From Cokeromyces recurvatus (lineage: Eukaryota; Mucoromycota; Mucoromycetes; Mucorales; Mucoraceae): a DNA stretch of 64,000 bases. Each line of letters starts with the position of its first letter. Within the stretch, counting starts at the first letter, position 1. This document shows, in pieces, positions 1 to 64,000 of the stretch. The position numbers and the translations under genes are program-made. The stretch is from contig NW_026251438.1 of NCBI RefSeq assembly GCF_025118155.1, positions 1-64,000 on the forward strand. Direction: 5' to 3'. The notes beneath the pieces were generated by a model that was given only the letters and a program-made list of their open reading frames with translations, did not search any database and was not told where the DNA came from.

Positions 1-323
1 TGAATTAATATTGACGCGTCGCTTACCCCAGAAATAATAATTTAATATTTTTAGTAACAGCGACAGCTCAGGCAGAAAAGAATAAAAATAGATTTTATTG
101 TAGGCAGAATTATTCGGAGAAAATATTTATGACTAATGCTTTATTATAGCAATATTTGCTTATCCAAATCGTAGTTCTATTAATATCACTTACCTTGCAA
201 AAACATATAAATAACCTTTTACTTTTTCACATAATTTTTCCTTGTACAATTTTTGTATTATTTTTCTTAATAAAAAAACTACACGAAGTTTTCACAGACT
301 TGTCTTTTGTCTTTTCTCTTTCT
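1..323. other. AT-rich stretch, no gene seen
   Basis: Low-complexity AT-rich DNA. The short open frames here have no coding character and I recognise nothing in them. Confidence 0.5.
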
Positions 324-715
324 TTAACTTTTTGCTATCAAAACAAAAGCCATATCAGCGAACAATTCATCCAAACCCCCACTTTCACGGCCATATTGAA
401 AGGGGAGCCCAGAGAGGGAGACTTTAACTATCTTGGTAGAAGGCGAAAGAGAGGGATATGCAGCGAAGGGAGCAGGGAAGGAAGGAAGACTAAAATTAGG
501 TTCAACCTTAAGCTTTTGATATAATTTAGGGCTGACAGCGATCTCGGCAAAAAGACGAGAGCAGCCCTTTCGGGTTTTGTCAGAAACACCCCAAAGATGT
601 AGTTTACCACTACAGAAGTGGTCCAATTCTTTCAAAAAAATTTTTTGCTAATCTTCAACAATCGTAATATCGATGAGCATGGAGTGAACAAAGGATCCAG
701 TGTTGTGGTTTAGGT
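324..715 (-). pseudogene. Remnant of a LINE-type retrotransposon gag-like ORF1
   Basis: The minus strand carries an open frame of about 100 residues, with the reading continuing upstream past one in-frame TAG. Segments such as CSRLFAEIAVSPKLY, LPSFPAPF and KIVKVSLSGLPF resemble, from memory, the gag-like first ORF of LINE-type elements common in mucoralean genomes (a basic patch, a proline-rich linker, then an RRM-like fold). The fragment is more GC-rich than its surroundings. It ends abruptly, with no zinc knuckle and no endonuclease or reverse transcriptase frame nearby, so it is a 5' fragment of a dead copy. The family call rests on recalled similarity and could be wrong; the presence of a decayed coding frame is more secure. 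Confidence 0.42.
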
Positions 716-1240
716 AGGTTTAAGTAATTAAATAGAAGTCAAAGAAATAAAAATAAAAGAAAATAAAACAGAAGAAGTACGTTGAGACTTGTCAATAAGT
801 TTATTAAGAATTGAATTAATTCAAGTATATGTTATACAATATAAGAGTTAATAATGTAAGAGTATTTATATATTTCGCGGATAAGGATGATGAGTAATAA
901 GAAGATAAAAATATAACAAATTGTATTTGATAATATAATTATAGAAGGATTACTAAGAGTTATAATTATAGATATAGATTCATATCTTTTATATATATTT
1001 ATTTTTATAACTAATACGTGTATTCTGAGTAGAATCAATTATTACGCGTATTTGTATTATTCTTAGTTTACCCCAGTTTAACTTGTATAAAGTTATTTTT
1101 ATAAATTTATATTCAGCAGAACAATAATAGAAGAAAGTATATTTTTAGATGTAGGACTTTTTATTAATTAATTATTTTTCTATACAAGGGTAAATATACT
1201 AAATATGTTTATAGAGAGAATTATTATACAAATGCACTAT
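716..1240. other. AT-rich intergenic stretch
   Basis: Nearly pure AT-rich sequence with no convincing coding frame or RNA gene. Confidence 0.5.
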
Positions 1241-1299
1241 GTATTCTATTATGACTATTTATCTCATTGAATTAAGTTATAAATCTTACAACCATGACA
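1241..1299 (+). repeat. 59-nt direct repeat, copy 1
   Basis: This 59-nt block recurs at 2130-2188 in the same orientation. The copies differ at five positions by my count, all C/T transitions, and four of the five fall in a CpA/TpA context. It lies directly 5' of a GC-richer island. The pair could be ends of a degenerate element or two solo copies of a dispersed repeat. Confidence 0.85.
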
Positions 1300-2040
1300 T
1301 CCAGTCAAAAAGGGACGGATCACTTTGTTCGAAAAGTGATCAATGTGAGGAGGCGAATCAGCTCGAGGCATGGATGTTCCAGATCCATTACCGGGCAAGT
1401 GTGAGGGGGATCGTCTCAACGGGCTAGCTGATGAGCTAGATGCTGCAGATGATCCTCCTGAAATGACTTGTACCCATGTCTTCCTCCGATGGAGGAAGGA
1501 GGGCAGACCCTGAAAGGTACTATTCTGATTATTAGCGGGAAGAGCCATGAGCAACAGAATAAAAAAAAGGGGGGTTACACTTCATTTAAACATTACAGCA
1601 TAATAATTGGGATCCTAAAAACCTTTTTTTTTATTCTAACACCAAAGGATGCACGATAAACCATTTTTACTTACTGAGATAGCAATGAATAACAAATCTT
1701 TGTTCTAGAGTTGTAACTACTTAATTTTAAAGTTCTTTGACTGCACAGTTGGGTTTTTTAAGACAAGACAATATTTTTGCTTTATCTATTACTTGGTAGA
1801 ATATCTTATGCAACAGTTTGAGGTTATATGCACATCAAGTATATGATGGTAACATTGCTGCTATATAAGTTTTTGTTTTTATCTTTAGTTATACAGAAAG
1901 AACGAAGGTGAACGCATTAGCAGTAATTTCTTATTTGTTTTCATGGGATAAGCGCATTAAGTTCTTTTTCTAAATATATTTTGAAATGCCTTTTGGTAAA
2001 CATTTCTTTTATTAAAAAGTCTAATCGCATAATTCAAAAA
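1300..2040. other. GC-richer island (about 1300-1560), then AT-rich DNA
   Basis: About 1300-1560 stands out as GC-richer than the flanks. One plus-strand frame is open for roughly 55 codons (about 1340-1511) and an overlapping minus frame for 96 residues. I recognise neither, and they cannot both be coding. The island sits between the two 59-nt direct repeats, so it may be the interior of a degraded mobile element. The rest, to 2040, is featureless. Confidence 0.35.
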
Positions 2041-2126
2041 GTGCCAATCATTTGTCAATCAGTGCAAATCTTATTGTCAAAGGCCGTGATTCAAAATTGC
2101 AAAGGGCGCTAATTGAATGTCAAAAA
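2041..2126 (+). repeat. Degenerate tandem repeat, period about 21-22 bp
   Basis: Four diverged units begin near 2041, 2062, 2083 and 2105. Each has a GTGC-like start and ends near TTGTCAAA or a variant. The array lies immediately upstream of the second 59-nt direct repeat. Confidence 0.55.
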
Positions 2127-2129
2127 CCA

Positions 2130-2188
2130 GTATTCCATTATGACTATTTATCTTATTGAATTAAGTTACAAATCTTATAATCATGACA
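2130..2188 (+). repeat. 59-nt direct repeat, copy 2
   Basis: Second copy of the block at 1241-1299. It is followed within about 35 bp by an uninterrupted run of 43 T (2221-2263). Confidence 0.85.
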
Positions 2189-2217
2189 AGAGTGTCCCAT
2201 CTTCAGCGTTGCTATCC

Positions 2218-2267
<50 letters not shown>

Positions 2268-2563
2268 GGCCCAACTTTTTTTTTTGGTGGCCCAACCTAT
2301 TTTCTTCAGCTGTAATAATATATATGCATTTGTATTTACATTTAAAATGCTTAAATCTTCCAATTCTAAGTCTAAAAAAAAAAAGAGCGAAAAAAATACA
2401 CTTATTTATTGTGTTTGACAAATAGGTACGGTTACCAAATGGTTAATAGACATACTTATGATGTACATAAAAAAATGCAATCAAAACAAAAGCGCTAACA
2501 AGCAAATGATTCCAGGTAACATATTTGGTTAATAAAAATATAATTTAAGATGCGTAATTTGTA
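2189..2563. other. Spacer with a 43-T homopolymer
   Basis: Holds the T43 run at 2221-2263 and AT-rich sequence leading to the transposase start. I see no gene. The T run may be an A-tail of an insert on the minus strand. Confidence 0.5.
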
Positions 2564-5509
2564 ATGATATCTAATGAGCTCAAAAACTTTCATTTCTTGA
2601 TAAACACAACTATTGTAGAAACTGATGCTAATAATGAAGAAATCAGTATTAATGATGAAGAAAATGACTTTGAAGAATTAGCTTTCTCTAATAATAATGA
2701 TGAAGAAAATATTAAAGGTAGACTAAAATAAACATTGATATTGTATAACATAACTCAAAATAATTTTATTTTTATCATCTTTTTTCTACTTTTTTTCTTT
2801 TTTTTTAATACAAAAGAATCTAATATACCTTCCGCAGACACCCCTAATCAGTTTTTTAATATCAATTTAGTTGGTGCCTTGCCCGCATTCATTATGATCT
2901 TTATCAACTTTTTCCAGAATATTGCTGGATTGTCCGATTCTTCTACTAAAATTCTATTAAAATTTATAAATGCTATTTTTGTCTTATTTCAATCTAGTTT
3001 TATTCCTCCTTCAAAGCTTAGCAATATAAAAGCTAAAATTAACGCTGATTTTGCTATTAAAGGTAATTGTTAATACATTAAATTTATAAAATACTTAGCT
3101 TATTTATTATTAATAATATGATTAGTACTTCAAAAATATGTTGTCTGCCCAGAATGCAATTGTATTTATGCTTATGAAGACATCATGAATGGATTGGTGT
3201 CATATTTTTCTAATATGGTGTTCAAGCCATATAATACTTTAAAAATAAAATGCTATGCTCCACTAATAACAAAAGATTCCAACACTGTCATTAAACCAAT
3301 AAAACGTTACACTTATAATTCCATTAAGACTACAAGACTACTCTACAAAAATTCTTTATGCGTTCAAAGTTTGTAGAAAAAATAAATGAATAGCAAAAGA
3401 GAAGCACTGTTGAAGGAATGATGTTCGACATTTTTGATGATGACTATTTTCGTCAATTTAAAAAAGATGGAGAAGATACACCATTTGTTCAAAAAGATGG
3501 TTCTCATGTTAAGCTTGAATGCCGACTGGTTTACTCCAACTAAAACAATGAATTATCATGTTAGAGCCATCTACTTAGTAATCAATAATCTTCCTAGAAA
3601 CGAACGATTCAAGAAGTACAACATGATTCTTGCTGGCTTAATACCTGGACCATCTGAGCCTGCTACATCTAATATAAATCATTTCCTGTGTCCAATGGTA
3701 GATGAATTGCTAGAATTATATGATGGTGTGTTCATGCCCACTTTTAATGCCCTGAAGGAAGAATTATTCGTTGTGCCTTGGCTACCATCAATTGTGACAT
3801 ACCTGCTCTCAAAAAAACATGTGGATTTACTGCATTCAATTCGTATGTTCCATGCCATAAGTGCGCTGACAAGTTTCCTGGACAAGAAGGGCAGTCAAAC
3901 TTACGATGCTTTGACAATGTTAATTGTGAATCTTGGATACCTAGGAACAAGGAATCAAATTATGTATAGGCATTGAAATGGAGGGACGCTAAAACGGCTG
4001 CAGAACATAAAGCGATTGAAAATCATCTTGGAGTAAGATGGAGTGAACTCCATAGATTACGTTATTCGGATCTTGTTCGTTGTACTACTGTTGATGGTTT
4101 GCACAACCTTTATCTTGGGACAGCAAAGAAAATGATCAATTACTGGAAATCTACCAAAAAGATTTAAATTCTACGAACACTTTTTAACCAGTAAAGATCT
4201 TACCGAGATGGCACAACAAGCGAAAAATCTTATCGTCCCTCCACAGTTTTCAACATTAGGTTCCAAGATTTCTTCTGGTTTTTCAAACTTGAAAGGTGAT
4301 GAGTTTCGTTCCTGGACATTGGCTTATTCATCATTGCTTTTAAAGGGAAGAATAATAAGGGAACATATGACTAATTGGTTACGTTTTGTTGGTGCAAATC
4401 AGATACTCTCCTATCCTTCCATAACTTTTAATAAGATTAATGATGCTCATAAAATGCTTGTAGAGTTTGTGAAGTCCAATGTAAGATTGTATGGTGCCAA
4501 TTTCATTACTCCCAATATGCATCTACATTTACATTTATGCCAAACGATTCGTGACTTCGGGCCAATGTACTCCACATGGTTATATAGCTTTGAAAGAGCC
4601 AATGGAGATATCAAGGGAATTACAACCAACTTCAAAGAAGGTCTTGAGTTTACTTACATTGAAGAATATCTTCAGTAAGTTCATTTGTCTGATTATTTTA
4701 ATATGATGCCTGTTGAAATCAAGTACAACTCAACAACGATGAATGTTTTGAAGCTTTTACTTCCAGTTGGTCATGATTTTGAATTTGGTTACGAAAACAA
4801 CAACATGATGGATAATATTCATGAGCATCATCATCAGGAACAACCTTTTACTTCTGAATTTGATTTAGCAAGTTTTATTCATGATGCTTCTAGTGAAAGT
4901 GCCTGTTTAACTGGTAGCGAACCATTGCCTCCTTGTTCCTTGCCTTCAAAAATAAGATCACCTACTGTCATGAATAGAAGCCATTATGATTTACTTTATC
5001 AATTTTACAGATCAAGTTATGATAACAAATTTAATATCGTACATGTTTCTAATATCACTTTGATGTTGTCAGATAATATTGTTGTATCAGATCGTATCAG
5101 CAAGTTTGATCAGATTAATATTCTAGGCCAACAATTCACATCGATGAGTTGCAGAAACAAACGAGGTGCATATATACAGGTAATTCATCCAGCAAAAGAA
5201 GGCATGTTTTGTATTGGGAGAGTACTGTACTTCTTTACACATAGTTTATCGTTTCCTGGAGAAGATTTGTTTTGTCATCGAAAAAATAAGCAACATGTAT
5301 TCGCATTTGTAGAATGGTACCAAGCTCCTCAAAACAACTTTGATTCTTTTTTTGTTCATAACATAGAAGTTTGGAAGAATAGTTTTGAGCCCTTAAGTGT
5401 TTCGTCTATATTACCTGTACAACGAATACATACTTGTGTTGCAATTACTGACTACATTGATAATTGTATTTTAGCTATTCCTTTACCAAGAAAAACCATT
5501 GGTACTTAA
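2564..5509 (+). pseudogene. Decayed Tnp2/CACTA-superfamily (Plavaka-type) transposase
   Basis: Reading frames spread over three phases reassemble into one Tnp2-like transposase (Transposase_21 family). The 5' part looks spliced: exons 2564-2717, 2817-3062 and 3126 onward, joining in frame into a zinc-binding motif VCPECNCIY near 3140. Hallmarks follow in order: LNADWFTPTKT, AIYLVINNLPRNERF and GLIPGPSEP (about 3500-3660), then CDIPALKKTCGF, CHKC, and HRLRYSDLVRCTTVDGLHNL near 4090. Frame breaks lie near 3509, 3771 and 4155, with in-frame stops at 3967-3969 and 4676-4678, so the protein cannot be made. The C-terminal part (4685-5509) remains open for 274 residues. Such elements move by a DDE mechanism. 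I could not find terminal inverted repeats with confidence, so the element boundaries are unknown. Confidence 0.8.
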
Positions 5510-5720
5510 TCATAACACAAATATATAGTTTCGCTATAGTTAATTATCTTGAATAAACTATATATCATTAAAGCACTCAAAAAAACTTGTTACATTTTAT
5601 TATGGATATTTCTTTATTCTGTTGACAATTTTATTTTTATTTTTGATGATCGATTGAAAAAAACAACAAAGCCAGCATAAAAGAAGAGCTGGTATATGAA
5701 AAAAAAAAAAGAAAGTGACA

Positions 5721-6962
5721 TTAAAAGCTAAAGGCCCAGTCTGGAAAATCTTCTTTATCCAAATAACTAGGAAATTTGATATTCGTCACCACAGGCTCTA
5801 CTCTAGTCGACCTGTTATTTCTTTTTATTCTTTTGCTAGGATCTTCAGGGTGACTCCATTTATAGTCAAGATTATCCATTATGTCATTGAACTAAAAAAA
5901 AAAAAAGGTAAGTATACAAGCCATTTTTATTTATATAACTAACACTAATAGTCAAATTACCTCTTGACTTCTATAAAAAGGACGTAATGCCCGAAATATT
6001 GCGTTTCCCTGAAGATCCTTATCTAAAATCTCTTCTTCATCTGACATCCAAGCTGGGATCATCAATTTATTAAGACCCTCATAATTGCTCTCGTTATAGA
6101 TATCGTTATTTTCTTCAATCATTTTTTTGCGGCGAGCAAGTTTCTAGTAAGATATGGTAAATAAGAAAATTTACATTTAATGTGTGTTGAATAAAAAAGG
6201 CTGACAATTATATATAGGAGTGTACTTACTGCGGCTTTTCTACTTTTTATTACACTTTGAGCCTTTCTTGTCTCTTTCTTTTCGATAGATAACTTTAATT
6301 CTTTTTTTTTTTTTTTTTTTTTTTGTTATGAAACATCTCAGAAAGAATTTTTCTTAATTTATCATCAGTAATATTATAGTTGATTCTATGAAATTTTACA
6401 TAGGCAAACAAAGCTTCCCTCGTCTTTTTGTTTACCTGATGCTTAAAAGTAGTACTATAATCGTACTGTTCACTTTTAGGCAACTCTTCAAGTTTTTGTC
6501 TGACAATTGTCTATTATTTATTATAGACAAAATTGTTAGTTTATGTATATATTTATACTATATATTTCATGACATATTTACTCTAAGTGATTTAACATTC
6601 TCTGGTAGGTTTATAGTTGATTTATTGGTAGTAGTAGTAACTACTCTAGCCATATTTTGCTGTTGAAGCACCATAATCGTATTACTTAACGTTTCCAACC
6701 TATAATTAAGCTGTTGAATAAGCTGATTTTATTCATCTAGGTGTATTTCAGGACTCAATTGTCTTTCTAATAATTGTTGAATAATAGCATCTTTATTAGA
6801 TGTATTATCATTTCTACTGCTGCTATTATTATTACTGTTTGAAGGAGCAAGCATATTGACATGCGTTTGTCTTTTATTATAACCTACTCTACTTTCAGAA
6901 GATCAAGTAATTGTTGGTCGCTTACTAATAGAGCTGATAATAGTATTATTATGGTGATTCAT
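5721..6962 (-). pseudogene. Broken spliced gene, probable transposon-associated accessory ORF
   Basis: The minus strand holds a spliced frame starting at 6962 and ending at 5721, tail to tail with the transposase. Likely introns are 5892-5960 and 6144-6229, both GT-AG with frame-keeping joins. The order is a low-complexity N-terminus, a coiled-coil-like QQLLERQLSPEI stretch, a helical segment (NKKTREALFAYVKFHRINYN), a run of about eight lysines coded by an A tract near 6301-6324, a KLARRKKMIEE basic patch, an acidic PAWMSDEEEILD motif, then RPFYRSQEFNDIMDNLD. The last block resembles, from memory, a conserved protein that recurs in mucoralean mobile elements. In-frame TGA (near 6903) and TAA (near 6738) codons in the 5' half make it a pseudogene. 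Function unknown. Confidence 0.5.
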
Positions 6963-7341
6963 TATCGCTTGTTTATAAGTTATTATTAAGATGGAAGTTA
7001 TTGAAGAGAAAATACAATATAGAATGATGTTGTAATAAGCTGCTTATATAGCAATCTATTATTTATGATTAGTCTTTGCAATATTATGCTTTATTTTATT
7101 TAAAATGCAATGACTAATTAACTTTAAAAAAATATAACAGCACCAACAAGAATGAAAACAAGCTTCATACTGTATAGTATTGTTAGTAACTGTACTCATA
7201 TATTCTAAAGGAAAGTAGTATTATAATGACTTGTAGTGAACCTTAAGATGAAATAACATTAATTAAACAAGTTAGTTAGTAATAAAACATTGCTGGTTAT
7301 ATTTTACATATTTCGCACATATTCCAAAAAAAAAAAATTGA
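6963..7341. other. AT-rich spacer
   Basis: AT-rich spacer between the accessory ORF remnant and the left inverted repeat. No coding frame or RNA gene seen. Confidence 0.5.
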
Positions 7342-7364
7342 ATGATATGCTTAATACGCTCAAT
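7342..7364 (+). repeat. Left arm of a 23-bp imperfect inverted repeat
   Basis: Matches the reverse complement of 8682-8704 at 20 of 23 positions, with a perfect 12-bp core (GCTTAATACGCT). The three mismatches are all transitions. The arms flank the PD-(D/E)XK-like pseudogene and may be terminal or subterminal repeats of one element of about 1.36 kb. Confidence 0.55.
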
Positions 7365-7389
7365 GCACAGTTAATAAGACCTGTTGTCG

Positions 7390-7429
<40 letters not shown>

Positions 7430-7453
7430 AGACCGAGTTATAATAATTTAACT

Positions 7454-8560
7454 TTACATATTTTTAATATGCGTTCTGAAATTGACGCGAAGACTAGTTC
7501 CAGTTAAATAACGTAATAAGAGATTTTTCTCGTGTGCTTCTTTAAGGCATTGAGCCCAATTCATGCGACTCACATTTGTTTTGAACATTTTAACATATGC
7601 AATTTCTTCTGCTAATTGAGGTGATGTAGGAGAACGTTCGACACCAACAGGTAACTTTTCAGGAAATTCTAAATCGCTTTCAGAGTCTGTGGATATATTG
7701 GCTATCTGTCTTTTGATTGTAGTGTTGTACGTAAGTCCTTTTTCAATTAATTTTTCTGTCTTTCTAATATCATGTACACCTGCTAAAGACTTTTTAATTT
7801 GGTTTAAACACTTTTCATTATTTGCCAAGACTATATCCAAAATGTTTCGAGAGTTATTTTCATATTGGGTTTCTTCAATAGTTATCTCTCTCGCTATCTT
7901 ATATAAAAGCTTAATGGTATTGTCTTTGCTATATGAATGATCAAATAGTGTTGCCTTTTGTTGGCAGAAAAAAGAAGATATTGCTTGAAGGGCTTCAAGA
8001 GGACAACTTCCAACATCATCGTTATTTTCAAACACCAATAAATATTGCTTAGCCCAAACTGGAGATGGAAATAATCTCAAGTATCACTGATTATTGGTAA
8101 GTTGAGTAGTAAATTGAGCATCTAACGATTTGGGTGAGATCTTGCAAACACAGAAAATCAACACAATAGGCTTTGCATCAGTCTCATCATGAACTTTTCT
8201 TCCACGATTGCTTGTACCTCGATCAAGATAGGAGGAAGAGATTTTTGAATTTCTAATTTGGGCTCATACAGAATGTCGCTCTTTGTATTATTCAGCCATT
8301 TTCTTGAAGCGACTCCATAGGTTCCTGTTGGTATTATATTTAATAATGAAGTTACTATTAGATCTATCACTTTTTGATTTTTTAAGATTCTTTCTGACAA
8401 TATATCTTGTTCTGGTAAGCAAGTAGATGGTAGTTTGAAAGTTAACAACTTGTTATCTTGTAGGTACATAGTTAAAAAAAAAAGAGTGAATAAAACAGTC
8501 CAAAAAAAAAAAATTAAATGAGCATACCTTCAATATCTAATTCGCTCGTTTTTGAGAAGT
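7454..8560 (-). pseudogene. Broken PD-(D/E)XK nuclease-like gene
   Basis: A minus-strand gene with a probable intron at 8457-8527, then a conserved exon. The pattern KSDILYEPKLE followed about 15 residues later by PPILIEVQ fits the D...ExK/Q active-site layout of the PD-(D/E)XK nuclease fold. Downstream come RLFPSPVWAKQYLL and a long helical C-terminus ending at 7454. A frameshift near 8157 and an in-frame TGA near 8087 separate the two halves, and no upstream start codon fits the first exon, so it is dead. From memory this resembles a large repetitive family of uncharacterised proteins in Mucorales. The gene lies inside the inverted repeat at 7342/8704, consistent with a mobile origin. Confidence 0.5.
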
Positions 8561-8650
8561 TAGTAGAAAAAAAAGAAATTTAAACATTCTTTTCTTTTAT
8601 ATTATTCCATAACGTCACGGGTCATTGTATTCCACGGCTAATATTACAAA

Positions 8651-8704
8651 GCGTATTAAGTGTATTAAGTGTATTAAACGAATTAAGCGTATTAAGCGTA
8701 TTAT
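8651..8704 (+). repeat. Tandem 9-bp repeat, about six units
   Basis: Roughly six imperfect copies of GCGTATTAA in a row. The last units form the right arm of the inverted repeat with 7342-7364. Confidence 0.75.
8682..8704 (-). repeat. Right arm of a 23-bp imperfect inverted repeat
   Basis: Partner of 7342-7364 (see there); overlaps the end of the 9-bp tandem array. Confidence 0.55.
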
Positions 8705-9796
8705 GGTCGGTATTTAATTGGATCAACATCTTCAATTAACAAGGATAAAAGTAATTTATACAAACATCTATTGTATATAAGGAGTCAAGCTTTGATTCGT
8801 ATTCGTAATTACTTTTATATTAAGTCAGTAAAGCATACCCTAAATAATAGTAGTCGAAGTTGTATATAAATACTCCTTGATGAAAGGGTAGTTAGAATTC
8901 TTTTTTTTTTTAGCCATCTTTAAATAGCCAGTATTCGATTAATAACTTATATTTTTATTGAATCATTATCTTTGTTGCTGAGGATATTTGAAGGCTTTCC
9001 TTTAAGAAGGTAAGAATTCAAATAATTTCACTACAGTAAGACCAGTATTAAAGCGAATCACTGACAATTTCTTACTTACTACTCCTTAATTTTCCATACC
9101 TTTACATAAGTAACTTATCTTAGTCTCTATAGAGTATGAAATAAATTGTTATCCAGAATCTTATCATTCTAAAATTGTAATGACAAAGCGCTGAGAACTC
9201 CAGCATATAATATCAAAACGCCAAATAGATGACACTAATTTTAAGGAAAGATGTAGCATTTGTAACAAAGTTAAGAATAGTAAATAAAATATGACAACAA
9301 TGTCACGTAAGTTGTATCATTTTTTTTTTTGATATAAAAGGATACATTTATAATCAGAATCAAAAAAAAATATGCATTAGCTTATTAGATAATCATTGAT
9401 ATATTCTTGTTTGTTGTCCCTAAAATAATAAAAGGTTTTGCTGCTAGGATGATTTTGATTAATAGAAATAACCCTTATAACAAATAGGGCTTGTGCTTGG
9501 TCAAAGAGACCGAAGGAAGAGGAGGATCATGAACTTTCTTGGAGTTGTTATTATTCATAATAACAGACATATTCTTAAATATAATGCTAGGTTTATTCAA
9601 AAAAAAAAAAAAAAAAAAATGCAAAGTTTTATTCTATGCCAAATTGAAATGAGTTTTTTTTTATCAAATCAACCAAAAATATCTAAAATTTTAACAACAG
9701 CGCATTCCTTATATAGTGGATTGTTTTACAATAAAATTGGAAAAATGACAAAGAAATATCTGGTCTGGTCTTTTTTTATATAATATATACAAATAC
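8705..9796. other. AT-rich intergenic region 5' of the deubiquitinase gene
   Basis: About 1.1 kb with T/A homopolymers (for example an A run near 9600). An open frame at 9493-9783 is AT-driven and lacks coding character. It probably contains the promoter of the deubiquitinase. Confidence 0.5.
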
Positions 9797-12700
9797 ATGT
9801 CAACTATTACTCCACATAATGCTCTATATGATTCAATGACACAACTACCTCTAAATCAGTATCACCAACAAACAAACTGTTCTTCTCTTAACGAACTAAG
9901 ACAACGTGTTTTAGTTAACCTAGCAGATAAAGAGGTTTATAGCATTAGACGATGGATCAATTCAGTAATCAACTTATACGAACAGGTTCGTATACAATAT
10001 TTTTTTTCTTTAAACACCATTTTAATAATTATTAAATGACATGACATTTTAAGGGAGATTATGCTATTCTTCACAATGATCTAGAAAATGCTTATGTTTC
10101 TTATATGCGAGGCTGCAGGTACAGATATCTTATGCCTTTTGTTATTATCTTAATTGTCTGATATTAGTGTACTATATTATAGCATTTTAGTAGAAATTAT
10201 CAAAAGGCATTCTACTTATGAACAATTCCGTCAGGATCCCGTTTTAATGAATTTAAAAAGGGTAACGATCGATATTTGTCCTTTGTTTTTTTTTATGACC
10301 ACTAAAACATATAATCAAATATTAGAGAACAAACGATGAAATATTTTTGATTTTAGAAGAGTTAGCATTAAAACTCGAAGCCTTATATATGTTAAAACCG
10401 AAACAACAACATAAAAATTATATACAAAAATCAGACTATTCTCATTTAAATAATCCTTATATTCATAAACAAAGTCAATATTCCATAACAAATAATAATA
10501 ATAATATATCAACACAGCAACAACAATCTATTCCTTCTTTAGTATCTAGTTCTAATTTATTGCATAATCAATCGTCTCCAAATCAAATAATGTCAGCAAA
10601 TTTGAAAATACCAAATAATACTGTCATCCGTTTACCTTCATGGACCTCTAATATCCTTCCATTTAATTCAACAGTTGAACCTATTGAACTAGCACGATGG
10701 ATTACAGCAAAGTCAAATCCACCTAGTATTTTATTAATTGATGTACGGCCTAGAAATATCTTTAAAAGCGGCTGCATCAAGCATCAATGGATTATTCAAG
10801 TAGAACCTATCGTATTACAAAAAGAGTGAGTTTTTCTTTCTTTCTTTCTTTCTTTTTTTTTTTTTCCCCTCTGTTATCATCGCGGTATATAATTAAAAAC
10901 TTATATAATATTTGAACAGGGCTATGACAATTAAAATTCAGGAATCCTTATTACAAAATCCTGAGGCAGAACAAATATTATTTTCTGAAAGAGCAAGATT
11001 TGATTTGATTGTTTACTATGATCAAAATTCTAAAACAGTGGAGACTTCTAATATACCTACTAACAATATACGACGAGCTTTGGAGGCTGGTCAACTAAGA
11101 AGACCTCCAATGCTATTAGCTGGTGGATTTGATGCCTGGAAATCTACCATAGGTGAAAGAGGCATTTATGATTTTTCATCTTTAAAAGAAAGAAGGCATT
11201 CATTTAGTTTAACGGATAGCAGTAATAGCTCTAGAACGAGTAGTCTTCATTCTTTTTCTAATCAACCAGATCAAGGTTATAATTATCATAACGGAAAATC
11301 CATTCCTCAACAATATCCACTTTCATTATTGACATCATATTATCATCATCTTACAGTGCCTCAACCATTACCAACAGCTCCCAAAAAAGAGCCTTATAGA
11401 TATCCTGAGCTTTTATCTCCTACAACTACTGAAACAGCTTTGATTCCTTCTTTACAACAACAGCAAACTAATTTATGTCCAATTCCACCTTCTTATCCAA
11501 ATCCCCATAAACGAAGAACATATATCGATAATCCATTTAACGGCTTTACAAATGCTACTAGTACGCTTTATGATGTACCCCCAATTAAATTAAATAATAA
11601 TAATAATAATAATAATAATACAATAAATAAGCAACGACCCTCATCAGCAGAGTCTATGTCTACAACTGTGTCATTAAATAGACCTTCCGCTTTAAAGGAA
11701 TTTCATCATTTTTCAACAAATAATATTCATTCTGTTTCTAGCTCTATTTCTCAATTAGGAGGTGTCATCCATATTGGTACTACAGGATTGAAAAATTTAG
11801 GAAATACATGCTATATGAACTCGATCATTCAATGTTTAAGTGGAACTATACCTCTTGCTAGATACCTTATATGTAAGTTAAATAATCTAAAGTAAATACT
11901 TGGTAACTTTTCTTTTTTTTTCTATTTGGGATATATATAGCTGGTACTTTTAGACAACATGTCAATAGGGGTAACAAGTCAGGAACAGGAGGCGTTTTAG
12001 TGGAGACATTTGCGGATCTTTTACGGGTTTTGTGGAGTGAAAGTTGTAACTTTGTATCACCCATGACGTTCCGAGAGGCATTAATACGATTTGCACCTCA
12101 ATTTTCAGGCACAGACCAACAAGATTCACAAGAGTTCTTGATGTTTTTATTAGATGGACTTCATGAAGATTTGAACAGCAGAAATAGTCATCATAGTGTA
12201 ATTAAAGAATTGAGTGATGCTGAATTTGAAAAACTCCCTGACTGGCAAGCGAGTTCTTTATCTTGGGAAAAATATCTAGCTAGAAATTCGAGTATTATTG
12301 TTAATTTGTTTCAAGGACAATACAGAAGTAAACTAACATGTCTATCCTGCAAACAAGTAATATATGGCATATACATATATTTATGCATTTCAACAATTAC
12401 TCTAATTTTTTTTTTTTTTTTTTTTTTTTTTGTTTTGGGTTCTGATTTAATTTTAGACTTCGACATCATACAACGTATTTATGTCCCTGTCACTCCCTAT
12501 TCCTGTAAAAAAACTACGACTGTCAAGTGTCACATTATATGACTGTTTAGATTACTTTGTTAAAGAAGAAACGTTAGATAAAGAAGATGGTTGGAATTGT
12601 CCTAAATGTCGAAAGAAACGAAAAGCATTAAAACAATTAACATTAACAAGGACACCTGATATTCTTTTAATACATTTAAAACGAATTTCTCCTGATGGAT

Positions 12701-13037
12701 TATTTAAGAATAAAATGGATACCATAGTGAAATGTCCCACAAGGTAAAATGAAACATTTATATGAATATACACACAAAAGATTATCTATTCAACAATTAT
12801 TATTTTGTATAAATAGGAGCTTGGATCTATCAGATTATATTCCGACATCAATGACTCCTGCCCCATCTCAGGATCGGCCATCATATATCTATGATTTATA
12901 TGCCGTTTCTGTAAGTTTGAAAATTGTTGTTGTATTACCCTAACTTTATTTTTTTTTTTCTGTAGAATCATTATGGATCACTTACAGGAGGTCATTGTAA
13001 GTGATAAAGATGAGTTCAACGTGTTATCTATTCTATT

Positions 13038-13075
<38 letters not shown>

Positions 13076-13296
13076 GTAGATACTGCATGTGTTAGAGATG
13101 GATATAAAGATAAATGGCATTATTTTGATGATAGTAAATTCTCATTATGTGAAGAAAACAAAGTGATTGTAAGTATAGAATGACAGTCTTTATAATCAGA
13201 ATCTAACTCTCTCTCTCTCTCTCTTTTTTTTTTTCGGGCAATTATTAGACGAAGGCAGCTTATAATTTGTTTTATGTTCGATCCAAAATTAAATAA
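9797..13296 (+). CDS. DOA4: Ubiquitin carboxyl-terminal hydrolase, Doa4/USP8 type with rhodanese domain
   Basis: Eleven exons join in frame: 9797-9985, 10054-10118, 10168-10261, 10326-10825, 10920-11872, 11941-12356, 12457-12743, 12817-12910, 12966-12996, 13080-13168 and 13249-13296, giving about 921 residues, close to yeast Doa4. The N-terminal helical region (LYEQGDYAILHNDLENAY) matches the USP8 dimerisation/MIT-like domain. A rhodanese-like domain follows (LLIDVRPRN ... LLAGGFDAWK) and looks catalytically dead, because YYDQNS replaces the Cys loop. After a low-complexity Gln/Asn/Pro linker comes the USP core: Cys box GLKNLGNTCYMNS (C about 580), zinc-ribbon pairs CLSC and CPKC, and His box YGSLTGGHYTA (H about 876). 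The family removes ubiquitin from cargo at endosomes. Exon 9 is only 31 nt. Exon 4's acceptor was chosen because the alternatives break the frame. Confidence 0.93.
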
Positions 13297-13674
13297 TTTT
13301 ATTAAAAAGAAACACAATAAAATATGTATGTATGGGGAAAAAAAAAGGAATGTTTTCTGGAGCAAAGTTATTATTAAAAAAAAATAGTTATGTGTATGTT
13401 TTAAAGCATAGGGAAGATTCTTATTATTATTATTTTTTTTTTAAAAAAAAAGGGGGAAGAGATAATAAAAAAAAATAATGCAATGTATTATGTAGTAATA
13501 AGATTGAAGGCATATAAAAACTGAATAAAATAAATAAATAAAAAAAAAGGGGGTATTATAATAAATAAATAAATAAATAATTAAACTACTTTTTTTTTTC
13601 TTTCGAACGCTTGCATTTAAAAAAGAAAAACCAAAAAAAAAAAGGAAAACAAAAAGAAGAAAGAAAAAGAGCCT
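13297..13674. other. Intergenic, convergent 3' ends
   Basis: Lies between the 3' ends of the deubiquitinase and the homeodomain gene. It has many A and T homopolymers and TAAA repeats and no gene; both 3' UTRs must lie here. Confidence 0.55.
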
Positions 13675-14349
13675 TTACATAGATGAAGATGTCATAAGTA
13701 AGTCAAAGCAAGAATCATAGTAGCCACCATCAATTGAAGATACGGGTGAACCGGTTGAAAGCATAGGAGTTAATTGCTGTGACATTGGAGAATAGTAAAG
13801 GTCAAGAGATGAAGATGTAGAGGTATTCCATTTTGAAATAGGATAGTCTTCTGAAAGTGACCTAGTGATTAGACGAGAGGTGGAAAGATCATCTGGTATT
13901 AAACGTCTATCATATAACTATAAGAAATATACAAGATTAATCAAAATGACTATAAAATTATATTATATTTTGATATTTACCAAGTGATTGTTATTAGATA
14001 ATGGCCATGGTGATGGATACATAGTATTCTTTGTTCCTAGAATAGGGCAAGATTTCCTTCTCCATTCATCAGAACTCATTTCAGAGGAAAGACCAAAACT
14101 CTCTGTATTATCAATTACTGGGGCTAGAGGATGAATAGGCATCTTGAACCAGTCATTTTGATTTATCAAAACATCATCAGGTAGTGTGTTATCAAGCATA
14201 CAATTAACTGCTGCTGCAGTAGCAACTGATCGAGCATTGTTATTAAAGAATTGAGAAAAAAGGATAGGTGATTCTTTCTTGATTTGTTGTTGCTGATGCT
14301 GATGCTGATGCTGATGCTGATGCTGATGCTGATGCTGATGCTGATGCGG

Positions 14350-14387
<38 letters not shown>

Positions 14388-14781
14388 GGTCAGTTTTATG
14401 TTTTTGAAGTTTAGCTTTAGCTCTACGATTTTGAAACCAAATTTGAACACCACGAGGAGTCATATCCAATTGCTGAGCCAGAATACGACGAACTGTTGCA
14501 TTGGGCTTTGGATTTTCTGAAAATGATTTCTCAAGTACTTTAAGTTGTGCACGAGAAGTACGACGACGATGTTTGATTTCAAAAGGGTTATAAAAAGTAG
14601 TTCTAAAATGACCATTTGGATCCATATCAGGATGCTGAGTAAAGTCAAAAAAGTAATTATTATTATTCTGTTCCGTGTCAGTGGTAGCATGATTATCAGT
14701 AGATGATTGATAATAATTGTTAAACATAGGTACAATACTAAAGGATTGCTCGAATGGTTGCATTAACATTTCAGGTGACAT
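13675..14781 (-). CDS. Homeodomain transcription factor
   Basis: Two exons on the minus strand, 14781-13981 and 13917-13675, joined by a 63-bp GT-AG intron in phase 0, give 347 residues. The homeodomain spans about residues 70-129, with the recognition helix VQIWFQNRRAKAK and helix 1 SRAQLKVLEKSFSEN. It is followed by a polyglutamine run of about 13 and an alternating His-Gln tract of about 20 residues, coded by a GAT/GCT-type hexamer repeat at about 14295-14345. The second exon is Ser/Thr-rich and unrelated to known domains. The fungal relatives are the Pho2/Phx1-type homeodomain regulators, but I cannot assign an orthologue. The repeat tract is likely length-variable between strains. Confidence 0.9.
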
Positions 14782-16752
14782 GAATAAAGTAAAATAAAAT
14801 TTATCAAAATTGAATACAAAAAAATTAGCTTATATTTATATAAATCGTAATAACTCCACAAAAAAGAGGAGGGAGGAGGAGGAGGGGGGGGAAAGGGAAG
14901 GAAAGGAGAATATAAAGAAGGAAGCTGGTATTACATGTGTATGTAATATATATCTTTAGAGAGAAAAAAATAGAAAGAAAGAGAAGTAAAATACTAATAC
15001 AAGAAGGGAGAATAAGACTTTAGAAGAAAGGGGGGAAAATAAAATTCCACAGTTTAGGAGAAAATTGGAGGATCCTGTAAGGCGGGATACATAAAAGTTT
15101 TACACGAGACAGGCATAAACCCTTTTTGTGTGTGTGTGTGTGCTTAGAATACTATGCATATAAATTTTGCAAAAAGAAAAACTGTCATATTCCATAGTAA
15201 ATGAATATCCTTAGAACATAAAGAACAAAATGACATAATACTTTATAATAAAGATAATTTAGTAGACTAGATATAATTGAATATAATGTATTAGCTATTT
15301 ATATATTTCCTTAAAATAGTATAATTGAAAATTATGTATATGTCTTATAAAGCAAATATATCTTTTTATGTTTATTTGCAACACATATAGAAGATACAAT
15401 GACAACGAGGGGAGTTATGAGTATGTTGTACGGTAACGGTAAAATGCACAGGGGGGGGAGAGTGTGTGTGAGGGGAAAGGAGATGTTTTATATGTATATA
15501 AATGTACTGCTTGGTATGTGTACTTAAAGTCAGAGGAGCATCATTATAAAATGAAAAAATAAGAACATTAGGTAATAAATGTATATAGGAGGAAAATGGT
15601 GAAAGTGATAGCATATATAATAAGTAGATGAATTTGCTATAGAGCAAGAGATGTGTATAATGTATGTATATTATATAACAGGATGATAGTAATGCATATA
15701 AAGCTTAAAACTGTAATTATCCTTAACATCACAAGCATATATGTATACAATCTTTATAATTTAAACATATCCAAGTCTAACATAATTTCTCTAATATATT
15801 ATATTAAAAACAATAATTAAAAATGAGGAGCAGTAATTGAAAATATATTATATAATATTATATTATTTTTATTAACTTCAAACCGTATATTAATACTCTC
15901 CCATTCTATTTTCATCCCCTTTAGCCCTGACCTTTGTCATCTATAATATAATTCAGTATAATGACTTAATATGATGTGATTGATGTACAAATACCCCTTA
16001 TTATGTCAATGGTACATTCCTGGAATTATCCTTTTTTTTTCTTTTGCAGAACACGAGCAAATATGCTGTGTTTTCAGTAATGAGCTAATTCTAAAGTATC
16101 TCATTATATAGTGTATCTAGTTTATTACCACGAAATGATTTTACAGTTGTTATACATACAATAGCAAAACTAATATATATGTGTATATACTATTAATAAT
16201 ACAAATAAAACAAAGAATCGAAAGAGAATGAAATAGTTACATATATGTTATGATTTTATGAGTGTTTATGAAATCAATTTCATATATGAATATCAAAAGT
16301 TAAATTACTAAAAATGATACTTTATTTCGTTGTTAAATATATATCTATTTACCTAAATGTATACTATATTTCATCACATATTAGGTAAACTTCTTCGAAT
16401 ATTAAAATAATCAGAGCAACACTACTTGATAACGATATATTTAAAATGATGTGACATCTGTAAAAATCTTTTTACTTGTATTATCTACTGATGACATTTC
16501 AGACATAAGAAAAGAAGAAAAAAATCAGTTTTGTTAATAGAGCATTTTGCAGAATAAACGATAATTTGCTGTTACTTTTTTTATGTACAATAAAAAAAAA
16601 ATTTATTTTAATTAGATATAACAAATGACACTACATATATCGACCCTTTGTCTTCTGTAAGTTCACATATAATCAATAATAATTAGTAAAGATAGAATAT
16701 AGAGTCAATAAAGAATAACTCGACTCATGTATTAAATGTCTTGAAGAAATAC
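14782..16752. other. Long AT-rich intergenic region
   Basis: Two kilobases upstream of the homeodomain gene. It contains purine-rich tracts (about 14870-15060), a short TG repeat near 15129 and a G-rich patch near 15450, but no coding frame I can support. Probably promoter and 5' UTR of the homeodomain gene. Confidence 0.5.
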
Positions 16753-16963
16753 TCATATTCTTGCCTTTTTTTTTTTTTTTTTTTTTGCTTTAGATTGTGG
16801 AAACTCTTTTCAAGTTTATCCCACATCGTTTTGTTGAAGAGGCTTAACCTTAGAGAAATTAATAGTGCCAAAGGGGGGGGAGATACATCCTATAATACTT
16901 GTATTGACACATTTTTTGTTATGTACCTTGACTTTAGCTGCTTCACCAACTCTTGACCAAGCT
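16753..16963 (-). CDS. Tentative small minus-strand gene (two exons, 5' end missing)
   Basis: Two minus-strand segments read like coding sequence: 16963-16927 (LGQELVKQLKS) and 16848-16753 (LSLFNKTMWDKLEKSFHNLK followed by a lysine run coded by a 22-A tract). A GT-AG intron at 16849-16926 joins them in frame. The product would be a short charged helix. I find no convincing first exon or start; the upstream DNA is a long A tract and then SEN2. The opposite strand is also open over parts of this region, so strand assignment is uncertain. The A tract could hide a length error that changes the C-terminus. Treat as a candidate only. Confidence 0.22.
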
Positions 16964-17011
16964 CTACCACGCATCATTTGAGTGTTAAAAATCAGCTCCG
17001 TCAATGAATAC

Positions 17012-17055
<44 letters not shown>

Positions 17056-17089
17056 AAAGAAAGATTTTTTATATACATGTGTATTTAGT

Positions 17090-18114
17090 ATGAATGAATA
17101 CGAAACTATCAGTATACCTTTACCAGTTAAAATTTCTGCAAAAAGCAATGTTTTCGTTCAGCTAAAACAGTTTATATTTCAAATAGTTTATAATATTACC
17201 AGTCCACCAAAGCCAAAGCTAATGGGAACATTTATGAAATTTGGCAATTTTGTCTGGATTCATGACAAGAGCTTTGCCAATCAAATTTACAGTAACGGGT
17301 TTTTTGGTAAAGGTGATCTTTCTAGAAGTCAACCTACTTGGTATCAACGAATCAAACAAGACAATAAAAATGCTTTAGAAGAAATTACAGTAGAGAGACG
17401 AAAGAAAAGAAAAGAAAAGAAAAACAAACATGTTGATGCTGAGAATTATTTAACATCTGATGAGCTTTTAAATTTTGCAATGAATGTAGATGTCGAAAAT
17501 TTTCAGCTAGATTTATATGAAGCCTTCTTTTTAGTGTATGGTCTAAATGCACTATCAATTGAGAATAGTAAAGAGGTATATAATTGTATTTTTTTTTATA
17601 ATATTGAACAATAGTCAACTAAACATATTGGACATAGATACCAATGTCAATTGAGGAATGTTGGTCCACTTTTAATAAATGTAATGAACTATTTCATATA
17701 AATTATGTCGTATACCATTATTATCGAAGCTTGGGTTGGGTACCTAAAAATGGATCCAAATTTGGAGTTGATTTTGGTAGGTAATTTAAACTTTATGCTT
17801 TACTTGTTTTATTAAAACTAATACTTTATTATCAAGTATTATATCAATCTGGCCCTTCTTTTAGACATTCTGATTATGCAGTAGTTGTAATGCCTCTATA
17901 TTCAAATAAAACAGAGGAATCCAAAAGCTGGACCTGGTTATTACGTCTTAACCGTATTTGTACTCATGTAAAAAAGACTTTAATTTTATGCTATGTTCAT
18001 ATCCCAGAAGACACTTCTTCTTGTACAAGTTTAGAAAATTACTCAATTAGACAAATCATTTATAAAAGATGGTCTCCTCAAAAAAATAGAGAAGAAAAAC
18101 AAAAAGACACATAA
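17090..18114 (+). CDS. SEN2: tRNA-splicing endonuclease catalytic subunit Sen2
   Basis: Three exons, 17090-17575, 17638-17776 and 17837-18114, give 300 residues. The N-terminal part has [20 protein letters not shown] and [10 protein letters not shown], which recall the Sen2 signature before the catalytic domain. The C-terminal nuclease fold reads [20 protein letters not shown], then [20 protein letters not shown], and finally [13 protein letters not shown]. The Tyr, His (in FRHSDY) and Lys (in VKK) fit the catalytic triad that cuts the 5' splice site of pre-tRNAs. A lysine/arginine-rich linker near residue 105-120 separates the halves. The start follows a T tract of about 42 nt (17012-17054). 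The protein is shorter than human TSEN2 but complete in its core. Confidence 0.9.
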
Positions 18115-19128
18115 CTTATAGAATAAATCACATTGTAAATATTATTGAATAAAAGAATTTGAGCAAAAGATGCATGCAACTTACATATTTTGACGTTCAA
18201 AATTGCTTGACATTCCACTCTATTAGTCATTTTTGAATCTAAATAATTAATATAAAACTAGTTATTCCAAATTGTTTATATATGTATTGTACTTTTTGGA
18301 TATCCATATTGGTATTTTTTTTTTATTTTTCTTATTAGGAATGGTACTATCCAACTGCTGTCTACTTTCTAATACAGCCTAATAATTCAAGGAAAATTTA
18401 TTTCATAACGCTAATAACTTACTCTCTAGTATGAGAGATATAGTATCATTTTGCTTGATGCAGGCTGGACAGTAATGATAAAGATATGTTAAAGAAGATT
18501 ATTAAATTAATCAGATACTAGCTATCTAGAGAGCAAATAAAGACATTTAAAGTCTTTCTTAGGGCCCAATAATGAAAAGACAGATAATATTATAAACAAT
18601 TTAAACTGTCAATCGAGTCCTTTAGTAAACTATCTTATGCCTTGTATTGATTGTAAAAGAGTAAAAAATGTACTTGTCATGGTCAGTGAGATTTTTTTTT
18701 CTTTGTATCTTTATTTTATTTTGTCCATTGCTCTTTTACGTCGAAAAAATAATTTTTATCTATTCATTTTATTATTGTATTTTCCTTTGCACTTGCCCTC
18801 TGAGTAATACTAATAATTTTTGCTACACAAAGCAATAATTAATGATTGGTCATTTTTTTTTTTAAAAAAATAAAATTCTTCAGTTTAATAGTATACACAT
18901 GTATAAAGGATACAGTTTTAGTACATATCATTTATTAATTTTATTTGCTATTATATGAGGCATACTTGCATATTATACATGTAATGCAAAAATTATAGTA
19001 TTATATTGTATATGTAGCGAAATATTTTCTTGACCAGAAGAAGATAGAATTACAAAAAAAAAGAAAAAAGAAAACGGAAGGGGAAGGGGGTATTATTATT
19101 ATTCTCATTATTATTAATATAATATAAG
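18115..19128. other. Intergenic region, convergent
   Basis: About 1 kb between the 3' ends of SEN2 and the F-box gene. AT-rich with scattered T and A runs; no coding frame or RNA gene recognised. Confidence 0.5.
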
Positions 19129-20919
19129 CTATTTTGCTGCTGTAGTCGAATTATTATCCGAGACTTTCCACATCCACCAAGGACCACCATATTCTTCATC
19201 TCCCCATCGTCCAGAAAGACCGATCGGCCAAATAAATCGACCGGTATATTCCCAAGTTTCACCAGAGTCGATATAATTCTTTTCCCAAGTTACTTGTCCT
19301 TCTTCAGTGTCATCAATAAGACCTGTAATCGAAAAATGGCCCAAGTTATCAATACCTGTACCCTCAAATCGAGTCAGGGGGCATGCAATGAGATGTTTTG
19401 AGGGGAATTGATGTTCCCTTGAAGGTCTTGGTGATGCGACTGCATTCTGAATGGTACTAGCTAAATTATTATTGTTCGTCTTTCGTCTCTTTCTTGGTTC
19501 AACAGTACTGTCTTGATCGTGATCTAACCAACGAGAGAGCCAAGAGGATTGACTGATAGGTTCTCCTGATTGATCCTCTAAGGGGACAACCTTGATTGTC
19601 ATACGCATAGGCCCATCAAACCAGTCCTCCATGTTGGAGTCATCGTCAGGATCTTGAAAGGTATAATAACCAACCCATTCACCTTCAATTAAATAAGCTT
19701 CACTAACAAAGCGACTCGTGGAAGCAAAACCTGAATCTGTATAAATATTATACAATGGTGTACTACTGTTATGGATCTTCTTCATTGATGATGATTCACC
19801 GTTTTTAGATCTCTGTAAGCTCACTAAAAACAGATTTCGTTCGTAGCGTCTTAAGAATTCAACGTCAAATAATTCCGAATGTAATGTAAATAAGGGGATT
19901 GGAACACAATTTGGTATAGCCTGATAAAGCTGTGGATGATGAGCAAATAAGGTGACAAAAAATAAATGAAAGGCTGAAGAGAGAGGATCCTGAGAGGGAT
20001 AAAAAGCTGTTATGTTGATGGATGAGGTATGTTGTTGATCTATGGGAATAGACCATGAGGTATGGAAATCTCTTAAAGGTGTATATTGTGTAATAAGTGC
20101 GTCCGCTTCAAAATTATATGCAAATTGACTTAGCTCGGTTGAAACAATGGTATTATTGGCTTGGAAGAAATGTGTGATTGAAAAATCTAAATACACATAA
20201 TGCAGGAGGAAAAAGAAGAAGAAGAAGAAGAAGAAGGGTATAAATATATTATAATGTTAGGTAGGATCTTCATATTTAATTGGTTAAAAGAATACTTGCC
20301 ATAATTGACAAGCAGAGATAAAATAGGTAACACTACAGGATAACTTTCTCGATCACGATAAGGGCCCAATTGAAATGCGGCACCAGCGGCTAATTGAACT
20401 TGATATTTTAAAAGATGTGGAATATTATACTGATCTATAGTACAAAGTATTAGTTTTTTTTTTTTTTTTTTTTTCGTTTCTTTCACTTTCTTCCTGACAC
20501 TATGTATGTATGTATGTATGTATGTATATATGCGAATGTATGTTACCATGTTCAGTAATCATATCCCAAATAACTTCCCAATTAATCGAGTTTAACAAAT
20601 CAATTCGCTTCGTATTTGAAGCAAATAATTTACACAATTGTAAAGCTTTACATCGTTTTTGAAGAGCAGTGTACCAATTGTAATTATAATGAAGTCGACG
20701 TCTATAGATAGCATGTGTATCAAAACGATAATGAAAGGCACAAGGCCATAATTTCTTTTGTCTCCAAGGATCTTTGTGTATAAGATGATACAAGTGTTTG
20801 CAACATTGAGATAATTCTAAAAGTGAAGTAGGTAATAGCTGATAACTTGCGACATGTATGATTATTTCCAATAAAAGCTCTTTTGGTAATGATAGTAATA
20901 AACTTGATTGTTTTGTCAT
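19129..20919 (-). CDS. F-box protein with C-terminal beta-rich domain
   Basis: Three exons on the minus strand, 20919-20547, 20434-20300 and 20186-19129, give about 521 residues. An in-frame ATG eight codons upstream, at 20943, is also possible. The F-box lies at the N-terminus (LSLPKELLLEIIIHVASY ... LELSQCCKHLYHLI), which would dock the protein on Skp1 in an SCF ubiquitin ligase. The C-terminal half holds Gly/Trp-rich strands (EGEWVGYYTF, FEGTGIDNLGHFSITG, GLSGRWGDEEYGGPWWMW) typical of a beta-sandwich seen in several fungal F-box proteins, presumably the substrate-binding part. The second intron (20187-20299) appears to use a GC donor (GCAAGT), since no GT position keeps the frame. The substrate is unknown. 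Confidence 0.8.
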
Positions 20920-21449
20920 ATATATTACACAATAATCATACAACAGAAAGAAAAGAAAAAAGAAAAGAAAAAGTAGTTAAAAGAGAGAGAGAGAGAGAGA
21001 AAGGAAAAAAGGAGTCTAATAATACAAAAAAAAAAAAAAAAAAAAAAGAAAAAAGAATATTTATTTTTTTTTAGGTCTAGAATTTTAAAAAGCTAAATAA
21101 GGTAAGATTTTTTTAGGCTCTAAGTTTTTTTTCACTATAAAAAAAAAAAAATTAGTGCTTATTCTCCTTACCAGCCCCTATATATTCTGTGACCTGTACT
21201 AAAATAGTCTACTTATTATCAAAATGTAGTGTTAACATGCTTCTAATTTGGATATTTCCCGAAAGAATTTGGCTTAATTCACAGATAAATTAATGTAGTA
21301 TACATATTTAGTTTAATTGGAATCCAATAATAATTTAACAAGTTGCTCAAACATAAGCTGACAGACTTTCTTAGAGTGTTTTACTTTTATGTTGTTGTTC
21401 TAATTATTAAAAAATATTGTGAAACAACTAACGAAAAAAGGCTAAGAAA

Positions 21450-21481
<32 letters not shown>

Positions 21482-21837
21482 TACATAAAAATCTACTGAT
21501 TATGTTTATTTTGATATAAAAAAATAATAATCGAAATCACTCTTCCACATCAAGCTTGACCTTCTTTTTGTGAATATAATAATGATAATAATAATAAAAG
21601 ATGATGTCATATCTTAAACTAAAAGGTTTCGCTTACATGTATAATGTTTTGTTTTTATAAGGAACTAAACCAATTATTTAATATACAATAAATTGCTGTT
21701 ATATCGAAAGCCCAGATTTTAATTTAGTAGGATAGAAAATCATGTTTTATAATTATATCCACATTGTTCTTTATTTGTTAAATACTTGTCTATACATGTG
21801 AAAATGTATATGTATAATATCTCTTATCTATGTACAA
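20920..21837. other. Intergenic region
   Basis: Promoter side of the F-box gene and 3' side of the SNF5 gene. Contains an A run near 21030 and another near 21460, plus a GA-rich tract at 20980-21005. No gene seen. Confidence 0.5.
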
Positions 21838-23003
21838 TTATTGTCTTGCTCGTCTAGTACGCTTAAATCGAGTCTCACGACGAAGACGTCTAATATTTCT
21901 TTCTTGTGCAATTAACAGTTTCTCTAATTCATCATTAGATAATACCTCAAGTTTAGGTACCCAATTTGCTGCTTCTGCTAACTTTCTGAAACCTGTTTCT
22001 AAGCGCTCCTCCTTTTTATACAGTCCTTCATACTATATGCCATAATTAGTCTTTGATATATAAATTGCATGTATTTTTATTTACCTCTTCTACAATACGT
22101 TTTCGATGTCGAAAGAGTTGATCTCGTATTCCATGAGCAATTATACTAACATATTCTCCTCCTAATCCTAATTCGGCCGCAAGTTGTCGACTAAAGACTT
22201 CAGGAGCATTACTATGTACATTATCTAAATCCCATTCAAACTTATCACGTAAATTTACTTTCCCTATCTGAAGATCAAGCTATACAAAAATAAAATAGAA
22301 AATAAAGTTAATAGAGAATCTAAAAAAAAAAAAAAGCGAATTATAAAATCAATATTACATTAATCTCAACTCTCTTATTTCCTCCGTTTGGTAATTCATA
22401 TTCATAAACAGCTTCAAAATCAATCACCTGCGCACGAATGGATTCGGAAATGGGTTTTATAAACTTTGTTGTATCCAATTGCAAATCTTCACAAAGCAAC
22501 TCTGCAAACATTTCAGGTGTCAAGTATTGTTCATTCATATTCCACAAAAAAACATCTCTTAATTTTACATCGTCTAGATCGATGTCTAAACGAATAGGTA
22601 CAAGGATTTCTGTTGTTTCTGAAACACGATTTAAAGATTCTTGAGTTGGAGGAAGTAAGAAATTCTTTTTGTGTGGGACTTTGGGTAAGTTAGATTGATC
22701 AAAATTTTCAGCATTGGTAGTTTGTTTTGATTCTTCATATTCTTCGTTTTCCAAGAACTCTTCAAAATCATCATCGGAATCATCGGCTATGAGACGATGT
22801 TTTTTTTCTGAAATATAACTAGAAGGTAATAAAAGTGCATTATCTTTGGATTGTTTTATACGTGAAGAATAAGAAGAAAAATAGCCTTGTGTATTTGGTC
22901 CTCCATACACAGGCTGTAAAGGCTGGAATGACTGAGGTACAAATAGCTGCTGTTGTGGTTGTAAGGGAGCAAATGGTTGATTCATAAGGATAACGCTATC
23001 CAC
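21838..23003 (-). CDS. SNF5: SNF5/SFH1 subunit of a SWI/SNF-RSC type chromatin remodeller
   Basis: Three exons on the minus strand, 23003-22359, 22279-22085 and 22032-21838, all in phase 0, give 344 residues. The SNF5 domain is present as two repeats: LVPIRLDIDLDDVKLRDVFLW with TPEMFAELLCEDLQL, and LDLQIGKVNLRDKFEWDLDN with APEVFSRQLAAELGL. These match the tandem Rpt1/Rpt2 layout of SMARCB1/Snf5/Sfh1. Between them lies AVYEYELP, and the C-terminus is a basic coiled coil (IRRLRRETRFKRTRRAR). An acidic patch (DDSDDDFEEFLENEEYEE) precedes the domain. The size is nearer to SMARCB1 and Sfh1 than to yeast Snf5, so it could serve BAF-like, RSC-like or both complexes. It is divergently transcribed from INTS4. 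Confidence 0.92.
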
Positions 23004-23217
23004 TCAATTTGCTCAAAAAATAAAATAAAAAAAATAAAAAAAAAATAAAATAAAATAAAATAAAATAAAATAAAATAAAATAAAATAAAATAAAATAAAA
23101 TAAAATAAAATAAAATAAAATAAAATAAAATAAAAAAAAGAATTTAGATATTTTTTTAAAGCGCGTAAACTACCCTTTCTTTTTGTTATTATTATTATTA
23201 TTCGTACTTTATAAAAT
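23004..23217. promoter_or_regulatory. Shared divergent promoter of SNF5 and INTS4 with a TAAAA microsatellite
   Basis: Only 214 bp separate the two start codons. About half is a run of some 18-19 TAAAA units (about 23042-23138), which would exclude nucleosomes and could serve both genes. No clear TATA box can be told apart from the repeat. Confidence 0.6.
23042..23138 (+). repeat. TAAAA pentanucleotide microsatellite
   Basis: Nearly perfect tandem TAAAA, about 18-19 units. The complementary-type repeat TTTTA occurs again inside the YIH1 intron at about 31804-31858. Confidence 0.9.
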
Positions 23218-26200
23218 ATGAAACGAGCACTGGTTGAAGAAGTTTCTTCAAATGATTCTTTACAAAATAGAAAGTACATATAATTTAGATTCTTTCATTC
23301 GAATTAATAACTAATGCATCAAAAGTGTACTAGATGTTGTGTTTAATGAATCAACACCTAATCTTGCAACATTAGGTGTAATACCTTCCAAAGTATTATT
23401 TATTTATAAGTTCTATTTGTAAATTGTACTAATGATTATTCTTAATGATAGTTACATTTAAATTTGTTAAATTCAGATAAAGTTGACGATCGTATCAAGG
23501 TGAAAATAAAAAGCCTTCTCAAGCACATTTCAAAAATTATGCGTTATTAATACATGTTGTACATTCTTAGTGTCTTTTAGAAATTGCTCGATATCTTTCA
23601 TTACTTACGGTTGAACAACGAAAAGAAATAACGGATAGTTTGATACATCATCTTGACAAGGAAGTGGATAATGATGCAAAAGTATGTATACGAAAAGAGA
23701 AAGAGAGGGAGGGAGAGGGAGAGGAAGAGAGAGATCTCAACAAGTTGATCACACTAATACATTATTAGGCCATGTTGATATTATTGATAAAAAAATGTTC
23801 AAGATTTCCTAATGTAAACGCCCATGTCATTGTAAAATGTCTATTAAAGGAGGTAATATCATCTATTTTATATTAATTCGAAATGTTAACGATTATCTTT
23901 ATAGCTTCAAACAAATTCAACAAAAGTAAAATGGCACACGTACAGTTGTATTTATTACATCTTGAAGGTAAAATTATTCACTATTCATTAATATGAATTA
24001 ACCCCCTTTTTTTTTCAATAGCACCGTCAAATTACCAATAAACAAAATGATGTTTTACAGTTTCTATTTAATTCCTTAACATCTGATCTATCCAACTCAC
24101 ATCACAAAGTTCGAGCCATTAGCATATCCGTCCTTGCCTTGCTACCTTTTGTTTTTAGTGATCAGACGATCATGTCACAATCCAAGATTCAAACGATCAT
24201 TAGTAATTATGCAAGAGATTGCGATCCACGTGTTAGAAAAAGTGCACTTGATGCTTTACTACAAATGCACTTGAGAGGCTGTCCGTTAGATCTTACGATT
24301 TACAATCTTTCAGTATGGTGTTTAAGGGACGATTATGAAGAAGTGCGTATGGGAGGATTAAATTTGATAGGGTAAATAATGAATTAGGATAAGATGAAGT
24401 TCTTTATTAAGTGTGTTCCCATTAGGGTCTTGAGTGCATTATACCCAGAACATAGGATGAAACTGGCCCATAAGGATGTGAACGAGACGACACGATTGAT
24501 AGATGATGCATTTAATAAAGTGTGTGACTTGGTAAATGATTCAGCTGTAGCTATAAGGACCAAAGCCTGTGTCATGATGGCATCTTATCAGCATGTTGGT
24601 TCAGATACTTTAAATCAAACATTTAGTAAACAACTCATGCTTAATTTAAGACGTAAACTTCCACGTTATAAACAACAACAAAAGAAGTATGCCAATGATA
24701 CGATACCTGTGGCTGAAGGAGATATTGATGTAGAATCAAATGAGTTTCATTTACTAGATTCTGGTGCCTGTGGATCTTTTATTCATGGTTTAGAAGACGA
24801 GTTTCAAGAAGTTAGAAATGCATCTATTGGTAAAATTAGCAGTGAATAGAGTTAAAAAAAAAAAGATGCTTATAATTATTTTATTTTTTCTGTGTAGACT
24901 CTATCTGTGAATTATGTATGTATAACGAGCAGTTGACAAAAAAAGCAGTGGAATTTTTGGTTGGTAAAAATAAAGAAAAAAAGAAAAAAAAAGCTATTGC
25001 TAACTAAATGTTTTATTTTAGATATGTTTAATGATGATATTGATAAGGTCCGACTTAATGCAATACATAGTTTACGAAAAATTGGAACAAGAAATACTTT
25101 GGAATTTGATGAGGAACAACTTGAAATTGCTGTAGGAGCATTAGAAGATAGTGACCCATTAGCCAGACAAGCTACACATGAATTATTTACGTAAGAAAAC
25201 ACAACTAAAATAATAATAATAAAAAAAAAAGACTCTATTTATTCAATTGTATTATTTTATGTAGAGTCGTTCGTCTTACAGTACCAACATCATTAACTAT
25301 TTTATTGGATGCATTAGAGGCCAACATGAAAAGATATCCAATGGATACATTATCTGTGTATCAATGCTTACGTGATATCGGAAAACGGCATGATGATTAT
25401 GTTCAAGACCTTGTACCTACATTGTTAAACTTGGATAAACGTTATCTCCCAAAAGAAGCCAATGTGGAGGATATAGTGTGTAAGTGAGTTTCCAATATTT
25501 CAATATTATTGCTAATTCTATTTCAAATATGTATATGTATATGTATATCTATATACATATCTACATCTATATCTATATCCATATGTATATGAATCTACAT
25601 ATTAGACACTGCTTATGTAATTTTAATTGTGAATGCTTGTTCAACTAATGTGAAAATATTGTATGATTTGCCTAAATATATATTTCGTCATTTTGCTTAC
25701 TTTCAAAGCAAATATCCTGATTGTATACCTGATTTAAGAGTAATTATCACGTAACTTGGATTTTTGGCATGGTATAATGACTAATTTTTTTGTAGAAATT
25801 GTATAAAATAGCTGGCATTAAATTAGAAGGAGATATCGATTGTTTACCCATGACATTTAACCGTAAGTAGAAATTTTGTTTAGTAATGTCAAACTTACCA
25901 TAAACTGCTGCTGTAGCTTCAGACAGTAAATTAGTGACAGCCACTGAAGATGACATAACGGTTGATATGGTTCAATTGATTCGGGCTCAGGTGAAAGACA
26001 GAGAATTATCAGCTGCATTATCGACAATTGAAGCTGCTATTCGTAATTTTAAAACTGTAAAACCCTACTTGAGTGGTAAAGCTGAATTAATTCAACTTTA
26101 TTTAAAATGTTTTGAAATTATTATTAAAGCAAAACAAGGCCATATCAATGGACAAATTGAGGCATCCAATCTATTACGCTATTCCTACACAATTCAATAT

Positions 26201-27312
26201 ACCTTTTTGGGTATATCAAAAACGACTTTACATGCTGCTGTTTACTTTCGACTTGTGGCTAATATGATTTGGATGTTTGATATCTTGAAACAAATGCCAA
26301 TGTAAGCTCCATGAATGACATGAACCTTCGAATGATTGCTTATCCTCCTTCTCTCTTTTTCATAGGTCAAAAAACACATCGTTTAGTATCAAGAATATGA
26401 TATTAGCATTTTACCAAAGAGTAGTACTATTACAAAAAGAAGAATTTGGTCAAAATAATGAAACTATAAATGATTTAAAGGAGACATTATTATCTACAAG
26501 TGAATCACCTACAACTCACAAGATGATAAAGCTTTATTCATTTATTATTGTAATATTGATTTTTTTTTTTTATTTATTCTAGTGTAAAAAAAAATGAATT
26601 TAATATATTCATCTATATTACCTACATAGGACTTTTTACCGCTTGAAATAAGTCTTGATAATCCAGTTAAACGTACAAAAGCCGATATCACATATCCTTT
26701 ACCGAATCCAGATAAGCCATACAAGTTTAATTCAAAATATCCAGCCAGTATACATATTGAAGCTGATATTTTTAATTCATGCGATACAAATTCATTTGCC
26801 ATTGAGGTAAGTACATGTTTTCTGTGTGTATGTGTGTGTATGTGTGTATGTGTATATGTGTGTGTATGTGTGTATATGTGTGTATATGTGTGTGCGTGTA
26901 TATATACATATATGGATGTCTGTATCGGTATTCATATTATATGTAGTTCATTTTACCAGATCAGTCTTCATTCATGTTTTGGCCGCCTTCTGGACATTTT
27001 AAACAAACAACGCCCTATTGTTTTAAACTTTCCACTAATGTTGAACTTTCTTTATCGTCTTGGTCAGGTAAAATTTACACTAAAGATATCTTTAATATCA
27101 TCTAATAGGAACTATTTTTTTTTGTGTATGTTACGTTAGAATCTGGAGTAGTTATTATTCGTATTGTTCAAACATTTGAGCCTGATTTACCAGGCCTTGA
27201 TGAATACATTATGAATTATTTTGGATCTAATTTTTCAAAGTCGACTTCTTCTTGTGTTATCAGTGAACATTTAAAATATCATTTATATCCTTCAATAAAT
27301 GCCCGAGTTTAA
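23218..27312 (+). CDS. INTS4: Integrator complex subunit 4 homologue
   Basis: Eighteen exons join in frame: 23218-23273, 23326-23392, 23452-23542, 23581-23681, 23769-23852, 23905-23967, 24022-24371, 24426-24829, 24898-24963, 25022-25190, 25265-25479, 25606-25739, 25796-25862, 25917-26301, 26366-26549, 26630-26806, 26947-27067 and 27140-27312. The product is about 968 residues, essentially the length of animal INTS4. HEAT-type repeats run through the N-terminal two thirds. Blocks that match the family include CDPRVRKSALDALLQMH, DDYEEVRMGGLNLIGVLSAL, ETTRLIDDAFNKVCDLV, DSGACGSFIHGLEDEF, DMFNDDIDKVRLNAIHSLRK and YIFRHFAYFQ. The C-terminus is beta-rich (FILPDQSSFMFWPP). In animals INTS4 scaffolds the INTS9/INTS11 cleavage module that ends snRNA and other transcripts. 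The first three exon joins are the least certain. Confidence 0.9.
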
Positions 27313-27338
27313 ATTAAAAATACCCTTCCTTTTTCTAT

Positions 27339-27389
<51 letters not shown>

Positions 27390-27422
27390 AATCATCATTT
27401 CTTATTTTATTTTTTTCTCAAA

Positions 27423-29036
27423 ATGTCACGACGATCATCTTTTGAAGATGTTGGAAAAGTTTATAAAAGATTGAAAACAAACTATGCATCATTTCCTTTA
27501 GGGAATAATTACAACTATGAAGGATCGTTTCCGATTTACAAACAACCTCAGGAACTAGTTTCTTATAGTATTGATCATGAACGACGTGTCTGGTTTGATG
27601 ATCGAGAATTGGTAAAATGATTTTATGAAAAGACGTAATTATGAATGTATATATTCACTGATTTTTTTTTGGTGGGGGGGGGGTGGTGGTTGAATTTATA
27701 TGCTTGCTTAGAAATATTATAGTCCACCTAATGAAGATGATGATCAAGATTTAAATATTGGATATGAAAAGATGATCAAAAGAGACGATAGTATACCAGA
27801 ACATATTGATACATTATTAGATGCCCTTACGTTTTACAATACAGAAAACAAAAATACAACCACAGCTGATATAGTAACAAATGAACAAGACTTTTTGTAT
27901 TGTATATTAAATTAAATTCTTCTTGCGCTATAGGTTACTTGGCGGGGTATTATGACCAAACTTATGTGTACACCTTATTCTAGAAAAGAAGCATGGACAT
28001 TACGCGCTACACGATATAAAGTAAGTTGCAGAGAGTTAACATACATGTTGGTTAATGTGTTGTATATAAAAGGATACAATTTATATAGAAGAAGAAAAAA
28101 AAGAAGAAGAAAAGATGACAGAAAAACAAAAGTTAATGAGTTATTGGGGATATAGATTTGAAACACTTTATACAAAGCCTTATTCAATAAATGATAAAGA
28201 AGACGACGACGACAAGACGATAGTAAATACAAATATACAATATTGTACTGTTGTCAAGACGAAATTAGGAAACAATTCAATCATCATGGGAGCAGAAGTA
28301 GATTGTTGTAATAAAGAGAAAAGTAAATTTTGATTCGCAAAAAAAAAAAAAAAAATAGTAGTAGTAGTAGTATGTAAGGTATTAAAAAGAACTGTCTTGA
28401 TTAGGTAAGCAAAAACTTGAAAATTATATCGAATTAAAGACTTCAAGGATAATTGAATCTAAACAAAATTTATATTCATTTGAAAGGCAAGTAGTGTAAA
28501 CAAATGAAATCCAATCATATTAATTTATTTATTTTATTATTTTAGATATAAATTATTAAAATTTTGGGCACAATCATTCTTAGTTGGAGTTCCAAAAATT
28601 ATATGTGGATTTAGAAATGATGAAGGAAGAATATTAAATATAAAGGAATACAAGACATTAGAAATACCACGTCTGATAAGAAATAAGCCAAATCTTTGGG
28701 TAAATAGTTAATTAATATTTTGCCTATTTTGCCTATTTTTTGCTATTTACTAATAATAGTTTATTATTAAAGAACCCTTCTGTTTGCTTAAACTTTGCTA
28801 ATGAACTCTTAAATTGGATAAGATTAAAGATGACAGAAAATGATGCTACTTTAACTTACTTAATAGAGTTTAAATATCCTTTTAAAGAAATTAACTTGAC
28901 AAATACAGGCCATTCGCACGTATTTTTAACTCAACGTTTTATAAATGGAACAATACAGCACGACATTGGTGGTGAAAGAGCAGCAACAACAGCAGCAACA
29001 GCAGCAATAGCAGCAGAACAATCAGCTGAGATATAA
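27423..29036 (+). CDS. RAI1: Rai1/DXO decapping and pyrophosphohydrolase-exonuclease
   Basis: Seven exons, 27423-27611, 27712-27873, 27934-28020, 28073-28322, 28405-28486, 28546-28699 and 28773-29036, give 395 residues, close to yeast Rai1. All family motifs are visible: NIGYEKMIKRD, TWRGIMTKLMCTPY (R about 121), GAEVDCC (E about 221, D about 223), IELKTSR (E about 239, K about 241) and a hydrophobic FWAQSFLVGVPKIICGFR. The metal-binding Glu, Asp and Glu-x-Lys are all intact. The family removes incomplete or NAD-type caps and, with Rat1, supports torpedo termination. The intron at 28487-28545 uses a GC donor. The C-terminus has an alanine-rich tail. It follows INTS4 head to tail after 110 bp that include a T tract of about 40. 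Confidence 0.93.
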
Positions 29037-29562
29037 TCAATAAAGAGGAGAAGAGAGGGGGTGAGGAGAGTGGTTTTTGCCAAGTCCTGTTAAAAAAAAA
29101 AAATTTTTTTTCTATTATTCTATAATTCAATGGACATGTTTCAAAAATTCGTTATAAAATAAATAATCATTATTTATAATAGTGGCTTTGAAACGTTTAT
29201 TAGATATTTTATTTTATTTGCTTTTACTTTACCTTACTTTGTTTACCATTTTCAAATGTGATAATTATTTGAGTTTAAAAAAAAAAAAGTATAGTTATAA
29301 TAATTATGCTATCATTTTACTCCACTTGATGTATATTTTTATTCAAGATATTTTTGGATACAAAATGAATTGTATAGCAGAATTATATGTTCAGCAGATA
29401 TAATTTAAAACTCCGGATTAATTTGTCATAGATAAACAAAATAAAAAAAAAAAAAAGGGGGTGAAGTATTCCTTTAAAAATGACTTTTTCATATTATATT
29501 TTTTATTTTATTTTATCTTTTATTATTATTATTATTATTATAAAAAAAAATAAATAAATAAA
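29037..29562. other. Intergenic region
   Basis: 3' side of RAI1 and promoter of the MADS gene. AT-rich, with TTA repeats just before the MADS start. A 73-codon hydrophobic frame at 29182 has no coding character. Confidence 0.5.
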
Positions 29563-30662
29563 ATGGGACGTAGAAAGATACAAATTCAACCTATTAAAGA
29601 TGATAGAAATAGACAAGTAACATTCCTGAAAAGAAAGCATGGTTTAATGAAGAAAGCTTATGAACTTAGTGTATTATGTAATTGTGAAGTAGCCTTAGTT
29701 ATCATTCCCCAAAATAATAATAAAATGATACAATATTCAAGTTCTGATATGAATACTATATTAAAGAGATTCAAGCAGGTATATAAATAAATAAAATAAA
29801 CACGTAACAAAATAGATACTAAATGAAAATAAAAATCTATTTAGAATGATAAACCAAAAGAAGTAAAGACAAACAAAGATGTAAAGTTTTCTTTTCTATT
29901 TTATTCATAATTATCAAGTGTATTAATTCAATTTATAGTTTGTAGAAAGTAAAGATAATGAAGTAGAAGATGAAGATGAATATAGCTTACGACAACAACA
30001 ACAACAACAACATTTAGTTACTAGCCAACAACAGCCTATCTTAATTCAACCTAATATGATGTATAACTCTTTATTATATTCGCAACAAACACCTGCTTTA
30101 TATCATTCACCTCAACATCAACAACAAGAAATTACTCCAGATCAATCTCCTAGATCAGAGCCTGGAACACCTGATAATAAAAGACCGAAACAATTAATAA
30201 TAAATCCCGAAGAATTTAATGTATGAAATTACACTTATTTTCTTCATTATTACATGTGAATTAATATTCTTTTTTTTTTTATTTTTTTTATTTTTTTTCT
30301 TTTCTTTTTAGTATTCAAATGCTTTGCCTTCTCAATTTGTTCAAAACTTGCCTTCTCCTTCTACTTTTTATCCTGAATTTTATCCCCAATCAAATTTCAT
30401 CATGAGCCCGATCCATACTAACTCAGCATTTACGATACCGACTATAAAACAAGAACCTTATCATCATCAACAACAACAAAATGAAACCATGACAACATCG
30501 AGGTAATAAAATAAAATAAAATTAAAAAAAAAATGATTTGTAATAAATGAATTTTGAAATCTTATTTGTAGTAGTCATTTACTAGGAGGAGGACCGAAGA
30601 GGTTTATGCCGCAACAACAACCAATGATAAATAATGAACAAAAATTAGTTAAACTATTATAA
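29563..30662 (+). CDS. MADS-box transcription factor, MEF2/Rlm1 type
   Basis: Five exons, 29563-29778, 29845-29880, 29939-30220, 30312-30502 and 30572-30662, give 271 residues. The first 60 residues are a complete MADS box starting at the initiator Met: [18 protein letters not shown], then [19 protein letters not shown]. Ile-Gln-Ile and the RNRQVTF pattern are type II (MEF2-like) rather than SRF-like. An adjacent MEF2-like strand follows ([16 protein letters not shown]). The rest is low complexity: acidic, polyglutamine, Pro/Ser-rich, with SPRSEPGTP and IKQEP as possible modification sites. In yeast, Rlm1 of this class acts under the cell-wall integrity MAP kinase, but a short docking motif is not evident here. 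Confidence 0.9.
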
Positions 30663-30949
30663 ACACTTACACCTATAATATATACACACACCACACACTT
30701 GTAAATAATTTTTTTTTTCTCTTTCGATTCATGATCACTGTATTGTATTTTTATTTATAATAAAAAGATTATATTATTTATTTATTTTTCTTCCTCTATT
30801 TTCTCATATCATTTTATTTGTTGCATGTGTACTTTTTTCTTTATCTATTACAAGCAAATTTACATATTCTGGCGGAGCTCACAATTTATTGTAGTTCCTC
30901 ATGATTAAACCCTTTTCATTTGGAAAAAAAAAATTTACATCTTCGAAAA

Positions 30950-32052
30950 ATGAATAAAGAACAAGAATTAGAAAATAGACAATTACAAAATGAAGAGATT
31001 ATGGCACTAGAAGCTATTTACCCTGACGATTTTCATAAAGATGAAACATCATCGGATGCATATATTTTCACACTTAATCTAGATCAAGATGATGATACAA
31101 TACGATCACCGCGTAAAGTTATTTTAAGATTTTTTTTACCTCCCACTTATCCGAATCAAGATATGCCCATCTATGAAATAGCTTCCATCTATTGCGGTAC
31201 AAAAAAACTAGATAATGACATGCTAGAGGCAATTGATGTAGGCTTTACTTCACTTTTTATGCCTACTCAAGTAGTTTTGTTTGAATGGATAAGCTGGTTA
31301 CGTGATTATTTAGAGGAACATGTTGAAAAATATGTGATAGAAGAAGAAACGGAAATATCAAATGCATTGTCCCAACTTCAAGTGGAAGAGGGAAATGTAG
31401 ACGAAGAAGAAGAAGAGGAAATCTATGATTTTAATCCTGAAGATCATTATAAAAAGGAGACATCGGCTCAACAAGACGATTCTCATGATCGTCCTACTGT
31501 ACGCTCATTAATGGGCCCCAACAGTTATCATACTGAAACACCTCCTTCAATTTTTTCAAGTGAACCTTTGGTTGATCGAAAGTCTATCTTTGTTGCTCAT
31601 GTAGCTCAAGTTCATACTATTCATCAAGTAAAAGTAGTAGTGGCTCATTTGTTACAAAATAAGAAAATTGCAAAGGCAACACATAATATTTTAGCATATC
31701 GTATTACAATGCCAGATGGAAAGGTGCTTCAAGATAACGATGATGATGGAGAGTCGGCTGCAGGCGGTAAGTAGTACAATCTATACAAAGATATATACGT
31801 TATTTATTTATTTATTTTATTTTATTTTATTTTATTTTATTTTATTTTATTTTATTTTTTGAAGGTCGTCTTTCACATTTAATGCAAATTTTAGAAGTAG
31901 AAAATGTAGTAGTCGTAGTAACTAGATGGTTTGGTGGTATTCATTTAGGTCCTGATAGATTTAAAGATATTAATAATATTGCGCGTAGTGCTCTAAGTGA
32001 GTGTGGATTTATCAAAGACAAACATGAAAATAAACACAAAAAGAAAAAATAA
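30950..32052 (+). CDS. YIH1: Yih1/IMPACT, RWD plus Impact domain regulator of Gcn2
   Basis: Two exons, 30950-31766 and 31865-32052, give 334 residues. The N-terminal RWD domain carries NEEIMALEAIYPDDF and the family's FFLPPTYPNQDMPIYEI strand. An acidic linker (EEEEEEIYDFNPEDHY) leads to the C-terminal Impact (UPF0029) domain: KSIFVAHVAQVHTIHQVK, ATHNILAYRI, then TRWFGGIHLGPDRFKDI. The protein competes with Gcn2 for Gcn1 and so damps eIF2-alpha phosphorylation in amino-acid starvation. I chose the ATG at 30950 because it directly precedes the RWD region and upstream frames use non-ATG codons. The single intron (31767-31864) is largely a TTTTA repeat, unusual for such a short intron. Confidence 0.93.
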
Positions 32053-32129
32053 TAATAAAATGAATTCTCCGCGTAGTATTCGGCTTTTTCTTTTTCTTTT
32101 CCTTTTTTTTTTTTTTTCTTTTTCTCTTA

Positions 32130-32482
32130 ATGAAAATGAACGAAAATGAACAAAATGGCTTGATGGATGATATTATCAAGTCAATCATGACACCAGGCTA
32201 TACTGCAACTGGAGTAATCAAAATCATGTTTTATGCCTTTTATGCACTTTTTATAACATTATTAGTGATGATTTACTTGACAGGTGGTAATCCTCATGTC
32301 ATTGCTTTATTGTTATTAGCTTTATGTCTTTTCGTGACAATCAAATGGTAAATATACAATTATTTATAGAATATTCAATGTATTCAATTTTTCTTTCTTT
32401 CTTCCTTTCTTTTATGTATAATAGGTTTATTTCTGAATTACAGGCCTCTAAACAACAAGAAAATACAGCAAAAAATGAATAA
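32130..32482 (+). CDS. PKR1: Pkr1, V-ATPase assembly factor of the ER
   Basis: Two exons, 32130-32347 and 32425-32482, give 91 residues. IIKSIMTPGYTATGVIK, with its PG turn, is the family signature. Two hydrophobic segments follow (about residues 32-50 and 55-72), then WFISEL. Pkr1 is a small double-spanning ER membrane protein that helps assemble the Vo sector of the V-ATPase. The gene starts only 77 bp after the YIH1 stop, and that gap is mostly a T tract, so its promoter is very compact. A second ATG six bases downstream could also be used. Confidence 0.85.
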
Positions 32483-32831
32483 ATTAGAATATCTTAATAG
32501 ACGTCAAATATACCTTACTTTTAGTCTAAAATTTGGATTCTTTGTATTGTTTTCTCACATACATATACACACACAATATTGTAACTTTAATTTTATACAT
32601 ATTTTTATATGAACAAAGAGAAATAGTTGAATAGATTATTTTACATAAACTACTTTTGTAAATTGAATAATGAACCCTTTCAATCCTCCTATTTTAAGCT
32701 TTTCTCCCACACACACACACACACTCTCTCTCTCTCTCTCTCTCTCTTTTTATATATATAAATATATATTTATCTATATATAATATAAATACTTATCAAT
32801 CCTTCTTCTTCTAACTTTCTCCATTACAATA
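32483..32831. other. Intergenic region with TC and TA microsatellites
   Basis: Between PKR1 and PRM1. Contains CA, TC and TA dinucleotide runs at 32709-32770, probably in the PRM1 promoter or 5' UTR. No gene. Confidence 0.55.
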
Positions 32832-34439
32832 ATGATATTTCTAACTTTGAATGAAAAGTATTCACTGGCATGGCTTCAGATGAGTACGATCATTTTATTT
32901 ACAATGCTTGGTTCTCTTTTCTATTTACATACAAACATTTCAGATTACATGGAAACAACAAAAGATAAATTTGGTTCTATTTGTACCTCTATCAATAGGT
33001 CCTCAGAGCAAATTTACAACACACCCTTCATTCTCTATAAAGCCTCTCTCACTTCCATGTATACAACAAAAGAAAATATACACCGAAATTTATCAACAGC
33101 CCTTGAGATGATTGAAAGCTGTCTTGTATTTCTCATTCGCATGTACAAATCAACGTATCAATGCCTTTTAGGTCTTACCATTCGTACTCTACTATCATTT
33201 GTAACAACGATCGCGAGTCCTGTTGAAAAGGTCGCGAATGGAATCGCTTCCTTTCTTCATCTAGGTGATGGTACCTCACTTAACTGGACAACGTCCTTAA
33301 ATCAGCTACAGTCACAAGTGGATCAATGGTTTCAAAACGATCATGTACGAGAATGGCTAGATATCCCCTTTGGTTCCCTTCAAGGTCAACTCAATTCATC
33401 CTTTCATAGTTGGGAACCCCCTCTGCTGAATAACCTAACCCACGAATCCCTCTTTGAACAGCCCTGTGACCCTACTGCCCTCTTGAATGCCCTTGAACGT
33501 GCAAGAGATGAGATGTTGTTCTTTGTCAAGGTCTTGATGGGGGCTCTCGTGGGTGCAATCGTGATCTGTACATTGGCTAACGTCGTGATCATTCGACTTC
33601 AACACACTCGCCTTACTCAAGCACATGCTCACTTTTTACAACCAAAGGAAGATGAGAAAAGAAAAGATGATGATGATGATGCCTTGGATCGCTATATGTG
33701 GTCTATATCGACTTTGCTCCCCTGGGAAAGACGAAAGAATAGGTTCCAGCGTGTCCTTTATTTCATGAGTCAACCCATTGTTCTTTATTGTCTCTGTGTG
33801 GGTCTAGGAGGATTAGGGTTGATCGCCTTCTTGACCGCCACACTTGAAGGAGGCTATCATGAGATTTATAGTAGACTTGAAACGGAAGCTCAAGCATGGA
33901 CTCAGAACGCGACCTCCCTCTGGACATCAAGTGCGACGCAACAAATAGATCATCTCAATCAATGGATCGGTACTGCAGAGTCGAGTCTGAATGATCATGT
34001 CTTGAGCGTTGTTCAAAGTTCTGCAATCGCCTTAAATAGCACCTTAGCCAATGTGGTGAATGACGTCCAAGAGTTGATTCAGACTGTCTTGGGTGGTACC
34101 TTCCTTGAGGGACCAGCAAAGGATTTAACACGATGTTTGTTATTGAATAAAATTGAAAATATCGAACAAGGACTCACATGGATAGCGAATCATAGTTTTA
34201 TTCATCTAAGTAGATTAGATGCAACTCCTCCATTCAATGCTCTCATTGCGGGCCCTGAAATGCAGGCATCTATTCACAATCATATAGGCTTCGTTCATGC
34301 GGAGAATCATTCCCTTTTCATTACAGAGCAGTTGAATAGTTTATCGAGCTTTTTTCAAATGTTACTTGTCTTTTGGAGTATCAGTTTATGTATTTGTATA
34401 GCCTTTCAACTTGACTATCATTATTTTAAAAAAAAATAA
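32832..34439 (+). CDS. PRM1: Prm1, plasma membrane fusion protein of mating or hyphal fusion
   Basis: One uninterrupted frame of 535 residues. Four hydrophobic segments are visible (about residues 15-32, 235-255, 315-335 and 508-526), matching the four-span layout of Prm1. Recognisable blocks are ALERARDEMLFFVKVLMGA just before the second span and CLLLNKIENIEQGLTWI before the last. The extracellular loops hold many N-x-S/T sites and cysteine residues. Prm1 works as a disulfide-linked dimer at sites of cell-cell fusion. This part of the window has higher GC and codon choices unlike neighbouring genes, and the gene lacks introns, which is notable among its multi-exon neighbours. Its 3' end is 45 bp from the convergent SET-MYND gene. 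Confidence 0.85.
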   Translation: MIFLTLNEKYSLAWLQMSTIILFTMLGSLFYLHTNISDYMETTKDKFGSICTSINRSSEQIYNTPFILYKASLTSMYTTKENIHRNLSTALEMIESCLVFLIRMYKSTYQCLLGLTIRTLLSFVTTIASPVEKVANGIASFLHLGDGTSLNWTTSLNQLQSQVDQWFQNDHVREWLDIPFGSLQGQLNSSFHSWEPPLLNNLTHESLFEQPCDPTALLNALERARDEMLFFVKVLMGALVGAIVICTLANVVIIRLQHTRLTQAHAHFLQPKEDEKRKDDDDDALDRYMWSISTLLPWERRKNRFQRVLYFMSQPIVLYCLCVGLGGLGLIAFLTATLEGGYHEIYSRLETEAQAWTQNATSLWTSSATQQIDHLNQWIGTAESSLNDHVLSVVQSSAIALNSTLANVVNDVQELIQTVLGGTFLEGPAKDLTRCLLLNKIENIEQGLTWIANHSFIHLSRLDATPPFNALIAGPEMQASIHNHIGFVHAENHSLFITEQLNSLSSFFQMLLVFWSISLCICIAFQLDYHYFKKK

Positions 34440-34455
34440 ATAAAAAAAAAGGGGG

Positions 34456-34484
<29 letters not shown>

Positions 34485-34489
<5 letters not shown>

Positions 34490-36182
34490 TTAATTTTTGT
34501 TCCCTTAAAAATATCCACTCAAGCTCTAATATCTCTTTCCATAATTTACTCTGTTTCCCAAAGGCAACAGCGATTGTTTCCTTTGCTGACACAATCCACC
34601 TTCGAACACCCCTTTCATACACCTTTTCTAATCCTTTATCACCTACCACCAAAAGTTCAGATTGAACAATTGAATTCCAACCTGCTTTCGCCATGATCAG
34701 GAAATGCTGTGCCAACATGGGGTGATAGGGAGGATAAATCACACAATATTGAACCAAGATGTACAAGCCTACTTTAACTGCATTTTGCCACTTGCCTTCT
34801 GAGATTAGATCATAAAACAATCGTGTACAGATAGATAATGTGCTGAGTCGGTAAGGGATAATGAGGAGTGAATCTGCTGTTGAGTCGTATGAAAGCATCT
34901 TGTCAATAGAGGTAGCCATGATATCATCACAAGTAGATGGAACCTTTGGCCTTGCTTGTGATGGCAATGGATCATCAAAGTCTGTTAAAGAGCAGGAAGT
35001 CTTTGAGGAAGAAGGTCCCAGCAGATGTAACTCGGGTTGATTACAAGTTAAAAGATAAGGTGAAAAGAACTGAACAAAATAATGGCTATAACTGGCTATT
35101 GTTAAAGCATGATCAGGAAAACCATCATGCCTCCTATCATATTTTTGACACATATCTAATAAATTCCATATTTCAATTTCTTTTAGAATCTGTGCTCGTT
35201 TATCGATATGCTTATGATTGTATTCTAAAAGTAGCTGTTCCGCACGATCCCAATCCGATTCCTCTTCACCTAGTAAAGTATCAATTTTACTTAAATAAGG
35301 TCGATTGGCATTTTCTAGACATCGTTCACATTGACAATCAAAAAAATACTTTTGGTGTAGTAGAGTTTGTCGATACTTTCTTGAATGAGCTGGATCTATA
35401 TAAGGGATTGTAATTTCAGTACCTGGTTGAATATCTTCAATAGCACGAATACAAGCTAATGCGCCTTCAAACATCACGACAGCATTTGGATGACACGAAT
35501 GATTAAACAAGGAAGCAATCGGATAGGTGCCTTCACCGATCGCGAATAATTCCACGTCAGTAATCGAAAAGTTATTGGATCTGAAAACGTTCAAATAATG
35601 GACTAATTCCTCTTGCGAAATACCTTGAAAGATCTTTCTTTCAAGTGTTTTACGAGCTAATGCCGTATTCCTTTCCGTAATATGTCGTGGTTGTAAGGTA
35701 TCATGACCCATTAAACTAAAGAATGCTTCCATCGTTACCTCCACTGTCTCACCGTCCTCTACTGATTCCTTATTCATCTTATTTCTTTGTCTATATCGTG
35801 CCACATTAAGAGCAACACGCTCGAGCATCTCAAGATCCAATTCATCTTCTGCACATTGATGATTCGATTGAGCTGTACAAACAAACTGATGATAACTTAA
35901 CCAAGCATTCTTAAAGCAAGCCATATCACAAAAATAAGCTTTCTTGCATTGAGAGCAACGTTGTAAAGGAGGTGATGTTTGTTTTCGAAAGCAATAATTG
36001 CAATATTCGTTCATCATCTGAGGTATAGCTACTGTACCTAATGGTTGTGAAGTTATAATGACTGTTCCTCGTGGTAAGAAAGCATTTGCTTTTATATAAC
36101 GTCCTTTAATAGCGTCTTGAGAGTTATGTATTGAAATATGATTTTGGTTTAAATACTTTTCCATTTTAGATTTGCAATCCAT
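34485..36182 (-). CDS. SET and MYND domain protein (SMYD-like lysine methyltransferase)
   Basis: Single-exon minus-strand gene of 565 residues. The SET domain is split by a MYND zinc finger in SMYD fashion: GRYIKANAFLPRGTVIIT, then the MYND cluster CNYCFRKQ ... CSQCKKAYFCDMACF ... HQFVC (about residues 55-95), then SITDVELFAIGEGTYPIASL, FNHSCHPNAVVMFEGALACI and EITIPYID. The post-SET cysteines are present as FDCQCERC. NHSC and the following Tyr are the expected cofactor and catalytic elements. The C-terminal 200 residues are helical, TPR-like. I place the start at 36182, right after a tract of about 45 mostly A bases (T on the coding strand), because upstream codons only encode that tract. 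Substrate unknown. Confidence 0.9.
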
Positions 36183-36196
36183 AAAAAAAAAAAAAG

Positions 36197-36230
<34 letters not shown>

Positions 36231-36414
36231 CAAGTGATAGAGGCGGAGACTACAATATGAAATTAAAGAAACAAGTGGTGGTGCTACATTTTTCTGATTT
36301 GTGCTTGCCAACAGGGACCAGATTCACTTTCCATTTTTCTCTTTCCCCTTTTTTTTTTCTTTTTTTTTTTTTTTTTTTTTCGTTCTTCTTCTTCTTCTTC
36401 TCAATTTTATACCA

Positions 36415-37722
36415 ATGTATATCTTTTTATTTCCATTATTTCTATGTTTTTTAATAAGGCATGTTTTATCGTTAGACATCATATTGAATAAAAGACAAGG
36501 CAAGTATAACAAAAAGGGAAAACTTTTTATTTTTTTTTTCTATTTTATTTTCTTTTTTATTTTGTAGTTAATACTCGTTTTTTTTATAGCCATAGCTTCT
36601 AGAAAATGTGGAAATGAAAATAATACAATATCTATTTGCACACCTACATTTGATTCTATCTGGAAAAACGACACAGATCAGGAAATAACATGGAAATGGA
36701 AGTAATGTTAGATATACATATTACATACGTATCCTATTTACTTACAATTTGCTATCTATCTAATACACACACAGTAATCCTACTCTAATTGCCTATGTAC
36801 GTACGTTCATTCACAGATTTGATATTATTACTTTGTTAAGTAGTCTATTCTACATGTGTATGTATGTAACTTGTTTCATAGGATAAACTTGATCTTTATC
36901 TACTTTATCAGCCTACAGAAGGAAGTTATCAGGTTGTAAAGAATTGGACTGGTTTGGAAAGAACAAAAGGTATCCTTGTACAACATATAGACGATAGTTG
37001 GTATCCATCACCACCAATCACCAATAACGTTTCATGGACAATGTATTTTTATATTGTGGGCTCAGAATATGATATCCAACAAGATCTTTCGTTAATACCA
37101 ACCTATCATAATTACTTTTCCGTACCTCAGTCTTTTATATTAATACGTAAGTTGTATTCATGTATAAAGTAACATGGTGTGTATATATCTATTTATCTAT
37201 TTTTATATAGAGCCTGCCTATGTAGATACTACTACTACTACGACTACTACTACTAATACAACTACTAATAACTCATCAACAGATATACCTTCCCCTTCAC
37301 CAACATCTGAAAGACATTCTGATTCATTCCCTAGTTGGGCTATTGCTGTTATTTGTATTGTTGCAGTCATATTCTTGATTATAGCTATTATTATCATTTT
37401 ATGGGTGCTTAAAAGACAGCAGAGACATAGAAATAGAACAAAGAGTCATGATGAAAAACGTCCTGTCTTATTAGCTTCCACCCATGAATCGAGTTTAGCT
37501 ATACCTGTCATGTCTACTACTACACCATCCCCGACTTACACTGAGAAAAATAGAAACACACCTTCTTCACCTCTGGGAATGCATAAAGAGGGACAGCAAT
37601 CAAGTAGTATCCTCTCTTCTACAGATGCATTGATGATTGCTGATACTTTTAGACAATTCATGAGAAAGCCTGAATGGAACGACAACATCAATAAAGAAGA
37701 AGAAAAGTCTTCAAATCTTTAA
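36415..37722 (+). CDS. Single-pass membrane protein with Thr-rich stalk (5' end uncertain)
   Basis: Four exons are well supported by frame: 36568-36701, 36775-36796, 36882-37146 and 37211-37722. The reading begins with a hydrophobic stretch (LILVFFIAIAS) like a signal peptide. An extracellular domain follows with CTPTFDSIW, ITWKW and NVSWTMYFYI, similar in style to the Trp-rich extracellular domain of fungal Thr/Ser-rich wall-membrane proteins. Then come a Thr-rich stalk of about 30 residues, one transmembrane span (WAIAVICIVAVIFLIIAIII) and a basic, Ser/Thr-rich cytosolic tail. The second exon is only 22 nt. The true start is unresolved: an ATG at 36415 opens a hydrophobic leader (MYIFLFPLFLCFLI), but no clean splice joins it. 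Plausibly a cell-surface sensor; function unknown. Confidence 0.6.
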
Positions 37723-38096
37723 AAAAGGAAAAAGGACAGGTGATTTTCAAATTCCGATTTTATCATTTATTTTGAATTATACAAAAGGAGTTATTATTAT
37801 ACGTTGTTTAAACGAATAAAGTTTTGATTTGGAATTAAAAAAAAAAGAATAGAATAGAATAGGAGAAAAGTTAAAGGTTTAAAAGAAAACATGTACATAC
37901 AATGAAAGTAAAGAAAAGAAAAGAAAAAACATGAATATAAAGGTCGTTTATACCCCACAAAAAAAAAAAATATATTAAAAAAGGGCGACGACGTCACTAT
38001 GTTTAATACACCTTTTTTTTTTTTCTTTCTTTCTTTCTTTCTTTCTTTATAAATCACGTTTTATTATTATTTTTTATTGTGTTATGTATATGAACG
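37723..38096. other. Intergenic region
   Basis: 3' UTR of the membrane-protein gene and promoter of MDV1. It ends in a CTTT repeat near 38020-38048 upstream of the start. No gene. Confidence 0.55.
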
Positions 38097-40293
38097 ATGC
38101 ATGCAAATAATAATAATAAAAAGAAAGCAACAAATGTACGTAAACGAATAGAAGATACTAAAACACACTACTCAACAACTATGACTAATGCAAAGAATAT
38201 GCTTCATTCTGCTCGAGAATGGCTACGGCCTTCAACCGACTGGGCCTCTTCACTCACACAACTATCTACAGTTATGTTCAGTCCATTAGCCGCCCATCCT
38301 GTTTACAAATCAGAATCAATGGTGAAAGCTATTCAGTTGATGCAACAACAACAACAGAGACAAACTAATCTAGCTTCGTCCTCTTCTCATGATCTTGTTT
38401 TACATGGCAAGTCATACGCCTGGCCTTCAAGTTCTATTCTTTTACAAGCAGACATACCGCAAACAAATAATCCTGTTACTTTATTTCAAGGATTCGCAGC
38501 TACTTATCCTTCATTAGCCAAATCTTCGAGATCGCATAAGAAAACAAGGCAAAAGAGGAGGAAGCAGTCAACTACAGAAAATGGGGATGCACAATCAAAA
38601 GGTATTTTATTTTATTTTTTTCTCTTTTATATATACATGTATATAATGTACAAGTATATACATATATATATATATATATGCATATACATATATATATATA
38701 TATAGCGACTCATAACTAGTTAGAAGTACCAAAGACCTTGACTCAAATCATGTCAGAAAGAGAAAGAAAAGTACGAGAATGTGACAAGATTAGTATGCAA
38801 AAGGTAACGTAATATATACATTTATAAAGGAATTATTACCATCAAACGATAGACTAAGTATAATCTAGTCTTCTACAGTTAATGAAATCGAACAGATTAA
38901 TCTTCAGATTAATGAATTATTGGACCAAAGGAAAATATTAGAACAAAAATGGCAAAAGTTGGAAGAAAAAGATTTTGAATTACAATTAATAAGTAAAAAA
39001 AGATAATATGGATAGTCATGTATGTTATCCCCTAAAATTGATTCTCTTTTTCTTTTTTTTTAATATTATAGTTGAAGATTTGAATGAGACCATTTTGGAT
39101 ATAGAAGAAGGTCGTAGTGACAGTCTAAGTACTGTTCAACAATTAAGAAGAGAAGATGAAGACGATGAATCTGAAGAGGACGAAGGTGAGATAGGAGCTT
39201 GTTTCAAGATATTAGAGGGTCATACAGATGATATTGTTTGCTTGGACTTTAATCATCTAAAGGGTATGCTTGTGTCTTCTGCTTTGGATGGCACGGTGAA
39301 AGCATGGGATCTCTATCGCAAACGATGTTTAGGTAATATAGAAGGACATTCAGGTATTGTGCGGTGTCTTCATTTAAATGAAGCACGTCTCTTGACTGGT
39401 TCTGATGATAGTACAATTAAACAATGGGATTTGTCCTTGATACCATCTCCAATCATGCCCTCTTCTTCTGCTTCTAGTGTATCCAGTGTATCAGCTATTG
39501 ATGGGGGTATCGTGAACGAGACATTTACGTTACAAGGACATCAAAGTGAAGTGACGGTCTTGGATGCCGATCAACACACATTAGTATCAGGTTCAAATGA
39601 TAAAACCATTCGACAATGGGATTTGGAAACACAACAATGTGTTTTGACACTGGATGTTTTGTGGGCAAGTAATAATAAGGGCACCTTGGGAGATACAAGA
39701 ATGGCACATTATGCATATGCAGCATATGATTTTGTGGGCGCATTACAGTTTTGGGATTTTGCTTTAGCAAGTGGTACTTCAGATGGAAAAATTAGAATGT
39801 GGGATTGTAAGTGTGTTGTTGTTCCCTGTATAAATAGAGAGTAGGCACATATTTATTATATATTTTATTACTATATAGTAAGAACAGGACAAGCGCATCG
39901 TACTTTACCCGGACATAGTGCACCTATTACATGTTTACAATTTGATGAAATTCATCTTGTCAGCGGTAGTTTAGATAAAACAGTTCGAATTTGGGATTTA
40001 AGGACAGGTTCTGTGTTTGATACACTCACTTATAATACACCTATTCTGAGTCTACAATTTGATACGAATAAAATTATCAGCTCTGGTACATCCAATGCTA
40101 TTGACGTAAGTATTTTATGAGATTTTTTTTTGTAAGGGTACAAAACTAATCTATGTTATAGGTTTATAATCGTACTTCATTTCAACATACAACGCTTACT
40201 AATGATTCAAGTTATGTTAACACAGTCCGTTTCCGTAATGATGTGCTAGCTAGTGGCGGCAGTGATCATATTATCAAGTTATGGTCGATATAA
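38097..40293 (+). CDS. MDV1: Mdv1/Caf4-type WD40 adaptor of mitochondrial division
   Basis: Six exons, 38097-38601, 38724-38803, 38869-38992, 39072-39806, 39879-40105 and 40162-40293, give 600 residues. The N-terminal half is helical with VTLFQGFAATYPS and KTRQKRRKQ, followed by a coiled coil (NEIEQINLQINELLDQRKIL ... KLEEKDFELQLI). That coil leads straight into IEDLNETILDIEEG, the Mdv1 pattern. The C-terminal half is a WD40 propeller of about seven blades with clear endings such as GTVKAWDL, STIKQWDL, KTIRQWDL, GKIRMWD, KTVRIWDL and HIIKLWSI. Mdv1 links Fis1 on the outer mitochondrial membrane to the dynamin Dnm1. The first intron is largely TA repeats, and its acceptor was chosen by frame (other AGs hit stops). 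Confidence 0.88.
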
Positions 40294-40934
40294 TGAAAGA
40301 ATCTCGAATACATTATTGTTATTTTATTTAAAAGCTAAATTTGTACAAAATTTTACAAGATACTTGTGATAGACGCTTATATTTAAGTTTTGGTGAATAT
40401 CGTTTCACCTTTTTTTTTTTTAAAGAAATCATAAATACAAATCTTTAATATAAAATGTATATTGGGCTATAATATGTATAGCATACTTTCTGTATGTACA
40501 AGTTGGATGTATCTTATGTTTTAACACGAAAAAAAAAGAAAAAGAAAGAGGAAAGGGAGGGGAGATGTGTCATTCTTCTTTTGATAGAACTGGTGCATCC
40601 TTATTGTTAACAAATTAATGTTGCGATGCATCATCTGCAATAAAAACAGGTGGCTTATATTGAATTTTAATTTTTTTTTTTTTTTTGGAAAATACTACCA
40701 TATTATAATATTATAACGTGAAAAAAGCAAAAACAAAATACAAGGAAAAAAAACCCCACTCCTCTCTTCATGAAAGATACTCCATATAGAAATTCTAAGC
40801 TTAAGCTATAGACTCTATAATAACACGTTTATTTTATTTTTTGTGTTATTATTAATAACGAAATAAAAAAAAAAAAAAAGATAATTTACCAAAAAAGTTG
40901 AAAATGTGACGTAGACTAGAGATTTTTTTTCTTG

Positions 40935-40976
<42 letters not shown>

Positions 40977-41033
40977 CAGATACGCAGTTTTTTTTTTATT
41001 TTTTCCCTTTCTACTTTTCCTTATTCTAATATT
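40294..41033. other. Intergenic region with long T tracts
   Basis: 3' side of MDV1 and promoter of the eIF2-beta gene. Long A and T runs occur at 40671-40686 and 40937-40978. Some short minus-strand frames look mildly coding (see rejected list), but I cannot support a gene. Confidence 0.45.
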
Positions 41034-42256
41034 ATGTCGGATACAGAGAAAGAACCAGTTCAAGATCAATTTGACGATGAAGAGGTATTTACTCATTTTA
41101 AACAAAAAAGAAAAAAGAAAAAGAAAAAAAAAAGAAAGATTTTATTCACTTAAATTATATATTCCATTGAATACTTTGTAGGTTGACTTTTCAAAGTTGA
41201 AAAAGAAGAAAAAGTCCAAGAAGAAGGTTGAGTTTGATGCCGAGGCTGAACCTGTTGAAACACAAACTGAAGAGAAACCAGTTGAACAACAAGGTACATT
41301 TTATAATTCATCTTTCTCCGTTCCTTTCTCCATGTTCCTAAAATTAACATTCTATAAATTGTAGACGATGCCGAAGAGGATCCCGAAGCTATGTTTGCAG
41401 ATTTGAAAAAGAAAAAGAAGAAGAAGTCTAAGCTTATTGAAGAGGTGAGAGAGAATAAAAAGGAAGAGAGAAATGACGGATAATGTCCATTTTAACAAAA
41501 ATAATAATATATAGGATACTCCTGATGCTGATTCATCAGTTGCTAATACTGATGAAGATTTAGACTTTAGTGGTTTAAAGAAGAAGAAGAAGAAGAAGAA
41601 GTCTATGGCTCAATTTGAAGCAGATTTGGCTGATGAGAATGCTGATGAGAATGAGGTTACTGAAGAAAAGACAAATGAAAAGGAAGCAGGAGAAGACGCA
41701 TGGGTTAAGAGTGATAGAGATTATGCTTATGACGAGGTAAAGATAAATATTTAATACATACATATATATATATAATACTGAATTTATTTGATATAAGCTT
41801 CTTGATCGTGTATTCAATATTTTGAGACAAAATAACCCAGAATTAGCCGGTGAAAAGAAAAAATATACAATCGTTCCTCCTTCTATTCATCGTGAAGGTA
41901 ACAAAAAGACAATTTTTGCCAATATTGCTGAGATCAGTAAACGTCTTCATCGTCCTGCCGATCACGTCATTCAATTCTTGTTTGCCGAATTGGGTACAAC
42001 TGGTTCCATTGATGGTGCTCAACGTTTAATCATTAAGGGTCGTTTCCAACAAAAGCAAATTGAAAATGTTTTACGTCGTTATATTGTTGAATATGTTACA
42101 TGTAAGACATGTAAGTCTCCTAATACAATCATGACCAAAGATAACAGATTGTATTTTGTTACTTGTGAACACTGTGGTTCTAGTCGTACTGTATCTGCCA
42201 TTAAGACAGGTTTCAAAGCACAGACTAAAGAAGATAGACGTGCTCAAAGAGCATAA
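41034..42256 (+). CDS. SUI3: Translation initiation factor eIF2 beta subunit
   Basis: Five exons, 41034-41084, 41182-41293, 41365-41444, 41515-41736 and 41798-42256, give 307 residues. The N-terminus carries three lysine boxes ([31 protein letters not shown]), the known contact for eIF5 and eIF2B-epsilon. Exon ends fall just outside each box. The core domain has [16 protein letters not shown] and [17 protein letters not shown], then [20 protein letters not shown] and [20 protein letters not shown]. It ends in a C2-C2 zinc ribbon, CKTCKSPNT ... [17 protein letters not shown]. It is part of the eIF2-GTP-Met-tRNAi ternary complex. Its stop is 65 bp from that of the convergent coiled-coil gene. 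Confidence 0.95.
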
Positions 42257-42321
42257 AAATATGATAAATAAAATACACGGATTTTTTTTTTTTATTTTTA
42301 TTAATAATTCAGAGATATTTT

Positions 42322-42904
42322 TTAGTCAATGATCACTTCTCTTGCTTTTGTTTTCTTTTTCTTTTTAATGGATTTCACTTTAGGTATTGAATCCATTGTT
42401 GATAATGAAGTAGAAGATGGTTTTGCTGCGATGGTTTGATCTTTTTCTTGTTCTATTTTACGAATCTGATCAGTCTCAGAAAGATATTTGAGTTTTATTG
42501 ATTTTAGTTTATTAGCTCGTTCTTTTAATTGTTGAGATCTTCCTGATAACATGGACATGGCTGCTTTTAAGGAACGTAATTTTGTATTATAAGTTGCTAC
42601 TTGATCCATCTAAAATTACTTGGTTAATAATTTTTGAAAGGGTTATATTATATACGATGGGTTTTTTTTTCTTTTTTCATACATTAGCTTTAATATCATT
42701 AAATTCTTCTTGTAATGCTGAATTAGCATTTAACATGGAAATAGATTCAACCAGTTCATTTTGTGCTTTACTAAAAGAAAAAAAAATTAGAATGATGCTA
42801 GTAATTAATTATTCATTTATATACTTTATTTCATTTAATTGAAGTTGTAATTTATTAACGATTAGCGCAATATCTGTTGAATACACGTCTGTAATATCTG
42901 TCAT
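42322..42904 (-). CDS. Small coiled-coil protein, possibly BLOC-1/BORC-like
   Basis: Three exons on the minus strand, 42904-42825, 42770-42683 and 42609-42322, joined by GT-AG introns of 54 and 73 bp, give 151 residues. The protein is almost all helix with heptad character (ALIVNKLQLQLNEI, LQEEFNDIKANMDQV, LRSLKAAMSMLSGRSQQLK) and ends in a basic tail with KKKKKTK. The size and layout fit the small helical subunits of BLOC-1, BORC or similar vesicle complexes, but no diagnostic motif lets me name one. A kinetochore or mediator subunit is an alternative. The consistent splice joins argue that the gene is real. Confidence 0.7.
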
Positions 42905-43051
42905 ATTTAAAATAAATAACAAGAAAAATAAGAAAAATAAAATAATAAAAAATAAAATAAAATAAATGAAAACTGCATTAAAATTGATATCTTTTATTTT
43001 ATTTTTTTTTTGTCTAATCATTTATTGATTTACTTATATTTTTCGGTGAAA

Positions 43052-43258
43052 ATGTTTAAACACACAACTCAAGCTAATCCAACTTTGATCAATTGTCAAA
43101 CAAAACAAAAAGAAATAGCTCATCAGCAAATGCAAAAAACACATTGTCATGACACTAACAAACGTCATCAGAAGCATGAACAAATAGAAATTACTAAACA
43201 AGATAAAGAAAACAACGAAAGGCTACTAACAGAGAAAAATGCATTAAAATATCGATAA
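43052..43258 (+). CDS. Small hypothetical protein (68 residues)
   Basis: An ATG-initiated frame of 68 residues, rich in Gln, Lys and His (QTKQKEIAHQQMQKTHCHD), preceded by a T run. A 65-codon frame is unremarkable in length, but the composition is hydrophilic and less AT-driven than chance frames nearby. A second short frame beginning MPPSNKDDLKQEAGKF lies behind an AG acceptor at about 43290, so a spliced gene is possible, although I see no usable donor. No family recognised. Confidence 0.35.
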   Translation: MFKHTTQANPTLINCQTKQKEIAHQQMQKTHCHDTNKRHQKHEQIEITKQDKENNERLLTEKNALKYR

Positions 43259-43530
43259 TCCTCGTTAGAATACTATTTGTTTTATTTAGATGCCTCCTTC
43301 AAACAAAGATGATCTAAAACAAGAAGCAGGCAAATTTTAAACAAAAACTACGATGCTTACTAAAAAAAAAATAAAAATAAAAAAATAAAAAATCTCCGGA
43401 AGAAACCTTTATGCTTTTTTTATAATAAATTTCCTTTTTTATTTATTTCCTGTTTTCTCTCCTTTTTATTTATTTTAATTTTTTTTTTTTTTTTTTTTTT
43501 TTTTTCACTACAAGTTGATGGAATATTAAT

Positions 43531-45571
43531 ATGAGGTTTAAAAATAAATTATGGCTTCTTTTTAGTTTAGTCATGGTTACTACTGCAGCTAAGTTTACAC
43601 CTTCTGATTTGATTCAATTACCAAGACCTTCTGCGTCAGTTATTTCACCTAATGGTACGTTGGCTGTTTATGCTCAATCAGTCTATGATATTTCAGAAGC
43701 AAAGGTGAATAAATAATATAAATTTTTTTTTATTCTAGTATAAACTGACTCCCATTTTTTAATAGTCTACTCGTCATCTTTATCTCTTGAATGTCGAGGA
43801 TAATACGATTGAAGAATTGACCAAACCTTCTTTTGACACTTCAGATAGTGAACCCTTCTTTTTAGATGATAGTCATATCGCTTATTTTCATCATAACGAT
43901 GAAGAAGTGGATCAACTCTACGTTTTAAATTTGGATAATAGACAAGAACCCTCTTATCGTCTTACTAATTTTCCTATCTCCTTTGGGAATGTGAAATATA
44001 ATGTGAAGCATCAGCTTTTGGCGTTTTCTGCTTCTGTTTATAATGACGAAGGTACTCTAGAGGGTACTTTTGAAAAGGATAAACAGTTGAAAGAAACCAA
44101 AAAGGATACAGCTTTAGTCTTTGATGAGCTTATGGTTAGGTAAAAATATATATAATTATCTATATGGTAATTAATAGGCATATGAACATTTTTATATATA
44201 TATATAAATATACATATTAGACATTGGGATGATTACGTAAAAGAAAAGAAAAATAATATTTTTGTTGTTCACCTTGAGGTCATTGAGGATAAATACCAAC
44301 TTAAGGATAAACCTGTCAATTTGTTAAGAAAGACTGGATTAGAATCTCCTGGTTTCCCCTTGGGAGATGCTAGTGATTTTGATATATCACCAGATGCTTC
44401 TCAATTGGCCTTTGTTGCTAAAATCAATACCAAAGATAATGCTTGGCAAACATCGGCCCACATTTATACTGTCTCTACGTCCGGATTAGATGAACCTGTC
44501 GCTATCAATAAAGATATTCCTGCTGCGTCATCCAATCCTCATTATACATCATCGAATCTTTTGGTTTATTTCCAAATGTTGACTCCCCAATATGAAGCTG
44601 ATCGTAATCGTATTGTGATCTATGATCCTGAAACTAAAAGTCGAAAAGTCATCGCTAAAGACTGGGACAGTAGTCCCCATGAGGTCACTTCCTCTCTTGA
44701 TTCCAAGACCTTGTATCTCACGGCTGAACAAGAGGGACGAAACAAGATCTTTGCTATTGATATAGAGACAGAATCGATTGAGACCTTAACAAACGACAAA
44801 TATGCAACTAAGCTTCAGGTTTTACCTTCAGGAAATATCTTTTACAGTCTTAGTTCTGTGAAGCATCCTGTATTACCTCATCTATTGGATATTTCAACAA
44901 AGGAAGTCAAGAGGTTCAATGCTGAACCTAATCTCCTTGAAAAGCTTAAATCCATTGATTTTTCTGAGCCTGAAGAATTTAGATTTACTGGAGCCTTGAA
45001 CGAACAAGTTCATGGCTGGCATCTTAAACCTGCTCAATTTGAAGAAGGTAAAAAGTATCCTGTTGCCTTTTTGATTCATGGTGGACCTCAAGGTGCTTGG
45101 AATGATAATTGGTAAGATACGAAAAATAAAAAAAAAAAAGGAGTGAGGGAGAGAGAGAGAAGTCAAGTGATTTTTTCATGTACATTTACCTTTTTTTTTT
45201 ATTTTTGGTTCATGTTCATTCTAGGTCAACACGTTGGAATCCTCAAGTATTTGCAGGAGCAGGCTATGGTGTAATTGCTATCAATTTCCATGGTTCAACT
45301 GGTTATGGTCAAGCATTCACTGACTCTATTGGCAATCATTGGGGATCTTATCCATACTATGATCTTGAGACAGGTCTTGATTATGTGTTGAAAAAGTATT
45401 CTTATCTTGATGCTGAACGTGTTGCTGGTTTAGGTGCTTCTTATGGTGGATACATGATTAATTGGCTTAATGGACATAGTGATAAATTTAAAGCATTTGT
45501 AAATCATGATGGTGTTTTCTCTACAACTCAAGTTTATTTTACAACAGGTATATTATACTATTTGTTGATAT

Positions 45572-45606
<35 letters not shown>

Positions 45607-46172
45607 ATGTTTGTAGAATTAACTTCTTTATATATATATATATATATATATATATGTCTCTATTAATATCATAGATGAGATTTATTTCCCTGAAAAAGAA
45701 GTAAGTTTAACAGACATAAATATATTATTATATTAGAAATGTTAATAATATGATATAGTATGCTGGAAATCCTATTGATCCCAAAGGAAGAAACAATTAT
45801 GAAAAGTATTCTCCTGCCAATTTTGTTCAACATTGGAAGACACCTACGTTAGTCATTCACGGAGGACGTGATTTCAGATTAACTTTTGGTGAATCATTAT
45901 CCACTTTTACTGCACTTCAAAGACAAGGTATTCCCTCCCGACTTGTCTATTTCCCAGATGAAAATCATTGGGTTTTGAAGCCTGCCAATTCTCTAAGATG
46001 GCATAAAGAAGGTAAAATCTATAAATATAAAAGTGTGTGTGTGTGTGTTCTCTATGACGAATAATGTATACTAATAAGTTTTATATTCTTAGTTCTTGAA
46101 TGGATCAATACATATACAACAGTTAAAAATGAGTCTCAAGTAATGACTCCTACCTTTCACTTGCAAGAATAA
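43531..46172 (+). CDS. DPP5: Secreted dipeptidyl peptidase 5 (S9 family)
   Basis: Seven exons, 43531-43704, 43766-44139, 44221-45111, 45225-45547, 45675-45700, 45759-46011 and 46093-46172, give 706 residues. A signal peptide is clear (MRFKNKLWLLFSLVMVTTAA). The N-terminal half is a beta-propeller-like region (ASVISPNGTLAVYAQ, DFDISPDASQLAFVAK). The C-terminal alpha/beta-hydrolase has the oxyanion segment LIHGGPQGAWND, the nucleophile elbow GASYGGY (Ser about 552), the Asp in VIHGGRDFR and the His in ENHW. This is the S9C dipeptidyl peptidase V layout known from Aspergillus and Trichophyton, which releases dipeptides outside the cell. Exon 5 is only 26 nt. Length and active site are complete. 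Confidence 0.94.
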
Positions 46173-46446
46173 TGAATTACAACTAATAAACAAATTAATA
46201 AAAATAATAAAATAATTCGATTATTGACTAATAAAAGTGAGTCAATAAGGTGTAGACAAAAGAGACATACTTGTACCATAAAATAATATACCTGATACCA
46301 CTTTGTAATAATAAATAGAATAGTAATACACTTTATTTAGTTCAATAAGGAGATGATTAGCTAATAATTTTAAATCCATATATGGAAATAAACTCCCTTC
46401 TTCATTTTTTTTTTTTTTTTTTCATTTTCTTTATTCCAATAATAAA
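46173..46446. other. Short intergenic region
   Basis: 3' side of DPP5 and promoter of PTEN, with a 17-nt T run near 46405. No gene. Confidence 0.5.
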
Positions 46447-47502
46447 ATGTTCAATCTTTTACGTTCTTATGTATCAGAAAATCGAAAAAGATATATTGAT
46501 GAAAAAGTAAACTTGGACTTGAGTTGTCTGTATAAGCATCTGCATATGCCATGTAAAATAACTAAATGTGAAAGTTTGTAATAGACATTACGGATAGAAT
46601 CATTGCAATGTCTTATCCATCTGAAGGATTAGAAGGTTTTTATCGTAATTCTTTTATTCAGATTAAAAAGTAAGAAATACTTTATACATTTGTTGTTGTT
46701 TTTTCTCTTGCTTGTCACTAATTATAATGGACAAGACAGATTTTTAGACAATAAACATGCAAGACATTACAAAGTATATAACTTGTAAACGAAATATATA
46801 TGCATCTATATATATATATATATGTTCATGTTCATAATACCTATAATAACAGACGTTGTGAAAAACAATATGATTTGTCAAGATTTGAATATGGTACATC
46901 TTATTATAATACGAGTTATACAATACTTTTTTTTTTTTTTTTAATCATAAAGAAAGCTGCTAGTTATCCATTTCTTGATCATCAAGCCCCACCATTTTCT
47001 ATACTTGTAGAATTTTGTATAGATGCTTCTCAGTGGTTAGAAAAAGATAAAGATAATGTTGTAGCTATTCATTGTAAAGCTGGAAAGGGAAGAACAGGTA
47101 CTGTCATCAGTGCATTATTATTACATTTACATTTAGCAAGTAATGCAAAAGAAGCCATTGAATTATATGGTAAACAAAGGACACATAATTTAAAAGTAAG
47201 CAAGTCAATGTATTATTTTTTCATATACATGAATAGATGACAAGAAAATAATAGGGTGTTACTATTCCAAGTCAAATTCGATATGTACACTATTATGATT
47301 TCATGTTGAAAAATGTTCAATTATATGAATCAAACAAGAATACAAGTTTAATAATTACACAAATCGTTATTCATGAATTGCCTGAAAGCTTAGAAAACAA
47401 TAAGGAATTTGAATTAAAGATCTTTGGAAAGGATGAAAGTTGTATTTATCAAACAAAATCAACCAAAGTAAGTAATCAATACAACAACTAAAGTAAAAAA
47501 GA

Positions 47503-47542
<40 letters not shown>

Positions 47543-47873
47543 TTTTCCTAATTATATACAAGTGCAATATGAATCGTACCTTGGACAACATTTTAATTGA
47601 AATGGAAACACCATTTTTGATTGGCGACTATAAAATATCGTTTGTAAATGTATGCATATATAAACATTATTCACTATTTTATCTTGATTCTTATCCTTTA
47701 TATACAAATAGTCAAAAGGCAAGGATATTTTTTATTTTTGGTTTAATACAGCCTTTGTATTCATCATGAATCATAATGTGCTTCATTTAAAAAAACAAGA
47801 TTTAGACTTGGCTTTCCGAGATGAAGAATTTCATGAAAATTTTTCTGTTGGGATTACATTTATTAAAGCTTAA
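46447..47873 (+). CDS. PTEN: PTEN-type phosphatidylinositol 3-phosphatase
   Basis: Eight exons, 46447-46525, 46585-46669, 46740-46784, 46853-46893, 46957-47195, 47255-47467, 47563-47643 and 47712-47873, give 314 residues. Conserved segments run in the PTEN order: LRSYVSENRKRYIDE, RIIAMSYPSEGLEGFYRN, FLDNKHARHYKVYNL, then the P-loop HCKAGKGRTG (C about 123, R about 129), and GVTIPSQIRYVHYYDFML. The P-loop has both lysines that mark PtdIns(3,4,5)P3 phosphatases. The C2 domain follows (KDIFYFWFNTAFV, then the C-terminal DEEFHENFSVGITFIK). The long regulatory tail and PDZ ligand of animal PTEN are absent. In fungi this enzyme opposes PI3K-like signalling. Several exons are very short (41-45 nt). 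Confidence 0.93.
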
Positions 47874-48062
47874 ATAGCTTTTGCTTATTTATTGTTTCAG
47901 AAGAATTTATAACTTATTTTGCGGGGCAACAAGTGAATAAAAAAGAAGAAAATGGGTGCGAAAATCTATTCGTCAGCATAAATTATTTTCAATTTTATTC
48001 AAGTATCACTCAATAAAGTTTTTTTTTTTCTTTTTCTTTTAATTTTTTATCAAAAAAAAAAA

Positions 48063-49247
48063 ATGCCAGTTGAAGGATTTAAAGTAGACGTTGAAAAAGC
48101 TGTTGGACATCAATTTGATAGTGAGCCTGTTATATGCAATAGAAGAGATTTTATTTTATATGCACTCGGTGTTGGCGTAAAGGAAGATGAGTTAAAATAT
48201 CTTTACGAATTAGGTACATAATAAGTCTGGTTTGATAATCATCATTCAGGAGAGATTTATATCTTTATTTTTTATTTTAGATCAACATTTTACACCTTTA
48301 CCTACTTATCCTTTAGTCCTTACACTGAAGGGTAATGATTTTAATGTAAATCTTTTTAAAGACCGTGCTCAAGGTAAAGGTTCTCTTCCCGGTATGCCTT
48401 ATTATGATCCTAATAAAATTGTTCATGGTGAGCAATCTTTAAATATCTTTCATCCTTTCCCTGTCGATGGTGGTCAATTTATGGCTAAAAAGACATGTAC
48501 TGGTGTCTATGATAAAGGTCAGTTTTTTTTCTTATTTAGTTAACAAATAAAGTCATTATTGAAATGAGCATCTATATAGGTTCTGGTATGGTTATTGAAA
48601 TGACTGTTGACATTTACGATGAACAAGAAAAAGTGAAATATTGTAGTATGGTATCAAAATCATTTGTTCGCGGATATGGTGGCTGGAATGTAAGACATTT
48701 GAATATAGTAAAAATGTATACATGGCTATTTACATATTTATATAATTAATTATTCTTTTTTTTTTTTTTTTTTTTTTTTTGTTCATGCTTGAAGGGTCCT
48801 AAAGGACCTAAGGCAGTCTCTTATTTGCCTCCAAAGCGTAACCCGGATGCAATTGAAGTATTTACTACTACATTAAATCAAGCTCTTATTTATCGTCTTT
48901 CTGGTGATTATAACCCACTTCATGCAGATACTTCTTTAGCTCCTAAGATTGGTTTCCCTAAACCTATTCTTCATGGTCTCTGCACTTATGGTGCATGTGG
49001 ACACGCTATCATAAAAGCTTTAGCTAATAATGATCCTTCAAGATTTAAATCAATTGAAGCACGTTTTGCTTCTCCTGTCTTTCCTGGAGAAACAATTGAA
49101 ATCTATATGTGGAAAGTGGATAGTCAAGATCATCCAAAGACAGAGGAAGGTGTGATCTTTATTGCGAAAGTGAAAGAAAGAGACATAGTAGTTATCAATA
49201 ATGGCTATGCTGTACTTTATAAAAAGTCCAGTGAATCTAAACTTTAA
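48063..49247 (+). CDS. Peroxisomal enoyl-CoA hydratase 2 (MaoC/hotdog)
   Basis: Four exons, 48063-48213, 48281-48517, 48580-48689 and 48795-49247, give 316 residues. Two hotdog halves are present. The first has DFILYALGVG and HGEQSLNIFHPFP; the second has the hydratase 2 motif as LSGDYNPLHADTSLAPKIGF followed by PILHGLCTYG, with Asp and His in the catalytic positions. The C-terminus is Ser-Lys-Leu, a perfect PTS1 signal. The protein corresponds to the hydratase 2 unit of the peroxisomal multifunctional beta-oxidation enzyme, here as a stand-alone polypeptide. It converts trans-2-enoyl-CoA to the (R)-3-hydroxyacyl-CoA. Its TAA overlaps the stop of the convergent NUDIX gene. Confidence 0.93.
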
Positions 49248-50362
49248 CTCTTTTTATTATGAGGAGTAGGAAATTCAAGTCTTCTATGAAGACCATACGT
49301 GATATCAATATAATCCGGTTCATCATCAGGAGTAATAAAAGAATGTCGCATCATGAAATCAATTGCCACTAATGCACAATTAGGTTTCCATTCATTATTT
49401 AAAATCGTTTCTTTTACTTTTTCTAATGGCCAAAGATAAAAACATTCTGCTTCCCCATCACGAGGAGTAGGTGTAAAGTCTTTTGGCATTTCCAAGTCAA
49501 ATATGTATTGAGTCTCTGGCTGTAATCCACCAGATGTATATGTATAATATGTAATTGTATTTACACTACGAGCCTTTGTAAATACAATATTTAAATTAGT
49601 CTTAAAATATCCATATTCTATGTGTGTGTATAATGCAGTAAAAGAAAGGGGTGAGAGATTTTTTTTTTTTACCTACCTTTGACGCAATTTCAATAGGTAT
49701 ACTTGCTTCTTCGTCACATTCTTTAATAATGGTATCTTTCACAGAATAATTATATGAAATACCACCAGCCACCTACAACATTATTATTATTATTATAAAT
49801 GATACATATTTACAATTTATGAATCATTTACACAATTGTCTAATAAATTAGGCCATGTTTGCTTTGTTTTTGATCGTTTAGCAACCCACATTAAAATTTG
49901 ACCCTCCTCTGTCTTGGTGTATGCATTGAGATGAACACCAAAGGTAAGGATACCAAATAAAGGTGACGCAGCACGTTCCATCACAAAGGCAATATTATCA
50001 GGTTGACTTTCATCCCCATATACAGGATAAAGCTCATTCCTCCATCCTGTTAAAATATCAAATGTCTTTTGGGCTCTCCAAGAATCCATCAACTCCTTGA
50101 CGACCATCGTTCGTAATTCAGATGTATTGACCCATTGACTAAATTGAATGACATTAGGACGAATGTCAAAAGGTTTTCTTGATTGTTTATCGTTGTATTC
50201 ATTTAATGCAGGTAAAACATGAGGTAAAATGTGACCTATGGTGTAAGAGCCGAGAATGAAAGGAACAGCGTGATGCAATTCATTATTTGAGGTAGGATCA
50301 ATCGTATATGGGAATTTATCACAATATTTGACTGCATCTAATAAAGATTTAAAAGCTGTCAT
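49244..50362 (-). CDS. NUDIX hydrolase with N-terminal DUF4743-type domain
   Basis: Three exons on the minus strand, 50362-49832, 49772-49677 and 49573-49244, give 318 residues. The N-terminal domain (VPFILGSYTIGHILP, ELRTMVVKELMDSWR) and the RAASPLFGILTFGVHLNAYT strand match the family often annotated as thiamin pyrophosphokinase-related, whose real substrates are phosphorylated metabolites. The NUDIX box lies at the second exon: AGGISYNYSVKDTIIKECDE followed by EAS. The core Glu residues are kept, but the first Glu of the Gx5Ex7REUxEE pattern is Ser and the Arg is Lys. The start at 50362 follows an A-rich leader. A longer upstream frame exists but is AT-driven. Confidence 0.85.
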
Positions 50363-51871
50363 TTTTTTTTTATTTTTTTCAATAAAAAAAAAAAGAGAGT
50401 TGAAATTAGTATTAATTAATGTCTTCATATATATAAAATAATAAGCTTCACTTTTGATTGTTCTTGTTGTACCTGTATTTTGAGTGCTACGACTAGACAT
50501 AGTGTAGACTTCTAAATAAAGTATAGTTTAAGATGGCAGTGAATTGCGTTTGAAATTCAAGATTTTCAAAAAATAGAAATCAAGATTTTTTTGGCCAATC
50601 AAATTTTTTTCGCTCATTCAAATTTATTGTAATCATTCAACTTTTTTTGGTAACCATTCAATTTTCTGTTGCCTCTTTCAATTTCCCTGGAGATAGACTC
50701 AAGACTCAATAAAAAAAAAAAAATATGAATTAATGTTTATTGTTTTCAATTTTTATAAGTCGTTCATATCCAAAAAAAAAAAAAATAACTTTGTGAGTGG
50801 CGAACCCAACCCCTACAGTTTTTGACTGTAACTTTTTTTTTTGCCGCCTCTTCGATACAATCAGCCAACAGTTCTTTTTTTTTTTTTTTTTTTGGTTAAC
50901 CAATGTAGTAAATATTATGTGCTTAGTAGAATTTTTTGCTAATTATATCATGTATGTATATGCAAACTTTAAACCTTTCTTTTCTTTGCTTTTCTTTAAA
51001 TAGTTCTTCTTGGTAGCAATCACTCACTGCAACTTACTGAAAAAGAAAAGAAATGGCACAAATATTTCTGCTACCAAGCGTTACCCAATCCCCACTCTTA
51101 TTAAAGTTAAAACTTCTTATAAAGACTTACAATATTGCAAATAATATCACTTTCAGATATATCTTCTCGATATTGTGAAGGCTTCCTTCATCTATTTCCA
51201 TAAAAGACATTCGATAATTCTAGCCCATTCAATGGAAAGTAGTACATACGTACACAAAAAAAATATTGGATGTACACAATTATTAGAGTTTGTAGTATGT
51301 AAAAGATGTTATAGCAAACGGATTTATTCATGAATGTATATTTTCATTCAAGTAGTTTATGATATAATAGTGAAAACAGTATTTGTTCATCATAAGCAGC
51401 TGCTCTTTTATATTTTTTCATTATTGGTCCTCTTATAGTTGCTTGTCTAATACAACGTATTATTATCTTCTTTTTTTTTTACAATTTACATGTTAAAAGA
51501 AACAAGTATGACTGGAAATACTGGCTTCAATTTAAATAACTATGTATTTAACGCTTAACGATTGAAGCATTACTATAATGTGTGTATCTAAGTCGTCTTT
51601 TGAAGTGAATAATATGTGAATATTCCACCCTGTCAAATATTGAAATAAATACTATTCTAATTCCAATAAACAAATATACCACAAAATAACAATCAATTCT
51701 AGATAGAAATGGCTACTCTGAAGTGATTATCATGAAATATTATTTATTAAATGGTGAACTTTAACGTTGTAAGAATAAGTTTGTTCTAATAGAAAGTGTA
51801 ACGATACACTATTATTAATGAAGATAAAATTCTTACATGACTAAGGCTAGAACTTGATTATCAGATTAAAA
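50363..51871. other. Long AT-rich intergenic region
   Basis: Upstream of the NUDIX gene. Besides the degenerate tandem repeat at 50596-50690, it holds T runs near 50874-50894 and a 10-bp inverted repeat (51009-51018 with 51069-51078). No coding frame or RNA gene that I can support. Confidence 0.5.
50596..50690 (+). repeat. Degenerate tandem repeat, period about 20 bp
   Basis: Five diverged units, each centred on ATTCAA followed by a T run (ATTCAA-type cores near 50598, 50616, 50635, 50656 and 50676). The spacing of 18-21 bp is regular although sequence between cores varies. Confidence 0.6.
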
Positions 51872-51872
51872 T

Positions 51873-52115
51873 AATAACAATAATAATAAGATTGCTGTTT
51901 TTGATTTAGGTAAAAAAAAAAAGAAACCACAATGTTTGGAGGCCATGATTGAAACCGCTGGGGCTTCTAATGAGACTCCTCGGCATCATTTACGGAACCG
52001 TGATATGGCGGTAATCTTAAACTTCAGAGATATTCTTTTTAGGCTGAGTGAAGAAGGCAAAAGGCCCAAAGGACTTTATAGGGTGAAGATAATTCCCACC
52101 ATCAACACCAATTGA
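51873..52115 (+). pseudogene. Remnant of a Fanzor/TnpB-like RNA-guided nuclease (C-terminus)
   Basis: A plus-strand frame closed by stops at both ends encodes about 70-80 residues. The segment RHHLRNRDMAVILNFRDI followed by LFRLSEEGKRPKGLYR matches, from memory, the end of Fanzor (eukaryotic TnpB) proteins: an Asn-Arg-Asp with the RuvC-III catalytic Asp, then the A-x-x-N-F-R helix and a Gly-Arg/Lys-x-Pro turn. A single Cys (PQCLEAMIETAG) may be what is left of the zinc ribbon. The stretch is GC-richer than its surroundings. I found no RuvC-I or RuvC-II part upstream, so this is a truncated remnant. The lysine run at its start comes from an A tract. Family recognition is by memory only. Confidence 0.5.
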
Positions 52116-53162
52116 AAGGAGAGCCTCATTAGCTAGTAGATGCTGGTCACCCAAAAAAAAAAAAAAGCAACAGATTCTGTATAGTTACCGCTGCATTAAT
52201 TTTATATACAATATAATCTTTGAACAATAATATGATTTCGCCTTCAAATTTTTTAGCTCGTATTTACAGAAAAAAAAATTTGTATTGTATATTTTCTTTA
52301 CTCACTTGCCTTAAGCATTTTGCGCGATCGTCTTATTTATTTTATAATGTGTTTAACTTATTTTTTTTTTTGCTGATCCTTATTCCTTTTTCCTTAATCA
52401 GCTTCCTCGGAAGAAACTAAAGTCCTTGCAATTAGCTTCTTCTTGGTTAATTTGTTAGCCAGCAATCTGTATCATTTTATATCTGCTTCATCCTCCTAGT
52501 ATCAATTGATATAATGGCTGCCTTCATAGTAGACCAGTGTACTCATACTGTTTCTAGTTTTTTTTTTCTCCTGCCTTTTTTTCTCTTATTCCCAAGAGGT
52601 ATCGATTACCTTGGAACTGACTATGACAATTCAATATAATAAAATTAATTGATATGCGCTCATTGGTCATTTTCATTTTATTTTATTTTTTTAATAAATA
52701 TTAATTCTTTTAATTATAATAGGTGGTTTTCTTTTAATAATAATGTAATAGCTGCACTCTGTTCCTTTCTTTTTTCGTCTTTTACCCTTGTCCCCAAAAG
52801 GATTTTTTTTTTTTTAGTATCTTTTATTATTTGATATAATTAATGTTTTGTGCCCAATTTTGGGTTTTTTTTTGAAATTTAAATAAAAATCGTCCGGTCG
52901 TCAATTAAAAAAAATAAATATTTTCTGTCTCGACCCTTTCAAATAGTTCATGCAAATCTGATTGGTATTAACATTTTAGAATAGAAAAATAAATGTCAAA
53001 AATAGTTTGAGACATTTTTTTTTGTTTTACTTAAAAGATTTTTTTTTTTTTTTTTTTTTGGTTTCTTTTATTTTTTTTTTTCTTTTTCTTTTTTTTTTTT
53101 TTTTTTTTTTTTTCTTTATACATATTTAAATTGACATTCATTTTTATAAATTTAATTCTGAG
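52116..53162. other. Intergenic region 5' of the arrestin gene
   Basis: GC-richer patches near 52390-52550, where a short minus-strand frame (LANKLTKKKLIARTLVSSEE) reads as possibly coding, then T-rich DNA up to the arrestin start, including T runs at 53039-53059 and 53093-53113. No gene can be supported. Confidence 0.45.
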
Positions 53163-54993
53163 ATGCATTTAGGATTACTGTCACAAGAGCGTTTGACATT
53201 TGATCCAATTAAGCCGTTAATTCTTCGAGGACCACCTTCAGAAAATGCTTCTTCTGTATTTACAGGGACTGTTGTACTTTCTTTAGCTAAATCAACAAAA
53301 GTTAATTCAATTACAGTTACTTTTAAATCAACTGCTACTACTTATTGGCCAGAAGGTTTGTGTGTGTTCGTACAGAAACAAACACAAACAATCATTCATT
53401 GAAAAAAAAATTTTTTTTTGTTAGGAATTGGTGCACGTGGTACTCGATTGACACACGAAAAAGTCCTTAGTGAAGAAAGTGTACAGTTATTAGATACTAA
53501 TAAGAATGACTTTATTAAATTACCAGCAGGTGTACATCGATTTTCTTTTGCATTTATTGTACCTAATGTAAGTACAATGGAATAGATAATTTCTTTTTTT
53601 TTCTTTTTTCTTTCTTCCTCCTTACCCCTTCCTTCGCTTTACTTAGTCTATTGTTGAAACAATTGAAGATGTATATGGTAGAGTTAGGCATACAGTAGAT
53701 GCAAGAGTAGTTGGACCTGGTATTCAAATATTAAATAATTGGCATATTTCAAAGCCTGTCCTTGTATTACGAGCTTATATGTCTGACTCATTATTAACAA
53801 ATAATTCATTACAAGATTTATCTCGTACCTATGAAAAGCATTTACCGGCTGCTGATGTACAACTCGTAGTTGAAAGAGCTGCATTTTCTTCAGGTGATCT
53901 CTTTTTCTTGAGACTCATTCTTCAACCACAACGCAAGAAAGTTCGTTTAGAACATATGGAATTAACAGTAACAGAAAATCGACGTTATAATGTAGCAGAG
54001 GTACGGGCTAATCGTACTGACACTGAACACTTTCCATTACCATTTTTAGCATCAACTAAATTAGCTGAAGGTGAAGAGATGGATACAAAAAATGAAAGTG
54101 ATGATTTAAGATCTGTATTTACAAAGCATGGAAAAGGAATTGATTTAACAGATACAATAGCTTATCGAATTACATTTGCTACACCTACATGTATGAGAAA
54201 TATTCATCATACTACTTATTACAAAGATATTTTATTTAGACATCATCTTAATATTACAATGACAATATCATTCGTAGACGATCACTTAACTTCAATAAGT
54301 TCAAATAATAGCAGTAATAGTAGTATTAGTGAAGAATCTTCAAATACAACTGTTACTCCTGCTTTACCTACTACAATTGAACAGCAAGCTGCTGAAGCTA
54401 TGTTTGCCTTACCTCCACCACCACCTGCTGCATTATCTCTTCAATCGACTAACACAAATACACACATTAGACAAGCTATTCAACTTAATAATCCTACACC
54501 TATTATCTATCCACATAATCCTTACAATAATATTAATTCTAATACACAACATTTATCTCAATCAACTTGGCTATCTAAGCTTCGAAAGCCTGTCCATTCA
54601 AAAGAAGGAGGTACTCATGTCATTCGTAAACGAGAAACAATTCGTTTAGAAACTCCTGTTACCATTTTTGATTGTCGACTCAAAGAAGATTATGGTCGCT
54701 TACCTTCTTATTCAGAACTTAATGTCACTGCTCATCCAACTCATGGCGATGATAAAACTAAAATGGCTGATATGTTGGAACAAGATCTCATGTTACAATG
54801 TATGCCTAATTCTGATCAACAAATACCTTCTAATGAACCACAGCCTCAATTATGCCCTTGTTATTTTAAGTTTCGTCGTCAAATGGAAATGGCTTCTCAG
54901 GCACAATTGTTAGCGGCTAATAATGATAGTACATATGCTTTAGAGAGGATACCGTCTATTCCACCACCTGATTATGTCGAAACTGCTAATTAA
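53163..54993 (+). CDS. Alpha-arrestin domain protein (ubiquitin-ligase adaptor)
   Basis: Three exons, 53163-53355, 53425-53567 and 53647-54993, give 560 residues. The arrestin N domain has VFTGTVVLSLAKSTKVNSI and TVTFKSTATTYWPEG, then FIKLPAGVHRFSFAFIVPN. The C domain follows with VQLVVERAAFSSGDLFFLRL and a KKVRLEHMELTVTE strand. A long Ser/Asn/Pro-rich loop (about residues 350-440) interrupts it. The tail has two candidate WW-binding PY-type motifs, LPSYSEL and IPPPDYVE. Fungal alpha-arrestins use such motifs to recruit the Rsp5 ligase to membrane transporters for endocytosis. I chose the first ATG because it starts the N domain directly. Confidence 0.88.
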
Positions 54994-55202
54994 ACCCAAA
55001 ACAAAGAGAAAAAAAAAAAGAGAAAAATACCCTATAATTCCGATTACTATTATTTTATTTAAATTTGTATTTTTTTTTTAAGAAAAAGAAAAGGAGCTCT
55101 TAATATTGTAATTTTACATTAATTGAAATAAATAATGCATGTATTTTAATTTTACTTACAACGTAAAGACATATATGCGTTCTAATGTTACTATTTTTTT
55201 TT
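54994..55202. other. Arrestin 3' UTR region
   Basis: AT-rich, with purine-rich tracts. No gene. Confidence 0.5.
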
Positions 55203-55367
55203 TCATTGCAGATCTTCTAAACTAAGTTTTTTATTTGATAATGTGCTGCCTTTACTAGTAGGAATAGACAAGTTATTATCTCCTACAATAGACTTGCATT
55301 GTTTGAAACTCGCAGCAGCATCATGCACTATTTTTTTAATGAATAAATAGAGTAAAATCATTTTCAT
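55203..55367 (-). CDS. Small hypothetical protein or terminal exon (54 residues)
   Basis: The minus strand has an ATG-started frame of 54 codons that reads like real protein rather than AT noise: HDAAASFKQCKSIVGDNNLS, then IPTSKGSTLSNKKLSLEDLQ and stop. Codon use is balanced and the composition hydrophilic after a short hydrophobic start (MILLYLFIKK). It may instead be the last exon of a longer gene, because a TAG acceptor sits just before the HDAAA part. I could not find a matching upstream exon toward 55700. No family recognised. It lies between arrestin and the nitronate monooxygenase gene, both on the other strand. Confidence 0.35.
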   Translation of the reverse strand: MKMILLYLFIKKIVHDAAASFKQCKSIVGDNNLSIPTSKGSTLSNKKLSLEDLQ

Positions 55368-55737
55368 ATACCGATATTTTCTTATTAAAGGTAATTACTA
55401 CACATTTGAAAGTTGAAATCAATATTACTACTTTTATAAAATTATTAGTTGACAATGTTGAAATAATCCTATTCATTTTCGTAATGAAGCAACCTATATT
55501 TTAGTATTTCAATGTACCAACACAGCTGTTTCTGTTTTAGTATAGTTTTCTCTTGTAAATTTATGTTTAATATTATGTCGAGGGCAAATGAATTTAAAGA
55601 GATTGAATACAGGTTACTGTTTTGTGCACATGATAAATTTAATTTCAGCACTAGTGTATTCAAGAAAATTTATCTCTCTCTCTCTCTCTCTCGCTCGCTT
55701 TTTACCTCTTTCTTTATTTTCTCTTCATAAAAAAAAA
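55368..55737. other. Promoter side of the nitronate monooxygenase gene
   Basis: Contains a CT microsatellite at about 55673-55700 and an A run directly before the start codon. Overlapping open frames here lack coding character. Confidence 0.45.
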
Positions 55738-56895
55738 ATGATAAAATTCCAGGTTAATAAATGGGCATTAACATCTATTACAACAGCCATAAACATTAAA
55801 TATCCTATTATACAAGCACCATGTGCAGGTCATACAAGCGCAAAGTTAGTTGCCGCCGTAAGCAATGAAGGTGGGCTTGGTTCGTTAGGAGCAGGTATGA
55901 TGCCACCATCACAATTACGAGAAACTATTCGAGCTATACGTCAACTTACCTCGAAACCTTTTGCTGTCAATCTATTTTGCCGAAATCTATACCCATCACT
56001 CACCTATAATGAGCTTCAAAGACATAATGATAATATGGACAACATCCTAAATGAGATTCGGTCAGAATTAAATATTCCTATCCCGACAGAGTATCAATTG
56101 AGATCACCGCCATTTGAAGAACAAATAAATGTGTTGATAGAAGAACGTGTACCAGTTGTCTCCTTCACATTTGGTTTTTTACCTGACCCTATTTTACAAA
56201 GATTTAGGAGTGTAAATACTTTTTTAATAGGCACAGCAACAACTCTTGAGGAAGCCTTTCTGTTGGCGGGTTTAAATGACTCAGGTCTTACACAACGAAA
56301 GGCAGATGCGATTATCGTTCAAGGATTAGAAGCAGGTGGTCATCGTGGATCCTTTTTAAATGACGGGAAACAACTACCAGTAGCTGATCTTGTAAAGGCC
56401 ATCATTACTCAGTCCTCTCAGTTAACTAAGCGTTTCCCTATACCTATCCTCGCAGCTGGGGGTATTAGTTCAGGTGCTAACGTTTACACAGCATTGCATG
56501 ATTGGAATTCAGATGGTGTCGTAATAGGAACCTTATTCATGATGGCAACTGAATCGATGACCTCTAAAGCTCATAAAGAATGTTTATTAGAAACTGAAAA
56601 AACGACAAAGATTTCAAATGCAATTACTGGTAAAAATGCGCGTGGTTATCCTAATGAACTTATGAAACGTCTTGAACAAGCTAAGGATATACCATCATAT
56701 AATATACAATCTTCCAAGACAAGCGATATCCTTGCCTATGCCACTCAACATGGTATCAAAGATTACATGTTATTATTATCTGGTGCAAATGCTCCTAAAG
56801 CAGCCAAATATTCCGAGAATGGAACACTAACTGCAGCTGAAATAATGCATAAATTGGTATTGGATGTAAACAAAATGTATGTAAATAATGAATAA
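55738..56895 (+). CDS. Nitronate monooxygenase (2-nitropropane dioxygenase family)
   Basis: Intronless gene of 385 residues. The FMN-binding TIM barrel is evident: the early strand YPIIQAPCAG, the glycine-rich SNEGGLGSLGAGMMPPSQL, the FAVNLF strand, then VVSFTFG. The key segment ADAIIVQGLEAGGHRGSF holds the catalytic His in GGHRG. It is followed by IPILAAGGISSG for phosphate binding and by VVIGTLFMMATES. This is the class I nitronate monooxygenase pattern; the enzyme oxidises toxic alkyl nitronates such as propionate 3-nitronate using flavin. I took the ATG at 55738 rather than an upstream in-frame start, because the upstream residues come from a CT repeat. No targeting signal is apparent. 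Confidence 0.93.
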   Translation: MIKFQVNKWALTSITTAINIKYPIIQAPCAGHTSAKLVAAVSNEGGLGSLGAGMMPPSQLRETIRAIRQLTSKPFAVNLFCRNLYPSLTYNELQRHNDNMDNILNEIRSELNIPIPTEYQLRSPPFEEQINVLIEERVPVVSFTFGFLPDPILQRFRSVNTFLIGTATTLEEAFLLAGLNDSGLTQRKADAIIVQGLEAGGHRGSFLNDGKQLPVADLVKAIITQSSQLTKRFPIPILAAGGISSGANVYTALHDWNSDGVVIGTLFMMATESMTSKAHKECLLETEKTTKISNAITGKNARGYPNELMKRLEQAKDIPSYNIQSSKTSDILAYATQHGIKDYMLLLSGANAPKAAKYSENGTLTAAEIMHKLVLDVNKMYVNNE

Positions 56896-57100
56896 AAAAA
56901 AATTATTTTGTTAAATCTACATATAAAGACTTGAAATCATAATCATTTCCTCTTCTCTTTTTTGATATCGTTCGTATCATTATATATATATATATATATC
57001 CTTATAACTTTTTATAATGGAAAAAAAATACGTTTTAAAACAAATACCTCTTACAAGACTCTTTGTGCTCTGATAACAAACTTACCATTATTAGAAAAAT

Positions 57101-57161
<61 letters not shown>

Positions 57162-57695
57162 CTTTACAAGTCAATTCATTTTGCTTGTTTAGAAACAGCA
57201 TTTTACAGTTTTAAAGATAGACAAAGAAAAACTTTGTGTCTTCTACATTATAAATCAAGGATACCAAGAGTGTGTACATTAAACTTAAAAGCAGTTTACT
57301 AAATAAATAAAGCCGGGTATAAATGTATTAGAAAATAATGTAAAGGTAATTTTATTATAAATGGCATAGACTTATTTATTGGAAGAAATCCCAGTTTAAT
57401 TCTCTACTCCTTAAATAATATAATCCATAACTGTCGATATGAGATATTTTAATAAATTCTAGTAGTAACCTCCTTTTACTAGACTAACCTCTTATGTCAT
57501 TAAATCCTCTCCTCTGCCTTCTTATACGTTTCTCTTTTGTGAAATAGATGCATTTCTTCGTAGTTTAGTACGACTTAATTGTAGAACACTATAAATATAA
57601 CCTATAACAGTTACTTATTACAATACAATGCTTACAGATGTAGGTGATTAAAGTAATTAATGTCTTATTCTCCCTTCTTCTCAAAAGGCTATCGA
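56896..57695. other. Intergenic region with a 59-nt T tract
   Basis: Holds a run of about 59 T at 57101-57159, one of the longest in the window, and TA repeats near 56980. No gene seen. Confidence 0.5.
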
Positions 57696-57830
57696 CTATG
57701 CTTCTTTATCATCAAAGCATTTTTGAGGTTTAGTCGTTGGCATTACTCTGCATGAGCTTAAATACTTGAAATACGCTCTAGTATTTGTCTTCACCATTTC
57801 CTTTCTTAGGAAGACTTTCTGAACATTTTC
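57696..57830 (-). pseudogene. Orphan coding-like minus-strand exon
   Basis: The minus strand is open for 45 codons ending in TAG and reads ENVQKVFLRKEMVKTNTRAY, then FKYLSSCRVMPTTKPQKC and FDDKEA. The other five frames are stop-rich, and the composition is not AT noise, so it looks like the last exon of a real or former gene. Likely acceptors lie near 57827-57842. Upstream (57850-58116) I find only AT-rich sequence with no start exon, so it may be a fragment. No family recognised. Confidence 0.3.
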
Positions 57831-58116
57831 TTTCTTTAAAAGAAAAAAAAATGCTTCAATTAATAATGCATATATTATATGGCTTCCTTTTATAAAAAAT
57901 AAAATAAAATAGAATAAAAAATGCTAAAACTGTAGACTGGATTTAAAACTATAAATTAGTAGCACAACATGGAAGCAATCATTTATAAACGATCAGCACT
58001 AAACATATTACACTTGTTCTCCCTTGTACAACTAATTTGGCCCCTCAAAATTTTTATTTTTCTTTTCTTTTCTTTTCTTTTTTCTTTTCTTCTTCTTCTT
58101 CTCATTCATATACATC
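57831..58116. other. Promoter side of the fucosyltransferase-like gene
   Basis: AT-rich, with a TTTTC and TTC repeat at about 58060-58100 just before the start codon. No gene. Confidence 0.5.
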
Positions 58117-59877
58117 ATGATTAGAATTCAACGATTTCTATATTATATTCTAATCTTGGTGTTTTTCGTATTCATTTCAATAACTTTATTAACTCATCTC
58201 AAAACACCATCACCTGATTTCAAAGATGAACATTTTAAAACAACAAAAAAAGTAAATCCTAATGAAGAGAAATATTTATCATGGTTCCCACATAGGTAAT
58301 TTATATATTTAATAGAATAACTGGAGGAAACCACTCTTTTTTTTTTCTTTTTTTTTTTCGATCCCATTATTAATAAGTATATTACAGTGATTTTCCTGAA
58401 CAGCAAGAATCCTTTAGAAATGCACTCCGACTTGCTTTAGAAACAAAACGTACAATTATTGCACCTATGCTTCGAATTAATAAGATTTATCCTTGGATGC
58501 CATTCGAAGATCTTGCTAAACGTTATGAAGCACAAGAAAAATCCACACTAAAAAAGGCATGCGATAATAATCAACCTACTTGGCAAACAGCGTTAGAACC
58601 TTGTGAGACAATAAATGATTGGATTGAAATACCTTGGTCCAGTATTATGGATTTAGAGATTATTAAAAGAGAATATGGTATTCGAATTATTGAACGTACA
58701 AATGGACATGGTTGGGGCGTTCATGAGTCAGCTTTAGAGAGTCATATCGACCCTGAAGATGTAGCTATCATTGATGTCATGTCATTTAAAGAAAATGGCA
58801 CAGACTGGGAACATATCGATCCTACTGAAGAAGCATTAAAGCTTTCAAAGCAATCAACACTAACTCGTTTTACAAATTGGATTCAATCTCATTTTACCCC
58901 GCCAGCTAATGAAAAATTGTCTCAGCCCCTAAAATTTGTGCTGAGTGTCGATCGCTTACATGCAATTGATGCAAAAATTATTCAATTTGGCGCCTTGAAT
59001 TCAGCTGCGCGTTATGAGACCACTCAAAATGAAATTCAATCAGACCTTCGAAAGGCATTGATGAAGTCACGCTTTATCGTTCCTGATCAAATGGCTCAAC
59101 TGACTGCCCAATCTTCCAAGATCATTGAGGTCTTGGGTGGCCGTTTTCAATTTAGCACATTAATTCTTAATTTATCCAAACTAGTAGCAATGGATGCACG
59201 TGCTGGCACTATCCAAAATATGGCTGTCGATTCAAACCAAATCGATAATCGACCTCCTCCTGGCATGGAAGATTTAAATGAAAAGTCAAGATGGGATTTG
59301 ATGGAGGCTGTCGTACTCGAACTCTTTGGTGACATACCTATTAATCAAGCCGTTTCCGCTGCTATGCCAATTAAGCCATCCTCAACATTAGCCGCACTTT
59401 TAAACTCCGGTTTCTCCACAACAAATCGTACCTCACCTCAAGATCGATTCCAGTTGTTAGAAGCATGTGTTGACTATCATCGACATGTTGAAGAACGTTA
59501 TCCTGTATATTATCTCATTAACGACATGCAGATTGCAGCAGAAACACGACCTGATATTTTTGGGCCTCTTTTAGAGATGTTCCCTTGTATCTTTTCTAAA
59601 GCTGACATGATAAGCTGGGGGATTCAAACAGATTCCTATTTATCTGGTCAACCTGGTTTAATAGACACACATATTAATTATGAGCAACTATTTCAACCTC
59701 TTCTTGACATTTTGATTGCACAAAAAGGTAACCAAAAAAAAAAAGTAAAAAAAAAAAAAGGGTTTTGCTGTATTTAGTAATTTAATTTTTATGTCATTTT
59801 TTGTTGCAGGCTATTCATTTTTTGAAATTCCAACCACACCTTTAACTCGATTTCTCAATTGGAGTCCAAAAGAATAA
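58117..59877 (+). CDS. Golgi type II membrane protein, fungal O-fucosyltransferase-like family
   Basis: Three exons, 58117-58295, 58388-59727 and 59810-59877, give 528 residues. An N-terminal signal anchor (FLYYILILVFFVFISITLL) predicts type II membrane topology in the Golgi or ER. The luminal domain starts with KYLSWFPHSDFPEQQESFRN and LETKRTIIAP, the entry motif of a fungal family related to GDP-fucose protein O-fucosyltransferases, where a nucleotide-sugar loop follows a WxPH-type start. The rest has no motif I recognise apart from the late DIFGPLLEMFPCIFSKADMI helix, which in O-fucosyltransferase folds lies near the donor site. The donor sugar and target are unknown, and activity is not proven by the sequence. 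Confidence 0.65.
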
Positions 59878-60086
59878 AAATAGAACGGTTTTTTCTTTTC
59901 TAAAAAAAAAAATAAAATTTATATGAAAGAGAAGTAATATCATCAAATGATGTAATGATTGAGTCAGTTAGAAAAAAAAAAGATTTTATAATAAGACAAA
60001 GTCAATAACTTTTGTATTTTCCCTTTATCTCTCTCTCTTTTTTTTTTCTTCTTAAAAGAATACATTTATATATCTATTTCTCATAC
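59878..60086. other. Short intergenic region
   Basis: 3' UTR and promoter between the fucosyltransferase-like gene and the LEA-like gene. AT-rich; no gene. Confidence 0.5.
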
Positions 60087-62131
60087 ATGTATCGATTACC
60101 TATCCTCAAGACAAACACACAAGCCATGTTGATTCGTCGTCAACAATTGGCTATTCGAAACAATGCTAGATTAATGTCCAGTACACATCAAGAAGAACAA
60201 CGCCGTGGGATAAATAAAGGTGCAATTGCTGCTATGTTTTTAACTGCTGCTGGTATTGCTGTATATTATCAACGTACAAAAGACGAAAAAAGCAGTAAGT
60301 GATCATATATATGTATATATGTATATTTGAATTGATTGATTAATAATTCATGTTTATTTATTTATTTATTTTGATAGAGCTATATCAAAATGATGATCCT
60401 TATGAAAAGACAAAAAAGGATGTGTCACAAATGGGACATGATGCAGCAAAGGAGGCTAACAAAGTCGGACAACAAGTGAAAGATTCTGCTGAATCTGCTG
60501 GTCAAGCCACAAAGGATGCCTACAATCAAGTCAAGTCCTCTGTCCAAAGAGAAGGCAAGGACGCTGTAGAGAACGCGAAGGATAGTGTAGATAAATTCCG
60601 CTCTGAACATCATCTGAAGGAAGGTGATCGTTCACCTGAAAGTATTGTATCTGACAAGTATAATCAAACGAAGGAAACGATCACTGATGATATTAAAAAA
60701 TCCAAGGACTACTTTGCTAATTACAAACATCGAGAGAGTCCTAATAGTCAAGATAAAAACCCCATGGTTCATGAAAAGGTCTCCTCGGATGCTACTAAAA
60801 CACCTCGTGAAAGACAATTAGAATCTTATGCTGAAAATAAAGTAGGCGATACCTCTACTCTCGTCAATAAGGACACTAACAAGGTTTCCTCTGTCTGGAA
60901 GGATAAAGACAATCAAGAAAAGTCCGGCAGTCGTAATAGCCCCGTTACTGTTGAACATGAACCCGCCAACAACGACAACAACAAGAAGAAGGGCTTTTGG
61001 AATAGTATCTTTGGAGGAAGTGGCTCGTCCTCTTCAGCTGCTTCAGCTGAGGCCCATGATAAATCCCATCAAGCCCCTATTCCTGCTACACCCGTAGATA
61101 CCTCCTCCAAGAAGGATTTTCAAAAGGGTTCCTCCGCTGATGGTAACCCGATGGTGAACGAAAAGCGCTCAAGAGATAGAACCAAGTCTAATCAAGAATA
61201 TCATATGGAGGCTTACGCAAATGACCATGTTCATGATACCAGTACCCTTGTTGGTAAAGACACTGAAAAAGTGAAAGGTACTTGGGAAGATAAGGCAAGT
61301 CGTGATCAAGGTTCTCAAGAACCCTCTACTTCTAGATCATCTCTTACATCCTCCTCTTGGTCTAATCTCGTCAATCAAGCTAGTGAAAAACTTCATGAAG
61401 TAGAAGAAAAAGTGGAAAACTACATTGAAGATGATGGCAAAAAGGTGGCTTCCATGTGGGAAGGTGTTAAGAATAAAGTCGGACTCTCTGCAAAGGAGAG
61501 TTATCAAGATGCAAAGTCAAAGGCCAGTCAAGTTGGAAAGGAGGCTAATGATACCTTAAAGGATGTATCTAATAAGGCAAGTCATGAATCAGGTCGTCTT
61601 GAAGAAGGGTGGGAAAACGTTAAATCACAAGCGAAGGAAGAGGCTGATTCGATCTATAGAACTGCCTCAGATGTTGTCTCCTCCACTTCGAGTAAGTTTA
61701 AGGAAGGAGCTGATCAAACACGTCGTGATAGCTCTAAACTTATGCAAGATCAAATGGATCGTGCTAGTGGTGTATTGAATGAAACAGAAAGGGAGGCTAA
61801 CAAGTTAAAGTCAGATACTGAAAAAACTGCAAAGAGTTGGTATGCAAAAGGTACAGAACAAGCGAAGGACAGCTATGATTCTATTAAGGATACAGTCGAT
61901 AAGGATATCCAATGGACTCGTCAAAAGGTTCAGGAAGGTTTAAATAATACAAAAGAAGAAGTGAGTCACTTGTTAAGTACTCAACCAAAGGAATCGGACT
62001 TGGCTGGTCATATTAAGCGTGGTGAAAAGTTTGCTGAAGAGGAAGAAGGTCAATTGAGATCTACGCGTAATAATGTTGATAAGAAACCTGCTAAGGTCGT
62101 TGTTGAACATGCTGATGGCAAGGATATGTAA
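60087..62131 (+). CDS. LEA-like mitochondrial protein with a duplicated 55-residue module
   Basis: Two exons, 60087-60294 and 60378-62131, give 653 residues. The N-terminus looks like a mitochondrial presequence (RLPILKTNTQAMLIRRQQLA) followed by one hydrophobic span (AIAAMFLTAAGIAVYY). The body is extremely hydrophilic and helical, with group 3 LEA-like 11-mers such as AAKEANKVGQQVKDSAESAG and AKEEADSIYRTASDV. Two copies of a module of about 55 residues stand out, at residues 197-251 and 326-380; both begin NPMV-EK, hold E-YA, DTSTLV-KDT-KV and end W-DK. Between them is a Ser/Gly-rich linker with a GFWNSIFGG patch. LEA-like proteins protect membranes and enzymes on drying; here the likely site is the mitochondrion. 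Base composition is clearly richer in GC than its flanks. Confidence 0.75.
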
Positions 62132-62144
62132 ACAAATTTTGTTA

Positions 62145-62186
<42 letters not shown>

Positions 62187-62781
62187 GGGATGAAGTAATT
62201 TTTCTTCTTTCCTTTTTTTTTTTTTGTAATAATATCTTCTTCATATTTACTGTTATATTATTATGGTTATTTGTTATTTATTTATCTATGTAAATATTAA
62301 AAAAAAATAAAATAAAATAAAATTGATTCTATTCAAAGTGTTATATTTTTTGTTTTTTATTCTGCTCAGGTATTCATATCTTGTGAGTAAGCTTTTTTCA
62401 TGGTAAAAACGAGACAATGTTTGAATTTTTTTATTTTTATTTTACACGGTATATTTATGCAATAAACAAATTCAATGTTAGTTCAATTTCGATAGAATGT
62501 TTTCTGTATTTTTTTTTGAGTGCTTTCTATTGTCAGCGATGATGATGGCTAATATGTTACTACTTATGGTAAAGCAAATACTTAAAAAAAAAAAAATATG
62601 GCAACCGTCTGTCATTGATTATGTAAAAGTAAACAAAAGCTGAATTTCAATCTGATAGAAAGCGGAAGATGTTTTCCTTTTGACAGATACCCCTGGGGTT
62701 TTTCTTTTTTCCTTTTCTTTACCTCCTTTATTTTTTATACCCTATTATCATAACGATTCTTTAATACATTTCTCATTTAAA
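62132..62781. other. Intergenic region
   Basis: 3' side of the LEA-like gene and promoter of MSD1. A run of A at 62145-62181 directly follows the stop region. No gene recognised. Confidence 0.5.
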
Positions 62782-63514
62782 ATGACATCACGATTATTTA
62801 GAATTGCAATGTTAGCTAATAGAGCAACATGTCTACGACCTCCATTTCAATCATCGTCAAAGGCAGCTATAACTTGTCAATTACGTAAAATAAATTCAAC
62901 ATCAATTATGCGAGAGCAATATTTGCATGGATACAAAGATAACGAAAGATATCACGGTAATCATATATACAAAAAAAAAAGTATGATTATATTGAATGAA
63001 GGAAAGTACTAAGTATTAGTAATAAAGGTGAATATCCTGGTCGTACTCACTATTGTGGCGAGTTACGTGCTTCACATGAAGGAGAAAAAGTTGTTTTGTG
63101 TGGTTGGGCACAATCTTCTAGGTATATTCTATAAGTTGAAAAAAAAAAGACATACACATACATATATACACACACAGAATTGGTTATTTATTAAAATATG
63201 GATGTTCTAGAGATTTGGCTCAAGATTTGATTTTTTTACCTTTAAGAGATCATTCAGGTATTACACAGCTTGTCTATCGAAATTCTAAAGATGAAAAACT
63301 TCGAAAACAAATTCAGCTTTTATCACCAGAAAGTATAGTGTGTGTAGAAGGCATTGTGCGAAAGAGACCCGAAGGCATGTCAAATCAGAAACAAGCGACA
63401 GGTGATATTGAAGTAGAAATTACAAAGTTGTATTGTTTAAATCCTGCTTCACCTTCACTCCCTTTTTGGCCCAATCAGGCACAACTGGTAAGTTGAAGTA
63501 AATATTCATAGCAA

Positions 63515-63546
<32 letters not shown>

Positions 63547-64000
63547 GAAATACAGCCGAATGAAGAGGTTAGACTTCGATATCGTTATTTGGATCTTCGT
63601 AGAAATGTACTTCAACATAATCTTCGTCTTAGATCGTTAACAGCTAATACAGTACGAGATTATTTGATCAAAAATGGATTTACAGAGATCGAAACTCCTA
63701 CTTTATTTAAATCAACACCTGAAGGTGCTCGTGAATATATTGTGCCTACAAGAAAGAAAGGCGCCTTTTATGCTTTATCACAGAGCCCACAACAAGTAAA
63801 TAGAGAGAGAGAGAGAAAAGAGATTTTTTGAATTACTTATTGATATATTACTTTCTTCCTTTTATTTTTTAGCATAAACAAATGCTAATGGCAGCTGGAT
63901 TCGATCGTTATTTTCAAATTGCCCGTTGTTTCAGAGATGAAGATTTAAGAGCAGATCGACAGCCTGAATTTACACAGATTGATTTGGAAATGTCATTTAT
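62782..64000 (+). CDS. MSD1: Mitochondrial aspartyl-tRNA synthetase, 5' part (runs off the window)
   Basis: Exons 62782-62956, 63028-63121, 63211-63487, 63556-63795 and 63873-64000 join in frame, and the last is cut by the window end. The N-terminus is a basic, Ser-rich mitochondrial presequence. The OB-fold anticodon domain follows ([39 protein letters not shown]). Then the class II core begins: [41 protein letters not shown], and motif 2 as [19 protein letters not shown] followed by [10 protein letters not shown]. The order RYLDLRR, then RCFRDED with [12 protein letters not shown], is the bacterial/mitochondrial AspRS type rather than the cytosolic type. The remainder of the catalytic domain and the bacterial-type insertion lie outside. 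Confidence 0.95.

Follow-up and report, generated by a model that had tools for sequence, protein, structure and literature searches.

Does a mucoralean fungus encode subunit 4 of the Integrator complex (INTS4) and, with it, the nucleases that this protein holds? In animal Integrator, INTS4 scaffolds the INTS9-INTS11 pair and INTS11 cuts nascent RNA. The question is raised by a locus in Cokeromyces recurvatus (Mucorales, Mucoromycota) for which an initial annotation, made from the sequence, had offered the name INTS4. Integrator was called metazoan-specific in passages of a paper from 2021 (PMC8565846), and S. pombe is described, in passages of another (PMC12624956), as lacking Integrator, with Dicer proposed to take its place. 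Among the matches listed in a search of the open-access literature, covering titles, the starts of abstracts and selected passages, no account of a fungal Integrator was found, nor do the passages inspected in PMC9525679, PMC12624956, PMC8565846, PMC6368637 and PMC7471841 describe one.

The gene and its product

The window, meaning the whole stretch of DNA that was analyzed, comprises 64,000 nucleotides, namely, G000:C48:1-64000, part of a 122,289 bp contig in a genome of 28.05 Mb and 64 contigs. On the basis of the sequence, relatives and public annotation, positions 23218..27312 of the + strand were assigned to a single gene of 18 exons and a 957-residue product, opening with an ATG at 23218 and closed by a TAA at 27312. 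The 17 introns, 52-140 bp in size, are all of the GT-AG type, and GC content is 33.0% in exons vs. 25.3% in introns. The donor sites of exons 2 and 6 were set by alignment with relatives (ends 23392 and 23967). The spliced product is identical to a public C. recurvatus protein (P0001) that carries the database name 'armadillo-type protein.' The start, stop, strand and exon count of the initial annotation all agree with this splice model; the length of about 968 residues given there exceeds the actual one by 11. The features are as follows, exons being those of the splice model:

23218..27312, +, INTS4 gene: 18 exons, 957 aa; splicing as in P0001; human INTS4 match, E = 2.7e-96
23218..23273, +, exon 1 (ATG)
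23326..23392, +, exon 2; end fixed by alignment with relatives
23452..23499, +, exon 3
23571..23681, +, exon 4
23769..23852, +, exon 5
23905..23967, +, exon 6; end fixed by alignment with relatives
24022..24371, +, exon 7 (helical repeats); Cohesin_HEAT match (Pfam)
24426..24829, +, exon 8
24898..24963, +, exon 9; HEAT repeat match (Pfam)
25022..25190, +, exon 10; HEAT repeat match (Pfam)
25265..25479, +, exon 11
25606..25739, +, exon 12
25796..25862, +, exon 13
25917..26301, +, exon 14 (8-helix-bundle region); Pfam
26366..26549, +, exon 15 (8-helix-bundle region); Pfam
26630..26806, +, exon 16, where the C-terminal Ig-like domain begins; INTS4_C, E = 3.4e-6 at 26687-26812
26947..27067, +, exon 17, C-terminal Ig-like domain; INTS4_C, E = 3.1e-8 at 26947-27069
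27140..27312, +, exon 18, end of the C-terminal domain and stop; Pfam

When PDB sequences were searched with phmmer, the best match was human INTS4 (E = 2.7e-96), with residues 34-894 of the query, a 938-residue splice model rather than the final 957-residue one, aligning to human residues 36-917. A match of this strength over this length excludes chance similarity. Pfam searches revealed HEAT repeats (E = 9.9e-12) and the INTS4_C domain (PF25458; E = 4.1e-30; 104.7 bits against a cut-off of 27) at residues 821-951 of P0001. The 8-helix domain of INTS4 (PF24493), carried by many fungal relatives, reached 24.1 bits, below the cut-off of 27. As such, the INTS4 signature blocks claimed from the sequence are borne out for the HEAT repeats and the C-terminal domain, the 8-helix domain being sub-threshold. 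A scan of NCBIfam yielded nothing above cut-off. In a comparison of the predicted fold by Foldseek, the nine top rows were INTS4 chains, with INTS7 chains ranking directly after these.

The gene at 23218..27312 thus encodes INTS4, and the name originally proposed stands on the human match, the INTS4_C domain and the INTS4-like predicted fold. The product resembles animal INTS4 (human 7cun_D and Drosophila 7sn8_D) in its helical-repeat N-terminus, C-terminal Ig-like domain and overall predicted fold, as well as in length (957 vs. 963 residues in human INTS4). It differs in that identity to two aligned animal INTS4 rows is 28-29%, in that residues 1-33 are unaligned to human INTS4, and in the 8-helix domain falling under the Pfam cut-off.

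Partner subunits and a candidate cleavage module

When the whole genome was searched with a beta-CASP profile, the best candidates being scored, five exon matches were returned at no fewer than four loci. Compared with PDB sequences, locus C1 corresponds to INTS11 (E = 4.5e-234, with CPSF73 at just 1.8e-105), C62 to INTS9 (1e-68; spliced model), C3 to CPSF73 (2.5e-229; spliced model) and C22 to CPSF100 (3.7e-107, the query being a partial splice model merged with a neighboring gene). As these are four distinct genes, the INTS9-INTS11 and CPSF73-CPSF100 pairs are separate. Symplekin is encoded by yet another gene, detected with the N-terminal symplekin profile; the Symplekin_C profile found no match in the genome, and the symplekin gene model ends early. 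INTS9 and INTS11, which the initial annotation had recommended be sought, are accordingly present and distinct from CPSF73 and CPSF100, and its proposal of cleavage genes apart from CPSF and symplekin holds at the gene level. The symplekin gene (L034) lies at ~86.6-89.7 kb of the contig containing INTS4, ~59 kb from the latter and outside the window; that scaffolds of related nucleases share a contig is possibly a matter of chance.

The active-site motifs of INTS11 (HFHLDH, GDY, TES and SAHAD) are intact, with each position checked being identical in at least 59 of 60 listed INTS11 proteins, as is the lysine aligned to human K462. These 60 are the first of 107 listed rows of at least 600 residues and include C. 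recurvatus P0121 and 14 rows with no organism given. P0121, the public INTS11 of this species, is without 22 residues between GAG and MHMG; since these residues are encoded in the genome and match human INTS11, P0121 seems to skip an exon.

In INTS9, alignment reveals the metal motif to be lost. The position aligned to human R511 is Arg in C. recurvatus and that aligned to human K510 is Asp, the latter position being non-basic in most Mucorales rows shown and Lys in Rhizopus microsporus (P0246). In the human cleavage module, K462 of INTS11 and K510 of INTS9 are described as IP6 contacts in passages of PMC9525679. Because the K510 equivalent is Asp, the IP6 pocket may differ from that of animals on the INTS9 side. 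The INTS9 fold was predicted for a Benjaminiella relative (P0241; 79% identical to Cokeromyces INTS9; pLDDT 77), and the top ten rows of the ensuing comparison were INTS9 chains. Three INTS9 rows aligned to this model end to end, with an rmsd near 7 A, which suggests that the C-terminal region of INTS9 is kept. Given that CPSF73 scored 35.2 and the tenth INTS9 row 35.4, as befits one superfamily, fold alone cannot separate the two; rather, it is the sequence match (1e-68) that tells INTS9 from CPSF73.

Beyond INTS4, INTS9 and INTS11, the genome was searched for INTS1, INTS2, INTS3, INTS6, INTS7 and INTS8. INTS2 is present (E = 4.3e-26, with a partial splice model merged with a neighboring gene as query), as are INTS7, at C45 (3.7e-61), and INTS3 (2.9e-95 for the N-terminal half, to which the query was cut). 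One relative, P0043, lists matches to both INTS4 and INTS7, showing that INTS7 profiles can also pick up INTS4; that the C45 gene is a mere cross-match of this kind is ruled out by its containing all three of the INTS7 domains in Pfam. Because INTS3 is likewise a component of a distinct complex for DNA repair, its presence is no proof of Integrator. In an exon-by-exon genome search, no match was obtained with the profiles for INTS1 (PF12432 and PF22929), INTS6 (PF25462) or INTS8 (PF25756). Such negatives are weak, given how a search of this type, here run without an animal control genome, can miss divergent helical proteins. The VWA_2 profile identified three loci, two of which read as Rpn10-like and TFIIH-p44-like rather than as INTS6 or INTS14, the third being a below cut-off match inside a 2320-residue frame.

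The unmatched INTS1, INTS6 and INTS8 profiles imply that part of the complex may be lost or too divergent, and would be expected were INTS4 to act outside a full Integrator, either in a reduced INTS4-INTS9-INTS11 nuclease or following recruitment into the CPSF machinery. Still, with these profiles being weak negatives and with INTS2 and INTS7, members of the rest of the complex in animals, both present, such a scenario is judged improbable. Somewhat less improbable, though still unlikely, is the idea that early-diverging fungi contain a slimmed Integrator, comprising INTS4-INTS9-INTS11 together with INTS2, INTS7 and INTS3 but without INTS1 or the INTS6/INTS8 PP2A arm, that was then wholly lost toward Dikarya. 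If true, such a complex would offer a natural split between the cutting and phosphatase functions of Integrator.

It is considered highly probable that the gene is a fungal INTS4 orthologue, its product most likely being the INTS9-INTS11 scaffold of an RNA-cutting, terminating module apart from the CPSF machinery. INTS4 would serve as a helical scaffold gripping a heterodimer in which INTS11 would be the zinc-dependent RNA endonuclease and its partner INTS9 would be inactive. The module thus formed would cut nascent RNA polymerase II transcripts, leading to termination, with snRNA 3' ends and early transcripts as likely targets, and would work apart from the CPSF73-CPSF100-symplekin machinery that acts on mRNA. 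That the INTS4, INTS9 and INTS11 proteins assemble into a working module is inferred, and the same applies to expression of the genes, to nuclease activity and to the substrates. Save for the K510-equivalent position of INTS9, the fungal anatomy fits the animal scheme. An Rfam scan of the 64-kb window returned 0 families and no snRNA gene, so that the window offers no substrate in which to look for a cleavage signal.

Symplekin/Pta1, too, is a helical protein that scaffolds a pair of beta-CASP nucleases, and generic HEAT profiles also match the INTS4 product, so that the gene might be thought to encode symplekin or a generic HEAT-repeat protein mistaken for INTS4. The initial annotation had named a best match to symplekin/Pta1 or another HEAT protein as the result that would tell against INTS4. 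No symplekin or Pta1 row appeared among the 6 PDB sequences matched or among the 12 Pfam families with a match in P0001 at E <=0.01, from which the symplekin domains PF11935 and PF12295 are absent. With symplekin being encoded by its own gene on the same contig, with the INTS4-specific C-terminal domain present at 4.1e-30 and with INTS4 chains outranking every other repeat protein in the fold comparison, both mistaken identities are ruled out, bar the slightest chance.

Distribution and descent

To see INTS4 as an animal sequence acquired by Mucorales through horizontal transfer, or as contamination, would accord with the description of Integrator as metazoan-specific in passages of PMC8565846, yet this origin is ruled out to near certainty by the SNF5 and RAI1 genes that neighbor INTS4 on the same 122-kb contig, by relatives in at least 115 rows naming a fungus (best 120 of 281) and by a tree that places 41 fungal rows by taxonomy. 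Those best 120 INTS4 relatives include 115 from fungi, 2 from echinoderms and 3 with no named organism. Among the matches listed, the fungal phyla are Mucoromycota, Mortierellomycota, Glomeromycota, Calcarisporiellomycota, Basidiobolomycota, Kickxellomycota and Entomophthoromycota, phylum names having been looked up for one species per phylum. For INTS11, the best 120 of 6840 relatives comprise 94 fungal proteins (one from a chytrid), 1 from Balamuthia and 25 with no named organism; for INTS9, all 51 comprise 41 from fungi, including Syncephalis (Zoopagomycota) and Geranomyces (Chytridiomycota), 5 from animals and 5 with no named organism. In each of these searches, only those candidates sharing the most words were scored. 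No named Dikarya species occurs among the matches listed (best 120 of 281 for INTS4, best 120 of 6840 for INTS11, all 51 for INTS9), with absence thus being unproven.

In the INTS4 tree of 43 proteins (41 fungal), each of the seven groups with at least two rows is set off from the rest by a single branch, and 9 changes, the least possible, suffice for the 10 taxonomic groups together. INTS4 proteins of early-diverging fungi (e.g., P0005, P0011, P0048 and P0052) are similar over most of their length and group by taxonomy in the tree, with sequences that have diverged from that of Cokeromyces. The deep branching order is unsure, given the length of the Entomophthora row and the middling support (84/88) for placing Basidiobolus next to Glomeromycotina. 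Most likely, INTS4 was inherited vertically from the animal-fungal ancestor and was lost along the lineage leading to the model yeasts; Integrator is probably an ancestral complex that early-diverging fungi have retained and model yeasts lack.

With relatives in several early-diverging phyla, many already named INTS4 in databases, the Cokeromyces protein belongs to a known family, and the occurrence of Integrator in fungi seems to be not so much unknown as under-reported. The presence of INTS4, INTS9, INTS11, INTS2, INTS3 and INTS7 in one fungus argues that fungi began with Integrator. Early-diverging fungi would then offer simple systems for probing the role of Integrator beyond animals, and its loss in yeasts would become a datable event.

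Several public records of these proteins call for comment. Many Mucorales INTS4 models (e.g., P0008-P0010) are ~740-770 aa long and cover ~81% of the Cokeromyces protein, perhaps reflecting N-terminal annotation cuts. In Mucor velutinosus, INTS4 (P0003) is recorded as 'yap1' and INTS11 (P0127) as 'Glycoside hydrolase, 38,' naming errors of the sort that hide the INTS4 and INTS11 families.

Examination of the region surrounding INTS4 revealed a gene for a RAI1/DXO-type nuclease (27423 onward, + strand; Pfam RAI1, E = 1.7e-89) that begins 110 bp past the INTS4 stop, RAI1 and INTS4 both being linked to RNA ends and termination. On the other side, an SNF5/SMARCB1 gene (4.2e-54, Pfam) runs leftward from ~22985 on the - strand, divergent from INTS4, and an AAAAT array of ~25 copies occupies positions 23017-23139 between the two.
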